Assembly: GCF_028464145.1 (NCBI RefSeq)
Contig: NZ_JAQPCG010000006.1
Location: 124,001 to 188,000, forward strand
DNA: 64,000 bases
From: Maribacter sp. PR1
Lineage (GTDB): Bacteria > Bacteroidota > Bacteroidia > Flavobacteriales > Flavobacteriaceae
Direction of reading: 5' to 3'
Under the pieces are notes generated by a model. The model did not search any database and had not been told where the DNA came from. It saw only the letters and a list, made by a program, of their open reading frames with translations. This document shows, piece after piece, positions 1 through 64,000 of this stretch. The position numbers and the translations under genes are program-made. The first letter of the stretch is position 1. Each line of letters opens with the position of its first letter.

Positions 1-369
1 GGTTAGGTCCGGATCGTCAAAATCAAATCTCGAAACAATATTATTTGGAGAACCGTCATCACAAACTTGATAAGTAAAACTATCCGTCCCTACAAATCCA
101 TTGTTTGGTGTGTATGTAAGTCCACCATTAGCCAGTAGGGATAAGCTACCCGAGCCGGGGCCGCTTAAAGGAGTTGTTCTCACCTGCAACGTTGTACCTG
201 CGTTAGCATCCGTGTCGTTGAACAATACACCATTTAGACCGTTCACTACCCTGGGGGTTTGAAAACCTATGTTATAGACATCATCAATGGCAACGGGGGG
301 CACTTTTTGTGCCACAACTGTCATTGCAGCAAAAAGTATTAGAACCACAAATAATTGATTATTGCCCAT
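1..369 (-). CDS. Secreted Ig/cadherin-like repeat protein, N-terminal fragment
   Basis: An open frame of 123 codons starts with ATG at 367-369 and runs off the left edge without a stop. The first ~21 residues form a signal peptide (MGNNQLFVVLILFAAMTVVA, cut before QKVPP). The rest reads PPVAIDDVYNIG, then NGVLFNDTDANAGTTLQV, then GGLTYTPNNGFVGTDSFTY. This is the hallmark of bacterial Big/cadherin-like (VCBS-type) modules, which occur in tandem in very large surface or secreted proteins of Bacteroidota. What follows beyond the window (more repeats, perhaps a type IX secretion C-terminal domain) cannot be seen. It is transcribed divergently from the glycosyltransferase at 694. The family call is firm; role (adhesion or matrix) is inference. 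Confidence 0.85.
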   Translation of the reverse strand, partial: MGNNQLFVVLILFAAMTVVAQKVPPVAIDDVYNIGFQTPRVVNGLNGVLFNDTDANAGTTLQVRTTPLSGPGSGSLSLLANGGLTYTPNNGFVGTDSFTYQVCDDGSPNNIVSRFDFDDPDLT

Positions 370-413
370 TTTTCTGTATTGTATTGCAATTTTGACCTAG
401 AAAATCACATGGA

Positions 414-421
414 CAAAACTA
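414..421 (-). promoter_or_regulatory. Candidate TAnnTTTG -7 box for the secreted repeat protein
   Basis: Reading the minus strand, TAGTTTTG matches the Bacteroidota -7 consensus exactly and lies 44 nt upstream of the ATG at 369. No clear TTG -33 element is seen at the usual distance, so this is only a candidate. Confidence 0.4.
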
Positions 422-597
422 TGTTGTGTAATACTGAAATAGCGTTGTAAATCAAGTTTTAATGAAATCACTTCGTTTTATTCCGCCTTAAGACAGTTTT
501 TCGAGCAATAAGAGACAAACATTTATTACTATATCCTATATACAGAGGTTACGAATGATTGGAAGTTTAGGATAACATAAAAACTTATGGCTAGCAC

Positions 598-619
598 ATT
601 CAAATTTTTCTATTTGAAT
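598..619. repeat. 8-bp inverted repeat upstream of the GT2 gene
   Basis: ATTCAAAT and ATTTGAAT are perfect inverted copies separated by 6 nt. The repeat sits about 75 bp upstream of the glycosyltransferase ATG. It could be an operator or a weak hairpin; its AT-richness means it could also be chance. Confidence 0.35.
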
Positions 620-693
620 ATTAACAAATCATGATTCTAAAAAAGCATAATTGTATAATGATAAAGAACAACATATTTACCTAAATTGCCATT

Positions 694-1701
694 ATGGAAA
701 GTGCCTTGGTTAGCATTCTTATACCCTTTAAAAACACCTCAGAATATTTAAATGAGTGCCTATCTTCAATTCTTAATCAATCTTATACCCATTGGGAGGT
801 TATTTCGGTAGATGACCATTCCAAAGATGAAAGCTTAGAAATAGTCGAAGAGTTTTCACGTAAGGATTCGAGGATCAAAGTTTTGTTCAATTCCGGAAAA
901 GGAGTTATCGCAGCACTAAGAACTGGCTATGCCGAGTCCCGAGGTACATTAATCACAAGAATGGATTCGGATGATATGATGACGCCTAACCGATTGGAAA
1001 CCATGGTTGTTTCGCTAAAAAAAAATGGTAGCGGGCATGTTGCCGTAGGACAAGTAAAATATTTTTCTTCCCGGGGAATAAGTAATGGCTATGATCGCTA
1101 TGAGAAATGGTTGAATAAATTAACGGCCGAAGGTAAAAATTATGACGAAATCTATAAGGAATGTGTCATCCCCTCCCCTTGCTGGATGGTCCATAGAACA
1201 GATTTTGAGAACTGTGGAGGCTTTCAACCTGACAGATATCCTGAGGATTATGACCTTACATTTCGTTTTTATGAAAAAGGTTTAAATGTAATTCCATGTG
1301 AACAAGTTTTGCTACTTTGGAGGGATTATGATTATCGTACCTCCCGGACCAGTGAGCTTTATGCACAAAACTACTTCCTGGACATAAAACTGCACTATTT
1401 TTTAAAACTGGATTATGTTCACACCCGACCATTGGTAGTTTGGGGCGCAGGTAATAAAGGTAAAAAAATAGCAAAATCTTTACTAAAGAAAGGAATTGAT
1501 TTTGAATGGATCTGTGACAACCCAAATAAAATTGGAAAAAATATCTATGGTAAGGAAATGCTTTCTTTCCAAGTATTGGAAACCATGGAAAACTCCCAAA
1601 GCATTATCACGGTTGCAAATGAAAATGCTCAGCGGGAAATAAGATCCTACTTTCAAAAAAAGGACATGTTCCATATGGCCGACTATTTCTTCTTTTGTTA
1701 A
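694..1701 (+). CDS. Family 2 glycosyltransferase with extra C-terminal Rossmann-like domain
   Basis: 335 aa, cytosolic, no membrane segments. Residues ~1-215 are a GT-A fold: the opening strand VSILIPFKN, the nucleotide-binding VDDHSKDES near 39-47, and the metal-binding DSDD at 91-94. An EDYD motif near 190 fits the position of the catalytic acid. It should transfer a sugar from a nucleotide donor to a glycan or lipid acceptor; the sugar cannot be told. From ~247 onward comes VVWGAGNKGKKIAKSLL, a glycine-rich nucleotide-binding loop like that of small Rossmann or PglD-like domains, not part of a minimal GT2. It stands alone, 91 bp before the BatA operon. Confidence 0.85.
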   Translation: MESALVSILIPFKNTSEYLNECLSSILNQSYTHWEVISVDDHSKDESLEIVEEFSRKDSRIKVLFNSGKGVIAALRTGYAESRGTLITRMDSDDMMTPNRLETMVVSLKKNGSGHVAVGQVKYFSSRGISNGYDRYEKWLNKLTAEGKNYDEIYKECVIPSPCWMVHRTDFENCGGFQPDRYPEDYDLTFRFYEKGLNVIPCEQVLLLWRDYDYRTSRTSELYAQNYFLDIKLHYFLKLDYVHTRPLVVWGAGNKGKKIAKSLLKKGIDFEWICDNPNKIGKNIYGKEMLSFQVLETMENSQSIITVANENAQREIRSYFQKKDMFHMADYFFFC

Positions 1702-1767
1702 ATTTGAAACTCCAATACATAATCAAGAATAAAACAATCACCCTCTTCGATCTAAATACAAAATAAG

Positions 1768-1775
1768 TATCTTTG
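1768..1775 (+). promoter_or_regulatory. TAnnTTTG -7 box of the BatA-like operon
   Basis: TATCTTTG matches the Bacteroidota -7 consensus and ends 17 nt before the ATG at 1793, so the leader would be about 10 nt. No convincing -33 TTG is seen. The short leader is typical for this phylum. Confidence 0.6.
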
Positions 1776-1792
1776 GGCAATCTTAAAAAGGA

Positions 1793-3709
1793 ATGCAGTT
1801 TAAATATCCAGAACTTCTTTGGGCCCTTCTCCTACTTATCATTCCCATAATTATTCATCTTTTTCAACTTCGCAGGTTTAAAAAAACACCTTTTACCAAC
1901 GTAAAGTTGTTGAAAAAAGTAGTCTCTGAATCGAGAAAGAGTAGTATCCTAAAAAAATGGCTGATTTTGCTAGCCAGATTAGGCATTTTTACAAGTTTAA
2001 TACTTGCGTTTGCACAACCCTTCAGTGCAAATGAAAATGCACTAAGAAACCAAGAAACAGTGTTCTATTTGGATAATTCGTTTAGTATGCAAGGAAAAAC
2101 GGAGAATGGAACACTCCTTCAAAATACGGTTCAGGAATTTATTCGGAGTATTTCTAAGAACAACAACTTCACCCTCTTCACCAACGACAAGGTCTATGAA
2201 GAAGTAGAAATTGAAGATATTCAGAATGAACTTATTAATCTCTCTCCGAGCATCAATCAATTGAATTTAGATCAAGTAATCTTAAAAAGTTCTACGTTTT
2301 TCAGCAATGATCAAAGGGCTTTGAAAAGAACAATTTTAATATCGGATTTTCAGGAGACCATGGGTCCTTTTCCTTCCATTAATGATTCGGAACTTTTTTT
2401 TATAAAGCAGAAACCCCTGGAGCTTAACAATGTTTCAATTGATTCTGTTTTTATATCAAACGCAAACAACGAGGTGGTTGAGCTAACTGCCCAACTTTCT
2501 TCCAATACGAATCTGGAATCACATGCGGTCTCACTTTATAATGAAGACCAACTAATTGCCAAAACGGCTGCACCCTTCAATGCGGGTACTAAAGCTACAG
2601 TTACTTTTTCGGTTCCGGCCAATGAACCGCTCATGGGCAGAGTGGTAATTGCGGACAAAGGCCTACCCTACGATAACGAGTTTTATTTTAATCTCGACAC
2701 ACCAGATAAAATAAAGGTCTTGGTAATATCCGATGATGACACTTCTCATTTAAGAAGAATATATAAGGAAAATGAATTCGATATTGACATCACTCCTTTG
2801 AATCAAGTTAATTATGGAAGTATAGAGCAATATAATTTGATTATTTTAAATGAACTCAATCAAATTCCAACAGGCCTTACGACAACTATTAACGAATTCA
2901 CTAAAAACGGAGGTACCATTGCCGTGGTACCTTCGGAAAACATTGAAATCTCCTCTTACAATAGATTAAGCTCCACTTATTTTAATACAAGTTATAAAGA
3001 ACCTTCGTTGCAGCAAGCTGCTATTTCTGAAATAGCCTTTGAACACCCGATATTTTATAATGTTTTTAATAAGAACGTTACTAATTTTCAATATCCAGAA
3101 GTAAACAGTTATTATGAAATGGAGACAGATGGTGGCGTTGCTCTTTCGTTTCAAAATAATAAGCCTTTCTTAATCGGAAATGAGGATGCTTATTTTTTTA
3201 CCTCGTCCATAAACAAGGAAAATTCTAATTTTAAGAATTCACCACTCATTGTGCCTACATTTTATAACATCGCGCAGCTTAGCTTAAAACTACCCAAATT
3301 ATACCATATATTAGGGACCTATGAAGAAATGGAAATTCCTGTTTCCCTATCGAAGGATAACATTTTAAAGGTTACTAAAAACGACTACGAATTTATTCCC
3401 CAACAAAGGTCTTTACCAAAAAAAGTTAGTTTGATTTTTGAAGAAAATCCTACGGAAGACGGAATTTATCAAATTATAAATGATCAGGAAGCTCTCGCAA
3501 ATATTAGCTTTAATTACAATCGAGAAGAAAGTAACTTAAGGTATATGGATTTAAGCAATGTTGAAACCATAAATGTTTTCGACTCCATTCTCAATTTTTT
3601 CCAAGACGTTCAAAAATCGAACCGTATCCATGAATTTTGGAAATGGTTTGCTATTTTAGCATTGGTTTTTGTACTCGTGGAAACTGCACTTCAAAGGTTT
3701 TTTAAATAA
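1793..3709 (+). CDS. BatA/VWA-type membrane protein
   Basis: 638 aa. The N-terminus matches the two-helix domain found at the start of Bacteroidota BatA (aerotolerance) proteins: helix 1 at ~8-26 (LLWALLLLIIPIIIHLFQL), the RRFKKTPFTNVKLLKKV linker, and helix 2 at ~56-78. A von Willebrand A-like segment follows, with a MIDAS-like DNSFS at 94-98 (DxSxS). A long periplasmic part and a last membrane helix at ~612-634 complete it. It is longer than classical BatA (~330 aa), and no BatB-E or MoxR partners lie nearby, so it belongs to the stand-alone flavobacterial group. First gene of a four-gene operon, 7 bp before the next gene. Function is not established; an envelope sensing or assembly role is inference. 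Confidence 0.8.
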   Translation: MQFKYPELLWALLLLIIPIIIHLFQLRRFKKTPFTNVKLLKKVVSESRKSSILKKWLILLARLGIFTSLILAFAQPFSANENALRNQETVFYLDNSFSMQGKTENGTLLQNTVQEFIRSISKNNNFTLFTNDKVYEEVEIEDIQNELINLSPSINQLNLDQVILKSSTFFSNDQRALKRTILISDFQETMGPFPSINDSELFFIKQKPLELNNVSIDSVFISNANNEVVELTAQLSSNTNLESHAVSLYNEDQLIAKTAAPFNAGTKATVTFSVPANEPLMGRVVIADKGLPYDNEFYFNLDTPDKIKVLVISDDDTSHLRRIYKENEFDIDITPLNQVNYGSIEQYNLIILNELNQIPTGLTTTINEFTKNGGTIAVVPSENIEISSYNRLSSTYFNTSYKEPSLQQAAISEIAFEHPIFYNVFNKNVTNFQYPEVNSYYEMETDGGVALSFQNNKPFLIGNEDAYFFTSSINKENSNFKNSPLIVPTFYNIAQLSLKLPKLYHILGTYEEMEIPVSLSKDNILKVTKNDYEFIPQQRSLPKKVSLIFEENPTEDGIYQIINDQEALANISFNYNREESNLRYMDLSNVETINVFDSILNFFQDVQKSNRIHEFWKWFAILALVFVLVETALQRFFK

Positions 3710-3716
3710 CTCTTAA

Positions 3717-4976
3717 ATGAATATACTTTTAAAATCAGCCAAGATTATAAATTCAAAAACAAAAGAATTTCATCTTAAGAAAAGAGATATTTTAATTAAG
3801 AACGGGGTAATTGAAAAAATAGCTTCTACGATAGATGCTCCATCAAAAACTAAAATTGTAACACATAAGAATCTTCACGTTTCCTTAGGGTGGATAGATA
3901 CAGGTGTAAGTTTTGGAGAACCCGGTTTCGAAGAAAGGGAGACCATTGATAATGGGCTTAAAACTGCTTCAAGTAGTGGATTTACCGCTGTGTTATTGAA
4001 CCCTAGCAGTTTTCCTTTACCCGATAGTAGCTCCGATATCGTTTTTCTAAAAAACTCTGGGGAAGGTCAAATTACCAATTTGCACCCTTTTGGTAACCTA
4101 ACCGTAAATGGAAAGGGCGAAACACTGGCCGAACTTTACGACATGAAAAATGCAGGGGCTGTGGGGTTCTATGATTTTAAACACGCTGTTTCCAATCCCA
4201 ATTTGCTAAAAATAGCATTGCAATATGCCCAAGGTTTTCAGGGGACTGTGCTCTCTTTTCCAATGGATAATTATATAGCCGGTAAAGGAAATGTAAATGA
4301 AGGTATAGTAAGCACCCAATTAGGGTTAAAAGGGATTCCTGCCATGGCCGAGGAACTTCAAATTTCTAGGGATTTATTTATTTTGGAGTATACCGGCGGA
4401 AAATTACACATCCCTACAATAAGCAGTGGAAATTCTGTTAAGCTCATTGCAGTGGCCAAGAAAAAAGGATTGAATGTAACCTGTAGCGTTGCTGTGCATA
4501 ATTTGATGCTGACCGATGAGGTCTTGGAGGAATTTGATACTAATTATAAGGTTTTGCCTCCGCTCAGAACTAACAACGATTCCAAGGAGTTGATCAAGGG
4601 TGTTAAAAACGGTACGGTGGATTTTGTAACCTCGGACCATACACCTTTAAATATTGAGCTAAAAAAGGTCGAGTTTGATAATGCCGAATATGGGAGCATA
4701 GGTCTTGAGAGTAGTTTTGGGGTCTTAAATGAAATTTTTGGTACGGAGGAGTCTATAGAAATTCTAACCAGGGGACGAAAAACCTTTGGATTGGAAGAAC
4801 CCGATTTTAAGGAGGGCGCCAAAGCCAATTTAACCTTGTTCGATCCTAAAACGGAACTTACTTTTACCGAAGAACATGTAGTAAGTAGTTCAAAGAACAG
4901 TCTGTTCCTAAACCAAAAATTAAAAGGTTTGGCTTTGGGAGTAATAGCCAACAATCAAATTTATTTAAATAGCTAA
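3717..4976 (+). CDS. Dihydroorotase-like protein lacking the HxH metal site (probably non-catalytic)
   Basis: 419 aa amidohydrolase-fold protein, clearly of the PyrC dihydroorotase family: it keeps EPGFEERETI, the segment around VLPPLRTNND, and TSDHTPL near the C-terminal end of the barrel. Active enzymes have DxHxH before EPG; here the residues are D61-T-G63-V-S65, so both zinc-binding histidines are gone. The usual LHIAHVST is LHIPTISS, losing another ligand, while the H of AVHNL and the D of SDH remain. By analogy with the non-catalytic PyrC' of pseudomonads, which scaffolds aspartate transcarbamoylase, it may have a structural role; that is inference. Operon position after the BatA-like gene (7 bp) and before a small membrane protein (8 bp) gives no pyrimidine context. 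Confidence 0.8.
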   Translation: MNILLKSAKIINSKTKEFHLKKRDILIKNGVIEKIASTIDAPSKTKIVTHKNLHVSLGWIDTGVSFGEPGFEERETIDNGLKTASSSGFTAVLLNPSSFPLPDSSSDIVFLKNSGEGQITNLHPFGNLTVNGKGETLAELYDMKNAGAVGFYDFKHAVSNPNLLKIALQYAQGFQGTVLSFPMDNYIAGKGNVNEGIVSTQLGLKGIPAMAEELQISRDLFILEYTGGKLHIPTISSGNSVKLIAVAKKKGLNVTCSVAVHNLMLTDEVLEEFDTNYKVLPPLRTNNDSKELIKGVKNGTVDFVTSDHTPLNIELKKVEFDNAEYGSIGLESSFGVLNEIFGTEESIEILTRGRKTFGLEEPDFKEGAKANLTLFDPKTELTFTEEHVVSSSKNSLFLNQKLKGLALGVIANNQIYLNS

Positions 4977-4984
4977 TTAGAGTT

Positions 4985-5311
4985 ATGACAGAGGAAGTGG
5001 TTCCCGGAAAAAATACAGCTATAATTGCCTATCTGACCATAGTGGGTGCCATCATAGCCATTACTATGAACACGGAACCAAAACATGATTTTGCCAGATT
5101 CCATACCAGACAGGCATTTGGCATACACCTGCTGTTTCACGCGTTTGCTTTGTTTTCCAGTGTTTGGTATAATCAATATGGACTATATGGACTATACGTA
5201 TGTTATATAATACTTTGGTTTTACGGATTCCTTGGAGCGCTCAACACTAAAAAACAACTTATTCCAGTAATAGGCAGCTATTTTCAAAAATGGTTCACCT
5301 TTATACAATAA
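4985..5311 (+). CDS. Small membrane protein, DUF4870-like
   Basis: 108 aa with about three hydrophobic helices (TAIIAYLTIVGAIIAITMN, FGIHLLFHAFALFSSVW, and YGLYVCYIILWFYGFLGAL). The FARFHTRQAFGIHLL pattern between helix 1 and helix 2 is typical of DUF4870-type Tic20-like small proteins. It lies 8 bp after the dihydroorotase-like gene and 4 bp before the esterase, so it is in the same transcript. Function unknown; the family has been loosely linked to membrane import components, which the sequence alone cannot support. Confidence 0.7.
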   Translation: MTEEVVPGKNTAIIAYLTIVGAIIAITMNTEPKHDFARFHTRQAFGIHLLFHAFALFSSVWYNQYGLYGLYVCYIILWFYGFLGALNTKKQLIPVIGSYFQKWFTFIQ

Positions 5312-5315
5312 TAAA

Positions 5316-5975
5316 ATGACAACTGCCCCCTTATCTTTAGAACATATTATAAAACCATCATCCCTTACCGAAGGAAAACCCCCAGTTTTATTTATGCTCC
5401 ACGGTTATGGAAGCAATGAGGAAGACTTATATTCATTTGCCCAAGAACTACCCGAAGAATTATGTATAATTTCGGTACGGGCGCCATACACTTTGCAGCC
5501 TTTTGGTTATGCATGGTATGCCATAAATTTTGATAATGAAAAAGGGAAATGGAGCGATGATGAGCAAGCCATAGAATCCCGTGAAAAAATTATAAATTTT
5601 ATCGAAGAAGCCTGTGAAGTTTATCATCTCAATACCCATGAAATAACCTTACTTGGATTTAGTCAGGGAACTATTCTCAGTTATGCCGTGGCGCTCTCCT
5701 ACCCAGAGAAGATAAAGAGAGTTATCGCCATGAGTGGTTATATCAACGAAAAGATATTGGTCGATAACTACAAAGAAAAAAACCATGAAGAATTGCGCAT
5801 TTATGCTTCTCATGGGCAAGTGGACCAAGTTATTCCCATAGAATGGGCGCAAAAAGCTCCAGAATTGCTCAACAAATTAGGGATAAAGAATATTTTTGAG
5901 GAGTTTCCGGTGGGTCATGGAGTAGCACCTCAAAACTTCCATTCATTTAAAAAGTGGTTAGGGGATAATAGTTAA
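5316..5975 (+). CDS. Alpha/beta hydrolase, carboxylesterase/phospholipase type
   Basis: 219 aa, cytosolic, the usual length of the acyl-protein thioesterase/YpfH-like esterase family. The oxyanion-hole motif is MLHGYGSNEED (28-38), and the catalytic triad can be read as S116 in GFSQG, D170 in GQVDQVIP and H201 in VGHGV. It hydrolyses carboxylic esters or thioesters; the natural substrate is unknown. Last gene of the BatA-like operon. Its final four bases overlap the end of the convergent gene at 5972, with no terminator between them. Confidence 0.85.
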   Translation: MTTAPLSLEHIIKPSSLTEGKPPVLFMLHGYGSNEEDLYSFAQELPEELCIISVRAPYTLQPFGYAWYAINFDNEKGKWSDDEQAIESREKIINFIEEACEVYHLNTHEITLLGFSQGTILSYAVALSYPEKIKRVIAMSGYINEKILVDNYKEKNHEELRIYASHGQVDQVIPIEWAQKAPELLNKLGIKNIFEEFPVGHGVAPQNFHSFKKWLGDNS

Positions 5976-6466
5976 TTACTTCGCGTGTAAAGAAGATGAT
6001 CCATTAAAGTAAAATCAGCACCCAAATCATCTTTTAATTCATAGCGAATCAATAATTCTCCCCAATACTTACCATCTGAAAAATCCGCTAGAATCCATTT
6101 ATGGTTTAAAACTTTTATTTTATTGATTTTAAAATCGTTTTGCATACCCTCATAAGGGACCAACGGGTTATCTCCCTTGGCCTCATTGGTTTCCAACAAT
6201 TTATCGGATATGTATCGCGTTGGATTATCTAAATCTAAATGTTCATAATAGGCCAATGCATCATCATTATTTTCCAACGAAAAATATTGCATTTCCAAAA
6301 TCCGAAGTTCGGCCTGTTGCAAAGTATCTTTTAGATTTTCCACCTTTGTTTCCAAACTTTGAATTCTTTTAATATTTGCATCAGCCATTTTGCTACCGCT
6401 AACAGCCAGATATAAACCAATTAATGCAGCAAAAATAAAAAGGTACAAATAGATATTTTTCTTCAT
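5972..6466 (-). CDS. Conserved hypothetical membrane-anchored protein with short coiled coil
   Basis: 164 aa. A single N-terminal membrane helix (IYLYLFIFAALIGLYLAVSG, ~4-23) is followed by a heptad-rich segment (~28-60: KRIQSLETKVENLKDTLQQA), then a small soluble domain with strands around WILADFSDGKYWGELLIRYEL. The soluble part should face the periplasm if the helix is an uncleaved anchor. Starts 3 bp after the stop of the MBL hydrolase, so the two form an operon. No recognised domain and I do not assign a function. It overlaps the convergent esterase gene by 4 bp. Confidence 0.7.
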   Translation of the reverse strand: MKKNIYLYLFIFAALIGLYLAVSGSKMADANIKRIQSLETKVENLKDTLQQAELRILEMQYFSLENNDDALAYYEHLDLDNPTRYISDKLLETNEAKGDNPLVPYEGMQNDFKINKIKVLNHKWILADFSDGKYWGELLIRYELKDDLGADFTLMDHLLYTRSN

Positions 6467-6469
6467 AAA

Positions 6470-7246
6470 CTAAATTTGAATCGTTAGGTTATCATAGGCC
6501 AAATGTACATCATTCGGAAGACTCCTTTCCACCTCTTCATGGAAACCCAATAAATGACTTATGTGTGTAAAATAGGCTTTTTCAGGTTTTACTTTGTTTA
6601 CAAAAGCTATAGCTTCCTCCAAATTGAAGTGTGAATGGTGGGGTTCTATTCGCAATGCATTCACAACCAACACCTTAGTTCCCGTAATTTTTTCCAATTC
6701 CTTTTCATCAACAGATTTAACATCGGTCAAGTAGGTAAACCCGCCGAATCTATATCCAAATACCTTTAATCTATTGTGCATAACTTCAATGGGCGTAACT
6801 ATGCGTCCACCTAATTCCAAAGTTTTACCCGTTTCTACTAAATTAATATCCACCGATGGAGCTCCAGGGTATTTATCTTTCTCTTCAAAAATATAATCGA
6901 ATCTTTTTTTCAAAGATTTTACTACTCTTTTATGGGCATAAATGGGAATATCCCCTTGTCTAAAGAAAAAGGGTCGAATATCGTCGATTCCGGCGGTATG
7001 ATCTGAATGCTCATGGGTAAAAAGTACGCCATCTAATCTTCTTACTTGATTTGTAAGCATTTGCTGTCTAAAGTCGGGGCCACAATCGATAACGAAATTA
7101 AATTCTCCCCATGATACCAATACGGACACCCTTAATCTTTTGTCCCTTGGATCATTACTTAAACAAACGGGGTGTGTACTCCCAATAATTGGAATGCCTT
7201 GGGAGGTTCCCGTCCCTAAAAATGTAACCTTTAAACCTTCTTCCAT
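6470..7246 (-). CDS. MBL-fold metal-dependent hydrolase, PhnP-like
   Basis: 258 aa from the ATG at 7244-7246. The metal site is THEHSDH (H78, H80, D82, H83), preceded by FLGTGTSQGIPIIG and DCGPDFRQQM, features of the PhnP/YflN-like branch of metallo-beta-lactamase-fold phosphodiesterases. Further ligands are probably in VMHNR, the TDVKS loop and the C-terminal THISHLLG. The branch cleaves cyclic or nucleotide phosphodiesters; the substrate here is unknown. A TTG three codons upstream (7253-7255) would lengthen it, but that TTG is the last part of the TAAATTTG promoter box, so the ATG is preferred. First gene of a two-gene operon. Confidence 0.85.
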   Translation of the reverse strand: MEEGLKVTFLGTGTSQGIPIIGSTHPVCLSNDPRDKRLRVSVLVSWGEFNFVIDCGPDFRQQMLTNQVRRLDGVLFTHEHSDHTAGIDDIRPFFFRQGDIPIYAHKRVVKSLKKRFDYIFEEKDKYPGAPSVDINLVETGKTLELGGRIVTPIEVMHNRLKVFGYRFGGFTYLTDVKSVDEKELEKITGTKVLVVNALRIEPHHSHFNLEEAIAFVNKVKPEKAYFTHISHLLGFHEEVERSLPNDVHLAYDNLTIQI

Positions 7247-7252
7247 AAAACT

Positions 7253-7260
7253 CAAATTTA
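7253..7260 (-). promoter_or_regulatory. TAnnTTTG -7 box of the MBL hydrolase operon
   Basis: TAAATTTG on the minus strand ends only 6 nt before the ATG at 7246. The transcript would start at or within a few bases of the start codon, so the mRNA is nearly leaderless. This box rules out the upstream TTG as a start. Confidence 0.6.
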
Positions 7261-7388
7261 CTTCTTATTTAACAAAAATAAAGCTGTAAAATCAAGGAAG
7301 CGTCATGAATTGAAGTACACTTTGCCATCATTAACATAACTTAAGGCATTTTTTTATTGGTATTGGCTATTAGGTTGCCCTTTCTTTA

Positions 7389-7396
7389 TAACTTTG
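7389..7396 (+). promoter_or_regulatory. TAnnTTTG -7 box of the 498-aa protein gene
   Basis: TAACTTTG is an exact consensus match 19 nt before the ATG at 7416. A TTG at 7363-7365 lies 23 nt upstream, slightly farther than the usual -33 spacing. Confidence 0.6.
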
Positions 7397-7415
7397 TTAC
7401 AAACAAACTACAAGA

Positions 7416-8912
7416 ATGGCCTCAGTTTTAAAGAGAGAAAGTGTCTTCGAGAATATCCCATCGATTAAAGCCAAAACTTTAAGAATAAACTTAAATCCAG
7501 ATATCTACGGTACTTTCGCAGAAATTGGAGCTGGGCAGGAAACCGCTCGTCACTTTTTTAGGTCTGGCGGGGCATCAGGAACCATTGCGAAGGCAATGAG
7601 TGCCTATGATAAAGATTTTAGTGATGCCATCTATGGTATTGAAAGAGACGGGCGCTATGTTACCCAAGCTAGATTAAAGACCATGCTGCAATATGAAATG
7701 CAGTTAATGAAGGAACGAATTAGCCGAAAAAAGCATCCGAATAGAGTATTCTTTTCTTATGCAAATACCGTTGCTACCATAGATTTTTCAAAACGATACA
7801 AAGGTCATGGTTGGGTAGGTATTAGATACCAGTTGGATCCTGGACAAGAGGAATTAGATGAAATTGTTTTGCATGTCCGGTTTAAACAAAACGAAGCGAG
7901 GCTACAGCAAGAAACCTTGGGTATCTTAGGAGTTAACCTCATTTACGGAGCTTTCTATAAGTACCATAAGCCTAAGAAAATGCTGAAGTATTTGTATGAC
8001 CATATTGATAAGGATACTCTGGAAATTGATATGATCAATTTTTCAGGTCCGAATTTTAAGGAGGTCGATAACCGATTGATGAGTCTACAATTGATTCGAA
8101 ATGACATGACAGACGCTGTTATGTTCGGTCCGGACGGTAATAACCTTTTACCTGCAGCGGTATTGTACAAGAAGAATATTTTGGCCCTTAGAGGTAGTTT
8201 TAGACCTGTAACGAAGGTTAATTTGGATATGTTTGAAAAATCCTATGATATTTTCATTAGAGACCCCCAGGTTGACCAAGACAATAGTATCGTGATTTTT
8301 GAAATCACCTTGTCCAATTTAAAGGCTTCTGGAGAAATCGATGAAGAAGATTTTATGGGCAGGGCGGAACTTCTATGTTCATTAGGGCATTCGGTAATGA
8401 TCTCCAAATTCCAAGAATACTATAAGCTAGTAGAGTATTTCAACAACTATACCAAGAATAGGATAGGACTTACCATGGGGGTAAATAACCTTATAGATAT
8501 TTTTGACGAAAAATACTATCGTCATTTGAGTGGAGGTATTTTGGAGGCATTTGGAAAGTTATTTTTCAAGGATTTACAGGTCTACCTCTATCCTATGAAG
8601 AATCCTGATACGGGACAAGTAATGACCAGCAACAATGTAAAAGTCCATCCAAGAATGAAGGAACTTTATAAATTCTTCAAGTACAATGGAAAGGTAATGG
8701 ACATCATTGATTACGAACCAGAAATAATGAACATATTTTCAAGGGACGTGCTTAGAAAAATCATGAACGGGGAAGACGGATGGGAGGAAATGTTACCAGA
8801 AGGAATTGCGGAAATAATAAAAGATAAAAACCTTTTCACAAAAAAGAAATTAGAGGAAGAAGCCCAACAAAAAGAGGAAAAAGAAGAAAAGGAAACAGAA
8901 AAGCTGAAATAA
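7416..8912 (+). CDS. Conserved 498-aa protein of unknown function
   Basis: 498 aa, soluble, no signal peptide or membrane helix. The conserved core near the N-terminus is FAEIGAGQETARHFFRSGG, then SGTIAKAMSAYDKDFSDAIYG. I recognise it as a family found in Bacteroidota, cyanobacteria and myxobacteria. Database names such as TonB-dependent receptor or nicotinate-nucleotide adenylyltransferase circulate for it; neither is supported here, as there is no barrel, no plug and no HxGH nucleotidyltransferase motif. The last ~35 residues are a highly charged Lys/Glu tail. It has its own promoter and a strong terminator. It is monocistronic, so context does not suggest a function. Confidence 0.8.
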   Translation: MASVLKRESVFENIPSIKAKTLRINLNPDIYGTFAEIGAGQETARHFFRSGGASGTIAKAMSAYDKDFSDAIYGIERDGRYVTQARLKTMLQYEMQLMKERISRKKHPNRVFFSYANTVATIDFSKRYKGHGWVGIRYQLDPGQEELDEIVLHVRFKQNEARLQQETLGILGVNLIYGAFYKYHKPKKMLKYLYDHIDKDTLEIDMINFSGPNFKEVDNRLMSLQLIRNDMTDAVMFGPDGNNLLPAAVLYKKNILALRGSFRPVTKVNLDMFEKSYDIFIRDPQVDQDNSIVIFEITLSNLKASGEIDEEDFMGRAELLCSLGHSVMISKFQEYYKLVEYFNNYTKNRIGLTMGVNNLIDIFDEKYYRHLSGGILEAFGKLFFKDLQVYLYPMKNPDTGQVMTSNNVKVHPRMKELYKFFKYNGKVMDIIDYEPEIMNIFSRDVLRKIMNGEDGWEEMLPEGIAEIIKDKNLFTKKKLEEEAQQKEEKEEKETEKLK

Positions 8913-8944
8913 AACAAAACCCCTTAATTAAGGGGTTTTGTTTT
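8911..8944. terminator. Perfect 34-bp palindromic bidirectional terminator
   Basis: AAAACAAAACCCCTTAA and its exact reverse complement join without a spacer. As RNA from either strand it forms an A-rich/U-rich flanked hairpin with a CCCC/GGGG core. It lies between the convergent 498-aa protein gene and bcp and touches the last base of the bcp stop codon. Confidence 0.9.
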
Positions 8945-9396
8945 CAATCTAATAGCTGGGCCGCATGGTCCTTGGTTTTTACTTTATCGATTACCTTGCT
9001 CACCTCTCCTTGCTCATTTATAACAAAAGTTTTTCTGTGTATACCATCATATTCCCTTCCCATAAATTTCTTAGGACCCCAAACACCAAAAATATTCAAT
9101 ACGGTATGATCTTCATCCGCCAATAATGGGAATGGAAAATCATATTTGTTTTTAAAGTTCAACTGCTTTTTCTGAGAATCAGCACTTATTCCAAGAAGTT
9201 CGTAACCGGCATCTTGAAGCGCTTTGTAATTATCCCTTAAATTACAAGCCTCGGCTGTACAACCCGGAGTATTTGCCTTAGGATAGAAAAAAACAATTAA
9301 TTTCTTACCGGAGTAATCCGATAAATTAATAGTATTGCCATCTTGATCATTGGCTGAAAATTCCGGGATCTTATCCCCTACTTTTAAAGTATTCAT
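8944..9396 (-). CDS. bcp: Thioredoxin-dependent thiol peroxidase (BCP peroxiredoxin)
   Basis: 150 aa from the ATG at 9394-9396. It reduces hydrogen peroxide and organic hydroperoxides in the cytosol with electrons from thioredoxin. The peroxidatic cysteine is C46 in PKANTPGCT and the resolving cysteine is C51 in the AEACNLRD helix, the arrangement of atypical two-cysteine BCPs. Length is normal for the family. A TTG two codons upstream (9400-9402) is the other possible start; ATG gives the conventional MNTLKVGDKIPEF N-terminus. Divergent from nth with a ~50-bp spacer. Confidence 0.95.
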   Translation of the reverse strand: MNTLKVGDKIPEFSANDQDGNTINLSDYSGKKLIVFFYPKANTPGCTAEACNLRDNYKALQDAGYELLGISADSQKKQLNFKNKYDFPFPLLADEDHTVLNIFGVWGPKKFMGREYDGIHRKTFVINEQGEVSKVIDKVKTKDHAAQLLD

Positions 9397-9446
9397 AGTC
9401 AATTTTTTATTTTGTTCAATATTCTAATTGTAAAATTAAACAAATA

Positions 9447-10109
9447 ATGACGAAGGCAGAAAAAGTATCTTTCGTAATTTCCAAATTACAAGAATTTTAT
9501 CCTGAAATTCCGATTCCCCTTGAGCACAAGGACCCCTACACGCTTTTGATCGCGGTACTAATGTCCGCCCAAAGTACGGACGTTCGTGTAAACAAAATAA
9601 CACCTTTACTTTTTAAACGGGCAGATAACCCCTTCGATATGGTAAAATTGAGCGTGGAAGAAATACGGGAAATTATTAGACCGGTTGGTTTATCTCCCAT
9701 GAAATCGAAAGGAATTCACGGGCTATCCAAGATTTTAATTGAAAAATATAATGGTGAAGTTCCAAAAGACATGAGTTTGTTGGAAGAACTACCTGCAGTT
9801 GGCCATAAAACAGCTAGTGTTGTGGTTTCACAAGCTTTTGGAATTCCGGCTTTCCCAGTGGATACCCATATCCACAGATTGATGTACCGGTGGGGCTTTT
9901 CAAATGGAAAAAATGTAGTACAGACGGAAAAGGATGCAAAAAGATTGTTTCCCAAGGATTTATGGAACGAATTACACTTACAGATAATTTGGTACGGAAG
10001 GGATTACTCACCTGCTAGAGGATGGAACCTGGAAAAGGACATAATTACCAAAACCATAGGGAGAAAGACCGTTCTGGCCGAATATTATCGCAAAAAAAAG
10101 ACCCGCTAA
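9447..10109 (+). CDS. nth: Endonuclease III (DNA glycosylase/AP lyase) without iron-sulfur cysteines
   Basis: 220 aa. Base-excision repair enzyme for oxidised pyrimidines. The helix-hairpin-helix reads LPAVGHKTASVV with catalytic K121, and catalytic D139 is in FPVDTHIHR. After the family-conserved YGRDYSPARGW the C-terminus continues LEKDIITKTIGRKTV; the four cysteines (Cx6Cx2Cx5C) that hold the 4Fe-4S cluster in E. coli Nth are absent, and the protein has no cysteine at all there. The frame is intact and the length is normal, so this is not a truncation. The stop codon lies in the loop of the downstream terminator hairpin. Confidence 0.93.
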   Translation: MTKAEKVSFVISKLQEFYPEIPIPLEHKDPYTLLIAVLMSAQSTDVRVNKITPLLFKRADNPFDMVKLSVEEIREIIRPVGLSPMKSKGIHGLSKILIEKYNGEVPKDMSLLEELPAVGHKTASVVVSQAFGIPAFPVDTHIHRLMYRWGFSNGKNVVQTEKDAKRLFPKDLWNELHLQIIWYGRDYSPARGWNLEKDIITKTIGRKTVLAEYYRKKKTR

Positions 10110-10126
10110 GCGGGTCTATATTTTTT
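10092..10126. terminator. Bidirectional terminator between nth and the 47-aa gene
   Basis: Stem AGACCCGC/GCGGGTCT at 10099-10106 and 10110-10117 with a TAA loop. That TAA is the nth stop codon. On the minus strand the stem is followed by eight T (10099 down to 10092), a textbook terminator for the 47-aa gene; on the plus strand a weaker TATATTTTTT follows. Confidence 0.88.
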
Positions 10127-10268
10127 AGTTTAAAAAGGTTTCAAACTCCAAGTCTTTATATTTAACGTCATATAGGGCCTTAGAAAAACTTAATAAAAAG
10201 TTGATTGTTTTAGGACATACTTTCTTAAACTCGGTTTGTTCTTGATAATTAGAGTAAATTTTTTCCAT
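10125..10268 (-). CDS. 47-aa protein paired with an ECF sigma factor (copy 1)
   Basis: ATG at 10266-10268, stop at 10125-10127; 47 aa: MEKIYSNYQEQTEFKKV, then CPKTINFLLSFSKALYD, ending LEFETFLN. It is too short for usual gene calling, but it aligns end to end with the 47-aa protein at 11244-11387: both start MEKIY, share KPxTIxFLLxxSKxL in the middle and end FExxLN. Both lie 70-75 bp after an ECF sigma factor gene on the same strand, and both are followed by a terminator. That makes it a real gene. No known domain; I do not assign a function. A small regulator of the sigma factor is a guess from context. Confidence 0.8.
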   Translation of the reverse strand: MEKIYSNYQEQTEFKKVCPKTINFLLSFSKALYDVKYKDLEFETFLN

Positions 10269-10338
10269 ATTTCCAATGTTGTTACATTAAATTAACGTAA
10301 CTCAAATAGAAATATTGTTTATTGTATTATCTCTCTAG

Positions 10339-10935
10339 TTAGTTCGTGAGAACAATGTTGTTTTTTTCAATGATTTTTCTCAAATTAATAAGGGCATATC
10401 TCATTCTCCCAAGTGCCGTATTTATACTTACTCCCGTGTTTTCAGAAATTTCCTTAAAGCTCATGTCCTTATAGATGCGCATTAACAAAACTTCTTTTTG
10501 GTCATCCGGTAATTCTTCGATTAATTCCCTAAGATCAGTATCAATTTGGTCCTTGATCAATTGCTTTTCTGCATTTAATTTATCGTCACCTATTACAGAA
10601 AAAATATTAAAATCGTCATTCCCCTCGAACATCGGCATTCTTTTGTTCTTTCTAAAGTGATCTATTATAAGGTTATGGGAAATACGCATAACCCATGGTA
10701 AAAATTTACCTTCCTCACTATACCTGCCCCTTTTAAGGGTTTTAATTACCTTAATAAAGGTATCTTGAAAAATATCCTCAGTAATATCCCGGTCCAATAC
10801 CTTGGAATAAATAAAGCTGGTAATACGCTGATTATGTCTATTGATAAGAATTTCCAAGGCTTTTTCGTCGCCACTGATATAATCTCTTACTAGTTCTGAA
10901 TCTTCGATCTGTAATTCCATATTAGTTATTTTCAT
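10339..10935 (-). CDS. ECF-type RNA polymerase sigma factor (copy 1)
   Basis: 198 aa. Sigma-70 region 2 spans ~15-85, with the core-binding TEDIFQDTFIKVIKTL and the -10-recognition segment LPWVMRISHNLIIDHFRK. Region 4 lies at ~135-190 with the helix-turn-helix MSFKEISENTGVSINTALGRM. Regions 1 and 3 are absent, which defines the ECF group. No anti-sigma gene with a membrane helix is adjacent. It is a close paralog of the sigma factor at 11463 and is followed by the 47-aa gene. No exact TAnnTTTG box is seen upstream; TAGTTTTA at 10999-11006 (minus) is a near match. Confidence 0.93.
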   Translation of the reverse strand: MKITNMELQIEDSELVRDYISGDEKALEILINRHNQRITSFIYSKVLDRDITEDIFQDTFIKVIKTLKRGRYSEEGKFLPWVMRISHNLIIDHFRKNKRMPMFEGNDDFNIFSVIGDDKLNAEKQLIKDQIDTDLRELIEELPDDQKEVLLMRIYKDMSFKEISENTGVSINTALGRMRYALINLRKIIEKNNIVLTN

Positions 10936-11243
10936 TAGGTGACAGGGTGGGGATCCTGATTTTGGTTAATAATTGTAATTAGTCATTCATTTCTGATATA
11001 AAACTAGATAAAACACTTCCTGTAGGAAAAAGTATGTTGTAAAAACGTCTTTTTATGATGTGAAACACCGAAAACCTATTTTCCAGTACAATAATTGGAT
11101 ATTTTATAAGTTAGCTGAGCCTAAATTTAAAGTGAGTAATTTTTAAGTCCAGTTGTAATAGCTTATACTTGTTGAAGTCATCGATAAAATACAAAAACCC
11201 CAAGGAAAAATCCTTGAGGTTCTTTTATATGATAAAGTAATTG
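10936..11243. other. Intergenic region between the two sigma modules, 308 bp
   Basis: Holds the terminator of the second module (11193-11221) and the leader of the first sigma factor. A near-consensus minus-strand box, TAGTTTTA at 10999-11006, is 64 nt upstream of the ATG. I see no open frame or RNA gene in it. Confidence 0.5.
11193..11221 (-). terminator. Terminator of the second sigma/47-aa module
   Basis: Read on the minus strand: AACCTCAAGGA, loop TTTT, TCCTTGGGGTT, then TTTG. The 11-bp stem (11196-11206 with 11211-11221) is complete if one U-G wobble is allowed. The T-rich tail and position 23 bp after the stop codon fit a rho-independent terminator. Confidence 0.82.
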
Positions 11244-11387
11244 TTAATTCAAGTTACTCTCAAATTGGATACCCTTGGCCTCGGTAACCTTTAAAGATTT
11301 TGAATAATCTAATAAAAACTTAATAGTTTCTGGCTTTGCCGATACTAACTTGCATTGGTTCTTCTTGGTCTGGTAAATTTTCTCCAT
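11244..11387 (-). CDS. 47-aa protein paired with an ECF sigma factor (copy 2)
   Basis: The frame can be extended upstream to 11462, but the paralog at 10125-10268 fixes the start at the ATG 11385-11387, giving 47 aa: MEKIYQTKKNQCKLVSAK, PETIKFLLDYSKSLKV, ending IQFESNLN. Shared with copy 1 are the MEKIY start, a central K-P-x-T-I-x-FLL-x-x-SK-x-L motif predicted to be helical, and the FE--LN end. It lies 75 bp after the second sigma gene and is followed by a terminator. No known domain, no membrane segment, net basic. Function unknown. Confidence 0.8.
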   Translation of the reverse strand: MEKIYQTKKNQCKLVSAKPETIKFLLDYSKSLKVTEAKGIQFESNLN

Positions 11388-11462
11388 ATTCTTCCGTATT
11401 GTTGGTTCTATAAAAGAACGCCAAGGATTTAAATATAGTAGATCCACTCGACCTTTTACCAA

Positions 11463-12044
11463 TTAATTCGTTAAAACTATACTATTGGCCTCAACAAGTT
11501 TTCTAAGATTGATTAATGCATAACGCATTCTTCCAAGAGCGGTATTAATACTGACACCTGTATTCTCTGAGATTTCCTTAAAGCTCATATCCTTATAAAG
11601 ACGCATTTGTAAAACCTCTTGTTGATCTTCCGGCAATTCTTTTATCATTCTTGCCAAATCTGAATCAATCTGATCTTTGATTAATTGTTTTTCGGCATTT
11701 AGTTTTTCATCACCCATCAATGAAAAAACATTAAAAGAATCTGTTCCATCGAACATAGGCATTCTATTACTTTTTCTAAAATGGTCAATGATAAGGTTGT
11801 GAGCTATGCGCATTACCCAAGGTAAAAATTTACCTTCCTCGTTATAGGCACCTCGTTTAAGCGTACGAATAACCTTCATAAAGGTGTCCTGGAAAATATC
11901 TTCTGTTAATTCACGGTCTCCAACTTTGGAATAAATGAAACCTGTTAAGCGCGCATTGTGACGGTTTATAAGAACCTCAATGGCTCTTTCATTACCGCTC
12001 ATATAATCCTTAACAAGTTGGGAATCTTCAAGTACCTGTATCAT
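11463..12044 (-). CDS. ECF-type RNA polymerase sigma factor (copy 2)
   Basis: 193 aa, same two-region layout as copy 1: region 2 with TEDIFQDTFMKVIRTLKRG and FLPWVMRIAHNLIIDHFRK, region 4 with YKDMSFKEISENTGVSIN. It matches copy 1 almost along its whole length, including LNAEKQLIKDQID in the linker and the VLTN end; differences concentrate at the N-terminus and in the linker. No anti-sigma neighbour. A hairpin lies in its leader at 12075-12098. The pair arose by tandem duplication of the sigma/47-aa module. Confidence 0.93.
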   Translation of the reverse strand: MIQVLEDSQLVKDYMSGNERAIEVLINRHNARLTGFIYSKVGDRELTEDIFQDTFMKVIRTLKRGAYNEEGKFLPWVMRIAHNLIIDHFRKSNRMPMFDGTDSFNVFSLMGDEKLNAEKQLIKDQIDSDLARMIKELPEDQQEVLQMRLYKDMSFKEISENTGVSINTALGRMRYALINLRKLVEANSIVLTN

Positions 12045-12074
12045 AAGCCTTACTTTTGTGGGTTAAAATTGGGG

Positions 12075-12098
12075 TCCTATTGCTAAAAGAGCATAGGA
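12075..12098. repeat. Inverted repeat in the leader of sigma copy 2
   Basis: TCCTATTGCT and AGCATAGGA pair as inverted copies with one bulged base and a short loop of about five bases. It lies 31-54 bp upstream of the sigma ATG. It may be an operator or an mRNA hairpin; there is no T-run, so it is not a terminator. Confidence 0.4.
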
Positions 12099-12261
12099 TT
12101 TTGTTAATTTTTTCTAACTTCAAAAGTAATTTTAGGCTATAGGCTTCTTGTTTTATAGAAGTTCAAATATATAAAAAAATAAATACTCTAAAAATAGTGT
12201 GAAAAAATAGGGGCCTATTTTAGAATAATACTAATTAATCTTTTAGCTAATGACCATATTG

Positions 12262-12269
12262 TATCTTTG
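12262..12269 (+). promoter_or_regulatory. TAnnTTTG -7 box of uvrA
   Basis: TATCTTTG is an exact consensus match ending 17 nt before the uvrA ATG at 12287. The upstream -33 element is not clear. Confidence 0.6.
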
Positions 12270-12286
12270 CAAATTTAGAAGTAAAT

Positions 12287-15067
12287 ATGGTTTCATTATC
12301 CCAAGTAAATCCAAAGAAAAATATCATTATTAAAGGTGCAAAACTGCATAACCTTAAGAATATTGATGTTGTAATACCCAGAAATAAGCTTGTGGTCGTA
12401 ACCGGACTTTCCGGTTCCGGTAAATCCAGTCTGGCCTTTGATACCCTTTTTGCAGAAGGCCAAAGACGTTACGTGGAGAGCCTTTCTTCCTACGCTAGGC
12501 AGTTTTTGGGAAAATTGGACAAACCTAAAGTGGACTATATAAAAGGTATTGCCCCAGCTATCGCCATAGAGCAAAAAGTAAATTCCACCAATCCTAGGTC
12601 CACCGTAGGTACAACCACAGAAATTTATGATTACATCAAACTTCTTTATGCAAGAATAGGAAAAACATATTCCCCAATATCTGGAAATGAAGTGAAGAAG
12701 AATACCGTATCCGATGTTATAGCATACGTTAAGACCTTTGATACAAATACCAAATTATTACTGTTAGCACCTATAAAAATAAGAGAGGATAGGGATTCCA
12801 TAAAATCACTTGAGCTATTTTCAAAGCAAGGGTATGCCAGAATTAAATATAAGGGCAAGGTCATTCGAATAGACCAGGCACCTAAGGACATAGGTAAGGA
12901 ATTCGATTTGGTCATAGACCGAATAATAACTAAAAATGACGAAGACTTTTACAATAGACTTGCCAATGCTGTTGATACTGCATATTTTGAAGGTAAGGGC
13001 CAATGTATTATAGAGGTTTTAGAAAATTCCCAACAACGCCTTTTCAGTAATAAGTTTGAATTGGATGGAATACAGTTCTTAGAACCCAATGTGCATCTAT
13101 TCAGTTTTAACAATCCTTATGGGGCTTGCCCAAAATGCGAAGGTTATGGAGATGTAATAGGTATAGATGAGGATTTGGTAATTCCAAATACCGCATTATC
13201 CATTTATGAAAATGCAGTGTTTCCTTGGCGTGGCGAAAGTATGAGCTGGTATAGGGACCAATTGGTGAATTCTGCCTACAAGTTTGACTTCCCCATTCAT
13301 AAACCATGGTTTGAATTGTCCAGCGACCAGAAAAATTTGGTTTGGAACGGGAACGACCACTTTATTGGACTCCATAAATTTTTTGAAACTTTAGAAGAAA
13401 AAAGTTATAAGATTCAGAATCGAGTCATGCTATCGCGCTACCGTGGAAAGACAAGATGTAACGTTTGTGGCGGCAAAAGGCTAAGGTCCGAAACCGATTA
13501 TGTGAAAATTGGTGAGAAATCTATATCAGAATTGGTTGGATTACCTATTGAACGGCTTATTGTATTTTTCAGTGAACTAAAGTTGTCCGAGCACGATACC
13601 AAAATCTCAAATAGGTTATTGAAGGAAATTAATACGCGTTTAGGCTTTTTAGACAAGGTTGGACTTAATTACCTCACCTTAAATAGGAAATCTAATACCC
13701 TCTCCGGAGGTGAGAGTCAAAGAATTAACTTGGCAACCTCACTAGGGAGCAGTCTTGTGGGCTCTATGTATATTTTGGATGAACCTAGTATTGGTCTCCA
13801 CCCCAGGGATACCGAAAATCTGGTTGAAGTGTTACTATCCCTAAGGGACCTAGGCAATACCGTAATTGTCGTAGAACATGATGAGGATATTATGAAGGCG
13901 GCCGACGAAGTTATTGACATTGGTCCGGAAGCAGGTACTCATGGAGGTAATATCGTTGCCCAAGGTACTTTGGATGAAATCTTAAACTCCTCCTCACTAA
14001 CTGCCAGTTATCTCAATGGAACCATGAAAATCGAGGTTCCCAAAGACAGACGTACATCCAAAAATCATATCGAAATCATCGGTTGTAGGGCTAATAATTT
14101 GCGAAACATAAATATTACCTTTCCTCTGGATATGCTAACCGTAGTCACCGGTGTTTCAGGAAGTGGTAAAAGTACTTTGGTTAAAAAGTTATTATACCCT
14201 ATTATTCTCAAGGAAACTGGAGGATACGGAGAAAAAGCGGGTCAGTTCACATCGGTTAAAGGAAAATACAGTCACATAAAGCATGTGGAATTTGTAGATC
14301 AAAACCCAATTGGTCGATCCTCTAGGTCTAATCCTGTAACCTACATAAAAGCATATGACGATATACGCAGCCTCTATGCAAGTCAAAAATTGAGCAAAAT
14401 AAGAAACTATCAGGCTAAACATTTTTCATTTAATGTAGATGGTGGTAGATGCGAGAAGTGCAAGGGTGAAGGCGAGATTACCGTAGAAATGCAATTTATG
14501 GCGGATGTTCATTTGGAATGTGATACCTGTGGAGGGAAACGGTTTAAAAAAGATGTCCTTGAGGTTACGTTTAACAATGCCAACATTGATGACATCCTTA
14601 ATATGACCATAGATGATGCCATCGACTTTTTTGAAGCTGGGGACCAAAAGAAGATTGTAGGGAAATTGAAACCTTTACAAGATGTAGGCTTGGGGTATGT
14701 CACCCTAGGGCAATCCTCTTCTACCCTTTCCGGTGGAGAGGCTCAACGCATTAAGCTGGCCTCCTTCCTAATAAAAGGATCTACAAAGGACAAGGCACTT
14801 TTTATTTTTGACGAACCCACAACCGGACTTCATTTTCATGATATCCAAAAATTATTAAAATCTTTTAACGCCTTGATCAAAAAAGGACACTCCATAGTGG
14901 TTATTGAGCATAACATTGAGCTCATCAAATGTGCTGACTACATTATTGACCTTGGCCCTGGCGGTGGTGAAAATGGAGGACAACTTCTCGCTGAAGGCAC
15001 ACCTGAGGAAGTTGCCCAAAATAAGGCATCCTATACTGCAAATTATCTTAAGGAAAAACTAAATTAA
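12287..15067 (+). CDS. uvrA: UvrA excinuclease ABC subunit A
   Basis: 926 aa, the DNA-damage recognition ATPase of nucleotide excision repair. Two ABC modules: Walker [10 protein letters not shown] (~40-48) and GVSGSGKST (~622-630), signatures LSGGESQR (~471) and LSGGEAQR (~814). Zinc-binding pairs visible are CPKC (~280), CNVC (~391), and the C-terminal finger CEKC (~723) with CDTC (~746). The pair of cysteines that precedes LEPRLFSFNNP in E. coli UvrA (CPxC) is missing: the sequence there is [20 protein letters not shown]. The N-terminal region corresponding to the UvrB-binding domain is present, so it is not a short UvrA2. Own promoter; monocistronic. Confidence 0.95.
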
Positions 15068-15145
15068 AGTAAGTAAACCTGATTTCAACAAAAATTATAA
15101 TTACAAAATACTGATTATCAATTATTTAATTAGTTTAATTAATTT

Positions 15146-15161
15146 TTGGCACGCTGTTTGT
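15146..15161 (+). promoter_or_regulatory. Sigma-54-like -24/-12 promoter
   Basis: TTGGCACG, four bases, TTGT. The -24 element is a perfect match to the sigma-54 consensus (TTGGCACG-N4-TTGC) and the spacing is exact; the -12 element has T instead of C in its last position. Transcription would begin near 15172, which puts the ATG at 15169 outside the mRNA and supports the signal-peptide ATG at 15214. No TAnnTTTG box is present. Confidence 0.5.
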
Positions 15162-15213
15162 TTTATATATGGCGAGTGTAAATAGTTGCACTTGGAATTT
15201 AAAACCTTATATC

Positions 15214-16458
15214 ATGAAAAATTTAGTACTTCTTTTTACGGCGATGATTTTAGGCACAACGGGTGCCTTGGCCGACAGTACGGTAGAAGATAAGGTTGCA
15301 ACACGCAATGCTTATAGGAACAACAACTCATTTATTTTTGTTGAAAATGGCATTACGTTTTCAGTATATCCAGATGGTGAGTTCGATTTTTATATAGAAG
15401 ATTATGTAACAGGGCGAAGAAACGGAATCACCTTCAATTCAGGTTACGACTATAATCCTTATACGCAATATGATGATTACGGTGCTGTGATTCAGGTCGA
15501 AAATGTACCCATCTTTTATGACTACTATGGTCGTGTAACCCAGATTGGTGATGTGGACATCAGATATAGAAATAATAGGGTGCGTAGTGTTGGTGGAATG
15601 TATGTATTCTATGACAATAGAGGATTTTACAATTACCACACTGGATTTATAAACATCTATAATAGAAGATATGTTTACCGTCCATTTCACGGTTTGTTCA
15701 TAAGACCAGCTATCGGGTTCTCCTTAGTATTCAATAGACCCTATAGAAGATACTATACACCTATTAGATATACATATTACAGACCTTATAGGTTTAATAC
15801 GAGAAGGGCTTATGCAAAAATCGGTCGTGAGCATAGATATAATAAAGTAAGGCGAGAAAGAGCGAATGTCTATAGAAACGATAATAGAGTTTCCGTAAGA
15901 AACAATTCCAATAGAGGCAACAAAAGTGTAGCTTATAGAAATAATGATGGTGTACGTTCCAATACTAATACAGTAAGAAGAAATGGAAACAATAAATCCA
16001 GTAGAAGTATAGCTTCTGGTAATACTGTAAGGAAAAACGGAAGTAGTACCATTTCAAGGTCCTCAACTGTAAAGAGAAGTAGTTCTGCGGTTAAGCGTGG
16101 CAATAACAATGCAGTTAGAGGTAATAACAAAAGGACTGTTGTAAATAAACGTGAAGTTACCAAAACGCCAAGAAGTACAACTGTTAAAAGAAGTACGACT
16201 ACATATAGAAAACCAGCGAACAATAGTAGGGTTGGTCGTAGTGCAAATCAAAATAGGACTGTAACCCAAAGAAGCGTAAAAAAATCGGTTAACAGGGCTC
16301 CTGCTAAACAAAAAAGCACTGTAAGTAGAAGTACAAGATCGGTAAGGAAGGCACCGTCAAGAACTGTAAATAGAAGTTCAACATCTCGGTCAGTGAATAA
16401 AGCTTCTAGAAGTGTTAACAGAAGTTCAAGATCGGTTTCTAGAAGAAACAATAAATAA
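15214..16458 (+). CDS. Secreted, strongly basic low-complexity protein
   Basis: 414 aa from the ATG at 15214, chosen because MKNLVLLFTAMILGTTGALA is a clean signal peptide and the upstream ATG (15169) precedes the likely transcription start. Mature residues to ~150 are rich in Tyr/Asp/Phe, with repeated strands such as YDDYGAVIQVENVPIFYDYY, and look like a small beta domain. From ~150 to the end the protein is dominated by Arg, Lys, Ser, Asn and Thr (RSSTVKRSSSAVKRG, VNRSSTSRSVNKASRS). Such tails lead databases to call homologs sperm nuclear basic protein; that is composition only. It is exported to the periplasm or beyond, where it could bind DNA, polyanionic glycans or LPS. Function unknown. 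Confidence 0.8.
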   Translation: MKNLVLLFTAMILGTTGALADSTVEDKVATRNAYRNNNSFIFVENGITFSVYPDGEFDFYIEDYVTGRRNGITFNSGYDYNPYTQYDDYGAVIQVENVPIFYDYYGRVTQIGDVDIRYRNNRVRSVGGMYVFYDNRGFYNYHTGFINIYNRRYVYRPFHGLFIRPAIGFSLVFNRPYRRYYTPIRYTYYRPYRFNTRRAYAKIGREHRYNKVRRERANVYRNDNRVSVRNNSNRGNKSVAYRNNDGVRSNTNTVRRNGNNKSSRSIASGNTVRKNGSSTISRSSTVKRSSSAVKRGNNNAVRGNNKRTVVNKREVTKTPRSTTVKRSTTTYRKPANNSRVGRSANQNRTVTQRSVKKSVNRAPAKQKSTVSRSTRSVRKAPSRTVNRSSTSRSVNKASRSVNRSSRSVSRRNNK

Positions 16459-16490
16459 TTAAAGATAGTTTTTAGGTTGGTTAGTTGTTT

Positions 16491-16528
16491 AGCCCTGTAG
16501 TAAATACGTTTACTGCAGGGCTTTTTTT
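16491..16528 (+). terminator. Rho-independent terminator of the basic protein gene
   Basis: Stem AGCCCTGTAGTAAA/TTTACTGCAGGGCT (14 bp, one G-U pair), loop TACG, followed by six more T. It lies 33 bp after the stop codon and 21 bp before the end of the convergent pseudouridine synthase gene. Confidence 0.92.
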
Positions 16529-16548
16529 AATTTAATTCGAAGTTATTT

Positions 16549-17412
16549 TCAGTGACCACCAAAAATCTTCAAAAACTTTTCAGGTAATTCAATTTGAATA
16601 TCCATTGGTTTACCCGTAAAAGGATGCTTAAACTTCAATTCAGCTGCATGGAGATACAGTCCCTTCCCTTTTAGAATTAGATTCGGTAAAAAATAGGTGT
16701 CATCACCAAGAATAGGATTACCAACACTGCATAAATGCTTTCTCAGTTGATGCCTTCTACCAGTTTTCGGCATTAACCTTACCAGATTAAGAAGCCCGAA
16801 TCGTTTAGAGGTAACACTTTTCAAAACTTCATATTCAGAAAGCGAGACTTTTCCATCTACGGGTAGGTCTATAGTTCCATTTCTGCCCATCTGTCCAATA
16901 GTTACCGCATAATATGTTTTGTGAATATTTTTCTCCATAAATAAATTTCCCAATTCTATCATGGAAGAACTGGTTTTTCCTACCAATAACAAGCCTGTGG
17001 TAGGGTAATCTAAACGATGTACCGGTTTGGGATCAACTGCATCTGGTCTTTTACTTTTTTTAAGATTGTGGGATAATCCATTAGCGACAGTCTTAAAACT
17101 ATTTCCACTAACTAAGATACCAGGTGGTTTATTGATTACCGCTAGATGTTCATCTTCAAAAATCACTTCCAACTTCAGCTTTAGTTCTCTTCGCGCATTT
17201 TTTATTGGAAATTCCTTTAAATGGATAGTCTCACCACCTCTAATGAATGTTCCTGTTCTCGCCGCTACACCATCTACCAATACCAACTTTTTCCCTATTG
17301 CCTTTTTTAATGAAGATTTGGTTGGGATATGCTTAAATATACCAACACCATATTCTTGCAGCCTTTCCATCGCAATATCCTTGGGTACGGTATGGGTTTC
17401 TAATATTGACAA
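16549..17412 (-). CDS. RluA-family pseudouridine synthase
   Basis: 287 aa with a TTG start at 17410-17412; the first ATG is at 17370 and would remove SILETHTVPKDIA. The longer form is kept because I recognise an ETHxVP-type N-terminus in flavobacterial homologs and a stop lies only two codons upstream of the TTG. Residues ~15-70 resemble an S4 RNA-binding domain; the catalytic domain carries VHRLDYPTTG with D135, then GRRHQLRKHL and GNPILGDDTYF. It isomerises uridine to pseudouridine in rRNA or tRNA; the exact site is not predictable. Shorter than RluD (326 aa). Confidence 0.85.
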   Translation of the reverse strand: MSILETHTVPKDIAMERLQEYGVGIFKHIPTKSSLKKAIGKKLVLVDGVAARTGTFIRGGETIHLKEFPIKNARRELKLKLEVIFEDEHLAVINKPPGILVSGNSFKTVANGLSHNLKKSKRPDAVDPKPVHRLDYPTTGLLLVGKTSSSMIELGNLFMEKNIHKTYYAVTIGQMGRNGTIDLPVDGKVSLSEYEVLKSVTSKRFGLLNLVRLMPKTGRRHQLRKHLCSVGNPILGDDTYFLPNLILKGKGLYLHAAELKFKHPFTGKPMDIQIELPEKFLKIFGGH

Positions 17413-17541
17413 AATTCAGCCGGATAAAATTAATTACGGAAAAGGTTTTAACTATATAGACTACTTATTTAACCGTGTGAATCAATAAAATAAATAGAAT
17501 CTTTATACTTTGCCACTAACCTAAACAATAATTTAAATTCT

Positions 17542-18567
17542 TTGAAAAAAATCAATCCTAAATTATTAAGACAACTATTATTATTGGTCTTAATCTTGTT
17601 TTTTGGAGGACTTATTGCGAACTCCATGCTTCCCTACATTTCTGGTATACTTGGCGCACTCACCCTATATGTAATACTGAGAAAATGGATGATCAAGCTA
17701 GAAGAGAAAGGTTGGCGTCGCAATTGGGCATCCATACTTCTTATAAGTCTTGCCTTTGTGGGTATATGTATTCCGCTTTCTGGAGCGGTTATAATGTTAG
17801 GCTTTGAGATTGGAAATTTGGCCGATAAAGCCGAAGAAGTAATCGCTGCTTTGAAAGAGCAAATCTTTCAGGTTGAAAAATATTTAGGATATGAAATTTC
17901 ATCTGCCATTGACCCGGAACAAACTTCAAGTTGGATCAGCGATAACGTTCCAGGTCTTGCCAGTGGAACAGTAAACGTATTTATTTCCTTGGGTGTACTC
18001 CTTTTTATTCTGTACTATATGCTTAAAAGTCCAAAGCACATGAAAGACTCAATGATGGAATATATTCCGTTGAGCAATAAAACCTTGCTGATTTTAGGTA
18101 AGGAAATAGACAATGTGGTCAGGTCAAATGCCATTGCCATACCATTAGTAGCTTTGGCCCAAGGAATAATTGCATTGATTGGGTTCTTTATTTTTGGGAT
18201 AGAAAACCCGCTATTTTGGTTCGTTATCGTAACTATTGGATCCATGGTGCCATTTGTGGGTACCTTTCTAGGTATATTCCCAGTTTTTGTTCTTACGCTC
18301 GCCAGTGGTAACGACTTTGCGGCATGGGGCATCTTAATCTACGGTATGGTCGTAGTTGGCTCTACAGACAATCTTATTAGATTGTTTTTACTTCAAAAAA
18401 TGGATAGTATACATCCACTAATCACCCTAATTGGGGTTCTTGTGGGTATTCCATTATTTGGATTTGTTGGTTTGATTTTTGGTCCTTTAATCATAAACCT
18501 TTTCCTTATAATAGTAAGAATATATAAAAAACAATATGGCACAGGTAAAACTGACAAAGAAAATTAG
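17542..18567 (+). CDS. AI-2E family permease (PerM/YdiK-like)
   Basis: 341 aa with a TTG start at 17542; no ATG lies upstream in frame, and the next residues KKINPKLLRQLLLLVLILFF make a typical N-terminus. About seven to eight membrane helices: two near 10-50, one at ~65-88, one at ~145-162, and a cluster from ~200 to 335. The soluble segment between ~90 and 140 and the PFVGTFLGIFPVFVL region fit the AI-2E transporter family. Members export small molecules or act as Na+/H+ antiporters; the substrate here is unknown. An ATACTTTG (near-consensus -7) precedes it. Convergent with the flippase operon, 20 bp apart, with no obvious terminator. Confidence 0.85.
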   Translation: MKKINPKLLRQLLLLVLILFFGGLIANSMLPYISGILGALTLYVILRKWMIKLEEKGWRRNWASILLISLAFVGICIPLSGAVIMLGFEIGNLADKAEEVIAALKEQIFQVEKYLGYEISSAIDPEQTSSWISDNVPGLASGTVNVFISLGVLLFILYYMLKSPKHMKDSMMEYIPLSNKTLLILGKEIDNVVRSNAIAIPLVALAQGIIALIGFFIFGIENPLFWFVIVTIGSMVPFVGTFLGIFPVFVLTLASGNDFAAWGILIYGMVVVGSTDNLIRLFLLQKMDSIHPLITLIGVLVGIPLFGFVGLIFGPLIINLFLIIVRIYKKQYGTGKTDKEN

Positions 18568-18587
18568 CACTAAGAAGCAACAAAATT

Positions 18588-20042
18588 TTAACTCTTAAGA
18601 AATTTTTTAATAACGGCATTGACGTCCTCAGATATCTTGAATTTATACAAAACCAGAAAATAACTGAGCGTTATCAAAGCACATTTAAGAGGAATATTAA
18701 AGAAAGGATGAAATGAAAATATTAGGTTGTAAAAGACTAAAGCAATTACAAGTATTACAATACATACCTGTATGGTTTCCAAGGTAAATGGTTGTAGTCC
18801 AAACTTCGATTTAACATAAAACAACTTTATTGAATTATATATGAAAAAGGCAGAAAAGCTTGCAATGGCAGCACCGTTTAAACCATAAGTGGGTATCAAC
18901 CAAAGATTGAAACCTATTGCCATAATGGCTAGCAAAACACCAAACAAAAGAATAGATTTATAATAATCTGAATTGTACAATATAGAATTATTATTGCCCA
19001 ACAAAGCATCATAGACCTTTGCCAAACCAATCCAAAAAACGATAAAAAATCCATCCTCATAACCTGAGGGTAAAAGTTGGTACAAATCATCTAGGTTTAA
19101 TAGTATCAAAACCAAAATCAAAGCTGATACTATAAATAAAGTCAGCGAACTCTTTTGGTACAACCCCTTTAAAGAATTTGTATCTTTTTTATTAATGTAT
19201 TCTGCCGTCATAGGATAGGTTATTTGATGCATAGCCCTAGCCGGAACTGCAATTACAGTTGCCATAAAGCCAGCAACAGCATAATAAGCAACATTCTCAA
19301 TGGGTAAATAATTATTTAACATTACTTTATCCACTTCCATTAAAACAATGGCCGTTGAACCGCCCAAAATAATTAATGCACTATACTTTAGAATATTTAC
19401 CCAGTTCCCTGGTAGTTTAAATACGATTTTCGGGAAACGTAATCGATAGGCATATAGCTTCATGATTATCGTTCTCAAAAGGTAAAATCCTACCAGGGCA
19501 TTTATAAATAGTGGTATATCTATAATTTTAAACCACAACAAAATCAATAAAATGGATTGTCCTACCCTACAGAAAACTTCTTTCATGAAATTCCCAAAAA
19601 CAGACTTCATCTTAATCCTAGACCATGCATAAAAAACTTCGAAATAAGCCATGGCCATCCCCACCAAAAATATATGCCAAACATAATCCTTGACTATGGG
19701 ATTTTCCTTCGATAATAAGCCTCCAATGGCTTCATTTGCCATATAGCTTATTAAAGCCACGGGTATCATCAAGAAAAGTGGCAAAAAAAGCATCATGCTA
19801 AGAAAGCTATCCTGGTCTTTTTCCGACTTAAAACTGCTATAAAATTTTACAAGGCTGTTGGGAACTCCAAAAGCTAAAATCGGCATCAAAATTCCAGAAA
19901 CCGAAAGAATCACCTGTATAAGACCATAATTTTCCGGTTGCATAAAATTAGTGTACAAAAAAAACGTATTAACCGCTGCTATTGCAAAACCGATATATGT
20001 AACAATTGTGTTATTTAAGGATTGTTTTAAAACGATACCCAT
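18588..20042 (-). CDS. Polysaccharide/lipid-linked oligosaccharide flippase (MOP superfamily)
   Basis: 484 aa with about 14 hydrophobic helices, opening with the helix NTIVTYIGFAIAAVNTFFLYT and the signature ENYGLIQVILSVSGILMPI of Wzx/RfbX-type exporters. It would flip undecaprenyl-linked glycans across the inner membrane. The ATG follows the GT4 stop directly (TAGATG), so translation is probably coupled. Last gene of the DUF4834-yfhO-GT4-flippase operon. The cargo is unknown; the two upstream genes suggest a cell-surface glycan. Confidence 0.88.
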   Translation of the reverse strand: MGIVLKQSLNNTIVTYIGFAIAAVNTFFLYTNFMQPENYGLIQVILSVSGILMPILAFGVPNSLVKFYSSFKSEKDQDSFLSMMLFLPLFLMIPVALISYMANEAIGGLLSKENPIVKDYVWHIFLVGMAMAYFEVFYAWSRIKMKSVFGNFMKEVFCRVGQSILLILLWFKIIDIPLFINALVGFYLLRTIIMKLYAYRLRFPKIVFKLPGNWVNILKYSALIILGGSTAIVLMEVDKVMLNNYLPIENVAYYAVAGFMATVIAVPARAMHQITYPMTAEYINKKDTNSLKGLYQKSSLTLFIVSALILVLILLNLDDLYQLLPSGYEDGFFIVFWIGLAKVYDALLGNNNSILYNSDYYKSILLFGVLLAIMAIGFNLWLIPTYGLNGAAIASFSAFFIYNSIKLFYVKSKFGLQPFTLETIQVCIVILVIALVFYNLIFSFHPFFNIPLKCALITLSYFLVLYKFKISEDVNAVIKKFLKS

Positions 20043-21314
20043 CTAAATATACTCTGCTAGTTGCCTGGTAAGATCTCGCCTACTATACTTCTTAATGTTC
20101 GTAGATGAAACACTTAATGAATTGTTTTTATATGCTTGAAACCAGTTTAAAATTACATCTTTAAGTTCGGAATGTGCATCATAACCAAATACATCACCCG
20201 ATTCTGTTTCCGAAACCATTTCTGCAACCTCCCAATTAGAAGGTCCAATTCCTAAAATTGGACGCCTGGCCCATAAATATTCGAATAATTTCCCTGGTAT
20301 AATTCCAGTTGTTTCTTGCGAGTCAATTTCAACCAAAAGCAAAATTTGGGATTTTTGTTGGTATTTTACAGCATCTTCATGAGATATATAACCTAGCACA
20401 TTAATATGTTCACCTAGCCCATATTTTTGTATTGAATTCAAAATGTTCCCTCCAACAACACCGATGAAATTCAATTGTAAGGACTGCTTAAAATCTTCAT
20501 GTTCATTGGATAATTCACTCAGCACCTTCCAAAGGTTAATAGGGTTTCTTCCCGTGAGCATTGAGCCGATATGGGATATCGTAAATTTTGCGTCCAATAC
20601 CGATTCCTTAAACGCTGTAAAGTCATAACCATTTGTAATTACTTTAAGCGGCTTGGATGTAATTTGCTCAAACTCTTGCTTTGTGGTTTTACTGGTTACC
20701 ACAATTTTATCTGCATTGTTTAAAACATTCTCCTCTAATTTTTTATGCCGTTTTTTAGCATATGAGGTGAGTTTTAATTTTTTATGATAGCCAATATTCG
20801 TCCATGGATCTCTAAAATCGGCTACCCACTGTAATTTATATCGCTTTTTTAACTCAAGACCAATTAAGTGCATACTGTGAGGTGGTCCTGTGGTAATAAT
20901 AGTTTCTATATGATCTTCCTCTAAGACCTTTTTTAAAAATTTAACCGACGGTCCTATCCAAAACTTTCTGGCATCCGGAATAAAAAGGTTGCCTCTTACC
21001 CATAACATCAACCGCTCTAAAATAGATTGATTCTTTGGAGAGATAACACCAGAACTTATACGTTTCGTTTTCTTTCCTGATATAATTTTCGAAATTCCAT
21101 AAGGCTCAAATATCTTATGGCGATAAATTGTTAAATCGTTCGGAACTTCGTCTACTAAGGTCCTATCCAATAATGGGTAATGGGGGTTTTCGGGAATATA
21201 GACTATAGGTTCTATTCCGTAATCTCTAAAATACTTGACGAATTTTAGCCAACGCTGTACTCCAGGACCCCCAGCCGGTGGCCAATAGTAGGTGATGACC
21301 AAAACCTTTCTCAT
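20043..21314 (-). CDS. Family 4-type glycosyltransferase
   Basis: 423 aa from the ATG at 21312-21314; a TTG nine codons upstream (21341) is inside the previous gene and gives a poor N-terminus. GT-B fold: N-terminal domain begins MRKVLVITYYWPPAGGPGVQ, a pattern common in flavobacterial GT4-like enzymes, then FRDPWTNIG near 178. The C-terminal donor domain carries ISHIGSMLTGRNP and the acidic/Pro motif GKLFEYLWARRPILGIG. It transfers a sugar from a nucleotide donor to a membrane-linked acceptor. The ATG overlaps the stop of the upstream yfhO-type gene (TAATG), so the two are translationally coupled. Confidence 0.9.
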   Translation of the reverse strand: MRKVLVITYYWPPAGGPGVQRWLKFVKYFRDYGIEPIVYIPENPHYPLLDRTLVDEVPNDLTIYRHKIFEPYGISKIISGKKTKRISSGVISPKNQSILERLMLWVRGNLFIPDARKFWIGPSVKFLKKVLEEDHIETIITTGPPHSMHLIGLELKKRYKLQWVADFRDPWTNIGYHKKLKLTSYAKKRHKKLEENVLNNADKIVVTSKTTKQEFEQITSKPLKVITNGYDFTAFKESVLDAKFTISHIGSMLTGRNPINLWKVLSELSNEHEDFKQSLQLNFIGVVGGNILNSIQKYGLGEHINVLGYISHEDAVKYQQKSQILLLVEIDSQETTGIIPGKLFEYLWARRPILGIGPSNWEVAEMVSETESGDVFGYDAHSELKDVILNWFQAYKNNSLSVSSTNIKKYSRRDLTRQLAEYI

Positions 21315-23746
21315 TAGGATGTTTCCTCCTTTCTCTTCCAAAAGGAGTAGCCTATACCGCCTAAGAGTACCAATCCTAACAAAATAGTGCTAGCCAAGGT
21401 GATTTTACTACCCTTTTCCACGACCTCCGGTTCGAATTTAAATTCAATGGTGTGCTCTCCTTCCGGAAGCCTCAGTGCTCGCAACACATAATCTACTTTA
21501 AAATAATCGGTAATTTTTCCATCTACGTAGGCGTTCCATCCATTGGGATAATACATCTCACTGAAAACGGCTATTCCGGCATTGGAATTGTTGGATTTAT
21601 AAGTCAAGTGATTAGGTTGATAGTCTACCAGATTAATCGTCGCCGTTGAATCCGCTTGAAAATCGAATCTGTTTATATTCTTAACGGTATTGGTATTTAC
21701 AACCGCCGTATTTTTAGTATCCAAACTATCTAAGGCAAGTATTTCTTCATCAGCGGAACCTACACCTTCCAATTTAGAAACAAACCAAGCGTTTCCATTG
21801 GCATTCGGGTTTTCTATTGGAAAAATATTTCCTTCTTGGTCCTGTCTTATTATGTATTTAATATTTAGCATATTAAATACGGATAAATTTCCTTTGTATA
21901 TGTGGAAGTTGAAAAGGTCTTGCATACCGGCAGGCTTGGCGGCATGATAGCCCGTAATACTATTATGAAAGTATGCCGTCTTGGCGGAGTCAAAACCATC
22001 TGTTTGGTCGAAAACCCGGAATACACCATCATCTTCCAATATTTGTTTATCCGCTGTAGTTGCCTGGAAAGGTTCCAACATTCTTCTTTTGGATACAAAA
22101 TTATCGGCATTTACATACCTAAGATTAACACCAACCAAATCGAAAACTATCAGCACTCCGATCACTATTACAACTACGTTCATCTTTAGTTTATTCTTAA
22201 GGTAAAACCAAATCAAACCTATAACAATCAGTACATATATCAAGGATCTTAGGAGGTCATTGGTATAGACTGCCTTTCGGTCGAGCTGAAGCATCGCGGG
22301 CAATTCCTCCAAGCCTGTCATTCTTAGTCGGTCATCAGAAGGTCCGACAAAGTCGAACATACCTTTTAATAAAAAAAGTAATATTCCCAAACCAAGTACT
22401 ACACCTCCTGCATACTTGACGGATATAACCTTATCATCTTGACTCACTTTATTAGAAAATATTTTTTTCAAAGCCAGTATGGCCAATATGGGAGCACATA
22501 ATTCTAAAATTACCTGAATCGAAGAAACTGCCCTAAATTTATCATATAAGGGAAAATAATCGATCATGAAATTAGTAAGGCCACTAAAGTTCTTTCCCCA
22601 AGACAGTAAAAGTGAAAGCAGTACACCGAACAACAACCACCATTTATGCTTTCCTTTGACTAAAAATAGGCCCAAAACAAATAGAAAAAATATTATCGCC
22701 CCAATATAAGCTGGTCCTGACACACCGGGCTGCTGGCCCCAATATAGGGGAAGTCCACTAACAAAATCAAGAGCGCTAGACCTCGGCAAACCTTTATCAA
22801 TTAAATAATTGAACGACTTGGAGTCTTCACCCAAATTTTCCTGACTGGCTCCACCGAACAATCGAGGTACAAATAAATTAAGAGATTCTGCAACCCCATA
22901 ACTCCATTGGGTAATATATTCCTTGCTAAGACCTCCTGTATTATCTTTAGGTGATCCGTCGGGATTAATGGTTAGTTCACTTTTACCCCGTGTACTCCAA
23001 TCCGCATATTCCTTTGTGGCCAAAAGACTCGTGGCATTTGCGGCTATCCCCAAAGCAACGGATCCAAAAAGAATACCCACAGAAATGAAAAAGTGCTTTA
23101 ATTCCTTATGTCTTACAGCGTCTATGAGATATACCACTCCCAAAATCAGCACCAATAACATAAAATAATAGGTCATTTGGTAATGGTTAGCTACAATTTC
23201 TAGTGCCATTGCCAAGGCAGTAACTAAAAACCCAATTAGATATTTTTTCCTGAAAACTAGTACGATGCCGGCCAAGAGAATCGGAATATAGCCTAAGGCA
23301 TGGGCCTTTGCGTTATGACCGGCTCCAATTATTATGATTAAGTAACTTGAAAATCCAAAAGCCAATGCCCCAACTATGGCCAATCGATAATCGACCTTTA
23401 GACAGCATAGCAAAATATAGAAACCAATAAAATAAAGAAACAGATAATCGGCAGGTCTAGGCAAAAACCTAATCAGGCGATCTAATTGTTTTATGTAATT
23501 ATGAGGATAGTTAGCTCCTAACTGATACGTTGGCATACCCCCAAAGGCACTGTTGGTCCAATAGGGCTCTGTTTCCGTGTTTTTACGGAAATCATTTTGT
23601 TCTTTGGCCATGCCCGTATATTGGGCAATGTCATTTTGGAAAATTACCTTGCCTTGAAGAACGGGGTGAAAATAGGCAAGCGCTGCAATAATAAAGAATA
23701 CGGTTACAAAAAAATGGGTGAAAAAGAATTTTAGACCTTTCTTCAT
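21314..23746 (-). CDS. YfhO family membrane protein (GT-C-like)
   Basis: 810 aa. Short N-terminal cytoplasmic stretch, first helix at ~8-28, then a long extracytoplasmic loop with FQNDIAQYTGMAKEQNDFR and WTNSAFGGMPTYQLG, followed by about ten further helices, a large soluble domain (~570-780) and a last helix at ~785-803. This matches YfhO, a GT-C-like family; in Firmicutes YfhO glycosylates lipoteichoic acid, and the role in Bacteroidota is not established. It sits between DUF4834 (28 bp upstream) and GT4 (1-nt overlap), pointing to surface glycan modification. Confidence 0.9.
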   Translation of the reverse strand: MKKGLKFFFTHFFVTVFFIIAALAYFHPVLQGKVIFQNDIAQYTGMAKEQNDFRKNTETEPYWTNSAFGGMPTYQLGANYPHNYIKQLDRLIRFLPRPADYLFLYFIGFYILLCCLKVDYRLAIVGALAFGFSSYLIIIIGAGHNAKAHALGYIPILLAGIVLVFRKKYLIGFLVTALAMALEIVANHYQMTYYFMLLVLILGVVYLIDAVRHKELKHFFISVGILFGSVALGIAANATSLLATKEYADWSTRGKSELTINPDGSPKDNTGGLSKEYITQWSYGVAESLNLFVPRLFGGASQENLGEDSKSFNYLIDKGLPRSSALDFVSGLPLYWGQQPGVSGPAYIGAIIFFLFVLGLFLVKGKHKWWLLFGVLLSLLLSWGKNFSGLTNFMIDYFPLYDKFRAVSSIQVILELCAPILAILALKKIFSNKVSQDDKVISVKYAGGVVLGLGILLFLLKGMFDFVGPSDDRLRMTGLEELPAMLQLDRKAVYTNDLLRSLIYVLIVIGLIWFYLKNKLKMNVVVIVIGVLIVFDLVGVNLRYVNADNFVSKRRMLEPFQATTADKQILEDDGVFRVFDQTDGFDSAKTAYFHNSITGYHAAKPAGMQDLFNFHIYKGNLSVFNMLNIKYIIRQDQEGNIFPIENPNANGNAWFVSKLEGVGSADEEILALDSLDTKNTAVVNTNTVKNINRFDFQADSTATINLVDYQPNHLTYKSNNSNAGIAVFSEMYYPNGWNAYVDGKITDYFKVDYVLRALRLPEGEHTIEFKFEPEVVEKGSKITLASTILLGLVLLGGIGYSFWKRKEETS

Positions 23747-23774
23747 ATTCCGGTGGTTGGTTAGTCAAAGATAA

Positions 23775-24038
23775 CTAGTCTAGTTCTTCAAAATCTATAT
23801 ATTCCCCAACTTTTTCGGATTTCCCCTTTTTGGTGGTGGATTTTTTATCGATGATAACATCCCCGACCTGTTCCTCCTGTTGTTTAGTTTCTTGGTTAAA
23901 ACCCTCAAAAGTCTTTCTAAAATGTGACTCGGTTTTCTTGGCTGCATAATTCAATATTTTAGGTGCAAACATCTTCGCTAATATTTTTAGCAAATAATAC
24001 ACCAAAAGAATTACCAATATTGTCTTTAAAAATGCCAT
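23775..24038 (-). CDS. DUF4834-type small membrane protein
   Basis: 87 aa. One N-terminal helix (FLKTILVILLVYYLLKILA, 3-21) then the motif KMFAPKILNYAAKKTESHFRK and an acidic/lysine tail. This fits the flavobacterial DUF4834 family, often found just before yfhO. First gene of the operon, with its own TAnnTTTG box. No known function; the conserved linkage suggests a small accessory factor of YfhO. Confidence 0.75.
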   Translation of the reverse strand: MAFLKTILVILLVYYLLKILAKMFAPKILNYAAKKTESHFRKTFEGFNQETKQQEEQVGDVIIDKKSTTKKGKSEKVGEYIDFEELD

Positions 24039-24058
24039 TTATTTGGATTGATATATAT

Positions 24059-24066
24059 CAAAAATA
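24059..24066 (-). promoter_or_regulatory. TAnnTTTG -7 box of the DUF4834-yfhO operon
   Basis: TATTTTTG on the minus strand matches the consensus and ends 20 nt before the ATG at 24038. A possible -33 TTTG lies about 26 nt further upstream. Confidence 0.55.
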
Positions 24067-24124
24067 CAATTATCACGTTGTATTACTAGATTCAAAGTAT
24101 TAAAATAATTATAAAGTCGTTTCC

Positions 24125-25210
24125 ATGGGTAGCCCCTTTATTACCAAAAGAATCCTTTTTCAACTTATAGTGTTTCTCATTGTCCCACTATCTACGTTGG
24201 CACAATACACGGATGTTATTAACTCTAATAGACCAGGTCTTTCTGTCAGTGCCTATGCGGTTGGTAAAAATGTGGTTCAGGCAGAAATGGGTCTTTTCTA
24301 TGAACAAAGTGACCATGCCTTATTAAATACACAATCGGACCTTTGGGGAACAAACATCTCTTTGCGTTATGGACTTTTATTTGAACGGTTGGAGCTAAAC
24401 TATGAAGGTACATTTCAAGACCAGGATATTGTTTATAACTCCTTTGATTTAAAAGCTAAGCGTAGGGACTTTTCTAGAAATAGAATGGGGTTAAAATTTT
24501 TGGTCTATGACCCCTATAAAAATCCAGAACGAAATAAGCCAAATCTTTACAGTTGGCGGGCTAATCATAAATTTCAGTTCAAAAATCTTCTCCCTGCTGT
24601 TTCCATTTATGCGGGTGCCAATTTTGTTTTGGGTGACAATCCCTACTATCCAGGTGAACCAACAGTTTCCCCAAGGGTTATGGTGGCCACCCAAAGCCGA
24701 ATGACTCCGAGAATGGTAATGATTACAAATACGGCCTATGACAGAATAGGAGCCGATTATCCTGAATTCAGCTATTTGATTTCCTTATCACATGCCTTTA
24801 GAAATCCCAAATGGAGTACATTTTTGGAGCATCAAGGTATTCAAAGTGATCGATATTCCGATTTATTATTAAGGGGCGGGGTTGCTTATCTCATCAATGA
24901 AGGTATACAGGTAGATATGGGTCTAGGAGCTAGTTTTAAAAATACGCCTTCCAGAGTGTTCGTGAATTTAGGCGGGTCATATAGGTTCGATTTTCATAAG
25001 GACAGTTTAATCCCTATTGAAGATCAAGATGCTATTGGGTCCGGCGGTCCTATTAAAAAGAACACCATGAAAAAAGAAAAAAGAAAGAATCGAAAATCCA
25101 AAGGTAATGGAGCCGAGGATATTGATTTGGGACCCTCAAAAAAACAACTGAGGAAATTGAAAAAGGCACAAAAGCAAAAGAAAAAAGAATCCAATGAAAT
25201 AGATTTCTAA
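24125..25210 (+). CDS. Outer-membrane transporter-like beta-barrel protein
   Basis: 361 aa. Signal peptide to about residue 27 (ILFQLIVFLIVPLSTLAQ), then alternating amphipathic strands such as VVQAEMGLFYEQSD, NISLRYGLLFERLELNYEG and VFVNLGGSYRFDF. SNRPGLSVSAYAVGKNVVQ after the signal and the strand pattern fit the family annotated as transporter (phenol meta-degradation/MetA-like outer-membrane proteins). Unusually, the last ~60 residues after the final strand are a very basic Lys-rich tail (KKEKRKNRKSKG, KKQLRKLKKAQKQKKK). Divergent from DUF4834. Substrate unknown. Confidence 0.75.
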   Translation: MGSPFITKRILFQLIVFLIVPLSTLAQYTDVINSNRPGLSVSAYAVGKNVVQAEMGLFYEQSDHALLNTQSDLWGTNISLRYGLLFERLELNYEGTFQDQDIVYNSFDLKAKRRDFSRNRMGLKFLVYDPYKNPERNKPNLYSWRANHKFQFKNLLPAVSIYAGANFVLGDNPYYPGEPTVSPRVMVATQSRMTPRMVMITNTAYDRIGADYPEFSYLISLSHAFRNPKWSTFLEHQGIQSDRYSDLLLRGGVAYLINEGIQVDMGLGASFKNTPSRVFVNLGGSYRFDFHKDSLIPIEDQDAIGSGGPIKKNTMKKEKRKNRKSKGNGAEDIDLGPSKKQLRKLKKAQKQKKKESNEIDF

Positions 25211-25275
25211 ACTTTATCCAAAGTGATATTATTTTTACTTTCCTTTATTTTTACGTATTGATTAATATTCCTAAT

Positions 25276-25300
25276 ATTGGTGCTTCTAAGAAGCATCAAT
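25276..25300. promoter_or_regulatory. 25-bp palindrome covering the start of the GNAT-like gene
   Basis: The sequence is symmetrical around 25288: 11 of 12 positions pair exactly and the twelfth (25280/25296) is a G-T wobble. Its right arm ends with the first two bases of the ATG at 25299. It could be a repressor operator or an mRNA hairpin that hides the start codon. There is no T-run, so it is not a terminator. Confidence 0.6.
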
Positions 25301-26417
25301 GATTACAGTAAAAGAGGTTACAACCAACAAAGATTTAAAGAAATTCGTAACCTTTCCATTTTTCCTCTATAAGGGTTCCAAATTTTGGGTCCCCCCAATC
25401 ATCAAGGATGAATTAGCATCTTTCGATAAGAATGAAAACCCCGTTTTTAAAGATGCGGAGGCTTGGTTTTTTCTAGCATATGACGGTGATAAGATTATAG
25501 GAAGAATTGCTGCGATGATCAACCATTTAGAGGTAAACCAACAAAATATCAAAAAAATGCGTTTTGGTTGGTTCGATTTTATTGATGATCATAACGTCTC
25601 CAAACTCTTACTTGAAAAGGTAGCTGAAATTGGCGCCAGAAACAATCTAGAGTATATGGAAGGACCTGTAGGTTTTTCCAATATGGATAAAGTGGGCGTT
25701 TTGGTAGAAGGTTTTGATCATATAGGAACCATGGTTACTTGGTACAATCATCCCTACTATAAAAATCATTACGAAGAACAAGGTTTGGTCAAGGAAAAGG
25801 AGTACATGGAGAATAAGTTTCCTGCCGGTAATGCGGACCCTGCACTATTTACTAAATTAAATGACCTTGTTAAAAGAAGATACGGTTTATCAGAAATGAA
25901 CTTTAGCAGCACCAAGGAGGTAATGCCCTACACCGATGAAATGTTCGACCTTTTTAACGAAACTTACTCCAAGCTTTCCTCATTCGTACCCATAACAGAA
26001 ATACAAAAGGCATATTTTAAGAAAAAATATATAAGTTTCATAAACCCGGAATATATAAAGTTTATAAAGGACAAAAATAAAAAGCTCATTGCATTTGCCA
26101 TTGTAATGCCCTCCTACTCGGAAGCCTTACAAAAGGCCAAAGGAAAATTATTTCCCTTTGGGATTTTTCATTTATTAAGTGCAAAGAAAAATAGTAAGGA
26201 CGTAATTTTCTACCTCATAGGAATACATCCAGAATATCAAAATAAGGGAGTTACAGCGGTAATTTTTAATGAATATTATAAAACCTTTAAAGAAAAGGGT
26301 ATTCAGATGTGTTACAGAACTCCGGAACTTGAAGAGAACATTGCCATTAAACAGATGTGGAAACATTTTGATCCGGTTATATACAAAAGAAGAAGAACCT
26401 ACAGAAAGAGCTTATAA
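25299..26417 (+). CDS. GNAT-fold N-acyltransferase-like protein
   Basis: 372 aa, soluble. The N-terminal half has KFVTFPFFLYKGSKFWVPP and IIGRIAAMINHLEV, a pattern I recognise from a Bacteroidota family annotated as GNAT or, wrongly, GTP cyclohydrolase. The C-terminal half has the acyl-CoA-binding loop VIFYLIGIHPEYQNKGVTAV, equivalent to the Q/RxxGxA motif. It should move an acyl group from a CoA thioester to an amine; substrate unknown. The 25-bp palindrome overlaps its start codon. A bidirectional terminator begins at the stop codon. Confidence 0.75.
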   Translation: MITVKEVTTNKDLKKFVTFPFFLYKGSKFWVPPIIKDELASFDKNENPVFKDAEAWFFLAYDGDKIIGRIAAMINHLEVNQQNIKKMRFGWFDFIDDHNVSKLLLEKVAEIGARNNLEYMEGPVGFSNMDKVGVLVEGFDHIGTMVTWYNHPYYKNHYEEQGLVKEKEYMENKFPAGNADPALFTKLNDLVKRRYGLSEMNFSSTKEVMPYTDEMFDLFNETYSKLSSFVPITEIQKAYFKKKYISFINPEYIKFIKDKNKKLIAFAIVMPSYSEALQKAKGKLFPFGIFHLLSAKKNSKDVIFYLIGIHPEYQNKGVTAVIFNEYYKTFKEKGIQMCYRTPELEENIAIKQMWKHFDPVIYKRRRTYRKSL

Positions 26418-26456
26418 AAAAGGCCCAATCCATGAATTATGGTTAAGGCCTTTTTT
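26416..26456. terminator. Bidirectional terminator
   Basis: AAAAAAGGCC (26416-26425) pairs with GGCCTTTTTT (26447-26456); the 21-nt loop contains a second small stem (CCAT/ATGG). It separates the convergent GNAT-like and PLP-enzyme genes. Confidence 0.8.
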
Positions 26457-26473
26457 ATTAAAAGAAATTTTAT

Positions 26474-27733
26474 TTATTCTCCCATTGCCGCGGCAACAGC
26501 AGCTGAAAGTCTTTTATACGTTCCATTTTTCAACCTATCCCTAATTGCCGAAAAAGCGTCCAAGGTTTCTGCGATATCCTCCAATGTATGAGTTGCTGTA
26601 GGAATTAACCTAAGTAGAATAAGTCCTTTTGGAATTACTGGATATACCACAATGGAACAGAAAATACCATAATTCTCCCTTAAATCCTTAACTAAGGCCA
26701 TGGCCTCTGGGATACTACCATTTAGATAAACTGGAGTAACACAACTCGTTGTTGTTCCAATATCAAAACCCCTTTCTTTTAGACCGTTCTGCAGGGCATT
26801 TACATTCTCCCATAATTTCGCTTTAAGCTCAGGCATTGTGCGTAACATATCCAATCGCTTCAAAGCTCCTTTAACGTATACCATAGGAAGTGACTTGGCA
26901 AACATCTGAGAACGCAAATTATATTTTAAATAGTCGATAATTTCTTGGTCAGCGGCAACAAAAGCACCGATACCGGCCATCGATTTTGCAAAGGTGGCCA
27001 AATAAACATCAATATTGTCTTGTACGCCTTGCTCCTCACCTGCTCCTGCACCTGTTTCACCTAAGGTTCCAAAACCATGGGCATCATCCACAAGAAGTCG
27101 GAAATTAAATTTTTTCTTTAACTCAACAATTTCCTTTAAAATACCTTGTTCTCCACGCATTCCAAAGACACCCTCGGATATGACCAAAATACCTCCTCCC
27201 GTTTGCTCTGCAAGTTTTGTGGCACGTTCCAAATTTTTCTCCAAGCTTTCTACATTGTTATGTGTAAAAGTGAACCTTTTACCCATATGCAGTCTAACCC
27301 CATCAATAATACAAGCGTGGCAATCCACATCGTAGACGATAATATCATCCTTGGTTACCAAGGCATCTATGACCGACATAAAACCTTGATATCCAAAATT
27401 TAATAGGTAAGACGCTTCTTTTTTTGAAAAGGCAGCTAATTCCTTCTCTAACTGTTCATGAAAATCCGTATGACCACTCATCATCCTTGCACCCATTGGA
27501 TAAGCTGCACCATGTTCGGCTGCTGCCTCACCATCCACCTTTTTAATTTCGGGCAAATTAGCCAGACCCAAATAATCATTTATACTCCAGGTAATTACAT
27601 CCTTTCCCTGAAACTTCATCCTATTGGAAATAGGACCTTCTAATTTTGGAAATACAAAATACCCCTCAGCCTGTGATGCCCATTTACCTAAAGGGCCTTT
27701 ATTCTCTATGATTCTTTCAAATAAGTCTCTCAT
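26474..27733 (-). CDS. Alpha-oxoamine synthase family PLP enzyme, candidate cysteate C-acyltransferase
   Basis: 419 aa, PLP fold type I. The cofactor lysine is K250 in ATFAKSMAG; DDAHG (216-220) and SEGVFGMRGEQG (186-197) are family motifs, and HTDFHEQLEKELAAF matches serine palmitoyltransferase/KBL/BioF-type enzymes. These condense an amino acid with an acyl-CoA or acyl-ACP with loss of CO2. In sulfonolipid-making Bacteroidota the same subfamily joins L-cysteate to a fatty acid. The neighbouring gene at 27851 encodes a cysteine-synthase-like PLP enzyme that could make cysteate. No biotin or threonine-catabolism genes are nearby. The cysteate assignment is inference; serine as substrate is the alternative. 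Confidence 0.85.
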   Translation of the reverse strand: MRDLFERIIENKGPLGKWASQAEGYFVFPKLEGPISNRMKFQGKDVITWSINDYLGLANLPEIKKVDGEAAAEHGAAYPMGARMMSGHTDFHEQLEKELAAFSKKEASYLLNFGYQGFMSVIDALVTKDDIIVYDVDCHACIIDGVRLHMGKRFTFTHNNVESLEKNLERATKLAEQTGGGILVISEGVFGMRGEQGILKEIVELKKKFNFRLLVDDAHGFGTLGETGAGAGEEQGVQDNIDVYLATFAKSMAGIGAFVAADQEIIDYLKYNLRSQMFAKSLPMVYVKGALKRLDMLRTMPELKAKLWENVNALQNGLKERGFDIGTTTSCVTPVYLNGSIPEAMALVKDLRENYGIFCSIVVYPVIPKGLILLRLIPTATHTLEDIAETLDAFSAIRDRLKNGTYKRLSAAVAAAMGE

Positions 27734-27755
27734 CGCCTAATTTTGGTTCTGCTTG

Positions 27756-27763
27756 CAAAAGTA
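27756..27763 (-). promoter_or_regulatory. TAnnTTTG -7 box of the oxoamine synthase gene
   Basis: TACTTTTG on the minus strand is an exact consensus match 22 nt before the ATG at 27733. With the terminator at 27803-27828 it shows that this gene can be transcribed separately from its upstream neighbour. Confidence 0.6.
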
Positions 27764-27802
27764 AAAATTTTTGGACAGCATTCATAAATAATTTGTAGAC
27801 AT

Positions 27803-27828
27803 AAAAAAGCGGGCTTTTGGCCCGCTTT
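27803..27828 (-). terminator. Terminator after the cysteine-synthase-like gene
   Basis: On the minus strand: AAAGCGGGC, loop CAAAA, GCCCGCTTT, followed by three more T. The GC-rich stem and T-run lie 22 bp after the stop codon of the upstream gene. Confidence 0.9.
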
Positions 27829-27850
27829 CAGTATAACTTTTCCAACTTGT

Positions 27851-28891
27851 TTATTTTATAAATTGAATTTCTTGTTTTTCTTCCACAGGATTTGCTTCCA
27901 GAAACCCTTGGTCTTCCATCCATTGATCACTATAAATTTTACTCATATATCTCGACCCGTGATCTGGAAAAATGACAACAACCTTACTGTTCTTATCGAA
28001 TGTTTTTAATTCGTTTAATTGCTTCAATGCCTGCATTGCCGCCCCACTTGTATACCCCACGAACATTCCTTCCGTTCTGGAAATCTCACGTGCAGTATGC
28101 GCACTTTCAGCATCGGTAACCTTAATGAACTCGTCAATGATTTCAAAATCCGTTGCCCCGGGAATTAAATTCTTTCCTAAGCCTTCTATTCTATAAGGAT
28201 AGATTTCGTTGGTATCCAAATTACCGGTCTCGTGATATTTTTTAAGTACAGACCCAAACGCGTCGACTCCAATAACCTTGATATCTGGATTTTGCTCCTT
28301 TAAAAAACGAGCTGTTCCAGAAATAGTTCCTCCCGTTCCACTGCAAGCCACCAAATGTGTAATTTGTCCAGCAGTTTGCTCCCATATTTCAGGTCCCGTG
28401 GATTTATAATGCGCATCCATATTCAACTCATTAAAATATTGATTAATATAGATGGAGTTCTTTGTTTCCTCGTGCAATCGCTTTGCTACTTGATAATAAG
28501 ACCTTGGGTCATCCGCACTAACATGGGCCGGGCAAACGTACACTTCTGCTCCCATAGAACGAAGCATATCAATCTTGTCCGCAGATGATTTTGAACTTAC
28601 TGCCAAAATACATTTGTATCCTTTAATGATACTTACCATAGCAATACTAAATCCGGTATTACCGGAAGTAGTTTCAATAATAGTACTGCCCTTTTTTAAG
28701 ATACCTTTTCTTTCGGCCTCTTCAATGATATGAATTGCGATACGATCTTTGGATGAGTGTCCTGGATTAAATGCCTCTACTTTGGCATAAAATTCACCTG
28801 TGAAGTTTTCGGTAATCCTATTAAGTCTTACCAGCGGTGTTTTCCCAATTAATTCTAAGATACTGTTATTAGCATTTATCTTATTTTCCAT
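27851..28891 (-). CDS. Cysteine synthase/CBS-like PLP enzyme, candidate cysteate synthase
   Basis: 346 aa, PLP fold type II. The Schiff-base lysine is K48 in NPGHSSKDR (NPGGSVKDR in CysK); TTSGNTG (74-80) binds the substrate carboxylate and the SGTGGTISG loop (~184) holds the phosphate. The C-terminus ([11 protein letters not shown]) has no CBS regulatory domain. Members replace the beta-substituent of serine derivatives with a sulfur nucleophile. Because the next gene encodes an oxoamine synthase, sulfite as nucleophile (making L-cysteate for capnine-type sulfonolipids) is a good hypothesis; cystathionine beta-synthase or cysteine synthase remain possible. It has its own -7 box and terminator. 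Confidence 0.85.
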
Positions 28892-28947
28892 AAGGGAGAT
28901 ATGTTTTAATTGTCTTTAGCAAATCTCGGATTTGTTAAATTTTGCTA

Positions 28948-28955
28948 CAAATCTA
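28948..28955 (-). promoter_or_regulatory. TAnnTTTG -7 box of the cysteine-synthase-like gene
   Basis: TAGATTTG on the minus strand is an exact consensus match 57 nt upstream of the ATG at 28891, leaving a leader of about 50 nt. Confidence 0.5.
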
Positions 28956-28966
28956 CTATTTTTTTT

Positions 28967-31027
28967 CTACAGTACTATTTTTCTCTCTAAATCCAACAAA
29001 AAGGCATATTCCTTAGCTGCTTCCCTCAATGCTTCGAATCTTCCAGAGGCTCCGCCATGACCAGCTTCCATATTGGTATCAAGAAATAAAAGTTTATTGT
29101 TTTTTTTCAATTCTCTTAGTTTGGCTACCCATTTAGCGGGTTCAAAATATTGTACTTGTGAGTCATGCAGACCTGTAGTTACAAACATATTCGGATAATC
29201 CTGCTTCCTTACATTATCATAAGGAGAGTACGATTTCATGTAATTATAATATGCAACCTCATTGGGGTTGCCCCACTCATCGTATTCCCCTGTTGTGAGA
29301 GGAATAGAATCATCCAGCATGGTAGTGACAACATCGACAAAAGGAACCGAGGCAATAATCCCGTTGTATAGCTCCGGAGCCATGTTGACTATGGCACCCA
29401 TTAACAAACCACCCGCAGAGCCTCCCATGGCATAGAGATGTGAAGAATCCGTAATCTTTTGGTCTATGAGAAATTTGGAGCAATCAATGAAATCCGTAAA
29501 AGTATTTTTCTTTTTTAAAAGCTTGCCATCCTCGTACCATTTCCTACCTAAATACTCCCCCCCTCGTATATGTGCTATAGCATAGACAAAACCTCTGTCC
29601 AATAGACTTAGCCTAACCGTAGAAAAATAAGGGTCTATGGTGTAACCATAGGACCCATACGCATATTGCAAAAGAGGCGTGTCTTTTGATAGTTTGGTGT
29701 TTTTGTGGCGAACTAAGGAAATCGGAATCTTAACTCCATCTCGAGCAACGGCCCAAAGGCGATTTTCGATATAGTTATTTTTATCAAATTTTCCGCCCAA
29801 TACTTCCTGCTCCTTCATTATCCGTTCCTCTTTTGTGGTCATATTGAAGTCGATGACAGAACTTGGAGTTGTTAATGAATTGTAGCTATACCTTAAAATA
29901 TTGGTATTAAAATCACGGTTATTACCTACGTGTGCAGTATAGGTTTCACTATTAAAGGGTAGATCATAAGATTCCGAACCATCCCAGCGCACAATTCTGA
30001 TCCTATTTAGTCCGTTTTCCCTTTCCGAAAGTACGTAGTAGTCTTTAAAAATATCAACATCCTCTAAAAGTACGTGTTCGCGATGTTCAATAAACTCTTC
30101 CCAATAATCAGCCTCTGTATTTTCCTCTCCAACTTTCATTAATTTAAAATTGGTTGCGCCATTCTTATTGGTCAGAACAAAAAAGGATTCCCCATAATGT
30201 AAAATGGAATACTCTACTCCCCTCACCCTTGGAGAAAATGTTCGAAAGCCTTCCTCAGGTCGCTCCAAGGACATGATTTGAAATTCGGAAGTTAAGGTAC
30301 TGTACGAACCAATAACTATATATTTTTTCGATTTCGTCTTGTAAACGAACGTACTGAAAGTGTCATCCTCTTCATGAAATACAAGTTCATCTTCAGAGGT
30401 TGGAGTGCCCAAAATATGCTTGTAAATTTTGTCCGACCGTAGCGTAACCGTATTCTTTTTGGTATAAAAAAAAGTCTTATTATCGTTTGCCCAAACTCCT
30501 CCCCCGGTAGTGTTCTCTATCCTATCATCAAAAATTTCTCCGGTTTCCAAATTCTTAACCCTAAGTACGTATTCCCTTCTTGAGACGGTATCTACTCCAA
30601 ATATGGCCAAGGTATTATCAGGACTAACGGCAATTCCCCCCATGCTAAAATAATCATGCCCTTTTGCCATTTCATTTCCGTTGAACATGATTTCCTCTGG
30701 TGATTCCATCGTATCCTTAAATCTACTATAGATGGGATACTCTCTTCCTGTCTCATACCTTGTCTTATACCAATATCCATTTAGTTTATAAGGAACCGAG
30801 GAATCGTCCTCCTTTATCCTCCCTTTCATTTCTTTAAATAATTCTTCTTGAAAAGGTTTGGTATGAGCGGTCATGCCATTATAAAATTCATTCTCACTTT
30901 TTAAGTATGAGATTACTTCCGGGTTGTCCCTATCGTTTAACCAGTAATAATTATCTATTCTAATGTCCTCATGAATCACTAATTCCTTCTTTATTTTCTT
31001 TGCAACTGGTGCTTCCTTCTTAATCAT
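28967..31027 (-). CDS. S9 family serine peptidase (oligopeptidase B type)
   Basis: 686 aa from the ATG at 31025-31027; a GTG three codons upstream (31036) is an alternative. An N-terminal seven-bladed propeller (~60-400) is followed by the alpha/beta hydrolase domain. The nucleophile is in MGGSAGGLLMG (~535), the acid in TGLHDSQV, and the histidine in EAGHGG. YGSYGYTIDP and HIRGGEYLGRKWY are strong oligopeptidase B signatures. No signal peptide, so it acts in the cytosol on short peptides, probably after basic residues. It lies just downstream (75 bp) on the same strand as nothing else close, so it is monocistronic. Confidence 0.92.
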   Translation of the reverse strand: MIKKEAPVAKKIKKELVIHEDIRIDNYYWLNDRDNPEVISYLKSENEFYNGMTAHTKPFQEELFKEMKGRIKEDDSSVPYKLNGYWYKTRYETGREYPIYSRFKDTMESPEEIMFNGNEMAKGHDYFSMGGIAVSPDNTLAIFGVDTVSRREYVLRVKNLETGEIFDDRIENTTGGGVWANDNKTFFYTKKNTVTLRSDKIYKHILGTPTSEDELVFHEEDDTFSTFVYKTKSKKYIVIGSYSTLTSEFQIMSLERPEEGFRTFSPRVRGVEYSILHYGESFFVLTNKNGATNFKLMKVGEENTEADYWEEFIEHREHVLLEDVDIFKDYYVLSERENGLNRIRIVRWDGSESYDLPFNSETYTAHVGNNRDFNTNILRYSYNSLTTPSSVIDFNMTTKEERIMKEQEVLGGKFDKNNYIENRLWAVARDGVKIPISLVRHKNTKLSKDTPLLQYAYGSYGYTIDPYFSTVRLSLLDRGFVYAIAHIRGGEYLGRKWYEDGKLLKKKNTFTDFIDCSKFLIDQKITDSSHLYAMGGSAGGLLMGAIVNMAPELYNGIIASVPFVDVVTTMLDDSIPLTTGEYDEWGNPNEVAYYNYMKSYSPYDNVRKQDYPNMFVTTGLHDSQVQYFEPAKWVAKLRELKKNNKLLFLDTNMEAGHGGASGRFEALREAAKEYAFLLDLERKIVL

Positions 31028-31058
31028 TCTAACCACTTTGTATTTTGAAAGATAGCTG

Positions 31059-31066
31059 CAAAAATA
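31059..31066 (-). promoter_or_regulatory. TAnnTTTG -7 box of the S9 peptidase gene
   Basis: TATTTTTG on the minus strand is an exact consensus match 31 nt before the ATG at 31027. Either the GTG at 31036 or the ATG would be within the transcript. Confidence 0.55.
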
Positions 31067-31087
31067 AGGTTAATTATCAGCAGCATG

Positions 31088-31110
31088 AATTGAATTTATT
31101 AAATTCAATT
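31088..31110. repeat. 10-bp inverted repeat between divergent genes
   Basis: AATTGAATTT and AAATTCAATT are perfect inverted copies around an ATT spacer. They sit upstream of both the S9 peptidase (minus) and ybaB-type (plus) genes, a position fit for an operator. No T-run follows beyond the A/T-rich arms, so a terminator is less likely. Confidence 0.4.
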
Positions 31111-31162
31111 ATTCTTACATTTTACTACTTTTACAAGGTATAACTAAAATTAAATTTTGATT

Positions 31163-31489
31163 ATGTTCGGAGATATGATGGGTATGATGGGGAAACTGAA
31201 GGAGACCCAAAAAAAAGTTGAGGCTACTAAAAAAAAAATGGATACCGTTTTAATTGACGAAAAGTCATCCGATGAAGCGTTGTCCGTTACCATAACTGCC
31301 AATAGGGAAATAAAAAAAATTGAAATTGCGGACCACCTGCTAGAAGATAAAGAACAGTTAGAAGATTATTTAATTTTGACTTTAAACAAAGCTATTAAAA
31401 GAGCCACTAGTGTTAGTGAAAAGGAACTTTCCGCGGTAGCCAAAGAGGGTATGCCCAATATTCCCGGTATGGATTCTCTTTTCAAATAG
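31163..31489 (+). CDS. YbaB/EbfC family nucleoid-associated protein
   Basis: 108 aa from the ATG at 31163; a TTG two codons earlier (31157) is discarded as the weaker start. The Met/Gly-rich N-terminus ([18 protein letters not shown]), the tweezer helix with [13 protein letters not shown], the central strands ([15 protein letters not shown]) and the C-terminal helix with [17 protein letters not shown] are typical. The family forms homodimers that bind DNA. It usually neighbours recR or dnaX, which are not seen here. The YegP-like gene follows 62 bp downstream. Confidence 0.88.
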
Positions 31490-31551
31490 TTCGAGCTTTT
31501 TTCTTTGATCTTATTTTGACAGATTTCTTATCTTTAAAAGAAAGAAATGCA

Positions 31552-31854
31552 ATGATTGAGGTCAATAAAAGGGATAATAAGGATTATCAATTTGTGGTAA
31601 AGTCACCAACAGGCAAAATCTTGTTGGAAAGTATTCGGTTTTCTGACAATCGTACCTTGGAAAAGACCCTCAGTGAATTGAAAAATGAAGGTATACCTAC
31701 AAAACGATTCGAACGTAGGACAAACTTCGAAGGCAAGTTTCTTTTTAATCTGAAGAATCACCAGGGCGCTATCGTAGGAAGCAGCGGCCTTTACAATTCG
31801 GAGGCCGGTATGGAAAACGGTATTAAAAATTTAAAGAATATCCTAATACAATAA
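31552..31854 (+). CDS. DUF1508/YegP-like protein
   Basis: 100 aa from the ATG at 31552. The frame can extend to a TTG at 31516, but that TTG lies in a near-consensus -7 element (TTATTTTG, 31511-31518), so the ATG is chosen. Two related ~50-residue beta repeats are visible: YQFVVKSPTGKILLESIRF and GKFLFNLKNHQGAIVGSSG, each followed by a helix. This is the YegP fold (two copies of the DUF1508 unit). Function unknown. It converges on the threonine aldolase gene, 16 bp away. Confidence 0.8.
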   Translation: MIEVNKRDNKDYQFVVKSPTGKILLESIRFSDNRTLEKTLSELKNEGIPTKRFERRTNFEGKFLFNLKNHQGAIVGSSGLYNSEAGMENGIKNLKNILIQ

Positions 31855-31870
31855 GTTATTGCCAGTTCCT

Positions 31871-32893
31871 TCACAGCTGTTTTAATGTGGCCAATAAATA
31901 ATCGTGCATTTCATTGGTATAATCCATATGGGTTACCATTCTAAGTTTCCCTTGCCCCATACTTATGATGTGTATATTTTTCTCTAACAACTTTGTATTG
32001 AAGTCCTTACCGGACATATAATTCTGATCGATTTCAAAAATTATTATATTGGTCTCAATAGGTTCTACTTTTTTAATAAAATCTAAAGAGCTCAATTCAA
32101 TTCCAATTTCAGCAGCATTTTTATGGTCTTCAGCAAGACGTTCTATATGATGCTCCAAAGCATAAATTCCGGCAGCCGCTAGAAATCCCGATTGTCGCAT
32201 TCCGCCACCTAATATTTTTCTTATCCTCAGTGCCTCATTTATCTTCTCCTTTGTACCCACCAGCACGGAACCCACAGGGCAGCCTAATCCCTTACTTAAA
32301 CAAACACTAATGGTATCAAAAATAGATCCGTACTGTTCCGCGGTTTCATTTTTGGCAACCAATGCGTTCCATAATCTAGCCCCGTCCAAATGATAATTTA
32401 ATCCATGCTTTTTGCAAACGGCCCCTATTTTTTTTAATTCCTCAATCTCCCAACAGGCTCCACCTCCTTTGTTCGTGGTATTTTCTATACAAACCAATGA
32501 AGTTAAGGGACTATGATAAAAGTCCGGAGGGTTTATGGCCTCTTCTACTTGGACGGCAGTCACCATGCCTCGATTACCATCCAATAAACGACAAGAAACG
32601 CCACTATTAAAACTAACTCCTCCCCCTTCATAATTAAACACATGGGCATATTTGTCACATATCAGCTGTTCCCCAGGTTGCGTGTGTAATTTAATCGCCG
32701 TCTGATTAGTCATGGTCCCACTCGGGAAAAAGAGAGCCGCCTCCATACCGAACATTTTTGCAGTCTTTTCCTCCAAGGCATTTACAGAAGGGTCATTCTT
32801 AAAAACATCATCCCCAACCTCAGCGGTCATCATAGCATCAAGCATACCTGCCGTAGGCTTTGTGACCGTATCACTTATCAAATTAATTTCCAT
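31871..32893 (-). CDS. ltaE: Low-specificity L-threonine aldolase
   Basis: 340 aa, PLP fold type I. It splits L-threonine or L-allo-threonine into glycine and acetaldehyde. The cofactor lysine is K201 in CLSKGLGCPVGS; MEINLISDTVTKPT at the N-terminus, FFPSGTMTNQTAI near 55-67, and HLDGARLWNAL (168-178) are signatures. Length is normal. It begins 21 bp after the stop of the metalloprotease gene on the same strand, so the two are probably cotranscribed. Confidence 0.93.
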   Translation of the reverse strand: MEINLISDTVTKPTAGMLDAMMTAEVGDDVFKNDPSVNALEEKTAKMFGMEAALFFPSGTMTNQTAIKLHTQPGEQLICDKYAHVFNYEGGGVSFNSGVSCRLLDGNRGMVTAVQVEEAINPPDFYHSPLTSLVCIENTTNKGGGACWEIEELKKIGAVCKKHGLNYHLDGARLWNALVAKNETAEQYGSIFDTISVCLSKGLGCPVGSVLVGTKEKINEALRIRKILGGGMRQSGFLAAAGIYALEHHIERLAEDHKNAAEIGIELSSLDFIKKVEPIETNIIIFEIDQNYMSGKDFNTKLLEKNIHIISMGQGKLRMVTHMDYTNEMHDYLLATLKQL

Positions 32894-32914
32894 TCTAAAT
32901 TTTCGTGATTAACA

Positions 32915-35317
32915 TTAATGAAAACAATCCATTCCTATGGGTGAACCGTCTGGAATTTTAGGAGTAGGAACCACCTTAAAACTATTTGGGTGCTCGTAAA
33001 AATCATTAATCCTACGTTTAAACTCCTCTTTAATGGCAGTATCTGTAATACTTGATGAATTTTGCAATTTCTTTAATTGCAAATTGGCTATAGCGTTCAC
33101 TTGTGGATGCACTTCATCGCTGGCTGCCAAATTCATGAAATGAAAAAGGACCCTGAAATTTACATTTTGTTGTACTTCGTTGAGATATGCATCCTTGCTA
33201 CTTTTTAGAATAGTATTCGAAACTACCTCATCCAATACTTCTTCCAATCCGATATTATTTGGATCCAAAGCTTTTTGTTGAATTAACCTTGAAGCTCTCT
33301 CAGGGTGCAACAGTAGTCCTAGTGTCATATCAGCTGCTGTTTCTGGAGCGGAAAGCGCATCAAACGAAACACCTGTTTTTCCTTTAAAGGATTCCCTTGT
33401 TCTTCCAAACCCGATGGCCCTTGGAGGAAACAAACCTAATTTGTCCTTAGGTATTGCAATTTCACTGGCATCCAAAGTCCTAAGTATAGCCTCCAAGGTC
33501 TTCTTCTGTACTTTCTTTTCAACCGGTGCAACAGTAAGTTGCCCATCTCCCTTTACCGTATAGTTATAGTCCAACCCACCAATAATTTTGGTTGCACCCT
33601 CTGTTTGGTATCTATGGAAAAAATATAAAGGGGCAAAAACATCCTCCAATATGGAGTTGGCTTCATTCGTGCGAATATTATCTATGGAAAAATTATTAAT
33701 TGCAGTTTCCCTAACCCTAAGCATATCTACCAATTCTTCACTAATCGATTTACCATTATCCCAAAGGTGGGCAAACACATGGGCACCGCCTTGCGGTCTG
33801 GCATCTTGATCGGAAATGTAACGAAGACCCTCCGAAGTCGCTTCTTCCAATATGGAGTTTAAAGCATTTCTTTCATTTGTACTGTCTGAAAAATCGCTAT
33901 AGGCATAGGCAACCACAACCTTATCCCACTCACCAATTCCAGTATCATAAGCATTGGAAAAATCTATTTCTCCATTTTTAATCGAAAATTGAGGATGAGG
34001 ATAATCCATAACAGAAGCCCTCCCATTGGTGCTTGCAGCAAAATTATGGGAAAAACCTAGCGTATGGCCTATTTCATGTGCAGACAATTGGCGAATACGT
34101 GCCAGTGCTAAATCTAACATTGGTTTATAGTTGTTATCCCCAGCTTCGAAAGGTTTGTTCATGAGTGCCTGTGCAATTAAAAAATCTTGGCGGATTCTTA
34201 AACTACCCAAGCTCACATGTCCCTTTATGATTTCACCTGTTCTTGGGTCGGCCACACTGGACCCATAACTCCACCCTCTAGTAGAACGGTGTACCCATTG
34301 TATTACGTTGTATCTAACATCCAATGGGTCCGCATCGTCAGGAAGCATCTTTACTTGAAACGCATCCTTATATCCTATAGCTTCAAATGCCTGGTTCCAC
34401 CACCTACCGCCTTCCAGTAGAGCACTTCTTACGGGTTCCGGTGTTCCATTATCCAAATAATAAATAATGGGCTCCACGGCCTCACTTACTTCTGCTTCTG
34501 GGTTTTTCTTTTTTAAGCGGTGACGAGGAATAAATCGCTTAATCAATGATTCCTCCACAGGAGTGGCATAATCATAAAAAGAAAATGGATAGGCTCCAGA
34601 ACGAGGATCAAAGGCACGCTGTTCAAATCCGTCGTCCGGAAGGGCTACAAAAGAATGGTGTTGTGCAACCGTTATAAGACCCGGATTAGGGACAACACTC
34701 CTAACATATTCTCCTTTTGGTGTACCTTTAAATGTTAAGGTTACATCAAATTCAATATTTTCAGGAAAAGCTTTGGTGCGATCCAGGGCGATAACGCTTT
34801 TATCCTTGTCCAAACTATAACTTCCTTGATCAGCTCTTTGCAACCTATTTATAACACCGTGGATATCCTGCATTAAAAAACCGGTAATATCGATAATATA
34901 GATGCCGTTCCTTTCTTCTTCGATTTCGAAACCGTATAATATGGATTTAGCAAATGCCTGTTCTACCGATTTTTTCTCAAGGGCATTATCCGTAAGGGCC
35001 CTGAATTTTAAATTAGGTTGAACCAAAAGAAGTTTATTTCCGGCTTTCCGAAAGAAAACCACTTTTTCATTTCCAAGTTGCCCCCTATCCAAGCCTATAT
35101 CATTGCTTCCAATTCCACTGCTAAGGGAAGGTATATAGAGAAACTCCTTTTCCAAATCCTTAACTTCGAGATAAATCTTATCAGCGCTTTCATCGTAATA
35201 AAAATCGTAAAATCCTTCATATTTCGTGTAGTCCTTTTTTTTCTCTGAAAACTGACCATTTACTTGAGATAGACAAAGAATGGTCAAAATTATCACTGTC
35301 AGGGATGGCTTTTTCAT
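32915..35317 (-). CDS. Secreted zinc metalloprotease (metzincin type)
   Basis: 800 aa. Signal peptide MKKPSLTVIILTILCLSQVN, cut before GQFSEKK. The zinc site is HEIGHTLGFSH with H414, E415, H418, G421 and H424, a complete HExxHxxGxxH metzincin motif. The long N-terminal part (DYTKYEGFYDFYYDESADKI and following) and the C-terminal helical part match the large Bacteroidota family annotated as zinc-dependent metalloprotease (DUF5117/DUF4953). It acts in the periplasm or outside; the target is unknown. Upstream of ltaE in the same transcript. The Met in the Met-turn may be that of VMDYPHPQ. Confidence 0.88.
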   Translation of the reverse strand: MKKPSLTVIILTILCLSQVNGQFSEKKKDYTKYEGFYDFYYDESADKIYLEVKDLEKEFLYIPSLSSGIGSNDIGLDRGQLGNEKVVFFRKAGNKLLLVQPNLKFRALTDNALEKKSVEQAFAKSILYGFEIEEERNGIYIIDITGFLMQDIHGVINRLQRADQGSYSLDKDKSVIALDRTKAFPENIEFDVTLTFKGTPKGEYVRSVVPNPGLITVAQHHSFVALPDDGFEQRAFDPRSGAYPFSFYDYATPVEESLIKRFIPRHRLKKKNPEAEVSEAVEPIIYYLDNGTPEPVRSALLEGGRWWNQAFEAIGYKDAFQVKMLPDDADPLDVRYNVIQWVHRSTRGWSYGSSVADPRTGEIIKGHVSLGSLRIRQDFLIAQALMNKPFEAGDNNYKPMLDLALARIRQLSAHEIGHTLGFSHNFAASTNGRASVMDYPHPQFSIKNGEIDFSNAYDTGIGEWDKVVVAYAYSDFSDSTNERNALNSILEEATSEGLRYISDQDARPQGGAHVFAHLWDNGKSISEELVDMLRVRETAINNFSIDNIRTNEANSILEDVFAPLYFFHRYQTEGATKIIGGLDYNYTVKGDGQLTVAPVEKKVQKKTLEAILRTLDASEIAIPKDKLGLFPPRAIGFGRTRESFKGKTGVSFDALSAPETAADMTLGLLLHPERASRLIQQKALDPNNIGLEEVLDEVVSNTILKSSKDAYLNEVQQNVNFRVLFHFMNLAASDEVHPQVNAIANLQLKKLQNSSSITDTAIKEEFKRRINDFYEHPNSFKVVPTPKIPDGSPIGMDCFH

Positions 35318-35493
35318 TTTCTAAAAATTAGTTTGGAGTTAAAAATAGATAATTTACGATTAAAATATCAACTGCCAATTTCTTAAATTAAAATACGCAC
35401 GATCAGCAAAAAAGGCACAACATTTTTATTAAAAATCTAATAATCACATCCCATTAATATTGAAATAATACCTGAAATCTATCTAAAAACCAT

Positions 35494-35501
35494 TACCTTT
35501 T
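35494..35501 (+). promoter_or_regulatory. Near-consensus -7 box of the ATP-grasp module
   Basis: TACCTTTT differs from TAnnTTTG only at the last base and ends 15 nt before the ATG at 35517. It is the best candidate in the ~200-bp upstream region. Confidence 0.35.
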
Positions 35502-35516
35502 AGGAAAACAAATTAC

Positions 35517-36983
35517 ATGACGAACATCGAAAATCAAATTTTTTCATCTTACCAAAAAAACCCTGATTTATACGATGAAATTTATGATAGTGAAGGAAAT
35601 GTAAAAGATGTTTATCAAAAACTATTTGATATTTATGGAGGGCATTCCATTCAGGATTATGTCAACTTAAATTCCAAAGCAAAATCTTCTTTTTTTAATC
35701 AAGGAATTACTTTTCAGGTCTACGGAGAGGATAATGTCCAAGAAAAGATTTTTCCATTTGATCTTTTCCCAAGAATTATAGACCCGGACGAATGGGATAT
35801 TATTGAAAGAGGATCAATTCAAAGGGCAAAGGCCCTTAATTTATTTCTTTGGGACATATATCACGATAAAAAAATCCTCAAGGACAATATTGTTCCTTTG
35901 GAACTTATAAGTTCGTCCGCCAATTACTTGGACCAAATGAACGGCGTAGATCCTCCGGGTGGTATTTACAATCATATATCGGGAACAGATATCATTAAAC
36001 ACAAAGACGGCAAATATTATGTATTGGAAGACAATATTAGATGTCCGTCCGGGGTCAGCTATGTTATATGTAACAGGACTGCCCTTAAAAGAGCGCTTTT
36101 TGGAGTCTTTAACCATTACCAAACACATACGGTTACGGACTATGCAGAAAATCTATTGGAGCAGTTGGAATCCGTTAAGCCGAAAGGTGTTGATATTCCC
36201 AATTGTGTCGTAATTACGCCTGGAATGTTCAATTCTGCCTTTTACGAGCATTCCTATTTGGCAAAAAACATGGGGGTAGAATTGGTAGAAGGTCGAGACT
36301 TATTTGTCGAGAACGATTTTGTTTATATGAAAACAATCAAGGGACCGGAACGAGTAGATGTCATATATCGCCGAATTGATGATGGGTTTTTAGACCCCTT
36401 AGAATTTAGACCGGATTCGGCTTTAGGAGTTCCTGGCTTATTTGCAGCTTATAAAAAAGGAAATGTAACACTGGCCAATGCTCCGGGAACAGGGGTAGCG
36501 GATGATAAAGCTGTTTATACCTACATGCCAGAAATCATTAAATACTATTTGAAAGAAGAACCTATATTAAACAATGTTCATACCTACCACTGTAGTAGAC
36601 CTGATGAACTGGAATATGTTCTGGAAAATATTTCAGAACTTGTAATAAAGCCCGTGGATGAAGCCGGAGGTTATGGAATTTCGATAGGAAATCGATTGTC
36701 AAAACAAGAAATTGAAGAAGTCAGAAAACAAGTAAAAGAGACACCAAGGAAGTATGTAGCGCAACCTATAATGTCTCTTTCCGTGCATCCTACCTATATA
36801 GATGAAAGCGAATCCTTTGAGCAGCGACATGTAGACTTAAGAACATTTACTATTCTTGGAAAAGACGATGAATTTGTACTAAAAGGCGGATTGACCAGAG
36901 TAGCGCTCAAAAAAGGAAATTTAATAGTTAACTCCTCTCAAGGTGGTGGTTCTAAGGACACCTGGGTTTTAAAAAAACAATAA
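35517..36983 (+). CDS. Circularly permuted type 2 ATP-grasp protein
   Basis: 488 aa, soluble, the former DUF404/DUF407 family. Visible hallmarks are NGVDPPGGIYNHISGTDII, the ATP-grasp segment YVLEDNIRCPSGVSY, YRRIDDGFLDPLEFR, APGTGVADDKAVYTYMPEII, and IKPVDEAGGYGISIG. ATP-grasp enzymes activate a carboxylate as acyl phosphate and join it to an amine or thiol. It is the first gene of a three-gene module; the next gene starts 4 bp later. The partners (alpha-E protein and transglutaminase-like protease) occur with it in many phyla, where comparative work proposes a peptide-tagging or peptide-synthesis system. The product is unknown. Confidence 0.9.
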   Translation: MTNIENQIFSSYQKNPDLYDEIYDSEGNVKDVYQKLFDIYGGHSIQDYVNLNSKAKSSFFNQGITFQVYGEDNVQEKIFPFDLFPRIIDPDEWDIIERGSIQRAKALNLFLWDIYHDKKILKDNIVPLELISSSANYLDQMNGVDPPGGIYNHISGTDIIKHKDGKYYVLEDNIRCPSGVSYVICNRTALKRALFGVFNHYQTHTVTDYAENLLEQLESVKPKGVDIPNCVVITPGMFNSAFYEHSYLAKNMGVELVEGRDLFVENDFVYMKTIKGPERVDVIYRRIDDGFLDPLEFRPDSALGVPGLFAAYKKGNVTLANAPGTGVADDKAVYTYMPEIIKYYLKEEPILNNVHTYHCSRPDELEYVLENISELVIKPVDEAGGYGISIGNRLSKQEIEEVRKQVKETPRKYVAQPIMSLSVHPTYIDESESFEQRHVDLRTFTILGKDDEFVLKGGLTRVALKKGNLIVNSSQGGGSKDTWVLKKQ

Positions 36984-36987
36984 ATAC

Positions 36988-37935
36988 ATGCTAGCAAGAG
37001 TAGCCAATAATCTTTTTTGGATGGGGCGATATATTGAACGTTCGGAACATATAGCACGATACATGAACGTCAATTATTTTTCATCCTTGGATGCACCAAA
37101 TCAAATATCACAAGACAGACAGTTCGTACTAAGGTCCATGCTGTTTATGGTCGGGGATCCCGAAAAAGATTTGAACAAGACATTACAGGAGAACGAAGTC
37201 CTTTATAAATTAGGGGTCGATCCAGATTTCGGCTCTTCCATTTTAAATAACGTTAAACAAGCAAGGGAAAATGCCAACAGTGCGCGGGATTTAATATCAA
37301 CCGAATTATACGAAGCTATTAACAAGTTTTATCATTTCGTTCTTAATTACCCAAAAGAAGTCTTTGTAAAAAGTGGTTTGCACGACTTCACCACCAATAT
37401 AGCCGAAATGAGCGCTATTTTGAGGGGTAAAATAAGAGGTACTTTATTACACGATTCCGTTTATGCAATTATCTTAATGGGCGTTAATATTGAAAGGGCG
37501 ACCCAAATTACACGTATTATTAATTCTAAATATAATGATGCCCTTCTAGCTCAAGGGAGTTATGAAGATGGTTTTAGCAAAAGCTTTGAGTGGTCAACCT
37601 TACTTAAATGTGCAGAATCCTACGATATGATGCGAAGGTTTTACAAGAAGACCCCAACAAGCATTTCTACACTGGAATTTTTAATTTTAAACCCAAATTG
37701 CCCAAGATCCGTAATGAACTCCTTGAACCAAGTTTACAAACACGTAAAACTACTAAATCCAGAGAAACGATATAATAAGGAGTCCACTGCATTTCTAATA
37801 GGTAGGGTACGTGCGGAATATGAATACAAGTATATAGAGGAAATAGAACAGGACATTAAATCGTTCATTGAAAATATACTTAGAAGTCTCGAAGAAATCA
37901 GCAATAAAGTAGACGAAGAGTTTTTTAACTATTAA
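36988..37935 (+). CDS. Alpha-E domain protein (DUF403)
   Basis: 315 aa, almost entirely helical. The N-terminus MLARVANNLFWMGRYIERSE is the signature of the alpha-E family, and ERATQITRII recurs in the middle. No catalytic motif is known. It always travels with the ATP-grasp protein, here 4 bp upstream, and with the transglutaminase gene downstream. It may be a scaffold or bind the peptide substrate; that is inference. Confidence 0.9.
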   Translation: MLARVANNLFWMGRYIERSEHIARYMNVNYFSSLDAPNQISQDRQFVLRSMLFMVGDPEKDLNKTLQENEVLYKLGVDPDFGSSILNNVKQARENANSARDLISTELYEAINKFYHFVLNYPKEVFVKSGLHDFTTNIAEMSAILRGKIRGTLLHDSVYAIILMGVNIERATQITRIINSKYNDALLAQGSYEDGFSKSFEWSTLLKCAESYDMMRRFYKKTPTSISTLEFLILNPNCPRSVMNSLNQVYKHVKLLNPEKRYNKESTAFLIGRVRAEYEYKYIEEIEQDIKSFIENILRSLEEISNKVDEEFFNY

Positions 37936-37966
37936 TGTGACCAATTATCCTATTTTTACATCCACG

Positions 37967-38833
37967 ATGTCGAAAGAATATACGGTCACTTACAGTTCGG
38001 ATAATGTTTACGAAAATTGGGTTTATGATGCCTATTGGCAGTTTTTAATAATGCCCTTCGAAAATGAATCCCAAGAAATATTGGATATTGATTTCAAAAA
38101 CTCATTACATACTATCAACGAGTTTTCCGTAAATGGTTACGGTTTTAAGACCATTAGAGTTCAATCCAAAAAGAAATTTAAGAATGTAACTTTTGAAGGG
38201 AGATTCAAGGTATTAAAATCAGAAATCAAAGAACCGCCCATACCCTCAAGAGCGGAGATACTCAAATCTTACGAAGAAATAAATTCTTTAACTTTTAAAG
38301 TAAACTTCCAAAGATTTTTAAAGACTACTGGGTTGACCACTTTGCCCATAGGAAATAAACCCCTCTTTAAATTTGACAATATTACCTCTATAATTGAAAA
38401 CCTGCATAGTTTGAATAATTGGGTGTACCAGCATTTACATTATCTAACTGGAGTTACGGACATTTCTTCTACACTGGAAAAGGTCTTGTCCCAACAATCG
38501 GGGGTTTGTCAAGATTTTGCACATGTATTTTGTGCATTGGCCCGATACAATGGTATTCCTGCAAGATATGTCTCAGGATATCTCAATCATGAAAGCGGTT
38601 ACGTAGGAGATTCCCAAATGCATGCATGGGCCGAAGCATTTGTTCCAGATTTTGGCTGGTTAGGTTTTGACCCGACGAATAATATTATAGAAAATAGCAA
38701 TCACATAAAAGTTTCTCATGGAAAGGACTATAATGATTGTTCCCCATTAAAGGGGGTGGTTCATTCCCAAGGTAACCATAAAACAAATCACTCCGTTGTC
38801 GTAAAAAATCACCAGCAACAAATACAACAATAA
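37967..38833 (+). CDS. Transglutaminase-like cysteine peptidase
   Basis: 288 aa from the ATG at 37967, giving the family-like N-terminus MSKEYTVTYSSDNVYENWVY; a GTG ten codons earlier (37937) is the alternative. The N-terminal beta domain (~1-95) is followed by the catalytic core with cysteine in QQSGVCQDFAHVF, histidine in MHAWAEAFVP and aspartate in LGFDPTNN. No signal peptide. In this module the enzyme is thought to act as a peptidase that processes the product of the ATP-grasp partner. Last gene of the operon. Confidence 0.9.
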   Translation: MSKEYTVTYSSDNVYENWVYDAYWQFLIMPFENESQEILDIDFKNSLHTINEFSVNGYGFKTIRVQSKKKFKNVTFEGRFKVLKSEIKEPPIPSRAEILKSYEEINSLTFKVNFQRFLKTTGLTTLPIGNKPLFKFDNITSIIENLHSLNNWVYQHLHYLTGVTDISSTLEKVLSQQSGVCQDFAHVFCALARYNGIPARYVSGYLNHESGYVGDSQMHAWAEAFVPDFGWLGFDPTNNIIENSNHIKVSHGKDYNDCSPLKGVVHSQGNHKTNHSVVVKNHQQQIQQ

Positions 38834-38894
38834 TCCCTAAGTGCGAATTCCAAATTGGTGAAAAAGAATATTACTTTTACGCAAAATTATTGAT

Positions 38895-39996
38895 ATGATT
38901 ATAACTACGGACCATTACAAAGGTCTTATTGATCGCCTTGGTGCGTTAAGGAGGTATCTTTGACATTGATGCCAAACTTATAGAAATAGAAAACGAGCAA
39001 GAGAAAACTTTGGCACCTGATTTTTGGGACAATCCCCAGGAAGCTCAGGCGCATATGAAGTTTATTCAATCCAAAAAGCAATGGGTAGATGACTATAATG
39101 CGGTTAAAAGCCTTGTTAATGATTTAGAAGTACTTGTAGAGTTTCTTCAAGAAGGTGAAATCTCAGAAGAAGAGGTTGAGCTCCAGTACGAAAGAGCTGT
39201 CAATGCCATAGAAAAAATGGAGTTCAAAAATATGCTTTCCGAGGAAGGCGATGAACTGCCTGCCGTGCTACAGATTACTGCTGGTGCGGGTGGTACCGAA
39301 AGCTGTGATTGGGCCGCTATGCTTATGCGTATGTATATGATGTGGGCAGAAAAAAATGGATATAAAGTTAAGGAACTGAACTTCCAAGAGGGAGATGTTG
39401 CAGGGATAAAAACAGTTACCCTAGAAATTGATGGAGAATATGCCTTTGGATGGCTAAAAGGTGAAAACGGGGTGCACCGTCTCGTTAGAATTTCCCCTTT
39501 TGATAGTAATGCAAAAAGACACACGTCTTTTGTTTCCGTCTATGTATATCCCTTGGTGGATGACAGCATTGAAGTAGATGTAAACCCTGCAGATATTACA
39601 ATAACAACTGCGAGGTCCAGTGGCGCGGGAGGACAAAATGTAAACAAAGTTGAAACAAAGGTTCAATTGGTACACCACCCTACAGGAATACAAATTTCCT
39701 GCTCCGATTCTAGAAGTCAGCATGACAACAGGGCTACCGCTATGAAAATGCTTAAATCACAGCTCTATGAAATTGAGTTACGAAAAAAGATGGAAGCTAG
39801 GGAAGAAATAGAATCCTCGAAAATGAAAATTGAATGGGGTTCACAGATAAGGAACTATGTAATGCACCCCTATAAGCTGGTCAAAGATGTTAGGACCGCA
39901 GAAGAAACGGGTAATGTTGATGCCGTAATGGATGGGGATATTGACGCCTTTCTAAAGGCATATCTAATGATGATGGGGCAAAAAGAGGAGGAATAG
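38895..39996 (+). CDS. prfB: Peptide chain release factor 2, with programmed +1 frameshift
   Basis: The zero frame starts at ATG 38895 and codes 22 residues ending ALRRYL, then meets TGA at 38961-38963. A +1 slip on CTT moves reading to GAC at 38962, and the frame then runs 344 codons to 39996, for a 366-aa protein (E. coli RF2 has 365). The catalytic GGQ lies in [14 protein letters not shown] (~245) and the stop-recognition tripeptide SPF in VRISPFDSN. It releases peptides at UGA and UAA. Calling a start at the TTG 39010 would truncate the N-terminal domain. The gene is autoregulated through RF2 level at the UGA. Confidence 0.96.
38949..38964 (+). promoter_or_regulatory. prfB frameshift signal
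   Basis: AGGAGG (38949-38954), three bases TAT, the slippery CTT, then TGAC. This is the classical RF2 arrangement: internal Shine-Dalgarno three bases from CTT-TGA-C. It is the one place in the window where an anti-SD interaction is clearly needed, in a phylum that rarely uses SD for initiation. Confidence 0.95.
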
Positions 39997-40025
39997 AAAA
40001 GCTATAACCTAAATAAATTGTAACA

Positions 40026-40370
40026 ATGATAACTATTTACCACAACCCAAGATGTAGAAAATCCCGGGAAGGATTGGAAATTTTGGAAAAATCCGGTAAG
40101 GAATTTGAAATCAAGAAATACTTAGAGGAAGTACCCACCAAGAAAGAATTGCGACAAGTACTTAAATATTTGGGTATTTCCGCAGAAAACTTAGTCAGAA
40201 AAAATGAATCCGTGTGGAAAAAAAAGTTTAAAAATCTGAATTTGACCGAAGAGGAAGTTCTGGATGCTATGATAGAAAATCCCAAACTCATTGAAAGACC
40301 AATAGTTATAAAAGACGGTACGGCAGTCATTGGAAGACCGCCAGAAAACATCGAAAATCTGATTTCCTAA
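40026..40370 (+). CDS. ArsC/Spx-family thioredoxin-fold protein, arsenate reductase-like
   Basis: 114 aa. The N-terminal catalytic motif is HNPRCRKSR with C10, followed by the helix EGLEILEKSGKEF, then KKYLEEVPTKKEL and the conserved ERPIVIKDGTAVIGRP. These are the features of glutathione/glutaredoxin-dependent ArsC; the arginines of SERPIV and IGRP are present. No other ars genes (arsB, arsR) are nearby, so it may instead be a YffB-like member. Follows prfB by 29 bp on the same strand. Confidence 0.85.
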   Translation: MITIYHNPRCRKSREGLEILEKSGKEFEIKKYLEEVPTKKELRQVLKYLGISAENLVRKNESVWKKKFKNLNLTEEEVLDAMIENPKLIERPIVIKDGTAVIGRPPENIENLIS

Positions 40371-40452
40371 AGTTATCATAAATGGCTAAAACTATTAACA
40401 AATTATTAACCAAAGCCATTTAAACCAAAGTCTAATTTTACAATCTAACGTT

Positions 40453-40968
40453 ATGAACAATACTATAAAATTGAATCGTTTCAATGTAATTATAATGACC
40501 TTGTTCCTTTTTATAGGAGCAGAAGTTTATAGCCAATACGGTTATGGAAATGGTGGTTATGGTTACGGAAGGGGTTATGGATATGGAAGACAAAGAAGTG
40601 CCATACCTCAAGCCCAGGTAACACCCAAGGAAGAAGCGCCTAAAACAGCTGAGGAGTTAGTTGATGGTGAAATGCCCTCCATAACAGAGGCATTGCAGCT
40701 CAATGATTTTGAATCCGCTGTCCTTAGCTCAATTTTGAAAAAGTTTGTTCAAGAAAGGATCGAAGCTCGAATTCTAAAACTTCCGCCAGAAAAAATGCGT
40801 GAAGTTTATGAAAACATCACCCTAAGACAGGATGAGGAATTAAAGGCTAGTCTTCCTTTAGAAAAATATGAGGCCTTTGTGGAACTTCAAAAAAATGGAG
40901 TAGCAAAGACCTTAAAGAAAAAGAAAAAACAAAAAAAGAAACGCCAAAAAAAGAAGAACAAAAACTAA
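40453..40968 (+). CDS. Secreted helical protein with YGYG repeats and poly-lysine tail
   Basis: 171 aa. Signal peptide to ~28 (FNVIIMTLFLFIGAEVYSQ), then tandem Tyr-Gly repeats (YGYGNGGYGYGRGYGYGR) at 29-46. Residues ~65-150 form helices (SITEALQLNDFESAVLSSIL, RILKLPPEKMREVYENI) that recall Spy/CpxP-like periplasmic proteins in size and charge. The end is a run of Lys/Gln/Arg (KKKKKQKKKRQKKKNK). It lies 4 bp upstream of a TonB-type barrel gene, so the two are cotranscribed. The Spy comparison is weak and I do not assign a function. Confidence 0.75.
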   Translation: MNNTIKLNRFNVIIMTLFLFIGAEVYSQYGYGNGGYGYGRGYGYGRQRSAIPQAQVTPKEEAPKTAEELVDGEMPSITEALQLNDFESAVLSSILKKFVQERIEARILKLPPEKMREVYENITLRQDEELKASLPLEKYEAFVELQKNGVAKTLKKKKKQKKKRQKKKNKN

Positions 40969-40972
40969 ACCT

Positions 40973-43501
40973 ATGAGAAAACTTTTCCCTTTACTCCTAC
41001 TACTATTTATCTTACAACCCATTTTAAGTCAAAGACCAGAAGGAGCCCCAGGGAACGGTCCAGCTTCTATTACAATTTCCGGAACGGTATTGGACCAAGA
41101 AACAAACCAACCCTTAGAATACGCAACATTAGTTCTTCAAAGTATAGATAACCCAGATAGGGTAACTGGGGGTATAACCGACTTGGACGGAAAGTTTTCA
41201 GTTGAGACCACTCCAGGAAAGTATAATGCCCGTGTAGAATATATTTCTTACAAAACACAGCAATTACCAAATAAAACATTCGAAGAGTCCACAGATTTAG
41301 GGACCATAAAATTGTCGCTGGACGTAGCGCAACTCAATGAAGTAGACGTAGTTGGTGAAAGAACGACCGTAGAAGTAAGATTAGATAAGAAAATATATAA
41401 TATCGGTAAGGACCTCACCACAAGTGGCGCAACCATTAGTGACGCTTTGAGCAATGTTCCGTCCGTAAACGTGGATATTGATGGCGGAATCAGTTTACGT
41501 GGAAACGAAAATGTTCGCATATTGATTAATGGTAAACCTTCAGCCCTGGCTGGGTTTGGATCCACCGAAGCACTTCAACAGTTGCCCGCAGATGCAATAG
41601 AGAAGGTAGAGGTCATCACCAGCCCTTCCGCTAGATATGATGCCGAAGGTACTGCCGGCATATTAAATATTATTCTAAAAAGAGAAAAAACACTTGGATT
41701 TAATGGTTCTATTAATATGTACGCTGGTCACCCTACCAATGCCGGTATAACAGCAAACGCCAACCTAAGAACGGACAAGTTTAATTTCTTTACAACGATT
41801 GGATACCGGTATCGAGAAGGGCCTGGCAACGGTTTTTTTGATACAAGATATTTTGACCCTAGACAGGATGCATTCTTGGATAGTATTGCCTATGACAGGA
41901 ATATAGAAGATCGGGACATTGACCGAATAAATCGTGGCATCAATGCTAATTTTGGAATCGAATACTTTTTCAATAAACAATCTTCCATTACAGGTTCATA
42001 TTTCCTTAGAACGGGAAGTGACGAGGACTTGACTACCAACATTAATGATTATTTATTGAACAATGCTCCACAGGTAGGTACCACAAGAAGTGAACTGGAA
42101 ACAGAAAAAGATAATACGCATCAAATATCGCTGAACTATATTAATCGTTTTGATGATGATGGACAGGTTTTAACAGCAGACTTTCAGTACTCTGTAGATA
42201 CCGAAAATCAAAATGGTTTTATATCCGAACCTGTACGCTATAATAACACTGCAAATACGGATATTAGTATACCTAGGGAAGAAACTTCAACTATTGAAGA
42301 TCAAACCGAGTATTTAATACAAAGTGATTATGTTTTACCATTTGGTGAAGATTCACAATTTGAAGCAGGTTACCGAGGAAACTTTGAAAATCAAGTTACC
42401 GACTACAGTTTACTTCAAGAAAATGAAAGTGGAAATCTCGAAGTCAATGTGAACCAAACAAACATTTTTGATTATACTCAAAATGTACACGCCTTATATT
42501 CTCAATATGGTTCAAAATTTGGTGATTTTAATTTCCTTTTGGGGCTTAGAATGGAGAGCACACAATTAAAGGGGAAAATAGAATCCCAACTTACCGAAGA
42601 GGAACTACAGGATGAATTTTCCTTTCCAATAGATACGGATTTCGATAATAATTATACTGGTCTTTTTCCTACTGTGAATCTAATCTTTGAATTTAATGAA
42701 AAAGAGAATGTTTCTTTGGGATATAACAGAAGGATCAATCGTCCTAGAAGTTGGTTTTTAAATCCTTTTCCTTCTAGAAGTAGTAGAACAAATATTTTTC
42801 AAGGAAATCCCAATTTACGACCTGCATTTTCAAATGCTTTCGATTTGGGCTACTTAAAGAGATGGGATAAATTGACCTTGACTTCGTCTATATATTATCA
42901 AATTGAAAGCGATGCATTTCAAAGGGTACAAGAACAGGTTTTCATAACAGGACCTGGGGGTTCACAAGTTGAAGTCGTTAGGAACATTCCTTTTAACTTA
43001 GCTACAAATGACAGAACGGGTGCAGAATTAGGTTTGTTGTACAATCCTTTTAAATGGCTACGTTTAAACGGTAGTGTCAACTATTTTAGCTTTAACCTTA
43101 ATGGAGAATTTAATGGAGTAAACTATAGCCAGTCCAATAATAGTTGGTTCGGTCGCTTTAGTTCAAAGGTTACCTTACCTTGGAAAATCGATTGGCAGAC
43201 TAATGCCTTCTATAGAGGTGCATCCGATGAGGTACAAGGACGCTCTGACGGAATTTTATCAATTAATTTAGCTTTCAGTAAAGACTTCTTAAATGACAAC
43301 GCCACTATATCTTTAAATGTTCAGGATCTTTTGAATTCAAGAAAGAGAAGTTCATTCACCACTACCGACTTTTACGATCAAGATAGTGAGTTTCAATGGA
43401 GACAACGCCAGCTAAGAGTTTCGTTTATCTATCGCATAAACGAGCAGAAGAAAAGAGGAAGGCCAGAGAGGGAAGATGATGGCGGAGAAGGAGAATTCTA
43501 A
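40973..43501 (+). CDS. TonB-linked outer-membrane beta-barrel protein
   Basis: 842 aa. Signal peptide MRKLFPLLLLLFILQPILS, an N-terminal carboxypeptidase-like regulatory domain (~30-115: ISGTVLDQETNQPLEYATLV), then a TonB plug (~120-215) with ISLRGNENVRILINGKPSAL and KVEVITSPSARYDAEG, then a long 22-strand-type barrel region ending in LNSRKRSSFTTTDFYDQDSE and the last strand. This is the Bacteroidota outer-membrane beta-barrel (OMP_b-brl_3) family. It may import siderophore-like or other ligands; no SusD partner is adjacent. It pairs with the secreted YGYG protein upstream. A strong terminator follows. Confidence 0.9.
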   Translation: MRKLFPLLLLLFILQPILSQRPEGAPGNGPASITISGTVLDQETNQPLEYATLVLQSIDNPDRVTGGITDLDGKFSVETTPGKYNARVEYISYKTQQLPNKTFEESTDLGTIKLSLDVAQLNEVDVVGERTTVEVRLDKKIYNIGKDLTTSGATISDALSNVPSVNVDIDGGISLRGNENVRILINGKPSALAGFGSTEALQQLPADAIEKVEVITSPSARYDAEGTAGILNIILKREKTLGFNGSINMYAGHPTNAGITANANLRTDKFNFFTTIGYRYREGPGNGFFDTRYFDPRQDAFLDSIAYDRNIEDRDIDRINRGINANFGIEYFFNKQSSITGSYFLRTGSDEDLTTNINDYLLNNAPQVGTTRSELETEKDNTHQISLNYINRFDDDGQVLTADFQYSVDTENQNGFISEPVRYNNTANTDISIPREETSTIEDQTEYLIQSDYVLPFGEDSQFEAGYRGNFENQVTDYSLLQENESGNLEVNVNQTNIFDYTQNVHALYSQYGSKFGDFNFLLGLRMESTQLKGKIESQLTEEELQDEFSFPIDTDFDNNYTGLFPTVNLIFEFNEKENVSLGYNRRINRPRSWFLNPFPSRSSRTNIFQGNPNLRPAFSNAFDLGYLKRWDKLTLTSSIYYQIESDAFQRVQEQVFITGPGGSQVEVVRNIPFNLATNDRTGAELGLLYNPFKWLRLNGSVNYFSFNLNGEFNGVNYSQSNNSWFGRFSSKVTLPWKIDWQTNAFYRGASDEVQGRSDGILSINLAFSKDFLNDNATISLNVQDLLNSRKRSSFTTTDFYDQDSEFQWRQRQLRVSFIYRINEQKKRGRPEREDDGGEGEF

Positions 43502-43523
43502 TAATCCGAAATTTGGGACACAA

Positions 43524-43551
43524 AAAAAGGGAAGCAAATGCTTCCCTTTTT
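43524..43551. terminator. Bidirectional terminator
   Basis: AAAAGGGAAGC and GCTTCCCTTTT flank an AAAT loop, with A and T runs on either side. It separates the convergent barrel gene and the small membrane protein gene. Confidence 0.9.
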
Positions 43552-43566
43552 CTATATTTATGATTG

Positions 43567-43740
43567 TTAAGCTTGTCTAGCAGCTCTTTTCTTATCACGT
43601 CTTTCTTTCAAAAGTTCTCTAATATTACCGAACAACCAATAAGGAACAACAAAAGTCAATAAGAATATCATTAACCAAAAACCTATAGTGAGAATGGTTA
43701 AAAATGCTAAAAATCCTAAATATTGGTCAAACTCAAACAT
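43567..43740 (-). CDS. Small single- or double-helix membrane protein
   Basis: 57 aa from the ATG at 43738-43740. A longer frame begins with TTG at 43791, but a perfect TATCTTTG promoter box (43760-43767) lies inside that extension, so the ATG is the start. Residues ~8-37 are very hydrophobic (FLAFLTILTIGFWLMIFLLT), followed by a basic tail (LLKERRDKKRAARQ) that should stay in the cytosol. No known function. Confidence 0.65.
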   Translation of the reverse strand: MFEFDQYLGFLAFLTILTIGFWLMIFLLTFVVPYWLFGNIRELLKERRDKKRAARQA

Positions 43741-43759
43741 AATATTAAATTTTACGTCC

Positions 43760-43767
43760 CAAAGATA
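43760..43767 (-). promoter_or_regulatory. TAnnTTTG -7 box of the small membrane protein gene
   Basis: TATCTTTG on the minus strand matches the consensus; a TTTG lies 21 nt upstream as a possible -33. It is 19 nt before the ATG at 43740 and decides the start codon. Confidence 0.62.
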
Positions 43768-43848
43768 GTCCGAAAAACATACAATTTGCAAATCAAAATT
43801 AAAAAAATATTTAATTCCCTTTGAACTCCAAAAAATAAGGTAAACCCC

Positions 43849-43856
43849 TAAATTTG
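43849..43856 (+). promoter_or_regulatory. TAnnTTTG -7 box of fumC
   Basis: TAAATTTG is an exact match ending 21 nt before the fumC ATG at 43878. A TTTG at 43820-43823 is 25 nt upstream. Confidence 0.6.
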
Positions 43857-43877
43857 TGAACCTAAATAGTTAACATC

Positions 43878-45275
43878 ATGAATTATAGAATAGAAAAAGA
43901 TACCATGGGCGAGGTAAAAGTGCCTCAGGAAAAGTATTGGGGTGCTCAAACAGAGCGTTCCAGAAATAATTTTAAAATTGGTCCATCGGGCTCTATGCCT
44001 CTGGACATCGTTTATGGTTTTGCTTTTTTAAAAAAATCCGCCGCCTATGCCAATTGTGAATTAGGGGTATTGTCCGAACCCAAGAGAGACTTAATAGCGC
44101 AAGTATGCGATGAAATTTTAGAGGGTAAACATGACGACCAATTTCCTTTGGTCATATGGCAAACGGGCTCTGGTACGCAAAGTAATATGAACGTAAACGA
44201 AGTGATTGCCAATCGTGCCCATGAAATTGCAGGAAAGGTAATTGGGAAAGGTGAAAAGACCATTCAGCCTAATGATGATGTTAATAAATCGCAATCTTCT
44301 AACGATACATTCCCAACAGGAATGCATATTGCGGCGTATAAAAAAATTATAGAAGCTACCATACCCGGGGTAACCCAATTAAGAAATACCTTGGATAAAA
44401 AAGCGAAGGATTTCAAGGATGTAGTGAAAATTGGCCGTACCCATTTAATGGATGCCACACCCCTGACCTTGGGGCAAGAATTTTCAGGCTACGTTTCTCA
44501 ACTTGATCATGGCTTGGCTGCTTTAAAAAACACTATGGATCATTTAAGTGAATTGGCCTTGGGTGGTACTGCCGTAGGAACTGGGTTGAACACACCCGCT
44601 GGTTATGATGTGCTCGTTGCTAAATATATTTCCGATTTTACGGGTCTACCCTTTAAAACTGCAGCGAACAAGTTTGAAGCCCTTGCCGCCCATGATGCCA
44701 TTGTGGAGAGCCATGGTGCCTTAAAGCAATTAGCCGTTTCTTTGAATAAAATTGCCAATGACATTCGTATGATGGCATCCGGTCCACGTTCTGGTATTGG
44801 AGAAATCATTATTCCCGCTAACGAACCGGGAAGTTCCATTATGCCAGGAAAAGTGAACCCTACACAATGTGAAGCGCTAACGATGGTTTGTGCACAAGTA
44901 ATGGGTAACGACGTTGCCGTAACTGTTGGGGGAACCCAAGGTCATTATGAGCTTAATGTCTTTAAACCTTTAATGGCCGCAAACATTCTACAGTCCGCGC
45001 AATTATTGGGAGATGCCTGTAAAAGTTTTGAGGAGCATTGCGCTTCAGGTATAGAACCAAATCATGAGGTTATAAAACAACTGTTGAACAATTCATTGAT
45101 GTTGGTAACTGCATTGAATACTAAAATTGGGTATTACAAAGCCGCGGAAATTGCGAATACAGCACATAAGAATGGTACTACGCTTAAAGAGGAAGCGATT
45201 AACTTAGGATATGTTAGTGCGGAAGAATATGACGAATGGGTAAAGCCCGAGGACATGGTTGGAAGTTTGAAATAA
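43878..45275 (+). CDS. fumC: Class II fumarate hydratase
   Basis: 465 aa. It interconverts fumarate and L-malate in the TCA cycle as an iron-free homotetramer. Signature loop [16 protein letters not shown] (~318-333) holds the catalytic serine; earlier motifs are [33 protein letters not shown] and [16 protein letters not shown]. Length and all key motifs are normal. Own promoter; followed by a bidirectional terminator. Confidence 0.97.
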
Positions 45276-45294
45276 GGTATTGATCCTAAACATA

Positions 45295-45325
45295 AAAAGG
45301 GCGGTCTAATTAAGACCGCCCTTTT
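45295..45325. terminator. Bidirectional terminator between fumC and the coiled-coil gene
   Basis: AAAAGGGCGGTCT (45295-45307), loop AATTA, AGACCGCCCTTTT (45313-45325). Perfect 13-bp stem with A/T runs at both ends. Confidence 0.93.
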
Positions 45326-45347
45326 GTATTTAATGGATAGTGTGTTA

Positions 45348-46235
45348 TTATTTTAAGGTGAACTTGGAAGTTCCCAATAATTTTAATTCATCGTCATAAA
45401 CATTAACCATGTAGTTTCCATCCTGAAATTCACTAGCTGGTTTGTTGATATAATCACAAACATCCAAGGATTTATTCTCATAGTAGAACTCAGTTGCCTT
45501 ACTATAAGTTACCGAAGCACCTTCCTCGTTTGTCGTAGACATAGTTTCACCCAAAACATTTCCTTGAGGATCCAATACTTCCAAATAAAATTCCCTATCA
45601 CCAGCCTGTGCGATTACATTATCGGCAACAGTAAAACAAATTTTAAACTTATCCGTTCTCTTAGCTCTTTGTGTAGAAACCAATTTACCACTATTACGCT
45701 CTCTAACTGCATCAACATTAAACTTGGAAAGGTTTAAGGCAGAACCTTTAGCAACAGCATCGGCCAATTGCGTATTTTGTACAACCAAAGAATCATTGAA
45801 TACCGTTTGTTTTTCCAATTCTACGTAAGTGCTATCACGCTGCATGGCTATCATCGTGTTGGAACGGGTCAAAGAATCAACTTGCTTTAACAACTGTTCT
45901 CTTTCCGCCTTAAGAACACCTACTTGTCTTCTGTATCTAGACAAAGCGGAGATATCGGCCTTCATGGTTTGCACAGAATCAATATACTTAGCTATATTAT
46001 CTCTTGCAGTAACCAATTCTTCGTTTGTAGCATTGCTCTCCAAGATAGCCTTATCATACTCTGATTTTAGGCTATTCAAATCTTCAACTACCAATTCTTT
46101 TTCCTTGGTAAGTACAGTCTCAGTCTTTTTCTTATCCTGGTAAAGACTAACAGTGTAAATAATAGTACCTAAAAGCACCACACCTAGTAATGCCGCTAAG
46201 ACCTTCAATCCATTGTTATTTTTTGTTTCAGTCAT
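45348..46235 (-). CDS. Membrane-anchored coiled-coil protein of unknown function
   Basis: 295 aa. Short basic N-terminus, one membrane helix (LKVLAALLGVVLLGTIIYTV, ~10-29), then a long heptad-rich segment (~32-170: KELVVEDLNSLKSEYDKAIL, KAEREQLLKQVDSLTRS), then a beta-rich C-terminal domain (~195-295: FKICFTVADNVIAQAGDREF, FQDGNYMVNVYDDELKL). The coiled coil and beta domain would lie in the periplasm. Flavobacterial homologs are often labelled chromosome partitioning protein because of the coiled coil; there is no ATPase motif, so I reject that. Monocistronic. A 13-bp palindrome lies in its leader. Confidence 0.78.
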   Translation of the reverse strand: MTETKNNNGLKVLAALLGVVLLGTIIYTVSLYQDKKKTETVLTKEKELVVEDLNSLKSEYDKAILESNATNEELVTARDNIAKYIDSVQTMKADISALSRYRRQVGVLKAEREQLLKQVDSLTRSNTMIAMQRDSTYVELEKQTVFNDSLVVQNTQLADAVAKGSALNLSKFNVDAVRERNSGKLVSTQRAKRTDKFKICFTVADNVIAQAGDREFYLEVLDPQGNVLGETMSTTNEEGASVTYSKATEFYYENKSLDVCDYINKPASEFQDGNYMVNVYDDELKLLGTSKFTLK

Positions 46236-46257
46236 AATGTAATAATTAATTAATCTC

Positions 46258-46270
46258 GTTGAATTTCAAC
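46258..46270. repeat. 13-bp palindrome upstream of the coiled-coil gene
   Basis: GTTGAATTTCAAC, a perfect 6-bp inverted repeat with one central base, 23 bp before the ATG at 46235. Possible operator; short enough to be chance. Confidence 0.35.
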
Positions 46271-46403
46271 TAATGTGTTTGTTTGTATCATTCTATATAC
46301 GCATAGAACCTGTTTTTAGATTTTTTAATGTTAAATTATTTTAAATCAAAGATTAAAGACTAATTTGTTTTAATAAATTTAAGTGCGACCAAACCTCTAA
46401 AAC

Positions 46404-46868
46404 ATGCTAAAAATTGTACCTTTTGAGGAAAAGTACAAGGATATTTTTAAGCAATTAAATTTGGCTTGGCTCGAACTTTATTTCCATGTCGAGGCTAAAG
46501 ATCAAGAGTTGCTCAATGACTGTGAAAAGTTTATTATAAACAAAGAAGGGTTTATTTTTATTGGTTTATGGAAGGCTGCTCCAGTGGCGTGTTATTCCTT
46601 GTTAAAGGGAAGTGAAGAAAATGGGTGCTACGAACTTGGTAAAATGGCCGTGGACAAAACTTATCAAGGACTTAAAATTGGCCAAAAAATGTTGGCTCAT
46701 GCCATTGATTTTGGAAAGTCCAATGCTTGGAAAAAAATAGAACTATATTCAAGCACAAAGTTGGACACCGCTCTCTATCTCTATAAAAAATATGGTTTTA
46801 GAGAGGTAATCTTGGAAGCAAACTCACCCTACAAAAGGTCTGATATAAAAATGGAATTAATACTTTAA
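46404..46868 (+). CDS. GNAT family N-acetyltransferase
   Basis: 154 aa, full-length single GNAT domain. The acetyl-CoA loop is VDKTYQGLKIGQKMLAHAI (~88-106), preceded by the strand GCYELGKMAV and followed by KKIELYSSTKLDTALYLYKKYGF, the usual beta-5/helix-4 signature. It acetylates a small-molecule or peptide amine; substrate unknown. Next gene begins 11 bp later. Confidence 0.88.
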   Translation: MLKIVPFEEKYKDIFKQLNLAWLELYFHVEAKDQELLNDCEKFIINKEGFIFIGLWKAAPVACYSLLKGSEENGCYELGKMAVDKTYQGLKIGQKMLAHAIDFGKSNAWKKIELYSSTKLDTALYLYKKYGFREVILEANSPYKRSDIKMELIL

Positions 46869-46879
46869 ACAAATTCAAT

Positions 46880-47698
46880 ATGAAAAGGAGAAATTTACTA
46901 TTGCTTTTATTATTTACTACCACTTTATTCATCGCATGTAAGGATAAGGCTAAAAAGGAAACCGAAGCCGATATGACGGAAATGAAGTCTGCAGAAAATA
47001 ACACTATGGATAATTCGACAGTATCCAATACGGTAGAGGTTATTCCCATAGAACATGCGACCACGGTATTGGAATGGGGCGATGTTACGATTTATGTGGA
47101 CCCTACTGGAGGCGCAAAAGCTTTTGAAGGTCAAAAAAATCCAGACTTAATTTTGATAACGGATATACACGGGGATCATTTGGACGTAGAAACATTACAG
47201 GAACTGAGTACAGCAAATGCAGCTTTTGTAGTTCCAAATGCGGTAGCCGAACAAATGCCGGACGAATTTAATTCTCAGCTCAACATATTGGCAAACGGTG
47301 AAACCACGGAACTAATGGGCGTAGGTATTGAAGCGATACCCATGTATAATCTTAGGGAAGAGGCCAAAGATTTCCATGTAAAAGGCCGTGGTAACGGATA
47401 CGTATTAACTTTAGGAGACGAAAGAGTTTATTTTTCCGGTGATACAGAGGATATTCCCGAAATGAGAAGTTTGGAAAACATTGACAAAGCTTTTGTTTGC
47501 ATGAATTTGCCCTACACAATGACCGAAGAAAGCGCAGCTTCCGCAGTATTGGATTTTAAGCCGGCAGAAGTTTATCCCTACCATTATAGGGGAAGACCCG
47601 ATGTAAGTGATGTCGAAAAATTCAAGGAGTTGGTCAACGCTGGTAATTCAAATATTGAAGTAGTTCAATTAGACTGGTATCCCAGCGAGGATTATTAG
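46880..47698 (+). CDS. MBL-fold hydrolase lipoprotein with altered metal motif
   Basis: 272 aa. Lipoprotein signal with lipobox LFIAC and lipidated C20, followed by an acidic/polar linker to ~50. The domain is the UlaG-like metallo-beta-lactamase branch: VTIYVDPTGG, then LILITDIHGDHLD, later VYFSGDTEDIPEM and YPYHYRGRPD. The usual HxHxDH reads DIHGDH, so the first histidine is replaced by aspartate. I recall the DIHGDH form from other Bacteroidota, so it may be a true variant rather than decay. It sits on the periplasmic or outer membrane. Substrate unknown. Confidence 0.8.
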   Translation: MKRRNLLLLLLFTTTLFIACKDKAKKETEADMTEMKSAENNTMDNSTVSNTVEVIPIEHATTVLEWGDVTIYVDPTGGAKAFEGQKNPDLILITDIHGDHLDVETLQELSTANAAFVVPNAVAEQMPDEFNSQLNILANGETTELMGVGIEAIPMYNLREEAKDFHVKGRGNGYVLTLGDERVYFSGDTEDIPEMRSLENIDKAFVCMNLPYTMTEESAASAVLDFKPAEVYPYHYRGRPDVSDVEKFKELVNAGNSNIEVVQLDWYPSEDY

Positions 47699-47775
47699 TG
47701 ATTTTATGTAACATACTTGCATAAACATAGTCCTATTAAACATAAGCTTATTATAAACCAAAAAACATCAACTAA

Positions 47776-49173
47776 ATGAAATTGAAAACCAGCATGGTTT
47801 TTCTTTCTGTAATTTTTCTACTGGTCCTTGGCTGTGGAGAAAAGGAAGAAAAGCAGAGTAAAGAAGTGGCACAATTCAAGGTTCCCGTAGAATACTATAC
47901 CTTGGACAATGGACTAAAGGTAATCCTCTCACAGGACAAAACTTCTCCTACCGCAATAGTGGCCGTTTATTATAATATCGGTTTTAGAATTGAACCAAAA
48001 GAGCGAACCGGTTTTGCACATTTATTTGAACATATGATGTTTCAAGGCTCAAAGAATATGGGTAAGATGGAATTTATCAAATTGGTTCAAGAAAATGGTG
48101 GGGTATTAAATGGCTCCACAAGGTTTGATTTTACCAATTATTTTGAAATAGTCCCTTCCCATAAATTGGAGACCATGCTTTGGGCGGAAGCCGATCGTAT
48201 GCGAGGTCTTGATATTACGCAGGACAACCTCACCAATCAACAAGGAGTGGTAAAGAACGAAGTAAAGGTGAATGTACTTAATCAGCCTTACGGTGGTTTT
48301 CCATGGTTGGATATGCCACAATATGCCAATACAAATTGGAATAACGCCCATAATTTTTATGGGGACCTAAAAGACTTGGATGCCGCTAATTTAGAAGACG
48401 TTGCCAGTTTCTTTAAAACGTATTACGCACCAAATAATGCCGCACTCTCCATAGTCGGAGATTTCGAAATAGAAGAAGCCAAAACATGGATTCAAAAATA
48501 TTTTGGTGACATTCCTGCTTCGGACCTTCCCGAAAAACCGGACATTTCAGAACCAAAGCAAACCGAGGAAAAGTCTTTTGTTAAAGACGACCCGTTGGCC
48601 AACAAGCCCGCTATAGCCTTGGCCTATCATATGCCGAAAAGAAATACACCAGAGTATTATGCTATGGGCTTACTTGATCAAATACTGATACAAGGAGACA
48701 ATAGTCTATTGGCTCAAAAGCTGGAAAAGGAAAAAGGCTACACTTCGAATGTTAGCGGAGGTATCAATTATTTAGGAAATATGTTCAACTATCAGGGTCC
48801 AATGTTATGGATGTACGACCTAACTTATGATAATGAAACCTCTGAAGATGAAATATTATCTTCTATTGATGAAGTCATGGACACCTTAAAAGCAAAAGTA
48901 GACCAAAAAATGATAGATCAAGCCATTGTTAAGATCAGGTCGCAGCTTTACGATGATATTGGCGGGACATTCGGTCTTGGACGTGCAGACCTTCTTTGTT
49001 CCTTTGCTCTTTTTGACGATAATCCTGAGCGCATTAATACATTGGAAGAGTCCTTTAAAGAGATTACTCCAGAAATGGTTAAGAAAACCATTGATGAATA
49101 TTTGGTAAAAACCAACAGGACCATACTTAGAGTAAATCCATTATTAGCAGATAACGAAAAAACACAATCCTAA
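47776..49173 (+). CDS. M16 family zinc protease, active subunit, lipoprotein
   Basis: 465 aa. Lipobox LVLGC with C20. The inverted zinc motif HLFEH gives H82, E85 and H86, and the third ligand is E162 in KNEVKVN, 76 residues on, as in the family. Two M16 domains are recognisable (N-terminal ~38-240, C-terminal ~270-455). It cleaves peptides in the periplasm. Its stop overlaps the start of the next M16 gene (TAATG), so the two are translated together and probably form a heterodimer like mitochondrial processing peptidase. Confidence 0.93.
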   Translation: MKLKTSMVFLSVIFLLVLGCGEKEEKQSKEVAQFKVPVEYYTLDNGLKVILSQDKTSPTAIVAVYYNIGFRIEPKERTGFAHLFEHMMFQGSKNMGKMEFIKLVQENGGVLNGSTRFDFTNYFEIVPSHKLETMLWAEADRMRGLDITQDNLTNQQGVVKNEVKVNVLNQPYGGFPWLDMPQYANTNWNNAHNFYGDLKDLDAANLEDVASFFKTYYAPNNAALSIVGDFEIEEAKTWIQKYFGDIPASDLPEKPDISEPKQTEEKSFVKDDPLANKPAIALAYHMPKRNTPEYYAMGLLDQILIQGDNSLLAQKLEKEKGYTSNVSGGINYLGNMFNYQGPMLWMYDLTYDNETSEDEILSSIDEVMDTLKAKVDQKMIDQAIVKIRSQLYDDIGGTFGLGRADLLCSFALFDDNPERINTLEESFKEITPEMVKKTIDEYLVKTNRTILRVNPLLADNEKTQS

Positions 49174-50558
49174 TGAAGTATTATTTCCTATATATAGTGG
49201 CCATAGCATTTTCTGCTAATATAATGGCCCAAGAAAAAGAAATGCCCCCAAAAGGAGGCGAACCTAAGAATTTTACCCTTCCCGAAAAGGAAGTGGTCTC
49301 TTTTGACAACGGCTTGACCTTGGTTATGATTCCTTATGGTTCCATACCAAAAGCAACCATACGCTTTAGTGTTAAAACTGGAAATATCGATGAAAATGAA
49401 AACCAAGTTTGGTTAAGCGACTTGCTGGCCGATTTATTGGAAGAAGGAAGCGCAACGAAAACTAACAAGGAAATTGCTGATGAGATGGCAGGTATGGGAG
49501 GTAACTTGAATATTGGTGTTGGTCTGCATACCTCTTCCATTAGCAGCTCCGTGCTCTATGAATTTGCTCCAGATGCCATTGCCGTCATGGCCGATGTTCT
49601 AAAAAACCCTAAGTTCCCTGAATCAGAGTTAGGACGCTTGAAGGATAATATGAAAAGAGATCTTTCTGTTCGATTATCAAGACCACAGGCACAGGCCAGT
49701 AGGGATTTTTACGCCACCTTATATCCCGACCATCCTTATGGACGGGTATATCCAACAGATGAAATGATAGATTCCTATACCGTGGAGGATATTAAGACAT
49801 TTTATAATGAAAACTTTGGAGCTTTACGAACCACTGTTTATGTAGCCGGTAATTTTGATGGTGCGGAAGTAAAATCAGCTGTTGAAAAAGCTTTTGGAGA
49901 ATGGAAAAAAGGTACAGCATCCCAATATAAAGTTGCAGAACCAGTAGTCTCTAGTGAAATAAAGATTATTGATCGTCCAGAAGCTCCCCAATCTACAATC
50001 TATTATGGTTTGCCCGTTATTGGGCCTTCCCATGAAGATTATGTGGCCTTGGATGTGACCAATTCTATACTTGGAGGTTCATTTGCTTCGCGTATTACTA
50101 GTAATATTAGGGAAGATAAAGGGTATACCTATTCCCCCTATAGCAGCTTGGACACCAATTATAAAAGCGGGGTATGGTATGAATCAGCAGATGTGACTAC
50201 CGAACATACCGGTGCTTCTTTGGCCGAGATTCAAAAAGAAATAGAACGTTTACAAAATGAACCACCTTCGCAAGAGGAGATGGATGGAATCATCAATTAT
50301 GAGTCTGGTATTTATGTACTACAAAATTCAACACCTAATGGTATCATAGGGCAGTTGATATTTTTGGATACCCATGACCTGGATGAATCATTCTTGACCA
50401 ACAAAGTGGAGAACATGCATGCGGTTACGCCTGAAAAAGTTCAGGAAATGACACAAAAATATATCAATACCGAAAATATGACCTTAATTGTTGTTGGTGA
50501 CAAGGCCAAGATTCAGGACCAAATTCTGGAAACCGTTAAAAAGCCTTTAAAGCAATAG
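49173..50558 (+). CDS. M16 family protein, non-catalytic partner
   Basis: 461 aa. Signal peptide MKYYFLYIVAIAFSANIMAQ (no lipobox). Same two-domain M16 fold (VVSFDNGLTLVMIPYGSIPK; SRPQAQASRDFYATLYPDHP; YYGLPVIGPSHEDYVALDV), but at the zinc site the sequence is LADLLEEGS, with no HxxEH, so it cannot bind zinc. The C-terminal domain keeps the ARG/TYR-type KGYTYSPYSSL segment used to grip peptide in active M16 pairs. It is coupled (1-nt overlap) to the active subunit gene. A strong terminator follows. Confidence 0.92.
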   Translation: MKYYFLYIVAIAFSANIMAQEKEMPPKGGEPKNFTLPEKEVVSFDNGLTLVMIPYGSIPKATIRFSVKTGNIDENENQVWLSDLLADLLEEGSATKTNKEIADEMAGMGGNLNIGVGLHTSSISSSVLYEFAPDAIAVMADVLKNPKFPESELGRLKDNMKRDLSVRLSRPQAQASRDFYATLYPDHPYGRVYPTDEMIDSYTVEDIKTFYNENFGALRTTVYVAGNFDGAEVKSAVEKAFGEWKKGTASQYKVAEPVVSSEIKIIDRPEAPQSTIYYGLPVIGPSHEDYVALDVTNSILGGSFASRITSNIREDKGYTYSPYSSLDTNYKSGVWYESADVTTEHTGASLAEIQKEIERLQNEPPSQEEMDGIINYESGIYVLQNSTPNGIIGQLIFLDTHDLDESFLTNKVENMHAVTPEKVQEMTQKYINTENMTLIVVGDKAKIQDQILETVKKPLKQ

Positions 50559-50575
50559 ACGTAGTTCTTATTATG

Positions 50576-50607
50576 AAAAAGGCTCCCAAGAATGGGAGCC
50601 TTTTTTT
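50576..50607. terminator. Bidirectional terminator between the M16 pair and ettA
   Basis: AAAAAGGCTCCCA (50576-50588), loop AGAA, TGGGAGCCTTTTT (50593-50605) and two more T. Its right end overlaps the last codons of ettA. Confidence 0.93.
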
Positions 50608-52297
50608 ATCGAATCAATTTTTTATACTTTATCCGCTTTGGCATTAAATCACCCCCAAGACGTTTCTTCTTGTTCTCCTCATATTCAGAGAATGAGCCTT
50701 CAAAGAAATATACTTGGGAATTTCCTTCAAAAGCAAGAATATGTGTACAAACACGATCTAAGAACCATCTATCGTGGGAAATGACCACCGCACAACCTGC
50801 AAAATTCTCCAAACCTTCTTCTAAGGCCCTCAATGTATTCACATCCAAATCGTTGGTTGGCTCATCCAAAAGCAAAACGTTTCCTTCTTCTTTCAAGGTC
50901 ATCGCCAAATGAAGTCGGTTTCTCTCTCCACCAGACAACATATTTACTTTTTTATTCTGCTCACTCCCCGAAAAGTTGAAACGGCTTAGATAGGCCCTTG
51001 AATTTACTTGTCTACCTCCCATCATAATGAGTTCTTGCTCATCGCTAAAATTTTGCCAAATCGTTTTTTCGGGATCAATGTTGGAATGACTCTGATCCAC
51101 ATAAGCAATCTTTGCAGTATCTCCCACTATAAACTCCCCTTTATCAGGTGTTTCCTCGCCCATAATCATTCTGAAAATGGTGGTCTTACCGGCACCGTTC
51201 GGACCAATAATCCCAACTATACCTGCTTGTGGAAGGTTAAAGTTTAAATCTTCATACAACAACTTATCCCCATATGCCTTACTAACACCTTTGGCCTCGA
51301 TGACATTGGTACCTAGACGTGGTCCGTTGGGAATGTAGATTTCCAACTTCTCATCCAATTGTTTTTGGTCTTGGCTCATCAACTTGTCATAGTTTTTAAG
51401 ACGGGCCTTTTGTTTGGTCTGCCTTCCTTTCGCCCCTTGACGAACCCATTCCAACTCGCGCTCCAATGTTTTTTGACGTTTGGAAGCGGTTTTACTTTCT
51501 TGTGCCAGCCTTTTGGATTTTTGGTCCAACCATGAAGAATAGTTCCCTTTCCAAGGAATACCTTCTCCCCTATCCAATTCCAGAATCCAACCCGCAACAT
51601 TATCCAAGAAATACCTATCGTGAGTTACTGCGATTACAGTGCCTTTATATTGAGCCAAATGATGTTCCAACCAATGTACGGACTCCGCATCCAAGTGGTT
51701 GGTAGGTTCATCGAGAAGTAAAATTTCTGGCTCTTGCAGTAATAAGCGGCAAAGTGCAACCCTTCTCCTTTCTCCTCCTGATAGGACCGCAATTTTCTTA
51801 TCACTTTCAGGTGTTCTAAGGGCATCCATGGCAATTTCCAATTTGGTATCCAATTCCCATGCATTTGAGGCATCAATCTTATCTTGAAGGACTGCTTGCT
51901 TATCCATCAACTTTTGCATTTTGTCCGCATCTTCATAAACTTCTGGAAGACCGAACATATCGTTGATTTTATTATACTCGTCCAAAATGGCTACCGTTTC
52001 CGAAACACCTTCCTTTACCACTTCCAAAACCGTTTTGTTCTCGTCCAATTCGGGTTCCTGTTCCAAATAGCCCACATGATAGCCAGGGGAAAAGACCACA
52101 TCTCCCTGAAAATTTTTATCCCTTCCGGCAATAATTTTAAGTAGCGTGGATTTACCCGACCCATTAAGTCCTAGAATACCAATCTTTGCACCATAGAAGA
52201 AACTTAGATGTATATTCTTTAAAACAGGTGTATTGGCCGTTTTAAAGGTCTTTGTAACACCCGACATTGAAAAAATGACTTTCTTATCGTCAGACAT
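50606..52297 (-). CDS. ettA: Energy-dependent translational throttle protein EttA
   Basis: 563 aa ABC-F ATPase. It binds the ribosomal E site and gates the first peptide bond according to ATP/ADP ratio. Two ABC modules: Walker A GLNGSGKST (~44) and GPNGAGKTT (~357), signatures LSGGERRR and LSGGERNR, Walker B LLDEPTNHLD and LLDEPTNDLD. No membrane domain. The long linker with EREL-rich helices (~245-325: KTASKRQKTLERELEWVRQG) is the P-site tRNA-interacting arm. The CAL67264-type gene lies 65 bp upstream on the same strand. Confidence 0.95.
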   Translation of the reverse strand: MSDDKKVIFSMSGVTKTFKTANTPVLKNIHLSFFYGAKIGILGLNGSGKSTLLKIIAGRDKNFQGDVVFSPGYHVGYLEQEPELDENKTVLEVVKEGVSETVAILDEYNKINDMFGLPEVYEDADKMQKLMDKQAVLQDKIDASNAWELDTKLEIAMDALRTPESDKKIAVLSGGERRRVALCRLLLQEPEILLLDEPTNHLDAESVHWLEHHLAQYKGTVIAVTHDRYFLDNVAGWILELDRGEGIPWKGNYSSWLDQKSKRLAQESKTASKRQKTLERELEWVRQGAKGRQTKQKARLKNYDKLMSQDQKQLDEKLEIYIPNGPRLGTNVIEAKGVSKAYGDKLLYEDLNFNLPQAGIVGIIGPNGAGKTTIFRMIMGEETPDKGEFIVGDTAKIAYVDQSHSNIDPEKTIWQNFSDEQELIMMGGRQVNSRAYLSRFNFSGSEQNKKVNMLSGGERNRLHLAMTLKEEGNVLLLDEPTNDLDVNTLRALEEGLENFAGCAVVISHDRWFLDRVCTHILAFEGNSQVYFFEGSFSEYEENKKKRLGGDLMPKRIKYKKLIR

Positions 52298-52362
52298 AAT
52301 AAATTTTAATTATGAGTTATGTAATAGAGAAGCAGGAGTATAAATCCAAAGGATATTTTGTA

Positions 52363-52545
52363 CTAGACCCTACCCTTTAAGGCGTTAAAAACCCAAGCAA
52401 TGGCAAAAAAACCGATACCGACAGAGGCAAATCCCCATCCGGCAACTTCATCATATCTAAAAGCCCCTAAGCCTATTAATAGAAGTCCTACCAAAATCAT
52501 GATGAATGTGGCCCATGCCAAAACAGTGTTCTTATTCATTCCCAT
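52363..52545 (-). CDS. CAL67264 family small membrane protein
   Basis: 60 aa with two membrane helices (LAWATFIMILVGLLLIGLG, ~8-26; GWGFASVGIGFFAIAWVFNAL, ~36-56). MGMNKNTVLAWATFIMI and RYDEVAGWGFASVGIG are the conserved core of this flavobacterial family, named after its Gramella member. An internal ATG at codon 3 is an alternative start. Function unknown; it may be cotranscribed with ettA. Confidence 0.8.
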   Translation of the reverse strand: MGMNKNTVLAWATFIMILVGLLLIGLGAFRYDEVAGWGFASVGIGFFAIAWVFNALKGRV

Positions 52546-52614
52546 CTTACCTTAAGTTTTTAGCGAATATCAAATATCGCAATTTTTAGGATGTCTTTCC
52601 AACTTCCAAAGTGA

Positions 52615-53592
52615 TTATTGTTGTTCAAAAGGAAATTTTATATCCGTTTTTAATCGAATGGAATCCATCAGGGAAATTAAATCCAAACTATTTTGATGGC
52701 TCCAAAGATCACTTTCCAATTTTCCTGAGGCTAGACAGTTATGAACTTCTTTAATCTCATGACCGTATCCTTTGCCTATCTTCGGTATTTCAACAGTTTT
52801 GGAATCTCCATCCTTTTCCAAAGTATAACTAGTAGCTTCATGCCATCTTGGATTGATAAAGACCGAACCTTTGCTTCCAGAGATTTCACTTTTCATTTCA
52901 GAGTCCGATGTAAGCCCGCTATACAACATGGCGTGAGCATCGGGATAATCGAAAATCATACTACACTGCTTCTCCACCCCGGTTTCATGGAAATGAACTT
53001 TTGCTACAATATCCGAAGGCATTCCCAAAATCAAATAGGATAAAAAAATAGGATAGATACCGATATCCAATAGTGATCCGCCGGCTAGATCAGGGTTTAA
53101 AAGTCGACCATTCTCATCCCTGTCCAGGGCATAAAATGCAAAATCCGAATACAAATAGCCAATTTTACCAATTTCTCCTTTGTCCACGATATCCTTTACG
53201 GCTTTAATGGTGGGATTAAATCGAGACCACAGTGCTTCCATCAAAAAGACATTATTTTCTTTAGCGGCCTTTATCATTTTTTCAACCTCACCTTTGTTAA
53301 TGCCCATCGGTTTTTCGCATAAAACATGCTTACCTGCTTCCATGGCCTTTATGGCCAAGTCCATATGACCCGTATGGGGTGTGGCAATATATACTACGTC
53401 CACCGTATCACTCAAAAATAACTCCTCATAACTTCCAAAAGCATGGGGAGCGTCATATTCTGCTGCAAATTCCTGTGCCTTTTCTAGGCTTCTTGAGCCT
53501 ACAGCCATTAATTTCCCTCCTGTAACCAGTGCTAAATCCTTCGAAAACGTGTGTGCTATTTTACCAGCCCCTACAATGCCCCATCTAACCAT
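52615..53592 (-). CDS. Gfo/Idh/MocA family oxidoreductase
   Basis: 325 aa. N-terminal Rossmann domain with GIVGAGKIAHTFSKDL, then the conserved lysine K94 in CEKPMG of the active site. The C-terminal domain begins near 125 with LWSRFNPTIKAVKDIV and includes GGSLLDIGIYPIF. It uses NAD(P) to oxidise or reduce a sugar or dihydrodiol; the GxYP/FN features resemble dimeric dihydrodiol dehydrogenase-type members, but the substrate is open. Own -7 box, divergent from the carboxylase gene. Confidence 0.9.
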   Translation of the reverse strand: MVRWGIVGAGKIAHTFSKDLALVTGGKLMAVGSRSLEKAQEFAAEYDAPHAFGSYEELFLSDTVDVVYIATPHTGHMDLAIKAMEAGKHVLCEKPMGINKGEVEKMIKAAKENNVFLMEALWSRFNPTIKAVKDIVDKGEIGKIGYLYSDFAFYALDRDENGRLLNPDLAGGSLLDIGIYPIFLSYLILGMPSDIVAKVHFHETGVEKQCSMIFDYPDAHAMLYSGLTSDSEMKSEISGSKGSVFINPRWHEATSYTLEKDGDSKTVEIPKIGKGYGHEIKEVHNCLASGKLESDLWSHQNSLDLISLMDSIRLKTDIKFPFEQQ

Positions 53593-53619
53593 AGTTTTAT
53601 ATTTTGTTTAGAGTTTACC

Positions 53620-53627
53620 CAAATTTA
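53620..53627 (-). promoter_or_regulatory. TAnnTTTG -7 box of the oxidoreductase gene
   Basis: TAAATTTG on the minus strand matches the consensus, 27 nt before the ATG at 53592. On the plus strand TATCTTTA at 53634-53641 is a near-consensus box for the divergent carboxylase gene. Confidence 0.55.
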
Positions 53628-53650
53628 ACTCCTTATCTTTAGCCTAGGAA

Positions 53651-55294
53651 ATGAAAGTGGACAGAATGGATTTAAAATTCAACCAGAACGAAGACAAAAA
53701 CAAACTGCTTTTATCCGAATTAAGAAAAAAACTGGCCCAAGTACAACTCGGTGGCGGTAAGGCAAAAATTGCCAAGCAGCACGATCAAGGAAAGTTAACG
53801 GCACGGGAACGTATAGATTATCTTTTAGATCCAAAATCGGAACAATTGGAGATTGGAGCCTTTGTAGGTGACGGTATGTATGAGGAGCATGGAGGATGCC
53901 CATCCGGTGGTGTTGTTGTAAAACTAGGATACATAAAAAATAGACTTTGTGTTGTAGTTGCCAATGACGCAACCGTAAAAGCGGGTGCTTGGTTCCCCAT
54001 AACCGCAAAAAAAAATTTACGGGCACAGGAGATTGCCATAGAAAATAAACTTCCCATCATTTATTTGGTAGACAGTGCGGGGGTGTATTTACCCATGCAG
54101 GACGAGATTTTTCCTGACAAGGAGCATTTTGGACGAATTTTTAGGAACAATGCCATTATGAGCAGTATGGGCATCACTCAAATTTCCGCCGTCATGGGAA
54201 GTTGTGTAGCTGGCGGCGCATATTTGCCCATCATGAGCGACGAAGCACTGATCGTTGATAAAACTGGAAGTATTTTTCTTGCAGGAAGTTATTTGGTGAA
54301 AGCTGCCATAGGAGAAAGTATTGACAATGAAACGTTAGGAGGTGCGACCACACACAGCGAAATTAGTGGTGTAACCGACTACAAATCCAAGGATGATAAG
54401 GATGCCTTGGATACCATTAAAAATATTATGGATAAAATCGGTGATTTTGAAACTGCAGGGTTTAATCGATCAAAAGCCATTAAACCGAAGAAAAATCCAG
54501 AAGATATCTATGGGATTCTGCCCGGTTCAAGAACCGAGCAGTATGATATGATGGAAATTATTGAGCGGTTAGTAGACGACTCGGAATTTGAACCATATAA
54601 AGATGGCTATGGACAAACCATTATCACAGGATATGCCCGAATTGACGGGTGGGCCGTGGGGATTGTAGCCAATCAAAGAAAGGTAGTAAAAACCAAAAAG
54701 GGAGAAATGCAATTTGGCGGTGTTATTTATTCCGACTCTGCCGATAAGGCGACCCGATTCATTGCCAACTGTAACCAGAAAAAAATTCCTTTGGTGTTCC
54801 TACAGGACGTTACCGGATTCATGGTAGGCAGTAAAAGTGAACATGGAGGCATTATAAAAGATGGTGCTAAAATGGTGAATGCCGTTAGTAATTCCGTCGT
54901 TCCCAAATTCACTGTGGTTATTGGGAATAGTTACGGTGCCGGTAATTACGCCATGTGTGGAAAGGCCTATGACCCTAGATTGATTGTTGCTTGGCCCAGT
55001 GCAGAACTGGCCGTCATGAGCGGTAATTCCGCAGCCAAAGTGTTGTTACAAATTGAAACGGCGTCATTAAAAAAGAAAGGTGAGACCATCACCGAGAAAA
55101 AAGAAAAGGAACTCTTTGATAAAATAAAACAGCGATACGATGATCAGGTTTCGCCCTATTATGCCGCTTCCCGTTTATGGACCGATGCGGTTATAGACCC
55201 AAAAGATTCTAGAAAATGGATTTCCATGGGTATTGAAGCCGCAAATCATGCGCCTATTGAAAAGCCTTTTAATATGGGGGTTTTGCAGGTTTAA
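53651..55294 (+). CDS. Acyl-CoA carboxylase beta subunit, 3-methylcrotonyl-CoA carboxylase type
   Basis: 547 aa carboxyltransferase. GGKAKIAKQHDQGKLTARER, VDSAGVYLPMQDEIFPDKEH, GRIFRNNAIMSSMGI and VMGSCVAGGAYLPIMSDE match MCC-beta rather than propionyl-CoA carboxylase, and the C-terminal GAGNYAMCGKAYDPR and AVMSGNSAAKVL motifs agree. It carboxylates 3-methylcrotonyl-CoA in leucine degradation with a biotin-carrying alpha subunit, which is not in this window. Start at ATG 53651; an internal ATG at 53666 is possible. Its last four bases overlap the convergent gene at 55291. Confidence 0.9.
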   Translation: MKVDRMDLKFNQNEDKNKLLLSELRKKLAQVQLGGGKAKIAKQHDQGKLTARERIDYLLDPKSEQLEIGAFVGDGMYEEHGGCPSGGVVVKLGYIKNRLCVVVANDATVKAGAWFPITAKKNLRAQEIAIENKLPIIYLVDSAGVYLPMQDEIFPDKEHFGRIFRNNAIMSSMGITQISAVMGSCVAGGAYLPIMSDEALIVDKTGSIFLAGSYLVKAAIGESIDNETLGGATTHSEISGVTDYKSKDDKDALDTIKNIMDKIGDFETAGFNRSKAIKPKKNPEDIYGILPGSRTEQYDMMEIIERLVDDSEFEPYKDGYGQTIITGYARIDGWAVGIVANQRKVVKTKKGEMQFGGVIYSDSADKATRFIANCNQKKIPLVFLQDVTGFMVGSKSEHGGIIKDGAKMVNAVSNSVVPKFTVVIGNSYGAGNYAMCGKAYDPRLIVAWPSAELAVMSGNSAAKVLLQIETASLKKKGETITEKKEKELFDKIKQRYDDQVSPYYAASRLWTDAVIDPKDSRKWISMGIEAANHAPIEKPFNMGVLQV

Positions 55295-57045
55295 TTGGAA
55301 ACCAGTCCTGTTATGTTAGAAATCCTAAACAATTGTTGGTTCATATTTTTAAGACTCAATTTAAAGACCTTAGTTTCCTTGCGCTGCGAAAAGGTGCCGT
55401 AATCATGGTAGATTGCTACCTTCAAATAAGTTGGCGTCAAACTTTTATTGCCTAAATATTTAATGTTCACCTGCCAATCCCCTTTATACGTGTTTCCTAT
55501 CAAATATTCCTTGGTGGTATATCCTATTAATTTTTCGTCCTTAACTTGGCCGTAATTGTCCTTTAAGCTATGGTTCCATACGAAGAACCTGTTTTCGGGA
55601 TTTACCAGTTGTAGTTGAAACTCCGCCTCACTATCCGCCCATTCGAATACAAGTCGGGTACCCTTGAAACCTTTATCAGAAACCAGCTTTTTTCGTTTCT
55701 TTACCGATAAAAAATCGTTATCCTTTAAACCTAGTAGGTTATTGAATTCCGTATCCAGGAACTGGGCAAAATCTCCCCTGTCGTCTTTTAGGAAACCCTT
55801 TTCTTTTAAATAATTGTATCTGGTAAACATATCGGCGGCCAACCCAAACTGCTTATTTTCAATATAACTTTCGGCCATATTAAAATAGGACTGGGCATAC
55901 TCCGGCCGATGTATAAATACCTCTTTATAGATATCCTTAGCTATTGAGAATTCATTATCGGCCTGATATACATATGCAAGGGATTTTAAGGCGATGGGGT
56001 TATCCTTGAACACACCATAATTTTGCTGAATGATGGTCTCAGCAAACTCAGCATTATTCCATTTATCCCTGAAATAGATGTAAGAATCCAAAACAAAGTA
56101 AAACGAAGCAGCATACTTGCTACGTTCATCCCTGTAAATATGTATTGCCTCGGCTTCTGAAGCCGCCTTATTATAACGCTCTAAATACTTAGGAAGACCT
56201 TGCTGTGCTGTTATGGGCAAGGCGTCACCGTTATATAAGTTTTTCTGGTTTCGCCGCTCTTTGGCGTTATGAAGATTTTCTTTTTGAACGTTAGCAAACG
56301 TACCTGTTTTGGTATTAATCACCACAACACCGCCCATTACATTACTACCATAAAGGCCTGCACCTCCCATTCCCCGAATTACCGCAATTTTTTTAATATT
56401 TGATGGGTCTATCAAAAAACAGGGTAAGGTATTCATAATAACACCATCTACATCATATATTGCGGTATTGGGACCATAGGTAGTATTATTACTTCTAATA
56501 CTAACTTCAACCTCCCATGTATCTCTATTACAATGTGCCATTACCCCAGCAAATTTTCCATTCATTAAGGTACCGACATCCGTATATTGCACGCCAAAAT
56601 CACTTTCATTTAATATACGCATAGAGTACCCAACGGTCTCCTTGTCCAAATAACCAAAAGCATTTTTTATAATATTGGGATTAGTAGCATATTCCATAGC
56701 CCTTTCCTCCTGCGTTTTCAAACGCTTCCTTACCGTAACTTCATCTAGCTTTTCTACATCATCGAATAGGGTTATATTGAGTATACGTGTTACGTCTTCC
56801 ACCTTGATTTCCAATGGCAACTTACCCAAAAGTTCGAAGCGCAGCACATCGCCTTCTTCAACTGCAATGCGATACTTACCGTTTGCATCCGTAGTGGTAC
56901 CAGTATTTTGATCGTTTACCGAAACGACCACATTTTCCAGGGGTTCATATTCATCTGAAATGGTCCCGAAAACTTCTTTTGTGTTCTGGCCAACCAAACT
57001 GTTTACAAAAACACTGGCGAAAAGAACGTATAACAACTCCCTCAT
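55291..57045 (-). CDS. Barrel-less TonB-plug protein with TPRs (paralog A)
   Basis: 584 aa. Signal peptide to ~19 (LLYVLFASVFVNSLVG). Residues ~22-95 are a carboxypeptidase-like regulatory domain (VFGTISDEYEPLENVVVSVN). A TonB-plug-like domain follows (~125-255): YSMRILNESDFG, GTLMNGKFAGVM, AIYDVDGVIMN, IKKIAVIRGMGGAGLYGSNV and GGVVVINTKTG, the typical SusC/RagA plug. The protein then has TPR-like helices (~320-440: IALKSLAYVYQADNEFSIAK, YAQSYFNMAESYIENKQFG) and a ~130-residue beta domain. There is no beta-barrel. It aligns along its length with the C-terminal two thirds of the next gene's product. Function unknown. Confidence 0.8.
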   Translation of the reverse strand: MRELLYVLFASVFVNSLVGQNTKEVFGTISDEYEPLENVVVSVNDQNTGTTTDANGKYRIAVEEGDVLRFELLGKLPLEIKVEDVTRILNITLFDDVEKLDEVTVRKRLKTQEERAMEYATNPNIIKNAFGYLDKETVGYSMRILNESDFGVQYTDVGTLMNGKFAGVMAHCNRDTWEVEVSIRSNNTTYGPNTAIYDVDGVIMNTLPCFLIDPSNIKKIAVIRGMGGAGLYGSNVMGGVVVINTKTGTFANVQKENLHNAKERRNQKNLYNGDALPITAQQGLPKYLERYNKAASEAEAIHIYRDERSKYAASFYFVLDSYIYFRDKWNNAEFAETIIQQNYGVFKDNPIALKSLAYVYQADNEFSIAKDIYKEVFIHRPEYAQSYFNMAESYIENKQFGLAADMFTRYNYLKEKGFLKDDRGDFAQFLDTEFNNLLGLKDNDFLSVKKRKKLVSDKGFKGTRLVFEWADSEAEFQLQLVNPENRFFVWNHSLKDNYGQVKDEKLIGYTTKEYLIGNTYKGDWQVNIKYLGNKSLTPTYLKVAIYHDYGTFSQRKETKVFKLSLKNMNQQLFRISNITGLVSN

Positions 57046-57240
57046 AAGTGCAACCCTTTAAATTTCAGTAGAATATAATCAAAAAATACATTATTTCTAT
57101 GAACTATTTTGTTAACGAAATATTAATTACAAGCCATTGATGTTCAAGATTGCCTTCGGGTCATCTTGGTAAATGGCATAAAAAAAGATTATGACAAAGC
57201 ATTTATCAAAATCAATAAAAATGTGGTAAAAGCTTCTAGG

Positions 57241-59859
57241 TTAGAGAACTTGAAGAAGCTTGCGGTTGACATCCTCGATATCCATTCTAAAGATTTGAAT
57301 GTTGTCTTTTTGTTCTACGGTGCCATAATTGGTACTTATTGTAATTTTAAGATAGGTGGCCAAGCCCGATTTATTACCCAAATAGTTCGCATTTATTTTC
57401 CATGGACCATCATTCCCATAAATAAAGAAATCTTTACTGGTATACCCTTTTGACACTAGGCTTTCGCCCAATTTTCCATCATTGGTATTGGACCATGAAC
57501 TTAGCGTATTGTTGGGGTCGATGAATTGAAAATCTATTTCGGCCGAGTCGTCGTTCCATTCCAAAAGAATCCGTGTTTTGTTTTCATCCTTATAAAGCAG
57601 GTCTGTAAGCGGGTCATCGGCCTGATTTTCCTTGATTTCCAAAAGTACCTTTACCTCTGTATTGATTACCTGTTGCAGTGCCTCCGGCTGTTCCGAAAAA
57701 TACCCTTCTTTCAACAAATTAAAATACCGCGCATATAGGTTTTTACCCGTTTCCTTTTGGCCGTTCATGACATAGGCATTGGCCAAATCCCTATAGGATT
57801 CTGCAGAATTGGATTTGAAAAGCAATAATTGCTTATATAGTTGAACGGATTGATTTTGATTGTCATATTTATCCATCAAAAACGCCAAAGCCTTTTTGTA
57901 GTTGAAATCATTGTTCAATCGGTCCAAAGCTATCGATACCAAATCCTTCGTGAATGTATCCTGTGGCCAATATTCCAAGAAATAATTGACGGCATCAATA
58001 TTAAAATTAGGGTTTGTTCCATACTTAGATTCATAGGAATCGTAGATAGTCTTCGCTTCATCCGGTTCTTTACTACGATATAGTTCCTGTAGAAAATCAG
58101 GCCAATTCCGTCGAGCTTCCTCCTCTGTAATTGCTTTTATGTTTTCTGCTTTCTGTATAGCACCTATACTTTTGGCCGAAGTATTGTTTGATGGAGAAAA
58201 ATTTCCAAGATTTGTATTGATAATGATGACCCCACCAGCACCAACAGAGCCGTATTTTGCTACTGCTGAAAGACCGGAAAGTATTGCGATTCGTTTTATT
58301 TGGGTAACATCAAGAAAATCCGGATATCCAGAAGCGATAATTCCATCAATTTCATATACCGCAGGGATAGGATTTGAAGTTCCATTCTGTCTTAAAAAAA
58401 TTTGCGTTGAACCATCGGTAGAATTATCAAAGGAAAGCATGGACAAACCGGATACTTTGCCCCTAAGCAGATTACCCAAGGTAGTTGCACCACTGGTAAT
58501 TTCTGACTCATCCAATATCTTCATGGAAACACCAGAGGTATTCTTATCAAAAATACCGAACGAGGTCTTAATGATGCCGGGATCCTCATTATACTGCTCA
58601 AAAAGCTCTTTCTGCGTTCTTTTGTTTTTTTTCTGGGCAGTGACCACGGTTTCGTCCAAGGCTATCGCCTCCTTTTCAAGTGCCACGTTAATCGCAAAAG
58701 TTGTTTCCAATACTGTCCTATGTTCGCTTTGCATGGAAGTATATGAAAATGTTAATTCGTCACCTATCTTAGCCCTCATGGTATATCTACCGCTCTCATC
58801 GGTAGTGGTCACCTCGTTTGAAGATAAATTTTGAACTTGGACGCCTTGTACTCTTTCCCCTTCCATAAACACAAATCCACTTACCACGCCGATATTCCGG
58901 CCCATGCTTTGTAATAATTGCTCATTGGTATAGTGGGTCAACAAATTTTCTTCCTGCAGCACCACATCTTCTGGCTCATCTGAATCTTCCAACAGGGTCG
59001 TACTGACAAAGTAAGTTAGGGCATCTTTGGGATATCTTTTCCATTCCCCCTGGCTGGCATACCTTCTATAAGAAACCCCGGGCGTATCGTCACCTGCAAC
59101 GATAAGCCCTAATTGGTCCCCATATACTTTCAGTAGCTCAATACCTATACTAAAATCGTCCTGTACAACAATATCATAAGGTTTTAAATCGATACCGACC
59201 TTTCCAACTTTAGTTTTTATGGTATACACAATGTTCTTGTTCATTAATCTACGCTTCGGCAATTTTGTTTTGCCATCATAAATATTCACTCGCACCAAAA
59301 GACTATCGGACTTATTTTCCAGGACATAGAAATAAAAGGCATTTAACTGCCTTTTATTTTTGGAAACATTAATTTTGGTAATCAACTCCCCGCCAAGGGC
59401 TCCATCTCCCTCCCAGGAACCGTTCTTTAATTGACCCACATAGGAATAGCCGACCATTTTTTCGGTCTTGTTCCTTCTTCTCCGTTTATCACCGGTTAAA
59501 ACAACTTCATTTAAACTCAGGATATCCGGTTCCAACTTTATTTCAAAGAATTTTGAATTCTTTACTACCTCGGAAAAGGGTATTTTATATTCCTTGTAGG
59601 CAACATAGGAAATTTTTAGGGTATCCCTATCCGTTAGTAAGTTCGAATCAAAGGAGAAGTTAAAGGTACCGTCCTCCTCCGATACCGTTCCAAGGCCACG
59701 TTCTATAAAACCAATATTCACATAAGGCAACGGAAGTCCCGTGTCCGCATCCGCTACAGTTCCCTTTATAACGGTTTGACCGATAATGACTCCATGGAAC
59801 ATAAGGACAAGCCATGTCCAAGCCCATAGATTTCTATCAATTTCGAATTTCGGACCCAT
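57241..59859 (-). CDS. Barrel-less TonB-plug protein with TPRs (paralog B, longer)
   Basis: 872 aa. Signal peptide to ~28 (WTWLVLMFHGVIIG). First carboxypeptidase-like domain at ~32-115 (IKGTVADADTGLPLPYVNIG), a ~170-residue beta region (LKNGSWEGDGALGGELITKI), a second carboxypeptidase-like domain (~325-395: VSGFVFMEGERVQGVQVQN), then the plug (~430-560: GVSMKILDESEI, LGNLLRGKVSGLSM, AVYEIDGIIASG, IKRIAILSGLSAVAKYGSVG, GGVIIINTN). TPR helices (~590-720) and a C-terminal beta domain (GPWKINANYLGNKSGLATYL) end it; no barrel. Paralog of the next gene, 195 bp downstream. The 30-bp gap to the M24 gene suggests cotranscription. Confidence 0.8.
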   Translation of the reverse strand: MGPKFEIDRNLWAWTWLVLMFHGVIIGQTVIKGTVADADTGLPLPYVNIGFIERGLGTVSEEDGTFNFSFDSNLLTDRDTLKISYVAYKEYKIPFSEVVKNSKFFEIKLEPDILSLNEVVLTGDKRRRRNKTEKMVGYSYVGQLKNGSWEGDGALGGELITKINVSKNKRQLNAFYFYVLENKSDSLLVRVNIYDGKTKLPKRRLMNKNIVYTIKTKVGKVGIDLKPYDIVVQDDFSIGIELLKVYGDQLGLIVAGDDTPGVSYRRYASQGEWKRYPKDALTYFVSTTLLEDSDEPEDVVLQEENLLTHYTNEQLLQSMGRNIGVVSGFVFMEGERVQGVQVQNLSSNEVTTTDESGRYTMRAKIGDELTFSYTSMQSEHRTVLETTFAINVALEKEAIALDETVVTAQKKNKRTQKELFEQYNEDPGIIKTSFGIFDKNTSGVSMKILDESEITSGATTLGNLLRGKVSGLSMLSFDNSTDGSTQIFLRQNGTSNPIPAVYEIDGIIASGYPDFLDVTQIKRIAILSGLSAVAKYGSVGAGGVIIINTNLGNFSPSNNTSAKSIGAIQKAENIKAITEEEARRNWPDFLQELYRSKEPDEAKTIYDSYESKYGTNPNFNIDAVNYFLEYWPQDTFTKDLVSIALDRLNNDFNYKKALAFLMDKYDNQNQSVQLYKQLLLFKSNSAESYRDLANAYVMNGQKETGKNLYARYFNLLKEGYFSEQPEALQQVINTEVKVLLEIKENQADDPLTDLLYKDENKTRILLEWNDDSAEIDFQFIDPNNTLSSWSNTNDGKLGESLVSKGYTSKDFFIYGNDGPWKINANYLGNKSGLATYLKITISTNYGTVEQKDNIQIFRMDIEDVNRKLLQVL

Positions 59860-59889
59860 ATCCTCAAATTAAATAATTTTTAGAAACTT

Positions 59890-61236
59890 CTAATTCCCCT
59901 GGTGCCCTTTTATCCTGGGAATCAATAACAATTCTGTTTGCCTGCCATTGACATACCTAAAACCATCCTGACCATAAAAGCCCGCTTCTTCCAACATGAT
60001 TCGAATGTCCCGTTTCCATTCTGGAATGTTTACTGTAGTATTTAATTCAATGGCATATACCGTATTCGGGTTTAAGGGATAGTTCTCACCATCGTCTTTC
60101 ATAACCCCATCTTGGGAATCCCACATACCAATGGTGGTACCGGCAGAATGGCCATACATGCCCAATGGATGTGTATAAATTGAGGGTCTTAACCCGGCCG
60201 CTTTAGCTTCGCTTAACGACTTTGCTAAAATTTCATTTCCCGTTCTACCAGTTTGCATGTTTGTGGTCAAGAAATCTTGAACGCGATTTCCATCTTTTAA
60301 CCCATTTATCAAGAAATCTGGAGCTTTCTTTTCCTCGGGCTTCAGAACATAGGCCAATTCCTGACAATCCGTATTCAATCGCAAATACGTAATGCCAAAA
60401 TCACAATGCAACAAATCGCCGGGGAGAATGACCATATCTTCCGGTCTACCGGAAAACGAATACAAATGCCCCACAAGTTCTTCACTGGTGCGTTGGATAT
60501 CCACAGTTGGGTGAAACCAGGTTTCCAGTCCCAAATCCGTTACTTTTTGTCGCATCCACCACTCCACTTCCGAGGTTGTGGTAATCCCCGGAGTAATTAC
60601 TTTTTCTGAGAAGGCCTCGGCAATGATATCATGGGTAATATCTACCAATTGATTATAGATTACCATTTCCCGATCAGTTCTTGTTTCTATCCAACGTACG
60701 GCTAATTGTTCAGCTGACGCAACCCTTGAGCTGAATTTTTTGGGCAAGTTGGCCATAAATTCATCGTAATCCGTTTTGTCCAATCCGTCCGCTATATTGT
60801 GGTCTTTTGAGAAATTTAATCCTATTGTTTTTGGATTTCTTTCCGAAATCAATTGCATCAATCGTTTCCACTGATCGGGTTCTTTTTCCTTGTCCCAGGC
60901 AGATTCTATGTTTTTGCCAACATTGTATCGGGCTACTGCCAATTTTTCGATACTGTTTTTATCCTTATCGCGATAGAATACTAAAATGGTCCTTCTTCTG
61001 GCATTTAACCAGGTCGCCGGTAACATAGTCCTTAGAACCGGATCCTCATTATATTCCCTAGATATAACTACCCACATATCGATGTTTGCGGCATCCATGA
61101 GCTGTGGCAAAAGGTTATTGAATCGTTCATCCAAAATTTCATCAATGACTTTTGCACGTTCATTTTCTTTCAAGATTCTTTGTGCGTTGAGACTTATTAC
61201 GGAAATCAACATCAATAGTAAAAGGGGTCTTTTCAT
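59890..61236 (-). CDS. Secreted M24 family metallopeptidase (aminopeptidase P-like)
   Basis: 448 aa. Signal peptide MKRPLLLLMLISVISLNA, cut before QRILK. The pita-bread domain carries DFGITYLRLNTD (two metal aspartates 11 apart), the histidine of THPLGMYGHSAG, E in VYAIELNTTV and a last E in RQTELLLIPR. N-terminal creatinase-like domain spans ~35-200. It would cut an N-terminal residue, perhaps before proline, in the periplasm. It lies 15 bp after menE and 30 bp before the plug-TPR gene. Confidence 0.88.
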   Translation of the reverse strand: MKRPLLLLMLISVISLNAQRILKENERAKVIDEILDERFNNLLPQLMDAANIDMWVVISREYNEDPVLRTMLPATWLNARRRTILVFYRDKDKNSIEKLAVARYNVGKNIESAWDKEKEPDQWKRLMQLISERNPKTIGLNFSKDHNIADGLDKTDYDEFMANLPKKFSSRVASAEQLAVRWIETRTDREMVIYNQLVDITHDIIAEAFSEKVITPGITTTSEVEWWMRQKVTDLGLETWFHPTVDIQRTSEELVGHLYSFSGRPEDMVILPGDLLHCDFGITYLRLNTDCQELAYVLKPEEKKAPDFLINGLKDGNRVQDFLTTNMQTGRTGNEILAKSLSEAKAAGLRPSIYTHPLGMYGHSAGTTIGMWDSQDGVMKDDGENYPLNPNTVYAIELNTTVNIPEWKRDIRIMLEEAGFYGQDGFRYVNGRQTELLLIPRIKGHQGN

Positions 61237-61251
61237 AGTAAGGAGTAGTAT

Positions 61252-62331
61252 TTATGTATTATTCATTGCTCTTTTTAAGGTAAAATCCCTATGGACTTTA
61301 CCAGAATCGGTCCTAATAAAATGTTCAAGATAAAATATATCTTTTGGACGTTCATAAGGTTCCAGACTTTTTATCGAATTAAATTGGGGCAATTCATATT
61401 CGTTTGAGCCATCCGTTTCTATTATTAGAATCAATTTTTGGCCCAAAACTTCATCCTCGATTCCGGCAACAAAATATGGTCTATCAATTACCTCGTTTAG
61501 TTTGCTTTCTATTACTTCAGGAAATAGTTTGACACCACCGGAATTAACAACATAATCATATCTGCCCAACCAAATAAATTCAGTTTCCGAAATCAATTCC
61601 ACAACATCATTCGTAATGACCTTTTCTATGGAAATTTTTGGAGCGCAGATAATTAAACAACCTCTATCATCCTTTTTGAAAATCACATCCGGCAGGGCTT
61701 TAAAATTATTGTTTTCGGCTCCTTTACCTATGTGCTTAATGGCTATATGGGTTATGGTTTCAGTCATACCATAGGTTTCATAAATTTCGGTATTCGTATG
61801 GACCAGATCTTTTTTCAATCTGGAAGATAAGGGAGCGCCGCCTATAATTAACTTTTTAACCTTTTGCATTTGATCTAATGAAGCCTGTACTTGCAGAGGT
61901 ACCATAGCACAAAAATCAAAACTCTTATCTTCATTCAACTCCACCAATGGGTTTGATTTGGGTTCGGTCAAATAAATATCCAATCCTAAAACCATGGCAC
62001 GAACCAGCATCATCTTGCCAGCTATATAATCACAGGACAAGCACAATAGTGAAGTATTACCTGGCAAAAGACCAAAGAATTCCCCTGTTGCTAGTGCACT
62101 ATTCCGCATGTGGTTCTTTAAAAGTTTTATAGGTTTGGGCTTTCCTGTAGAACCAGAAGTTTTAACCTCTATCGTTTTTGTGGTATCCACCCATTCCATC
62201 AAAAAATCACCTATACTTTTTTTATAAGGTTCACCTTCTTTAATAAAACTATAAGCAATCTCCGTAATATCCTCAGATGAAATGGGTCTACCATTTATCT
62301 TAAAGTTGGGATGCACGGCCAAGTCCACCAT
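61252..62331 (-). CDS. menE: O-succinylbenzoate-CoA ligase
   Basis: 359 aa, adenylate-forming enzyme of menaquinone synthesis: it activates o-succinylbenzoate with ATP and CoA. The P-loop is TSGSTGKPKPIKL (~57-69); other motifs are ETYGMTETITHIA and the C-terminal YVVNSGGVKLFPEVIE and DSGKVHRDF (catalytic lysine). Shorter than the E. coli enzyme (~450 aa), which is usual in Bacteroidota. menC lies on the same strand, one gene upstream, which fixes the pathway. Confidence 0.9.
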   Translation of the reverse strand: MVDLAVHPNFKINGRPISSEDITEIAYSFIKEGEPYKKSIGDFLMEWVDTTKTIEVKTSGSTGKPKPIKLLKNHMRNSALATGEFFGLLPGNTSLLCLSCDYIAGKMMLVRAMVLGLDIYLTEPKSNPLVELNEDKSFDFCAMVPLQVQASLDQMQKVKKLIIGGAPLSSRLKKDLVHTNTEIYETYGMTETITHIAIKHIGKGAENNNFKALPDVIFKKDDRGCLIICAPKISIEKVITNDVVELISETEFIWLGRYDYVVNSGGVKLFPEVIESKLNEVIDRPYFVAGIEDEVLGQKLILIIETDGSNEYELPQFNSIKSLEPYERPKDIFYLEHFIRTDSGKVHRDFTLKRAMNNT

Positions 62332-62338
62332 GTCTCGA

Positions 62339-63271
62339 TTATTGATTTTCTTTTGCCAAGAACTCCTCTTTGGAAAGCACCTTCCCGGTTAACCTTTCTT
62401 TCCAGTTCGTCCATTTGTATTTTTTGGACAAAACAAATAGGATCAATGGAAAGGTTACAAAAACGGATAATAACATTTCTTGTACAATATCCCCAGATGC
62501 ACTTTCTGCGGTATTCTTAAAAAGGGAATCTGCTTGGATAGCGGACCAATCCGATGTTACCAACAAGGCAGCCATTAGATTATTACCGAGGTGAAACCCT
62601 AGTGCCAATTCAATTCCATCATCCATCAATGTCATTATCCCCATAAGAAGACCAAATCCGATATACAAAACCATAGTGATATAACCCATTTCAGCCACCT
62701 CTGGATTTGCAGAATGCATCAACCCAAACATTACTGAAGTGAGTAATAAGGGAAACCATTTATTTTTAACCAATACACCTATCTGTTGCATTAAATAACC
62801 TCTGAAAAGATACTCTTCAAAACCTATTTGAAAAGGAAACAGAATAAGACTTGCAAATACTAAAATTAGAAATTTGTAGGGCTTAAAATTCCATTCTACA
62901 CCTTCTGGATCAATACCATATCCAATTGCAAAAAATAATACAGTTAATAGTATCGTAAAGCTTGCAGAAAATAATAATCTTGAAAAATCAATTTTTTTTC
63001 TGGCCGTAGTAAGTGAAACAAAGCTTCGTTTGTGTAAAAAGATGACCAGCAATATTAAAACCAAAAGCAAAAAAATAAAAGGTGCCAAATTAGAAACTAG
63101 ATTTACTATAGGTGGCAATTGCTTCATCAATTCATATGTTTTCTCTAAATCTTCTGGTGATATCAAAAGAAAAAAGATAAAGTTTACGATGAAAACCCCA
63201 GTACTGATAAGGGTTGTTAATATTACTTTCCAAGACGCATTATCTCCTTTATATGCCTGTTCTATATACAT
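62339..63271 (-). CDS. CPBP family intramembrane endopeptidase
   Basis: 310 aa with about eight helices. The catalytic EExxxR is FEEYLFRGYL with E152, E153 and R157; histidines of later motifs are in FGLMHSANPE and ALGFHLGNNLM. It belongs to the CAAX-protease/bacteriocin-processing (Abi) family. Its first 10 bases overlap the end of menC and its stop is 7 bp before menE, so it is embedded in the men operon. A role in the pathway is not known; the association may be only operon hitchhiking. Confidence 0.88.
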   Translation of the reverse strand: MYIEQAYKGDNASWKVILTTLISTGVFIVNFIFFLLISPEDLEKTYELMKQLPPIVNLVSNLAPFIFLLLVLILLVIFLHKRSFVSLTTARKKIDFSRLLFSASFTILLTVLFFAIGYGIDPEGVEWNFKPYKFLILVFASLILFPFQIGFEEYLFRGYLMQQIGVLVKNKWFPLLLTSVMFGLMHSANPEVAEMGYITMVLYIGFGLLMGIMTLMDDGIELALGFHLGNNLMAALLVTSDWSAIQADSLFKNTAESASGDIVQEMLLSVFVTFPLILFVLSKKYKWTNWKERLTGKVLSKEEFLAKENQ

Positions 63272-64000
63272 AAATCCTTAATTAAATTTCTTTCCCAACT
63301 TTTCGTTCGGTTATAATACAAACTTCCGTTCTTTACTTCTAGCGGACTCTTAAAATTATTGATGAACAAAGACCCGGTTCCTAGTCCCTGCGGCATCGTA
63401 TTTTTCAATGTTGCTGTCCATTGCGCTATGGCATTTAGACCTATGTTGCTTTCCAAAGCACTGGTTATCCACCATCCTATTTGGTGCTTTTCTGCCAAGC
63501 TTATCCATTCACCGCTACCACCAAAACCTCCAACGAGACTTGGCTTTAAGATTATATATTGAGGTTGAATTATAAGTAACAATTCTTCCTTCTTCGTTAC
63601 ATTGTTTACTCCAATTAATTCTTCATCCAAGGCAATCGGCAAGGGTGTTCTCTTACAAAGTTCCTTCATCGCCAGCCAATTTCCCTGTTTTATGGGTTGC
63701 TCAATGGAGTGAAGTTCAAATTGGGCCAGGTCTTTTAGTTTTACCAGGGCATCATTAGGGGAAAAAGCTCCGTTTGCGTCCACCCGTAGTTCTATTTCAT
63801 CCGCTGAAAAGTCCTTTCGTATAGATTCCAATAGACCTAGTTCCTTATTAAAATCAATGGCGCCTATTTTCATTTTAATACATGAAAAGCCCTGTTCCAA
63901 CTTTTCATGGATTTGTCCTCTCATAAATTCTGGGTCACCCATCCAAATAAGACCATTAATGGCGATTGGAGATTCCTTTCTTAAAAAAGGCGAACTAAAC
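63262..64000 (-). CDS. menC: O-succinylbenzoate synthase, 5' truncated by the window edge
   Basis: Open from 64000 down to the stop at 63262 (246 full codons); the true start lies beyond the window. Enolase-superfamily enzyme that dehydrates SHCHC to o-succinylbenzoate in menaquinone synthesis. Visible: PFLRKESPIAINGLIWMGDP, catalytic KMK in CIKMKIG, metal ligands D in VDANGAF, E in SIEQP and D in ALDEEL, and the second catalytic lysine in LKPSLVGG. Calling a start at the internal ATG 63942 would lose the cap domain. It overlaps the CPBP gene by 10 bp. Confidence 0.93.
   Translation of the reverse strand, partial: FSSPFLRKESPIAINGLIWMGDPEFMRGQIHEKLEQGFSCIKMKIGAIDFNKELGLLESIRKDFSADEIELRVDANGAFSPNDALVKLKDLAQFELHSIEQPIKQGNWLAMKELCKRTPLPIALDEELIGVNNVTKKEELLLIIQPQYIILKPSLVGGFGGSGEWISLAEKHQIGWWITSALESNIGLNAIAQWTATLKNTMPQGLGTGSLFINNFKSPLEVKNGSLYYNRTKSWERNLIKDLCI

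Follow-up and report, generated by a model that had tools for sequence, protein, structure and literature searches.

Two neighbouring genes of the marine bacterium Maribacter sp. PR1 encode predicted secreted proteins, P1 and P2. Judging from sequence profiles and structural models, each carries the gate of a transporter that takes up nutrients through the outer membrane, but not the pore that goes with it. This gate is the plug, known from TonB-dependent transporters. P1 and P2 are intact paralogs with 30% identity across 570 aligned positions (E 2e-76), far beyond chance, and both reading frames are open from end to end on the minus strand, as an earlier, sequence-only reading had described them. 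The genes lie in a 64,000-nt window (NZ_JAQPCG010000006.1, 124,001–188,000, forward strand), within which the following coordinates are counted; CPD denotes a carboxypeptidase-D-like domain.

53651..55294 (+) Carboxyl transferase (acyl-CoA carboxylase type), converging, conserved downstream flank; Pfam, synteny
55291..57045 (−) P1, 584 aa (type A): signal, CPD, plug, TPR-like helices, DUF2135; open frame, Pfam, model
55315..55668 (−) P1 C-terminal beta domain (DUF2135), residues 460–577; Pfam, model
55684..56280 (−) P1 TPR-like helical region, residues 256–454; model, profile match
56296..56724 (−) P1 plug with leading helix, residues 108–250; Pfam, model, 6z9a_B Z 11.0
56731..56748 (−) P1 TonB-box-like motif LDEVTV, residues 100–105, low-confidence linker; model, alignment
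56755..56982 (−) P1 CPD (SusC NTE-like), residues 22–97; Pfam, 9hfj Z 14.4
56986..57045 (−) P1 signal peptide region, residues 1–20, lipobox not seen; sequence, helix 2–21 in model
57241..59859 (−) P2, 872 aa (type JA): signal, CPD, beta sandwich, CPD, plug, TPR-like, DUF2135; open frame, Pfam, TIGR04056, model
57247..57579 (−) P2 C-terminal beta domain (DUF2135), residues 761–871; Pfam, model
57592..58125 (−) P2 TPR-like helices, residues 579–756; model
58204..58626 (−) P2 plug, residues 412–552; TIGR04056, 8aa4_A, model
58642..58659 (−) P2 second TonB-box-like motif LDETVV, residues 401–406, low-confidence linker; model, alignment
58666..58890 (−) P2 second CPD, residues 324–398; Pfam, model
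58990..59469 (−) P2 beta-sandwich domain, residues 131–290, within a separate gene (J) in relatives; model, relatives
59497..59514 (−) P2 first TonB-box-like motif LNEVVL, residues 116–121; model, alignment
59524..59775 (−) P2 first CPD, residues 29–112; Pfam, model
59776..59859 (−) P2 N-terminal signal region, residues 1–28, lipobox not seen; sequence, helix 9–25 in model
59890..61236 (−) M24 peptidase with signal-like N-terminus, conserved upstream flank, 30 bp before P2; Pfam, synteny

Domain organization of P1 and P2

The signal, carboxypeptidase-like domain, full plug fold, TPR helices and C-terminal beta domain ascribed earlier to both proteins are all borne out by the sequences, Pfam, TIGR04056, profiles and AlphaFold2. 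P1 matches CarbopepD_reg_2 at residues 27–105 (43.8 bits, cut-off 32.2) and Plug at residues 136–240, where profile positions 3–107 of 107 are covered (26.8 bits, cut-off 23.9). Its CPD resembles the NTE of SusC (9hfj, Z 14.4), and 108 residues of its plug superpose on the SusC plug 6z9a_B (Z 11.0, rmsd 2.9). P2 contains CarbopepD_reg_2 twice. Pfam reports no Plug match for P2 even at E 1; its plug is detected by TIGR04056 (best stretch residues 433–637 on profile positions 85–288), with a whole-protein score of 132.4 bits that is far below the model's whole-protein cut-off of 368.25. Foldseek matches for this plug include SusC 8aa4_A (28% identity over 109 columns); the top Foldseek rows for P2, with rmsd of ~20–30, were disregarded. 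By profiles and structures, the plug of SusC/RagA transporters is thus present in both proteins.

Beyond the plug, the TPR matches of P1 and P2 as single sequences fall under the Pfam cut-offs, but 95 homologs combined into one profile hit solved TPR proteins (~1e-19) as well as SusC plugs (1.6e-23). For DUF2135 (cut-off 22), P2 scores above (26.1 bits) and P1 below (17.1 bits). The VIA list hardly tests this C-terminal beta domain, and its fold is therefore kept as DUF2135. The AlphaFold2 models are of high confidence, with pLDDT 87.6 and pTM 0.70 for P1, and 85.0 and 0.46 for P2. Contrary to what had been said, the two proteins differ in architecture, since P2 has a further CPD–beta sandwich–CPD unit, which relatives encode as a gene of its own (J). 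The extra N-terminal CPD and beta sandwich had been absent from the earlier description; 'jelly roll', as applied to this sandwich (~131–290), is our own label.

Absence of a barrel and origin of the C-terminal half

Signal, CPD (NTE), TonB-box-like motif and plug follow one another in P1 and P2 in the same order as in SusC/RagA transporters (TIGR04056; Bt1763), but the barrel is missing and TPR and DUF2135 lie downstream instead. In both models the plug is followed by helices and an eight-stranded domain (256–454 and 462–577 in P1). No outer-membrane barrel is found in either AlphaFold2 model, nor a barrel family by Pfam, in agreement with what had been proposed from the sequence. Homologs with a barrel at that place were not encountered either: Pfam reports no barrel family in the five plug-TPR homologs scanned (L093, L095, L092:5763, L072 and L107). 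Since 190 distinct plug-TPR-DUF2135 proteins have at most 351 residues after the plug and at most 26 after DUF2135, a 600-residue barrel cannot fit. A truncated or frameshifted transporter is ruled out by the open frames, by purifying selection (P1 dN/dS 0.12) and by a C-terminal half that belongs to another family; the earlier exclusion of a frameshift was therefore correct.

The idea that TPR and beta domain stand in place of the barrel is not supported, as this half is a C-terminus that VIT-vWA proteins have in common. The TPR-DUF2135 half of P1 and P2 is homologous to that of secreted Bacteroidota VIT-vWA-TPR-DUF2135 proteins, some of which (L093, L095) have a CPD-plug at the same place. 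Because many VIT-vWA proteins with this C-terminus have no recognised plug, it is the CPD-plug cassette that looks like the inserted part, between vWA and TPR. VIT and vWA seem to have been lost from P1 and P2, for which Pfam reports neither; VIT has no match in their own genome, and vWA is retained in type V relatives. In a tree made by a quick method from about a third of the type A proteins, L090–L092 and L104 among them, and half of the type V proteins, one type A protein (L104_5154) groups among type V; L162_9123_V and L107_2803_JA form long rows whose placement is unsure.

A conserved locus

Relatives came from a genome scan that relied on a single peptide pattern and on 25 C-termini, headed by P1, as the query; of 158 confirmed matches, 80 were retained. 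The conserved locus holds several genes, which domain HMMs built from the same protein set divide into types A, JA, V, Y and J; the CPD is common to them, and most have the plug as well. Both flanks, the M24 peptidase and the carboxylase, are present in 59 of 74 loci, a count that holds for this clade, and the other 15 loci do not show the complete pair; of three distant genomes with a type A gene that were examined, two (L090, L091) have it elsewhere. Type A genes occur in 71 of 74 loci, a figure that follows by construction from a scan query led by P1 and one pattern. Each locus has 0–5 intact plug-TPR-DUF2135 genes, which are frequently accompanied by vWA, YfbK-type or J genes. Most J genes directly adjoin or overlap the A or V gene in front of them (gap −26 to +5 nt in 25 of 33 scored cases), and P2 unites both units in one protein. 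No outer-membrane barrel gene was seen in the locus among labelled neighbours.

A promoter scan gave 16 sites against a mean of 29.3 in shuffles, fewer than expected, and was set aside. Phage origin was considered and rejected (21 pattern matches and no relatives in viral_contigs), as was a known anti-phage defence system (0 of 6 proteins match PADLOC models at E 0.01).

Selection and exchange of the plug

Could the genes be remnants, decaying or selfish, that have survived by chance in a hotspot of duplication? The variable copy number and the broken members in L074, L078 and L124 would fit such a history; the break in L132 is likely a sequencing error because the flanking genes are split too. 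However, dN/dS is about 0.1 (0.08–0.18 for eight of the nine pairs whose Ks could be measured), the loci examined hold 143 distinct type A proteins with a median length of 584 aa, and the C-terminal half is not transporter-derived. We therefore disfavour remnants as hardly credible.

The plug itself is under purifying selection, conserves residues of its own and is exchangeable as a unit. It shares a core (R184, D200, G201, Y232, G233 and G239) with 20 SusC-type plugs, drawn from 56 Plug places in the same genome, whereas K224, A228 and R235, conserved in the SusC-type plugs, are not retained and vary in the plug-TPR family. Residues specific to the family are P208, R219, G238 and N244 (94–99%) and D198 (83%). 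Up to about residue 130 the SusC and type A sequences are misaligned, and the comparison makes no use of that part.

Evidence for exchange comes from close pairs in which one domain diverges alone. Where the mean DNA identity of the remaining three domains is 92% or more, the plug falls below 82% in three of nine pairs; the same count gives 0/5 for the CPD, 0/6 for the TPR and 0/6 for the beta domain. The three plug-divergent pairs share genes, and the counts are small. A first count took pairs with a similar beta domain and was biased; it was repeated for each domain. The reverse count, with one domain at 94% or more and the rest at 88% or less, is led by the beta domain (7/14, against CPD 3/9, TPR 2/6 and plug 1/4). 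The genes are therefore generally mosaic, and part of the plug-divergence pattern is explained by homogenised C-termini.

Tandem copies with exchanged plugs resemble a recognition repertoire, and pyocin S2 contacts a plug (excerpt of PMC11658791). Soluble plugs might accordingly act as decoy or immunity proteins that bind bacteriocins or phage proteins entering via TonB-dependent transporters. We regard this as very improbable: besides the PADLOC and viral_contigs results, plug dN/dS is 0.05–0.13 in three comparisons, so diversifying point selection on the plug is absent.

The TonB-box-like motif

Almost all of the 95 proteins in alignment A2 have a TonB-box-like motif before the plug; the alignment comprises P1 and 94 of 118 candidates, 24 longer, unusual or near-identical ones having been omitted by eye. 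L100 is conserved in 95/95, E102 in 83/95, V103 in 94/95 and V105 in 91/95, and mean information at positions 99–106 is 2.71 bits, compared with 2.01 for the CPD and 1.89 for the TPR, and equal to the beta domain (2.70). The motif occurs in 140/152 CPD-plug, 21/23 vWA-type and 16/19 Y-type cases, against a background of 302/6380 windows over whole proteins that include the motif-bearing stretches themselves. In Bt1763, the TonB box VDEVVV likewise lies directly after the CPD, and its deletion or mutation abolished function (PMC7782687).

These observations raise the alternative of a Ton-coupled soluble machine, in which TonB would pull the motif before the plug and the proton-motive force would remodel the plug, so that TPR/DUF2135/vWA partners are loaded, let go or sent a signal, with no transport. 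The motif segment is of low confidence in the models, and in one relative (L096) a TonB C-terminal domain occupies the plug's slot. Force transducers of the vWA/YfbK fold have been proposed (PMC12204202). Type Y proteins, which combine a vWA domain of the YfbK type with CPD and half-plug, are neighbours in 13 of 74 loci; unlike E. coli YfbK, P1 and P2 have no vWA, and YfbK_C has no match in their own genome. The L096 case comes from one genome, however, and the motif also follows CPDs that have neither plug nor barrel match in the Maribacter genome (strict motif 6/15, looser form 4 more) and those preceding a jelly roll (46/62); it follows the second CPD of a protein, before the plug, in only 10/17. 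Since plug-less and jelly-roll CPDs carry it too, the motif is not plug-specific, and the plug-less control weakens its conservation as proof of TonB coupling. Coupling of P1 and P2 to TonB is possible, and the soluble machine is an unlikely alternative. Its fullest form, a locus for a Ton-energised soluble machine of the periplasm in which TonB-ExbBD pulls barrel-less plugs with their TonB boxes so as to drive or switch a vWA/TPR/DUF2135 assembly rather than open a pore, with the exchangeable plug setting the partner, seems rather unlikely.

A model for P1 and P2

Because P1 and P2 are without a pore and lie within a conserved gene cluster, the plug has been reused for another job, probably the binding of partner proteins. 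We infer, with about even weight for and against, that P1 and P2 act as soluble adaptors or scaffolds, most likely in the periplasm. The products of the locus would assemble into one complex with TPR-DUF2135 as the common scaffold and the plug as the variable, partner-binding part, and the CPD with the following motif may dock the complex on the periplasmic side of an outer-membrane machine (TonB, or BamA POTRA as in BamP). An adaptor, periplasmic or at the surface, had been suggested before; the adaptor idea is favoured here too, but a surface location is unsupported, as no lipobox is seen in the sequences and no sorting-domain family is reported in P1 or P2 at E 1. A periplasmic location would be the simpler assumption.

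A different role would be that of a factor like BamP or the SprA 'Plug', which we take to be a barrel-closing protein: the CPD would dock on BamA POTRA or another outer-membrane machine, and the plug would enter or cap a barrel in trans as gate or inhibitor. The CPD matches the N-domain of BamP (NF053692), a Flavobacterium johnsoniae BAM subunit with a CPD-like N-terminal fold (9n2d_E, Z 10.8, rmsd 2.5, 78 aligned); the profile of homologs matches BamP at E 1.1e-8 over positions 1–114, and P1 and P2 score 32.3 and 50.7 bits with NCBIfam BamP, both far below its cut-off of 230. According to PMC12611786, BamP binds BamA POTRA 4–5, its linker occupies the BamA barrel, unrecognised, mechanistically analogous proteins are possible elsewhere in the phylum, and a T9SS channel opened by a plug deletion is named. 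In the BamP described there, a barrel-threading linker and a three-helix C-terminal domain follow the CPD-like fold, whereas P1 and P2 have plug, TPR and DUF2135 instead; together with the partial loss of SusC-type plug residues and no barrel gene seen among the labelled neighbours, this makes a BamP-like factor quite improbable.

The neisserial plug of Oke et al. (2004) reportedly keeps its structure without its barrel. The isolated FepA plug was reported unfolded (excerpt of PMC11658791), so folding of the P1 and P2 plugs without a barrel rests on the models. Other barrel-less plugs occur in the same genome, namely an M56 (BlaR1-type) peptidase with a C-terminal half-plug and a short CPD-plug protein (L035, L034); they differ from P1 and P2 in matching the plug profile in part only and in having other partner domains. 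The literature searched yielded no published function for these proteins and no mention of DUF2135, and no paper in it combined two of the terms used for barrel-less or isolated plugs.

P1 and P2 belong to a large natural family, with 190 distinct plug-TPR-DUF2135 proteins in the loci examined, whose members are pore-less and have their own conserved plug residues. The family offers soluble plugs for study and a test of roles for TonB besides powering transport; if the Ton-energised reading were true, the Ton system would be used for something other than transport. For the Flavobacteriaceae, there is a function to be found for a locus that has been held in place across a clade.

Domain content of P1 and P2

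P1 (584 residues) and P2 (872 residues) are encoded by intact genes on the minus strand of the window and share 30% identity over 570 aligned positions, identifying them as paralogs. Profile searches with the two proteins detect a carboxypeptidase-D-like domain (CPD), the plug, or gate domain, of TonB-dependent transporters and DUF2135, together with a weak TPR signal; Pfam misses the P2 plug, which TIGR04056 detects. The solved structures matched by a profile built from 95 homologs include SusC plugs (E = 1.6e-23, profile positions 131–251) and, at about 1e-19, TPR proteins. Structure models computed from alignments of 95 (P1) and 61 (P2) sequences have pLDDT values of 87.6 and 85.0, respectively. 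The corresponding pTM values are 0.70 and 0.46, and the packing of the P2 domains is uncertain because of the latter. In the P1 model, the plug (residues 137–247) superposes on residues 96–206 of the SusC plug 6z9a_B (Z 11.0, rmsd 2.9, 108 aligned), and the CPD superposes on the SusC NTE (9hfj, Z 14.4) and also on BamP chain 9n2d_E (Z 10.8). A barrel is absent from both predicted structures. The sequence-only reading of this region, two intact paralogs with a plug, TPRs and a beta domain but no barrel, is borne out by the reading frames, the profiles and the models.

That reading would have been undermined by homologs with a barrel following the plug at the same position. No barrel family was found in the five plug-TPR homologs scanned with Pfam, and 190 distinct plug plus TPR-DUF2135 proteins leave no room for a barrel, the stretch after the plug being no longer than 351 residues and that after the DUF2135 match no longer than 26. 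In the window's own genome, 52 of 56 Pfam Plug places lie in frames of at least 640 residues. The P2 plug is not among the 56 because Pfam misses it, and the four shorter frames are P1 and the following three:

L034:3899-4579, minus strand (contig 21): 226-residue secreted-looking protein with a CPD and plug alone
L035:2677-4365, plus strand (contig 22): M56 (BlaR1-type) peptidase with a half-plug at its C-terminus
L033:1812-4582, minus strand (contig 20): TonB-dependent transporter, apparently split into adjoining ORFs of 585 and 318 residues

Near the M56–plug gene on contig 22 there are also four tandem CPD proteins of 522–537 residues (L208:673-7217, minus strand), all with YWMNTPL near the C-terminus.

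A conserved locus

When species genomes were scanned with 25 aligned C-termini, 193 pattern matches were obtained; 158 were confirmed, and the best 80 of these 158 define 74 loci. They come from Maribacter, Flagellimonas/Allomuricauda, Croceitalea, Croceivirga, Robiginitalea, Muriicola, Eudoraea and Poritiphilus, and from unclassified Flavobacteriaceae, Bacteroidetes and Bacteroidia. Within this best-80 set, an M24 peptidase gene on one side and a carboxylase gene on the other flank 59 of the 74 loci. Four have the M24 side alone and four the carboxylase side alone (for L134, one of the latter, the contig is long but no M24 gene is labelled on it); the seven with neither flank are all on contigs of 3.3–5.5 kb. 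Among genomes outside the 74-locus set, the type A genes (CPD-plug-TPR-DUF2135, as in P1) of L090 and L091 are located elsewhere, and that of L092 is inside the locus.

The usual order, with variations, is menC – CPBP – menE – [Y] – M24 – [V] – [A]n – [J] – carboxylase, where V is a vWA-bearing relative and J is a unit that is fused to A in type JA (P2) or encoded separately. In the window, the M24 gene is followed after 30 bp by P2, and P2 after 195 bp by P1. The distinct proteins of loci L070–L183 comprise 143 A, 42 J, 26 V, 19 Y and 14 JA, three VIT-domain (VIT) proteins with a plug and six without one, 22 other proteins or fragments, 10 short plugs or fragments and 15 cut by contig edges. 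Intact A and JA copies number 0 in 3 of the 74 loci, 1 in 32, 2 in 27, 3 in 7, 4 in 4 and 5 in 1. An A or V gene precedes J in 33 scored cases; the gap between them is −26 to +5 nt in 25 and below 20 nt in 28, these lengths depending on start codons assigned by our own rule.

Thirteen of the 74 loci have, directly upstream of M24, a gene for a type Y protein (e.g. L070:1319-3397, plus strand), which combines a YfbK-type vWA with a CPD and a half-plug; YfbK_C has no match in the window's own genome. In L092, an MG2 (alpha-2-macroglobulin-like) protein (7603-10317, minus strand) lies between the M24 and type A genes, the usual position of V.

Origin of the C-terminal half

The C-terminal half of P1 finds matches in 37 of 60 genomes, its own included, several of them weak and over the TPR part. 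That of P2 matches 29 of 296 phylum-wide genomes, or 28 without its own, and frames from 27 of these 28 were inspected. Three have the CPD-plug-TPR-DUF2135 architecture, and one (L067) is a different TPR protein. The others differ in the slot between vWA and TPR: four have a plug (with a CPD match in L044, L059 and L065 and none in L060), four a CPD without a plug (L051, L056, L057 and L064), one a TonB C-terminal domain (L045, the same gene as L096) and 14 nothing recognised. L061, whose slot has no recognised domain, clusters with L060, L064 and L065 in the tree, so either the slot changes fast or the profiles used miss its content.

Full-length VIT-vWA-CPD-plug-TPR-DUF2135 proteins occur in L093 and L095. 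L096:5741-8974 (minus strand), found in one genome, is VIT-vWA-TonB_C-TPR-DUF2135, with PF03544 where its relatives have CPD-plug. L097–L100 and L109 are VIT-TPR-DUF2135 proteins with no plug above the cut-off, L109 having a match below it. In L093 (1478-11001, genome G018), this gene lies close to one for a large helicase that carries REase_MTES_1575 and DUF4011 domains, possibly in a defence island, and L094 (genome G033) has a similar gene order.

A tree built from 93 C-terminal halves has a 100% branch that splits the locus proteins (A, JA and V) from the VIT proteins; A and JA (41 and 14 rows) are separated at 99%, and V groups at 96% with one type A inside. The tree requires two changes in vWA presence and five in plug presence. 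In the simplest history, a VIT-vWA-TPR-DUF2135 ancestor with CPD-plug would have lost VIT to give V and then vWA to give A, including P1, a direction that depends on taking the VIT proteins as the outgroup. One A lineage would then have acquired a CPD–beta sandwich–CPD unit, giving JA and P2.

Domain exchange and selection

Two closely related type A genes, L080:5860-7602 (plus strand) of M. stanieri and L105:5994-7736 (plus strand), are 98–99% identical in CPD windows and 68–80% identical in windows starting at residues 106–271, with sharp borders. Outside the CPD/plug region identity is mostly 97–100%, with a second dip to 81–93% around residues 361–406. Across residues 106–205, the M. stanieri segment and that of a third species are 96.7% identical. 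Judged from these identities, the difference is an exchange of the plug cassette.

Among 9730 pairs from 140 type A genes, one domain falls below 82% against a mean of 92% or more for the other domains in 3/9 (plug), 0/5 (CPD), 0/6 (TPR) and 0/6 (beta). The reverse, one domain at 94% or more against a mean of 88% or less for the others, is seen in 7/14 (beta), 3/9 (CPD), 2/6 (TPR) and 1/4 (plug), the pairs sharing genes and the numbers being small. The genes are therefore mosaics in which the plug is the differing part and the C-terminus the homogenised part. Tandem copies in Croceitalea dokdonensis have TPR and beta domains that are 99% common and CPD and plug domains at 62–65%.

A dN/dS of 0.12 was obtained for P1 and its M. 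orientalis counterpart. Ks was measurable in nine pairs, one of which is a VIT protein pair: eight give 0.08–0.18 and the remaining, almost identical pair 0.65; the P2 pair is saturated. The plug alone gives 0.05–0.13 in three comparisons. Residues R184, D200, G201, Y232, G233 and G239 are common to type A plugs and 20 SusC-type plugs of the window's genome. K224, A228 and R235 of the latter are not kept in type A, which has its own P208, R219, G238 and N244 (94–99%) and D198 (83%).

A TonB-box-like motif and a proposed mechanism

The TonB box of Bt1763 is VDEVVV (PMC7782687). A similar motif comes after the CPD (residues L100 in 95/95, E102 in 83/95, V103 in 94/95 and V105 in 91/95), located in a low-confidence linker of the P1 model; P2 has two, each also in a low-confidence linker. 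It is found before plugs in 140/152 cases, after a second CPD before a plug in 10/17, in type Y in 16/19, in vWA types in 21/23 and before jelly rolls (P2-type beta sandwiches) in 46/62, compared with a background of 302/6380 sequence windows. C-terminal CPDs, which have little sequence left after them, carry it in 2/6 (first) and 0/42 (second) cases. As a control, 15 of 65 CPDs are in frames without a plug or barrel match, and six of these 15 have the strict motif and four more a looser form, which counts against the motif being specific to plugs. Because the motif also follows such CPDs, coupling of the plug proteins to TonB is possible but seems unlikely.

The A, JA, V, J and Y proteins would most likely be secreted to the periplasm, and the operon and the A–J fusion suggest that they assemble together. 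TPR-DUF2135 would form the common scaffold, the plug would be the variable, partner-binding part and the CPD would dock onto an outer-membrane machine, much as the N-terminal domain of BamP docks on BamA POTRA 4–5 (PMC12611786). The individual domains are already known, and the window's genome also encodes other plug proteins without a barrel (L034 and L035). In the literature searched, we found no publication on the CPD-plug-TPR-DUF2135 architecture or its locus. A Ton-driven machine that does not serve transport would, if true, be categorically new.
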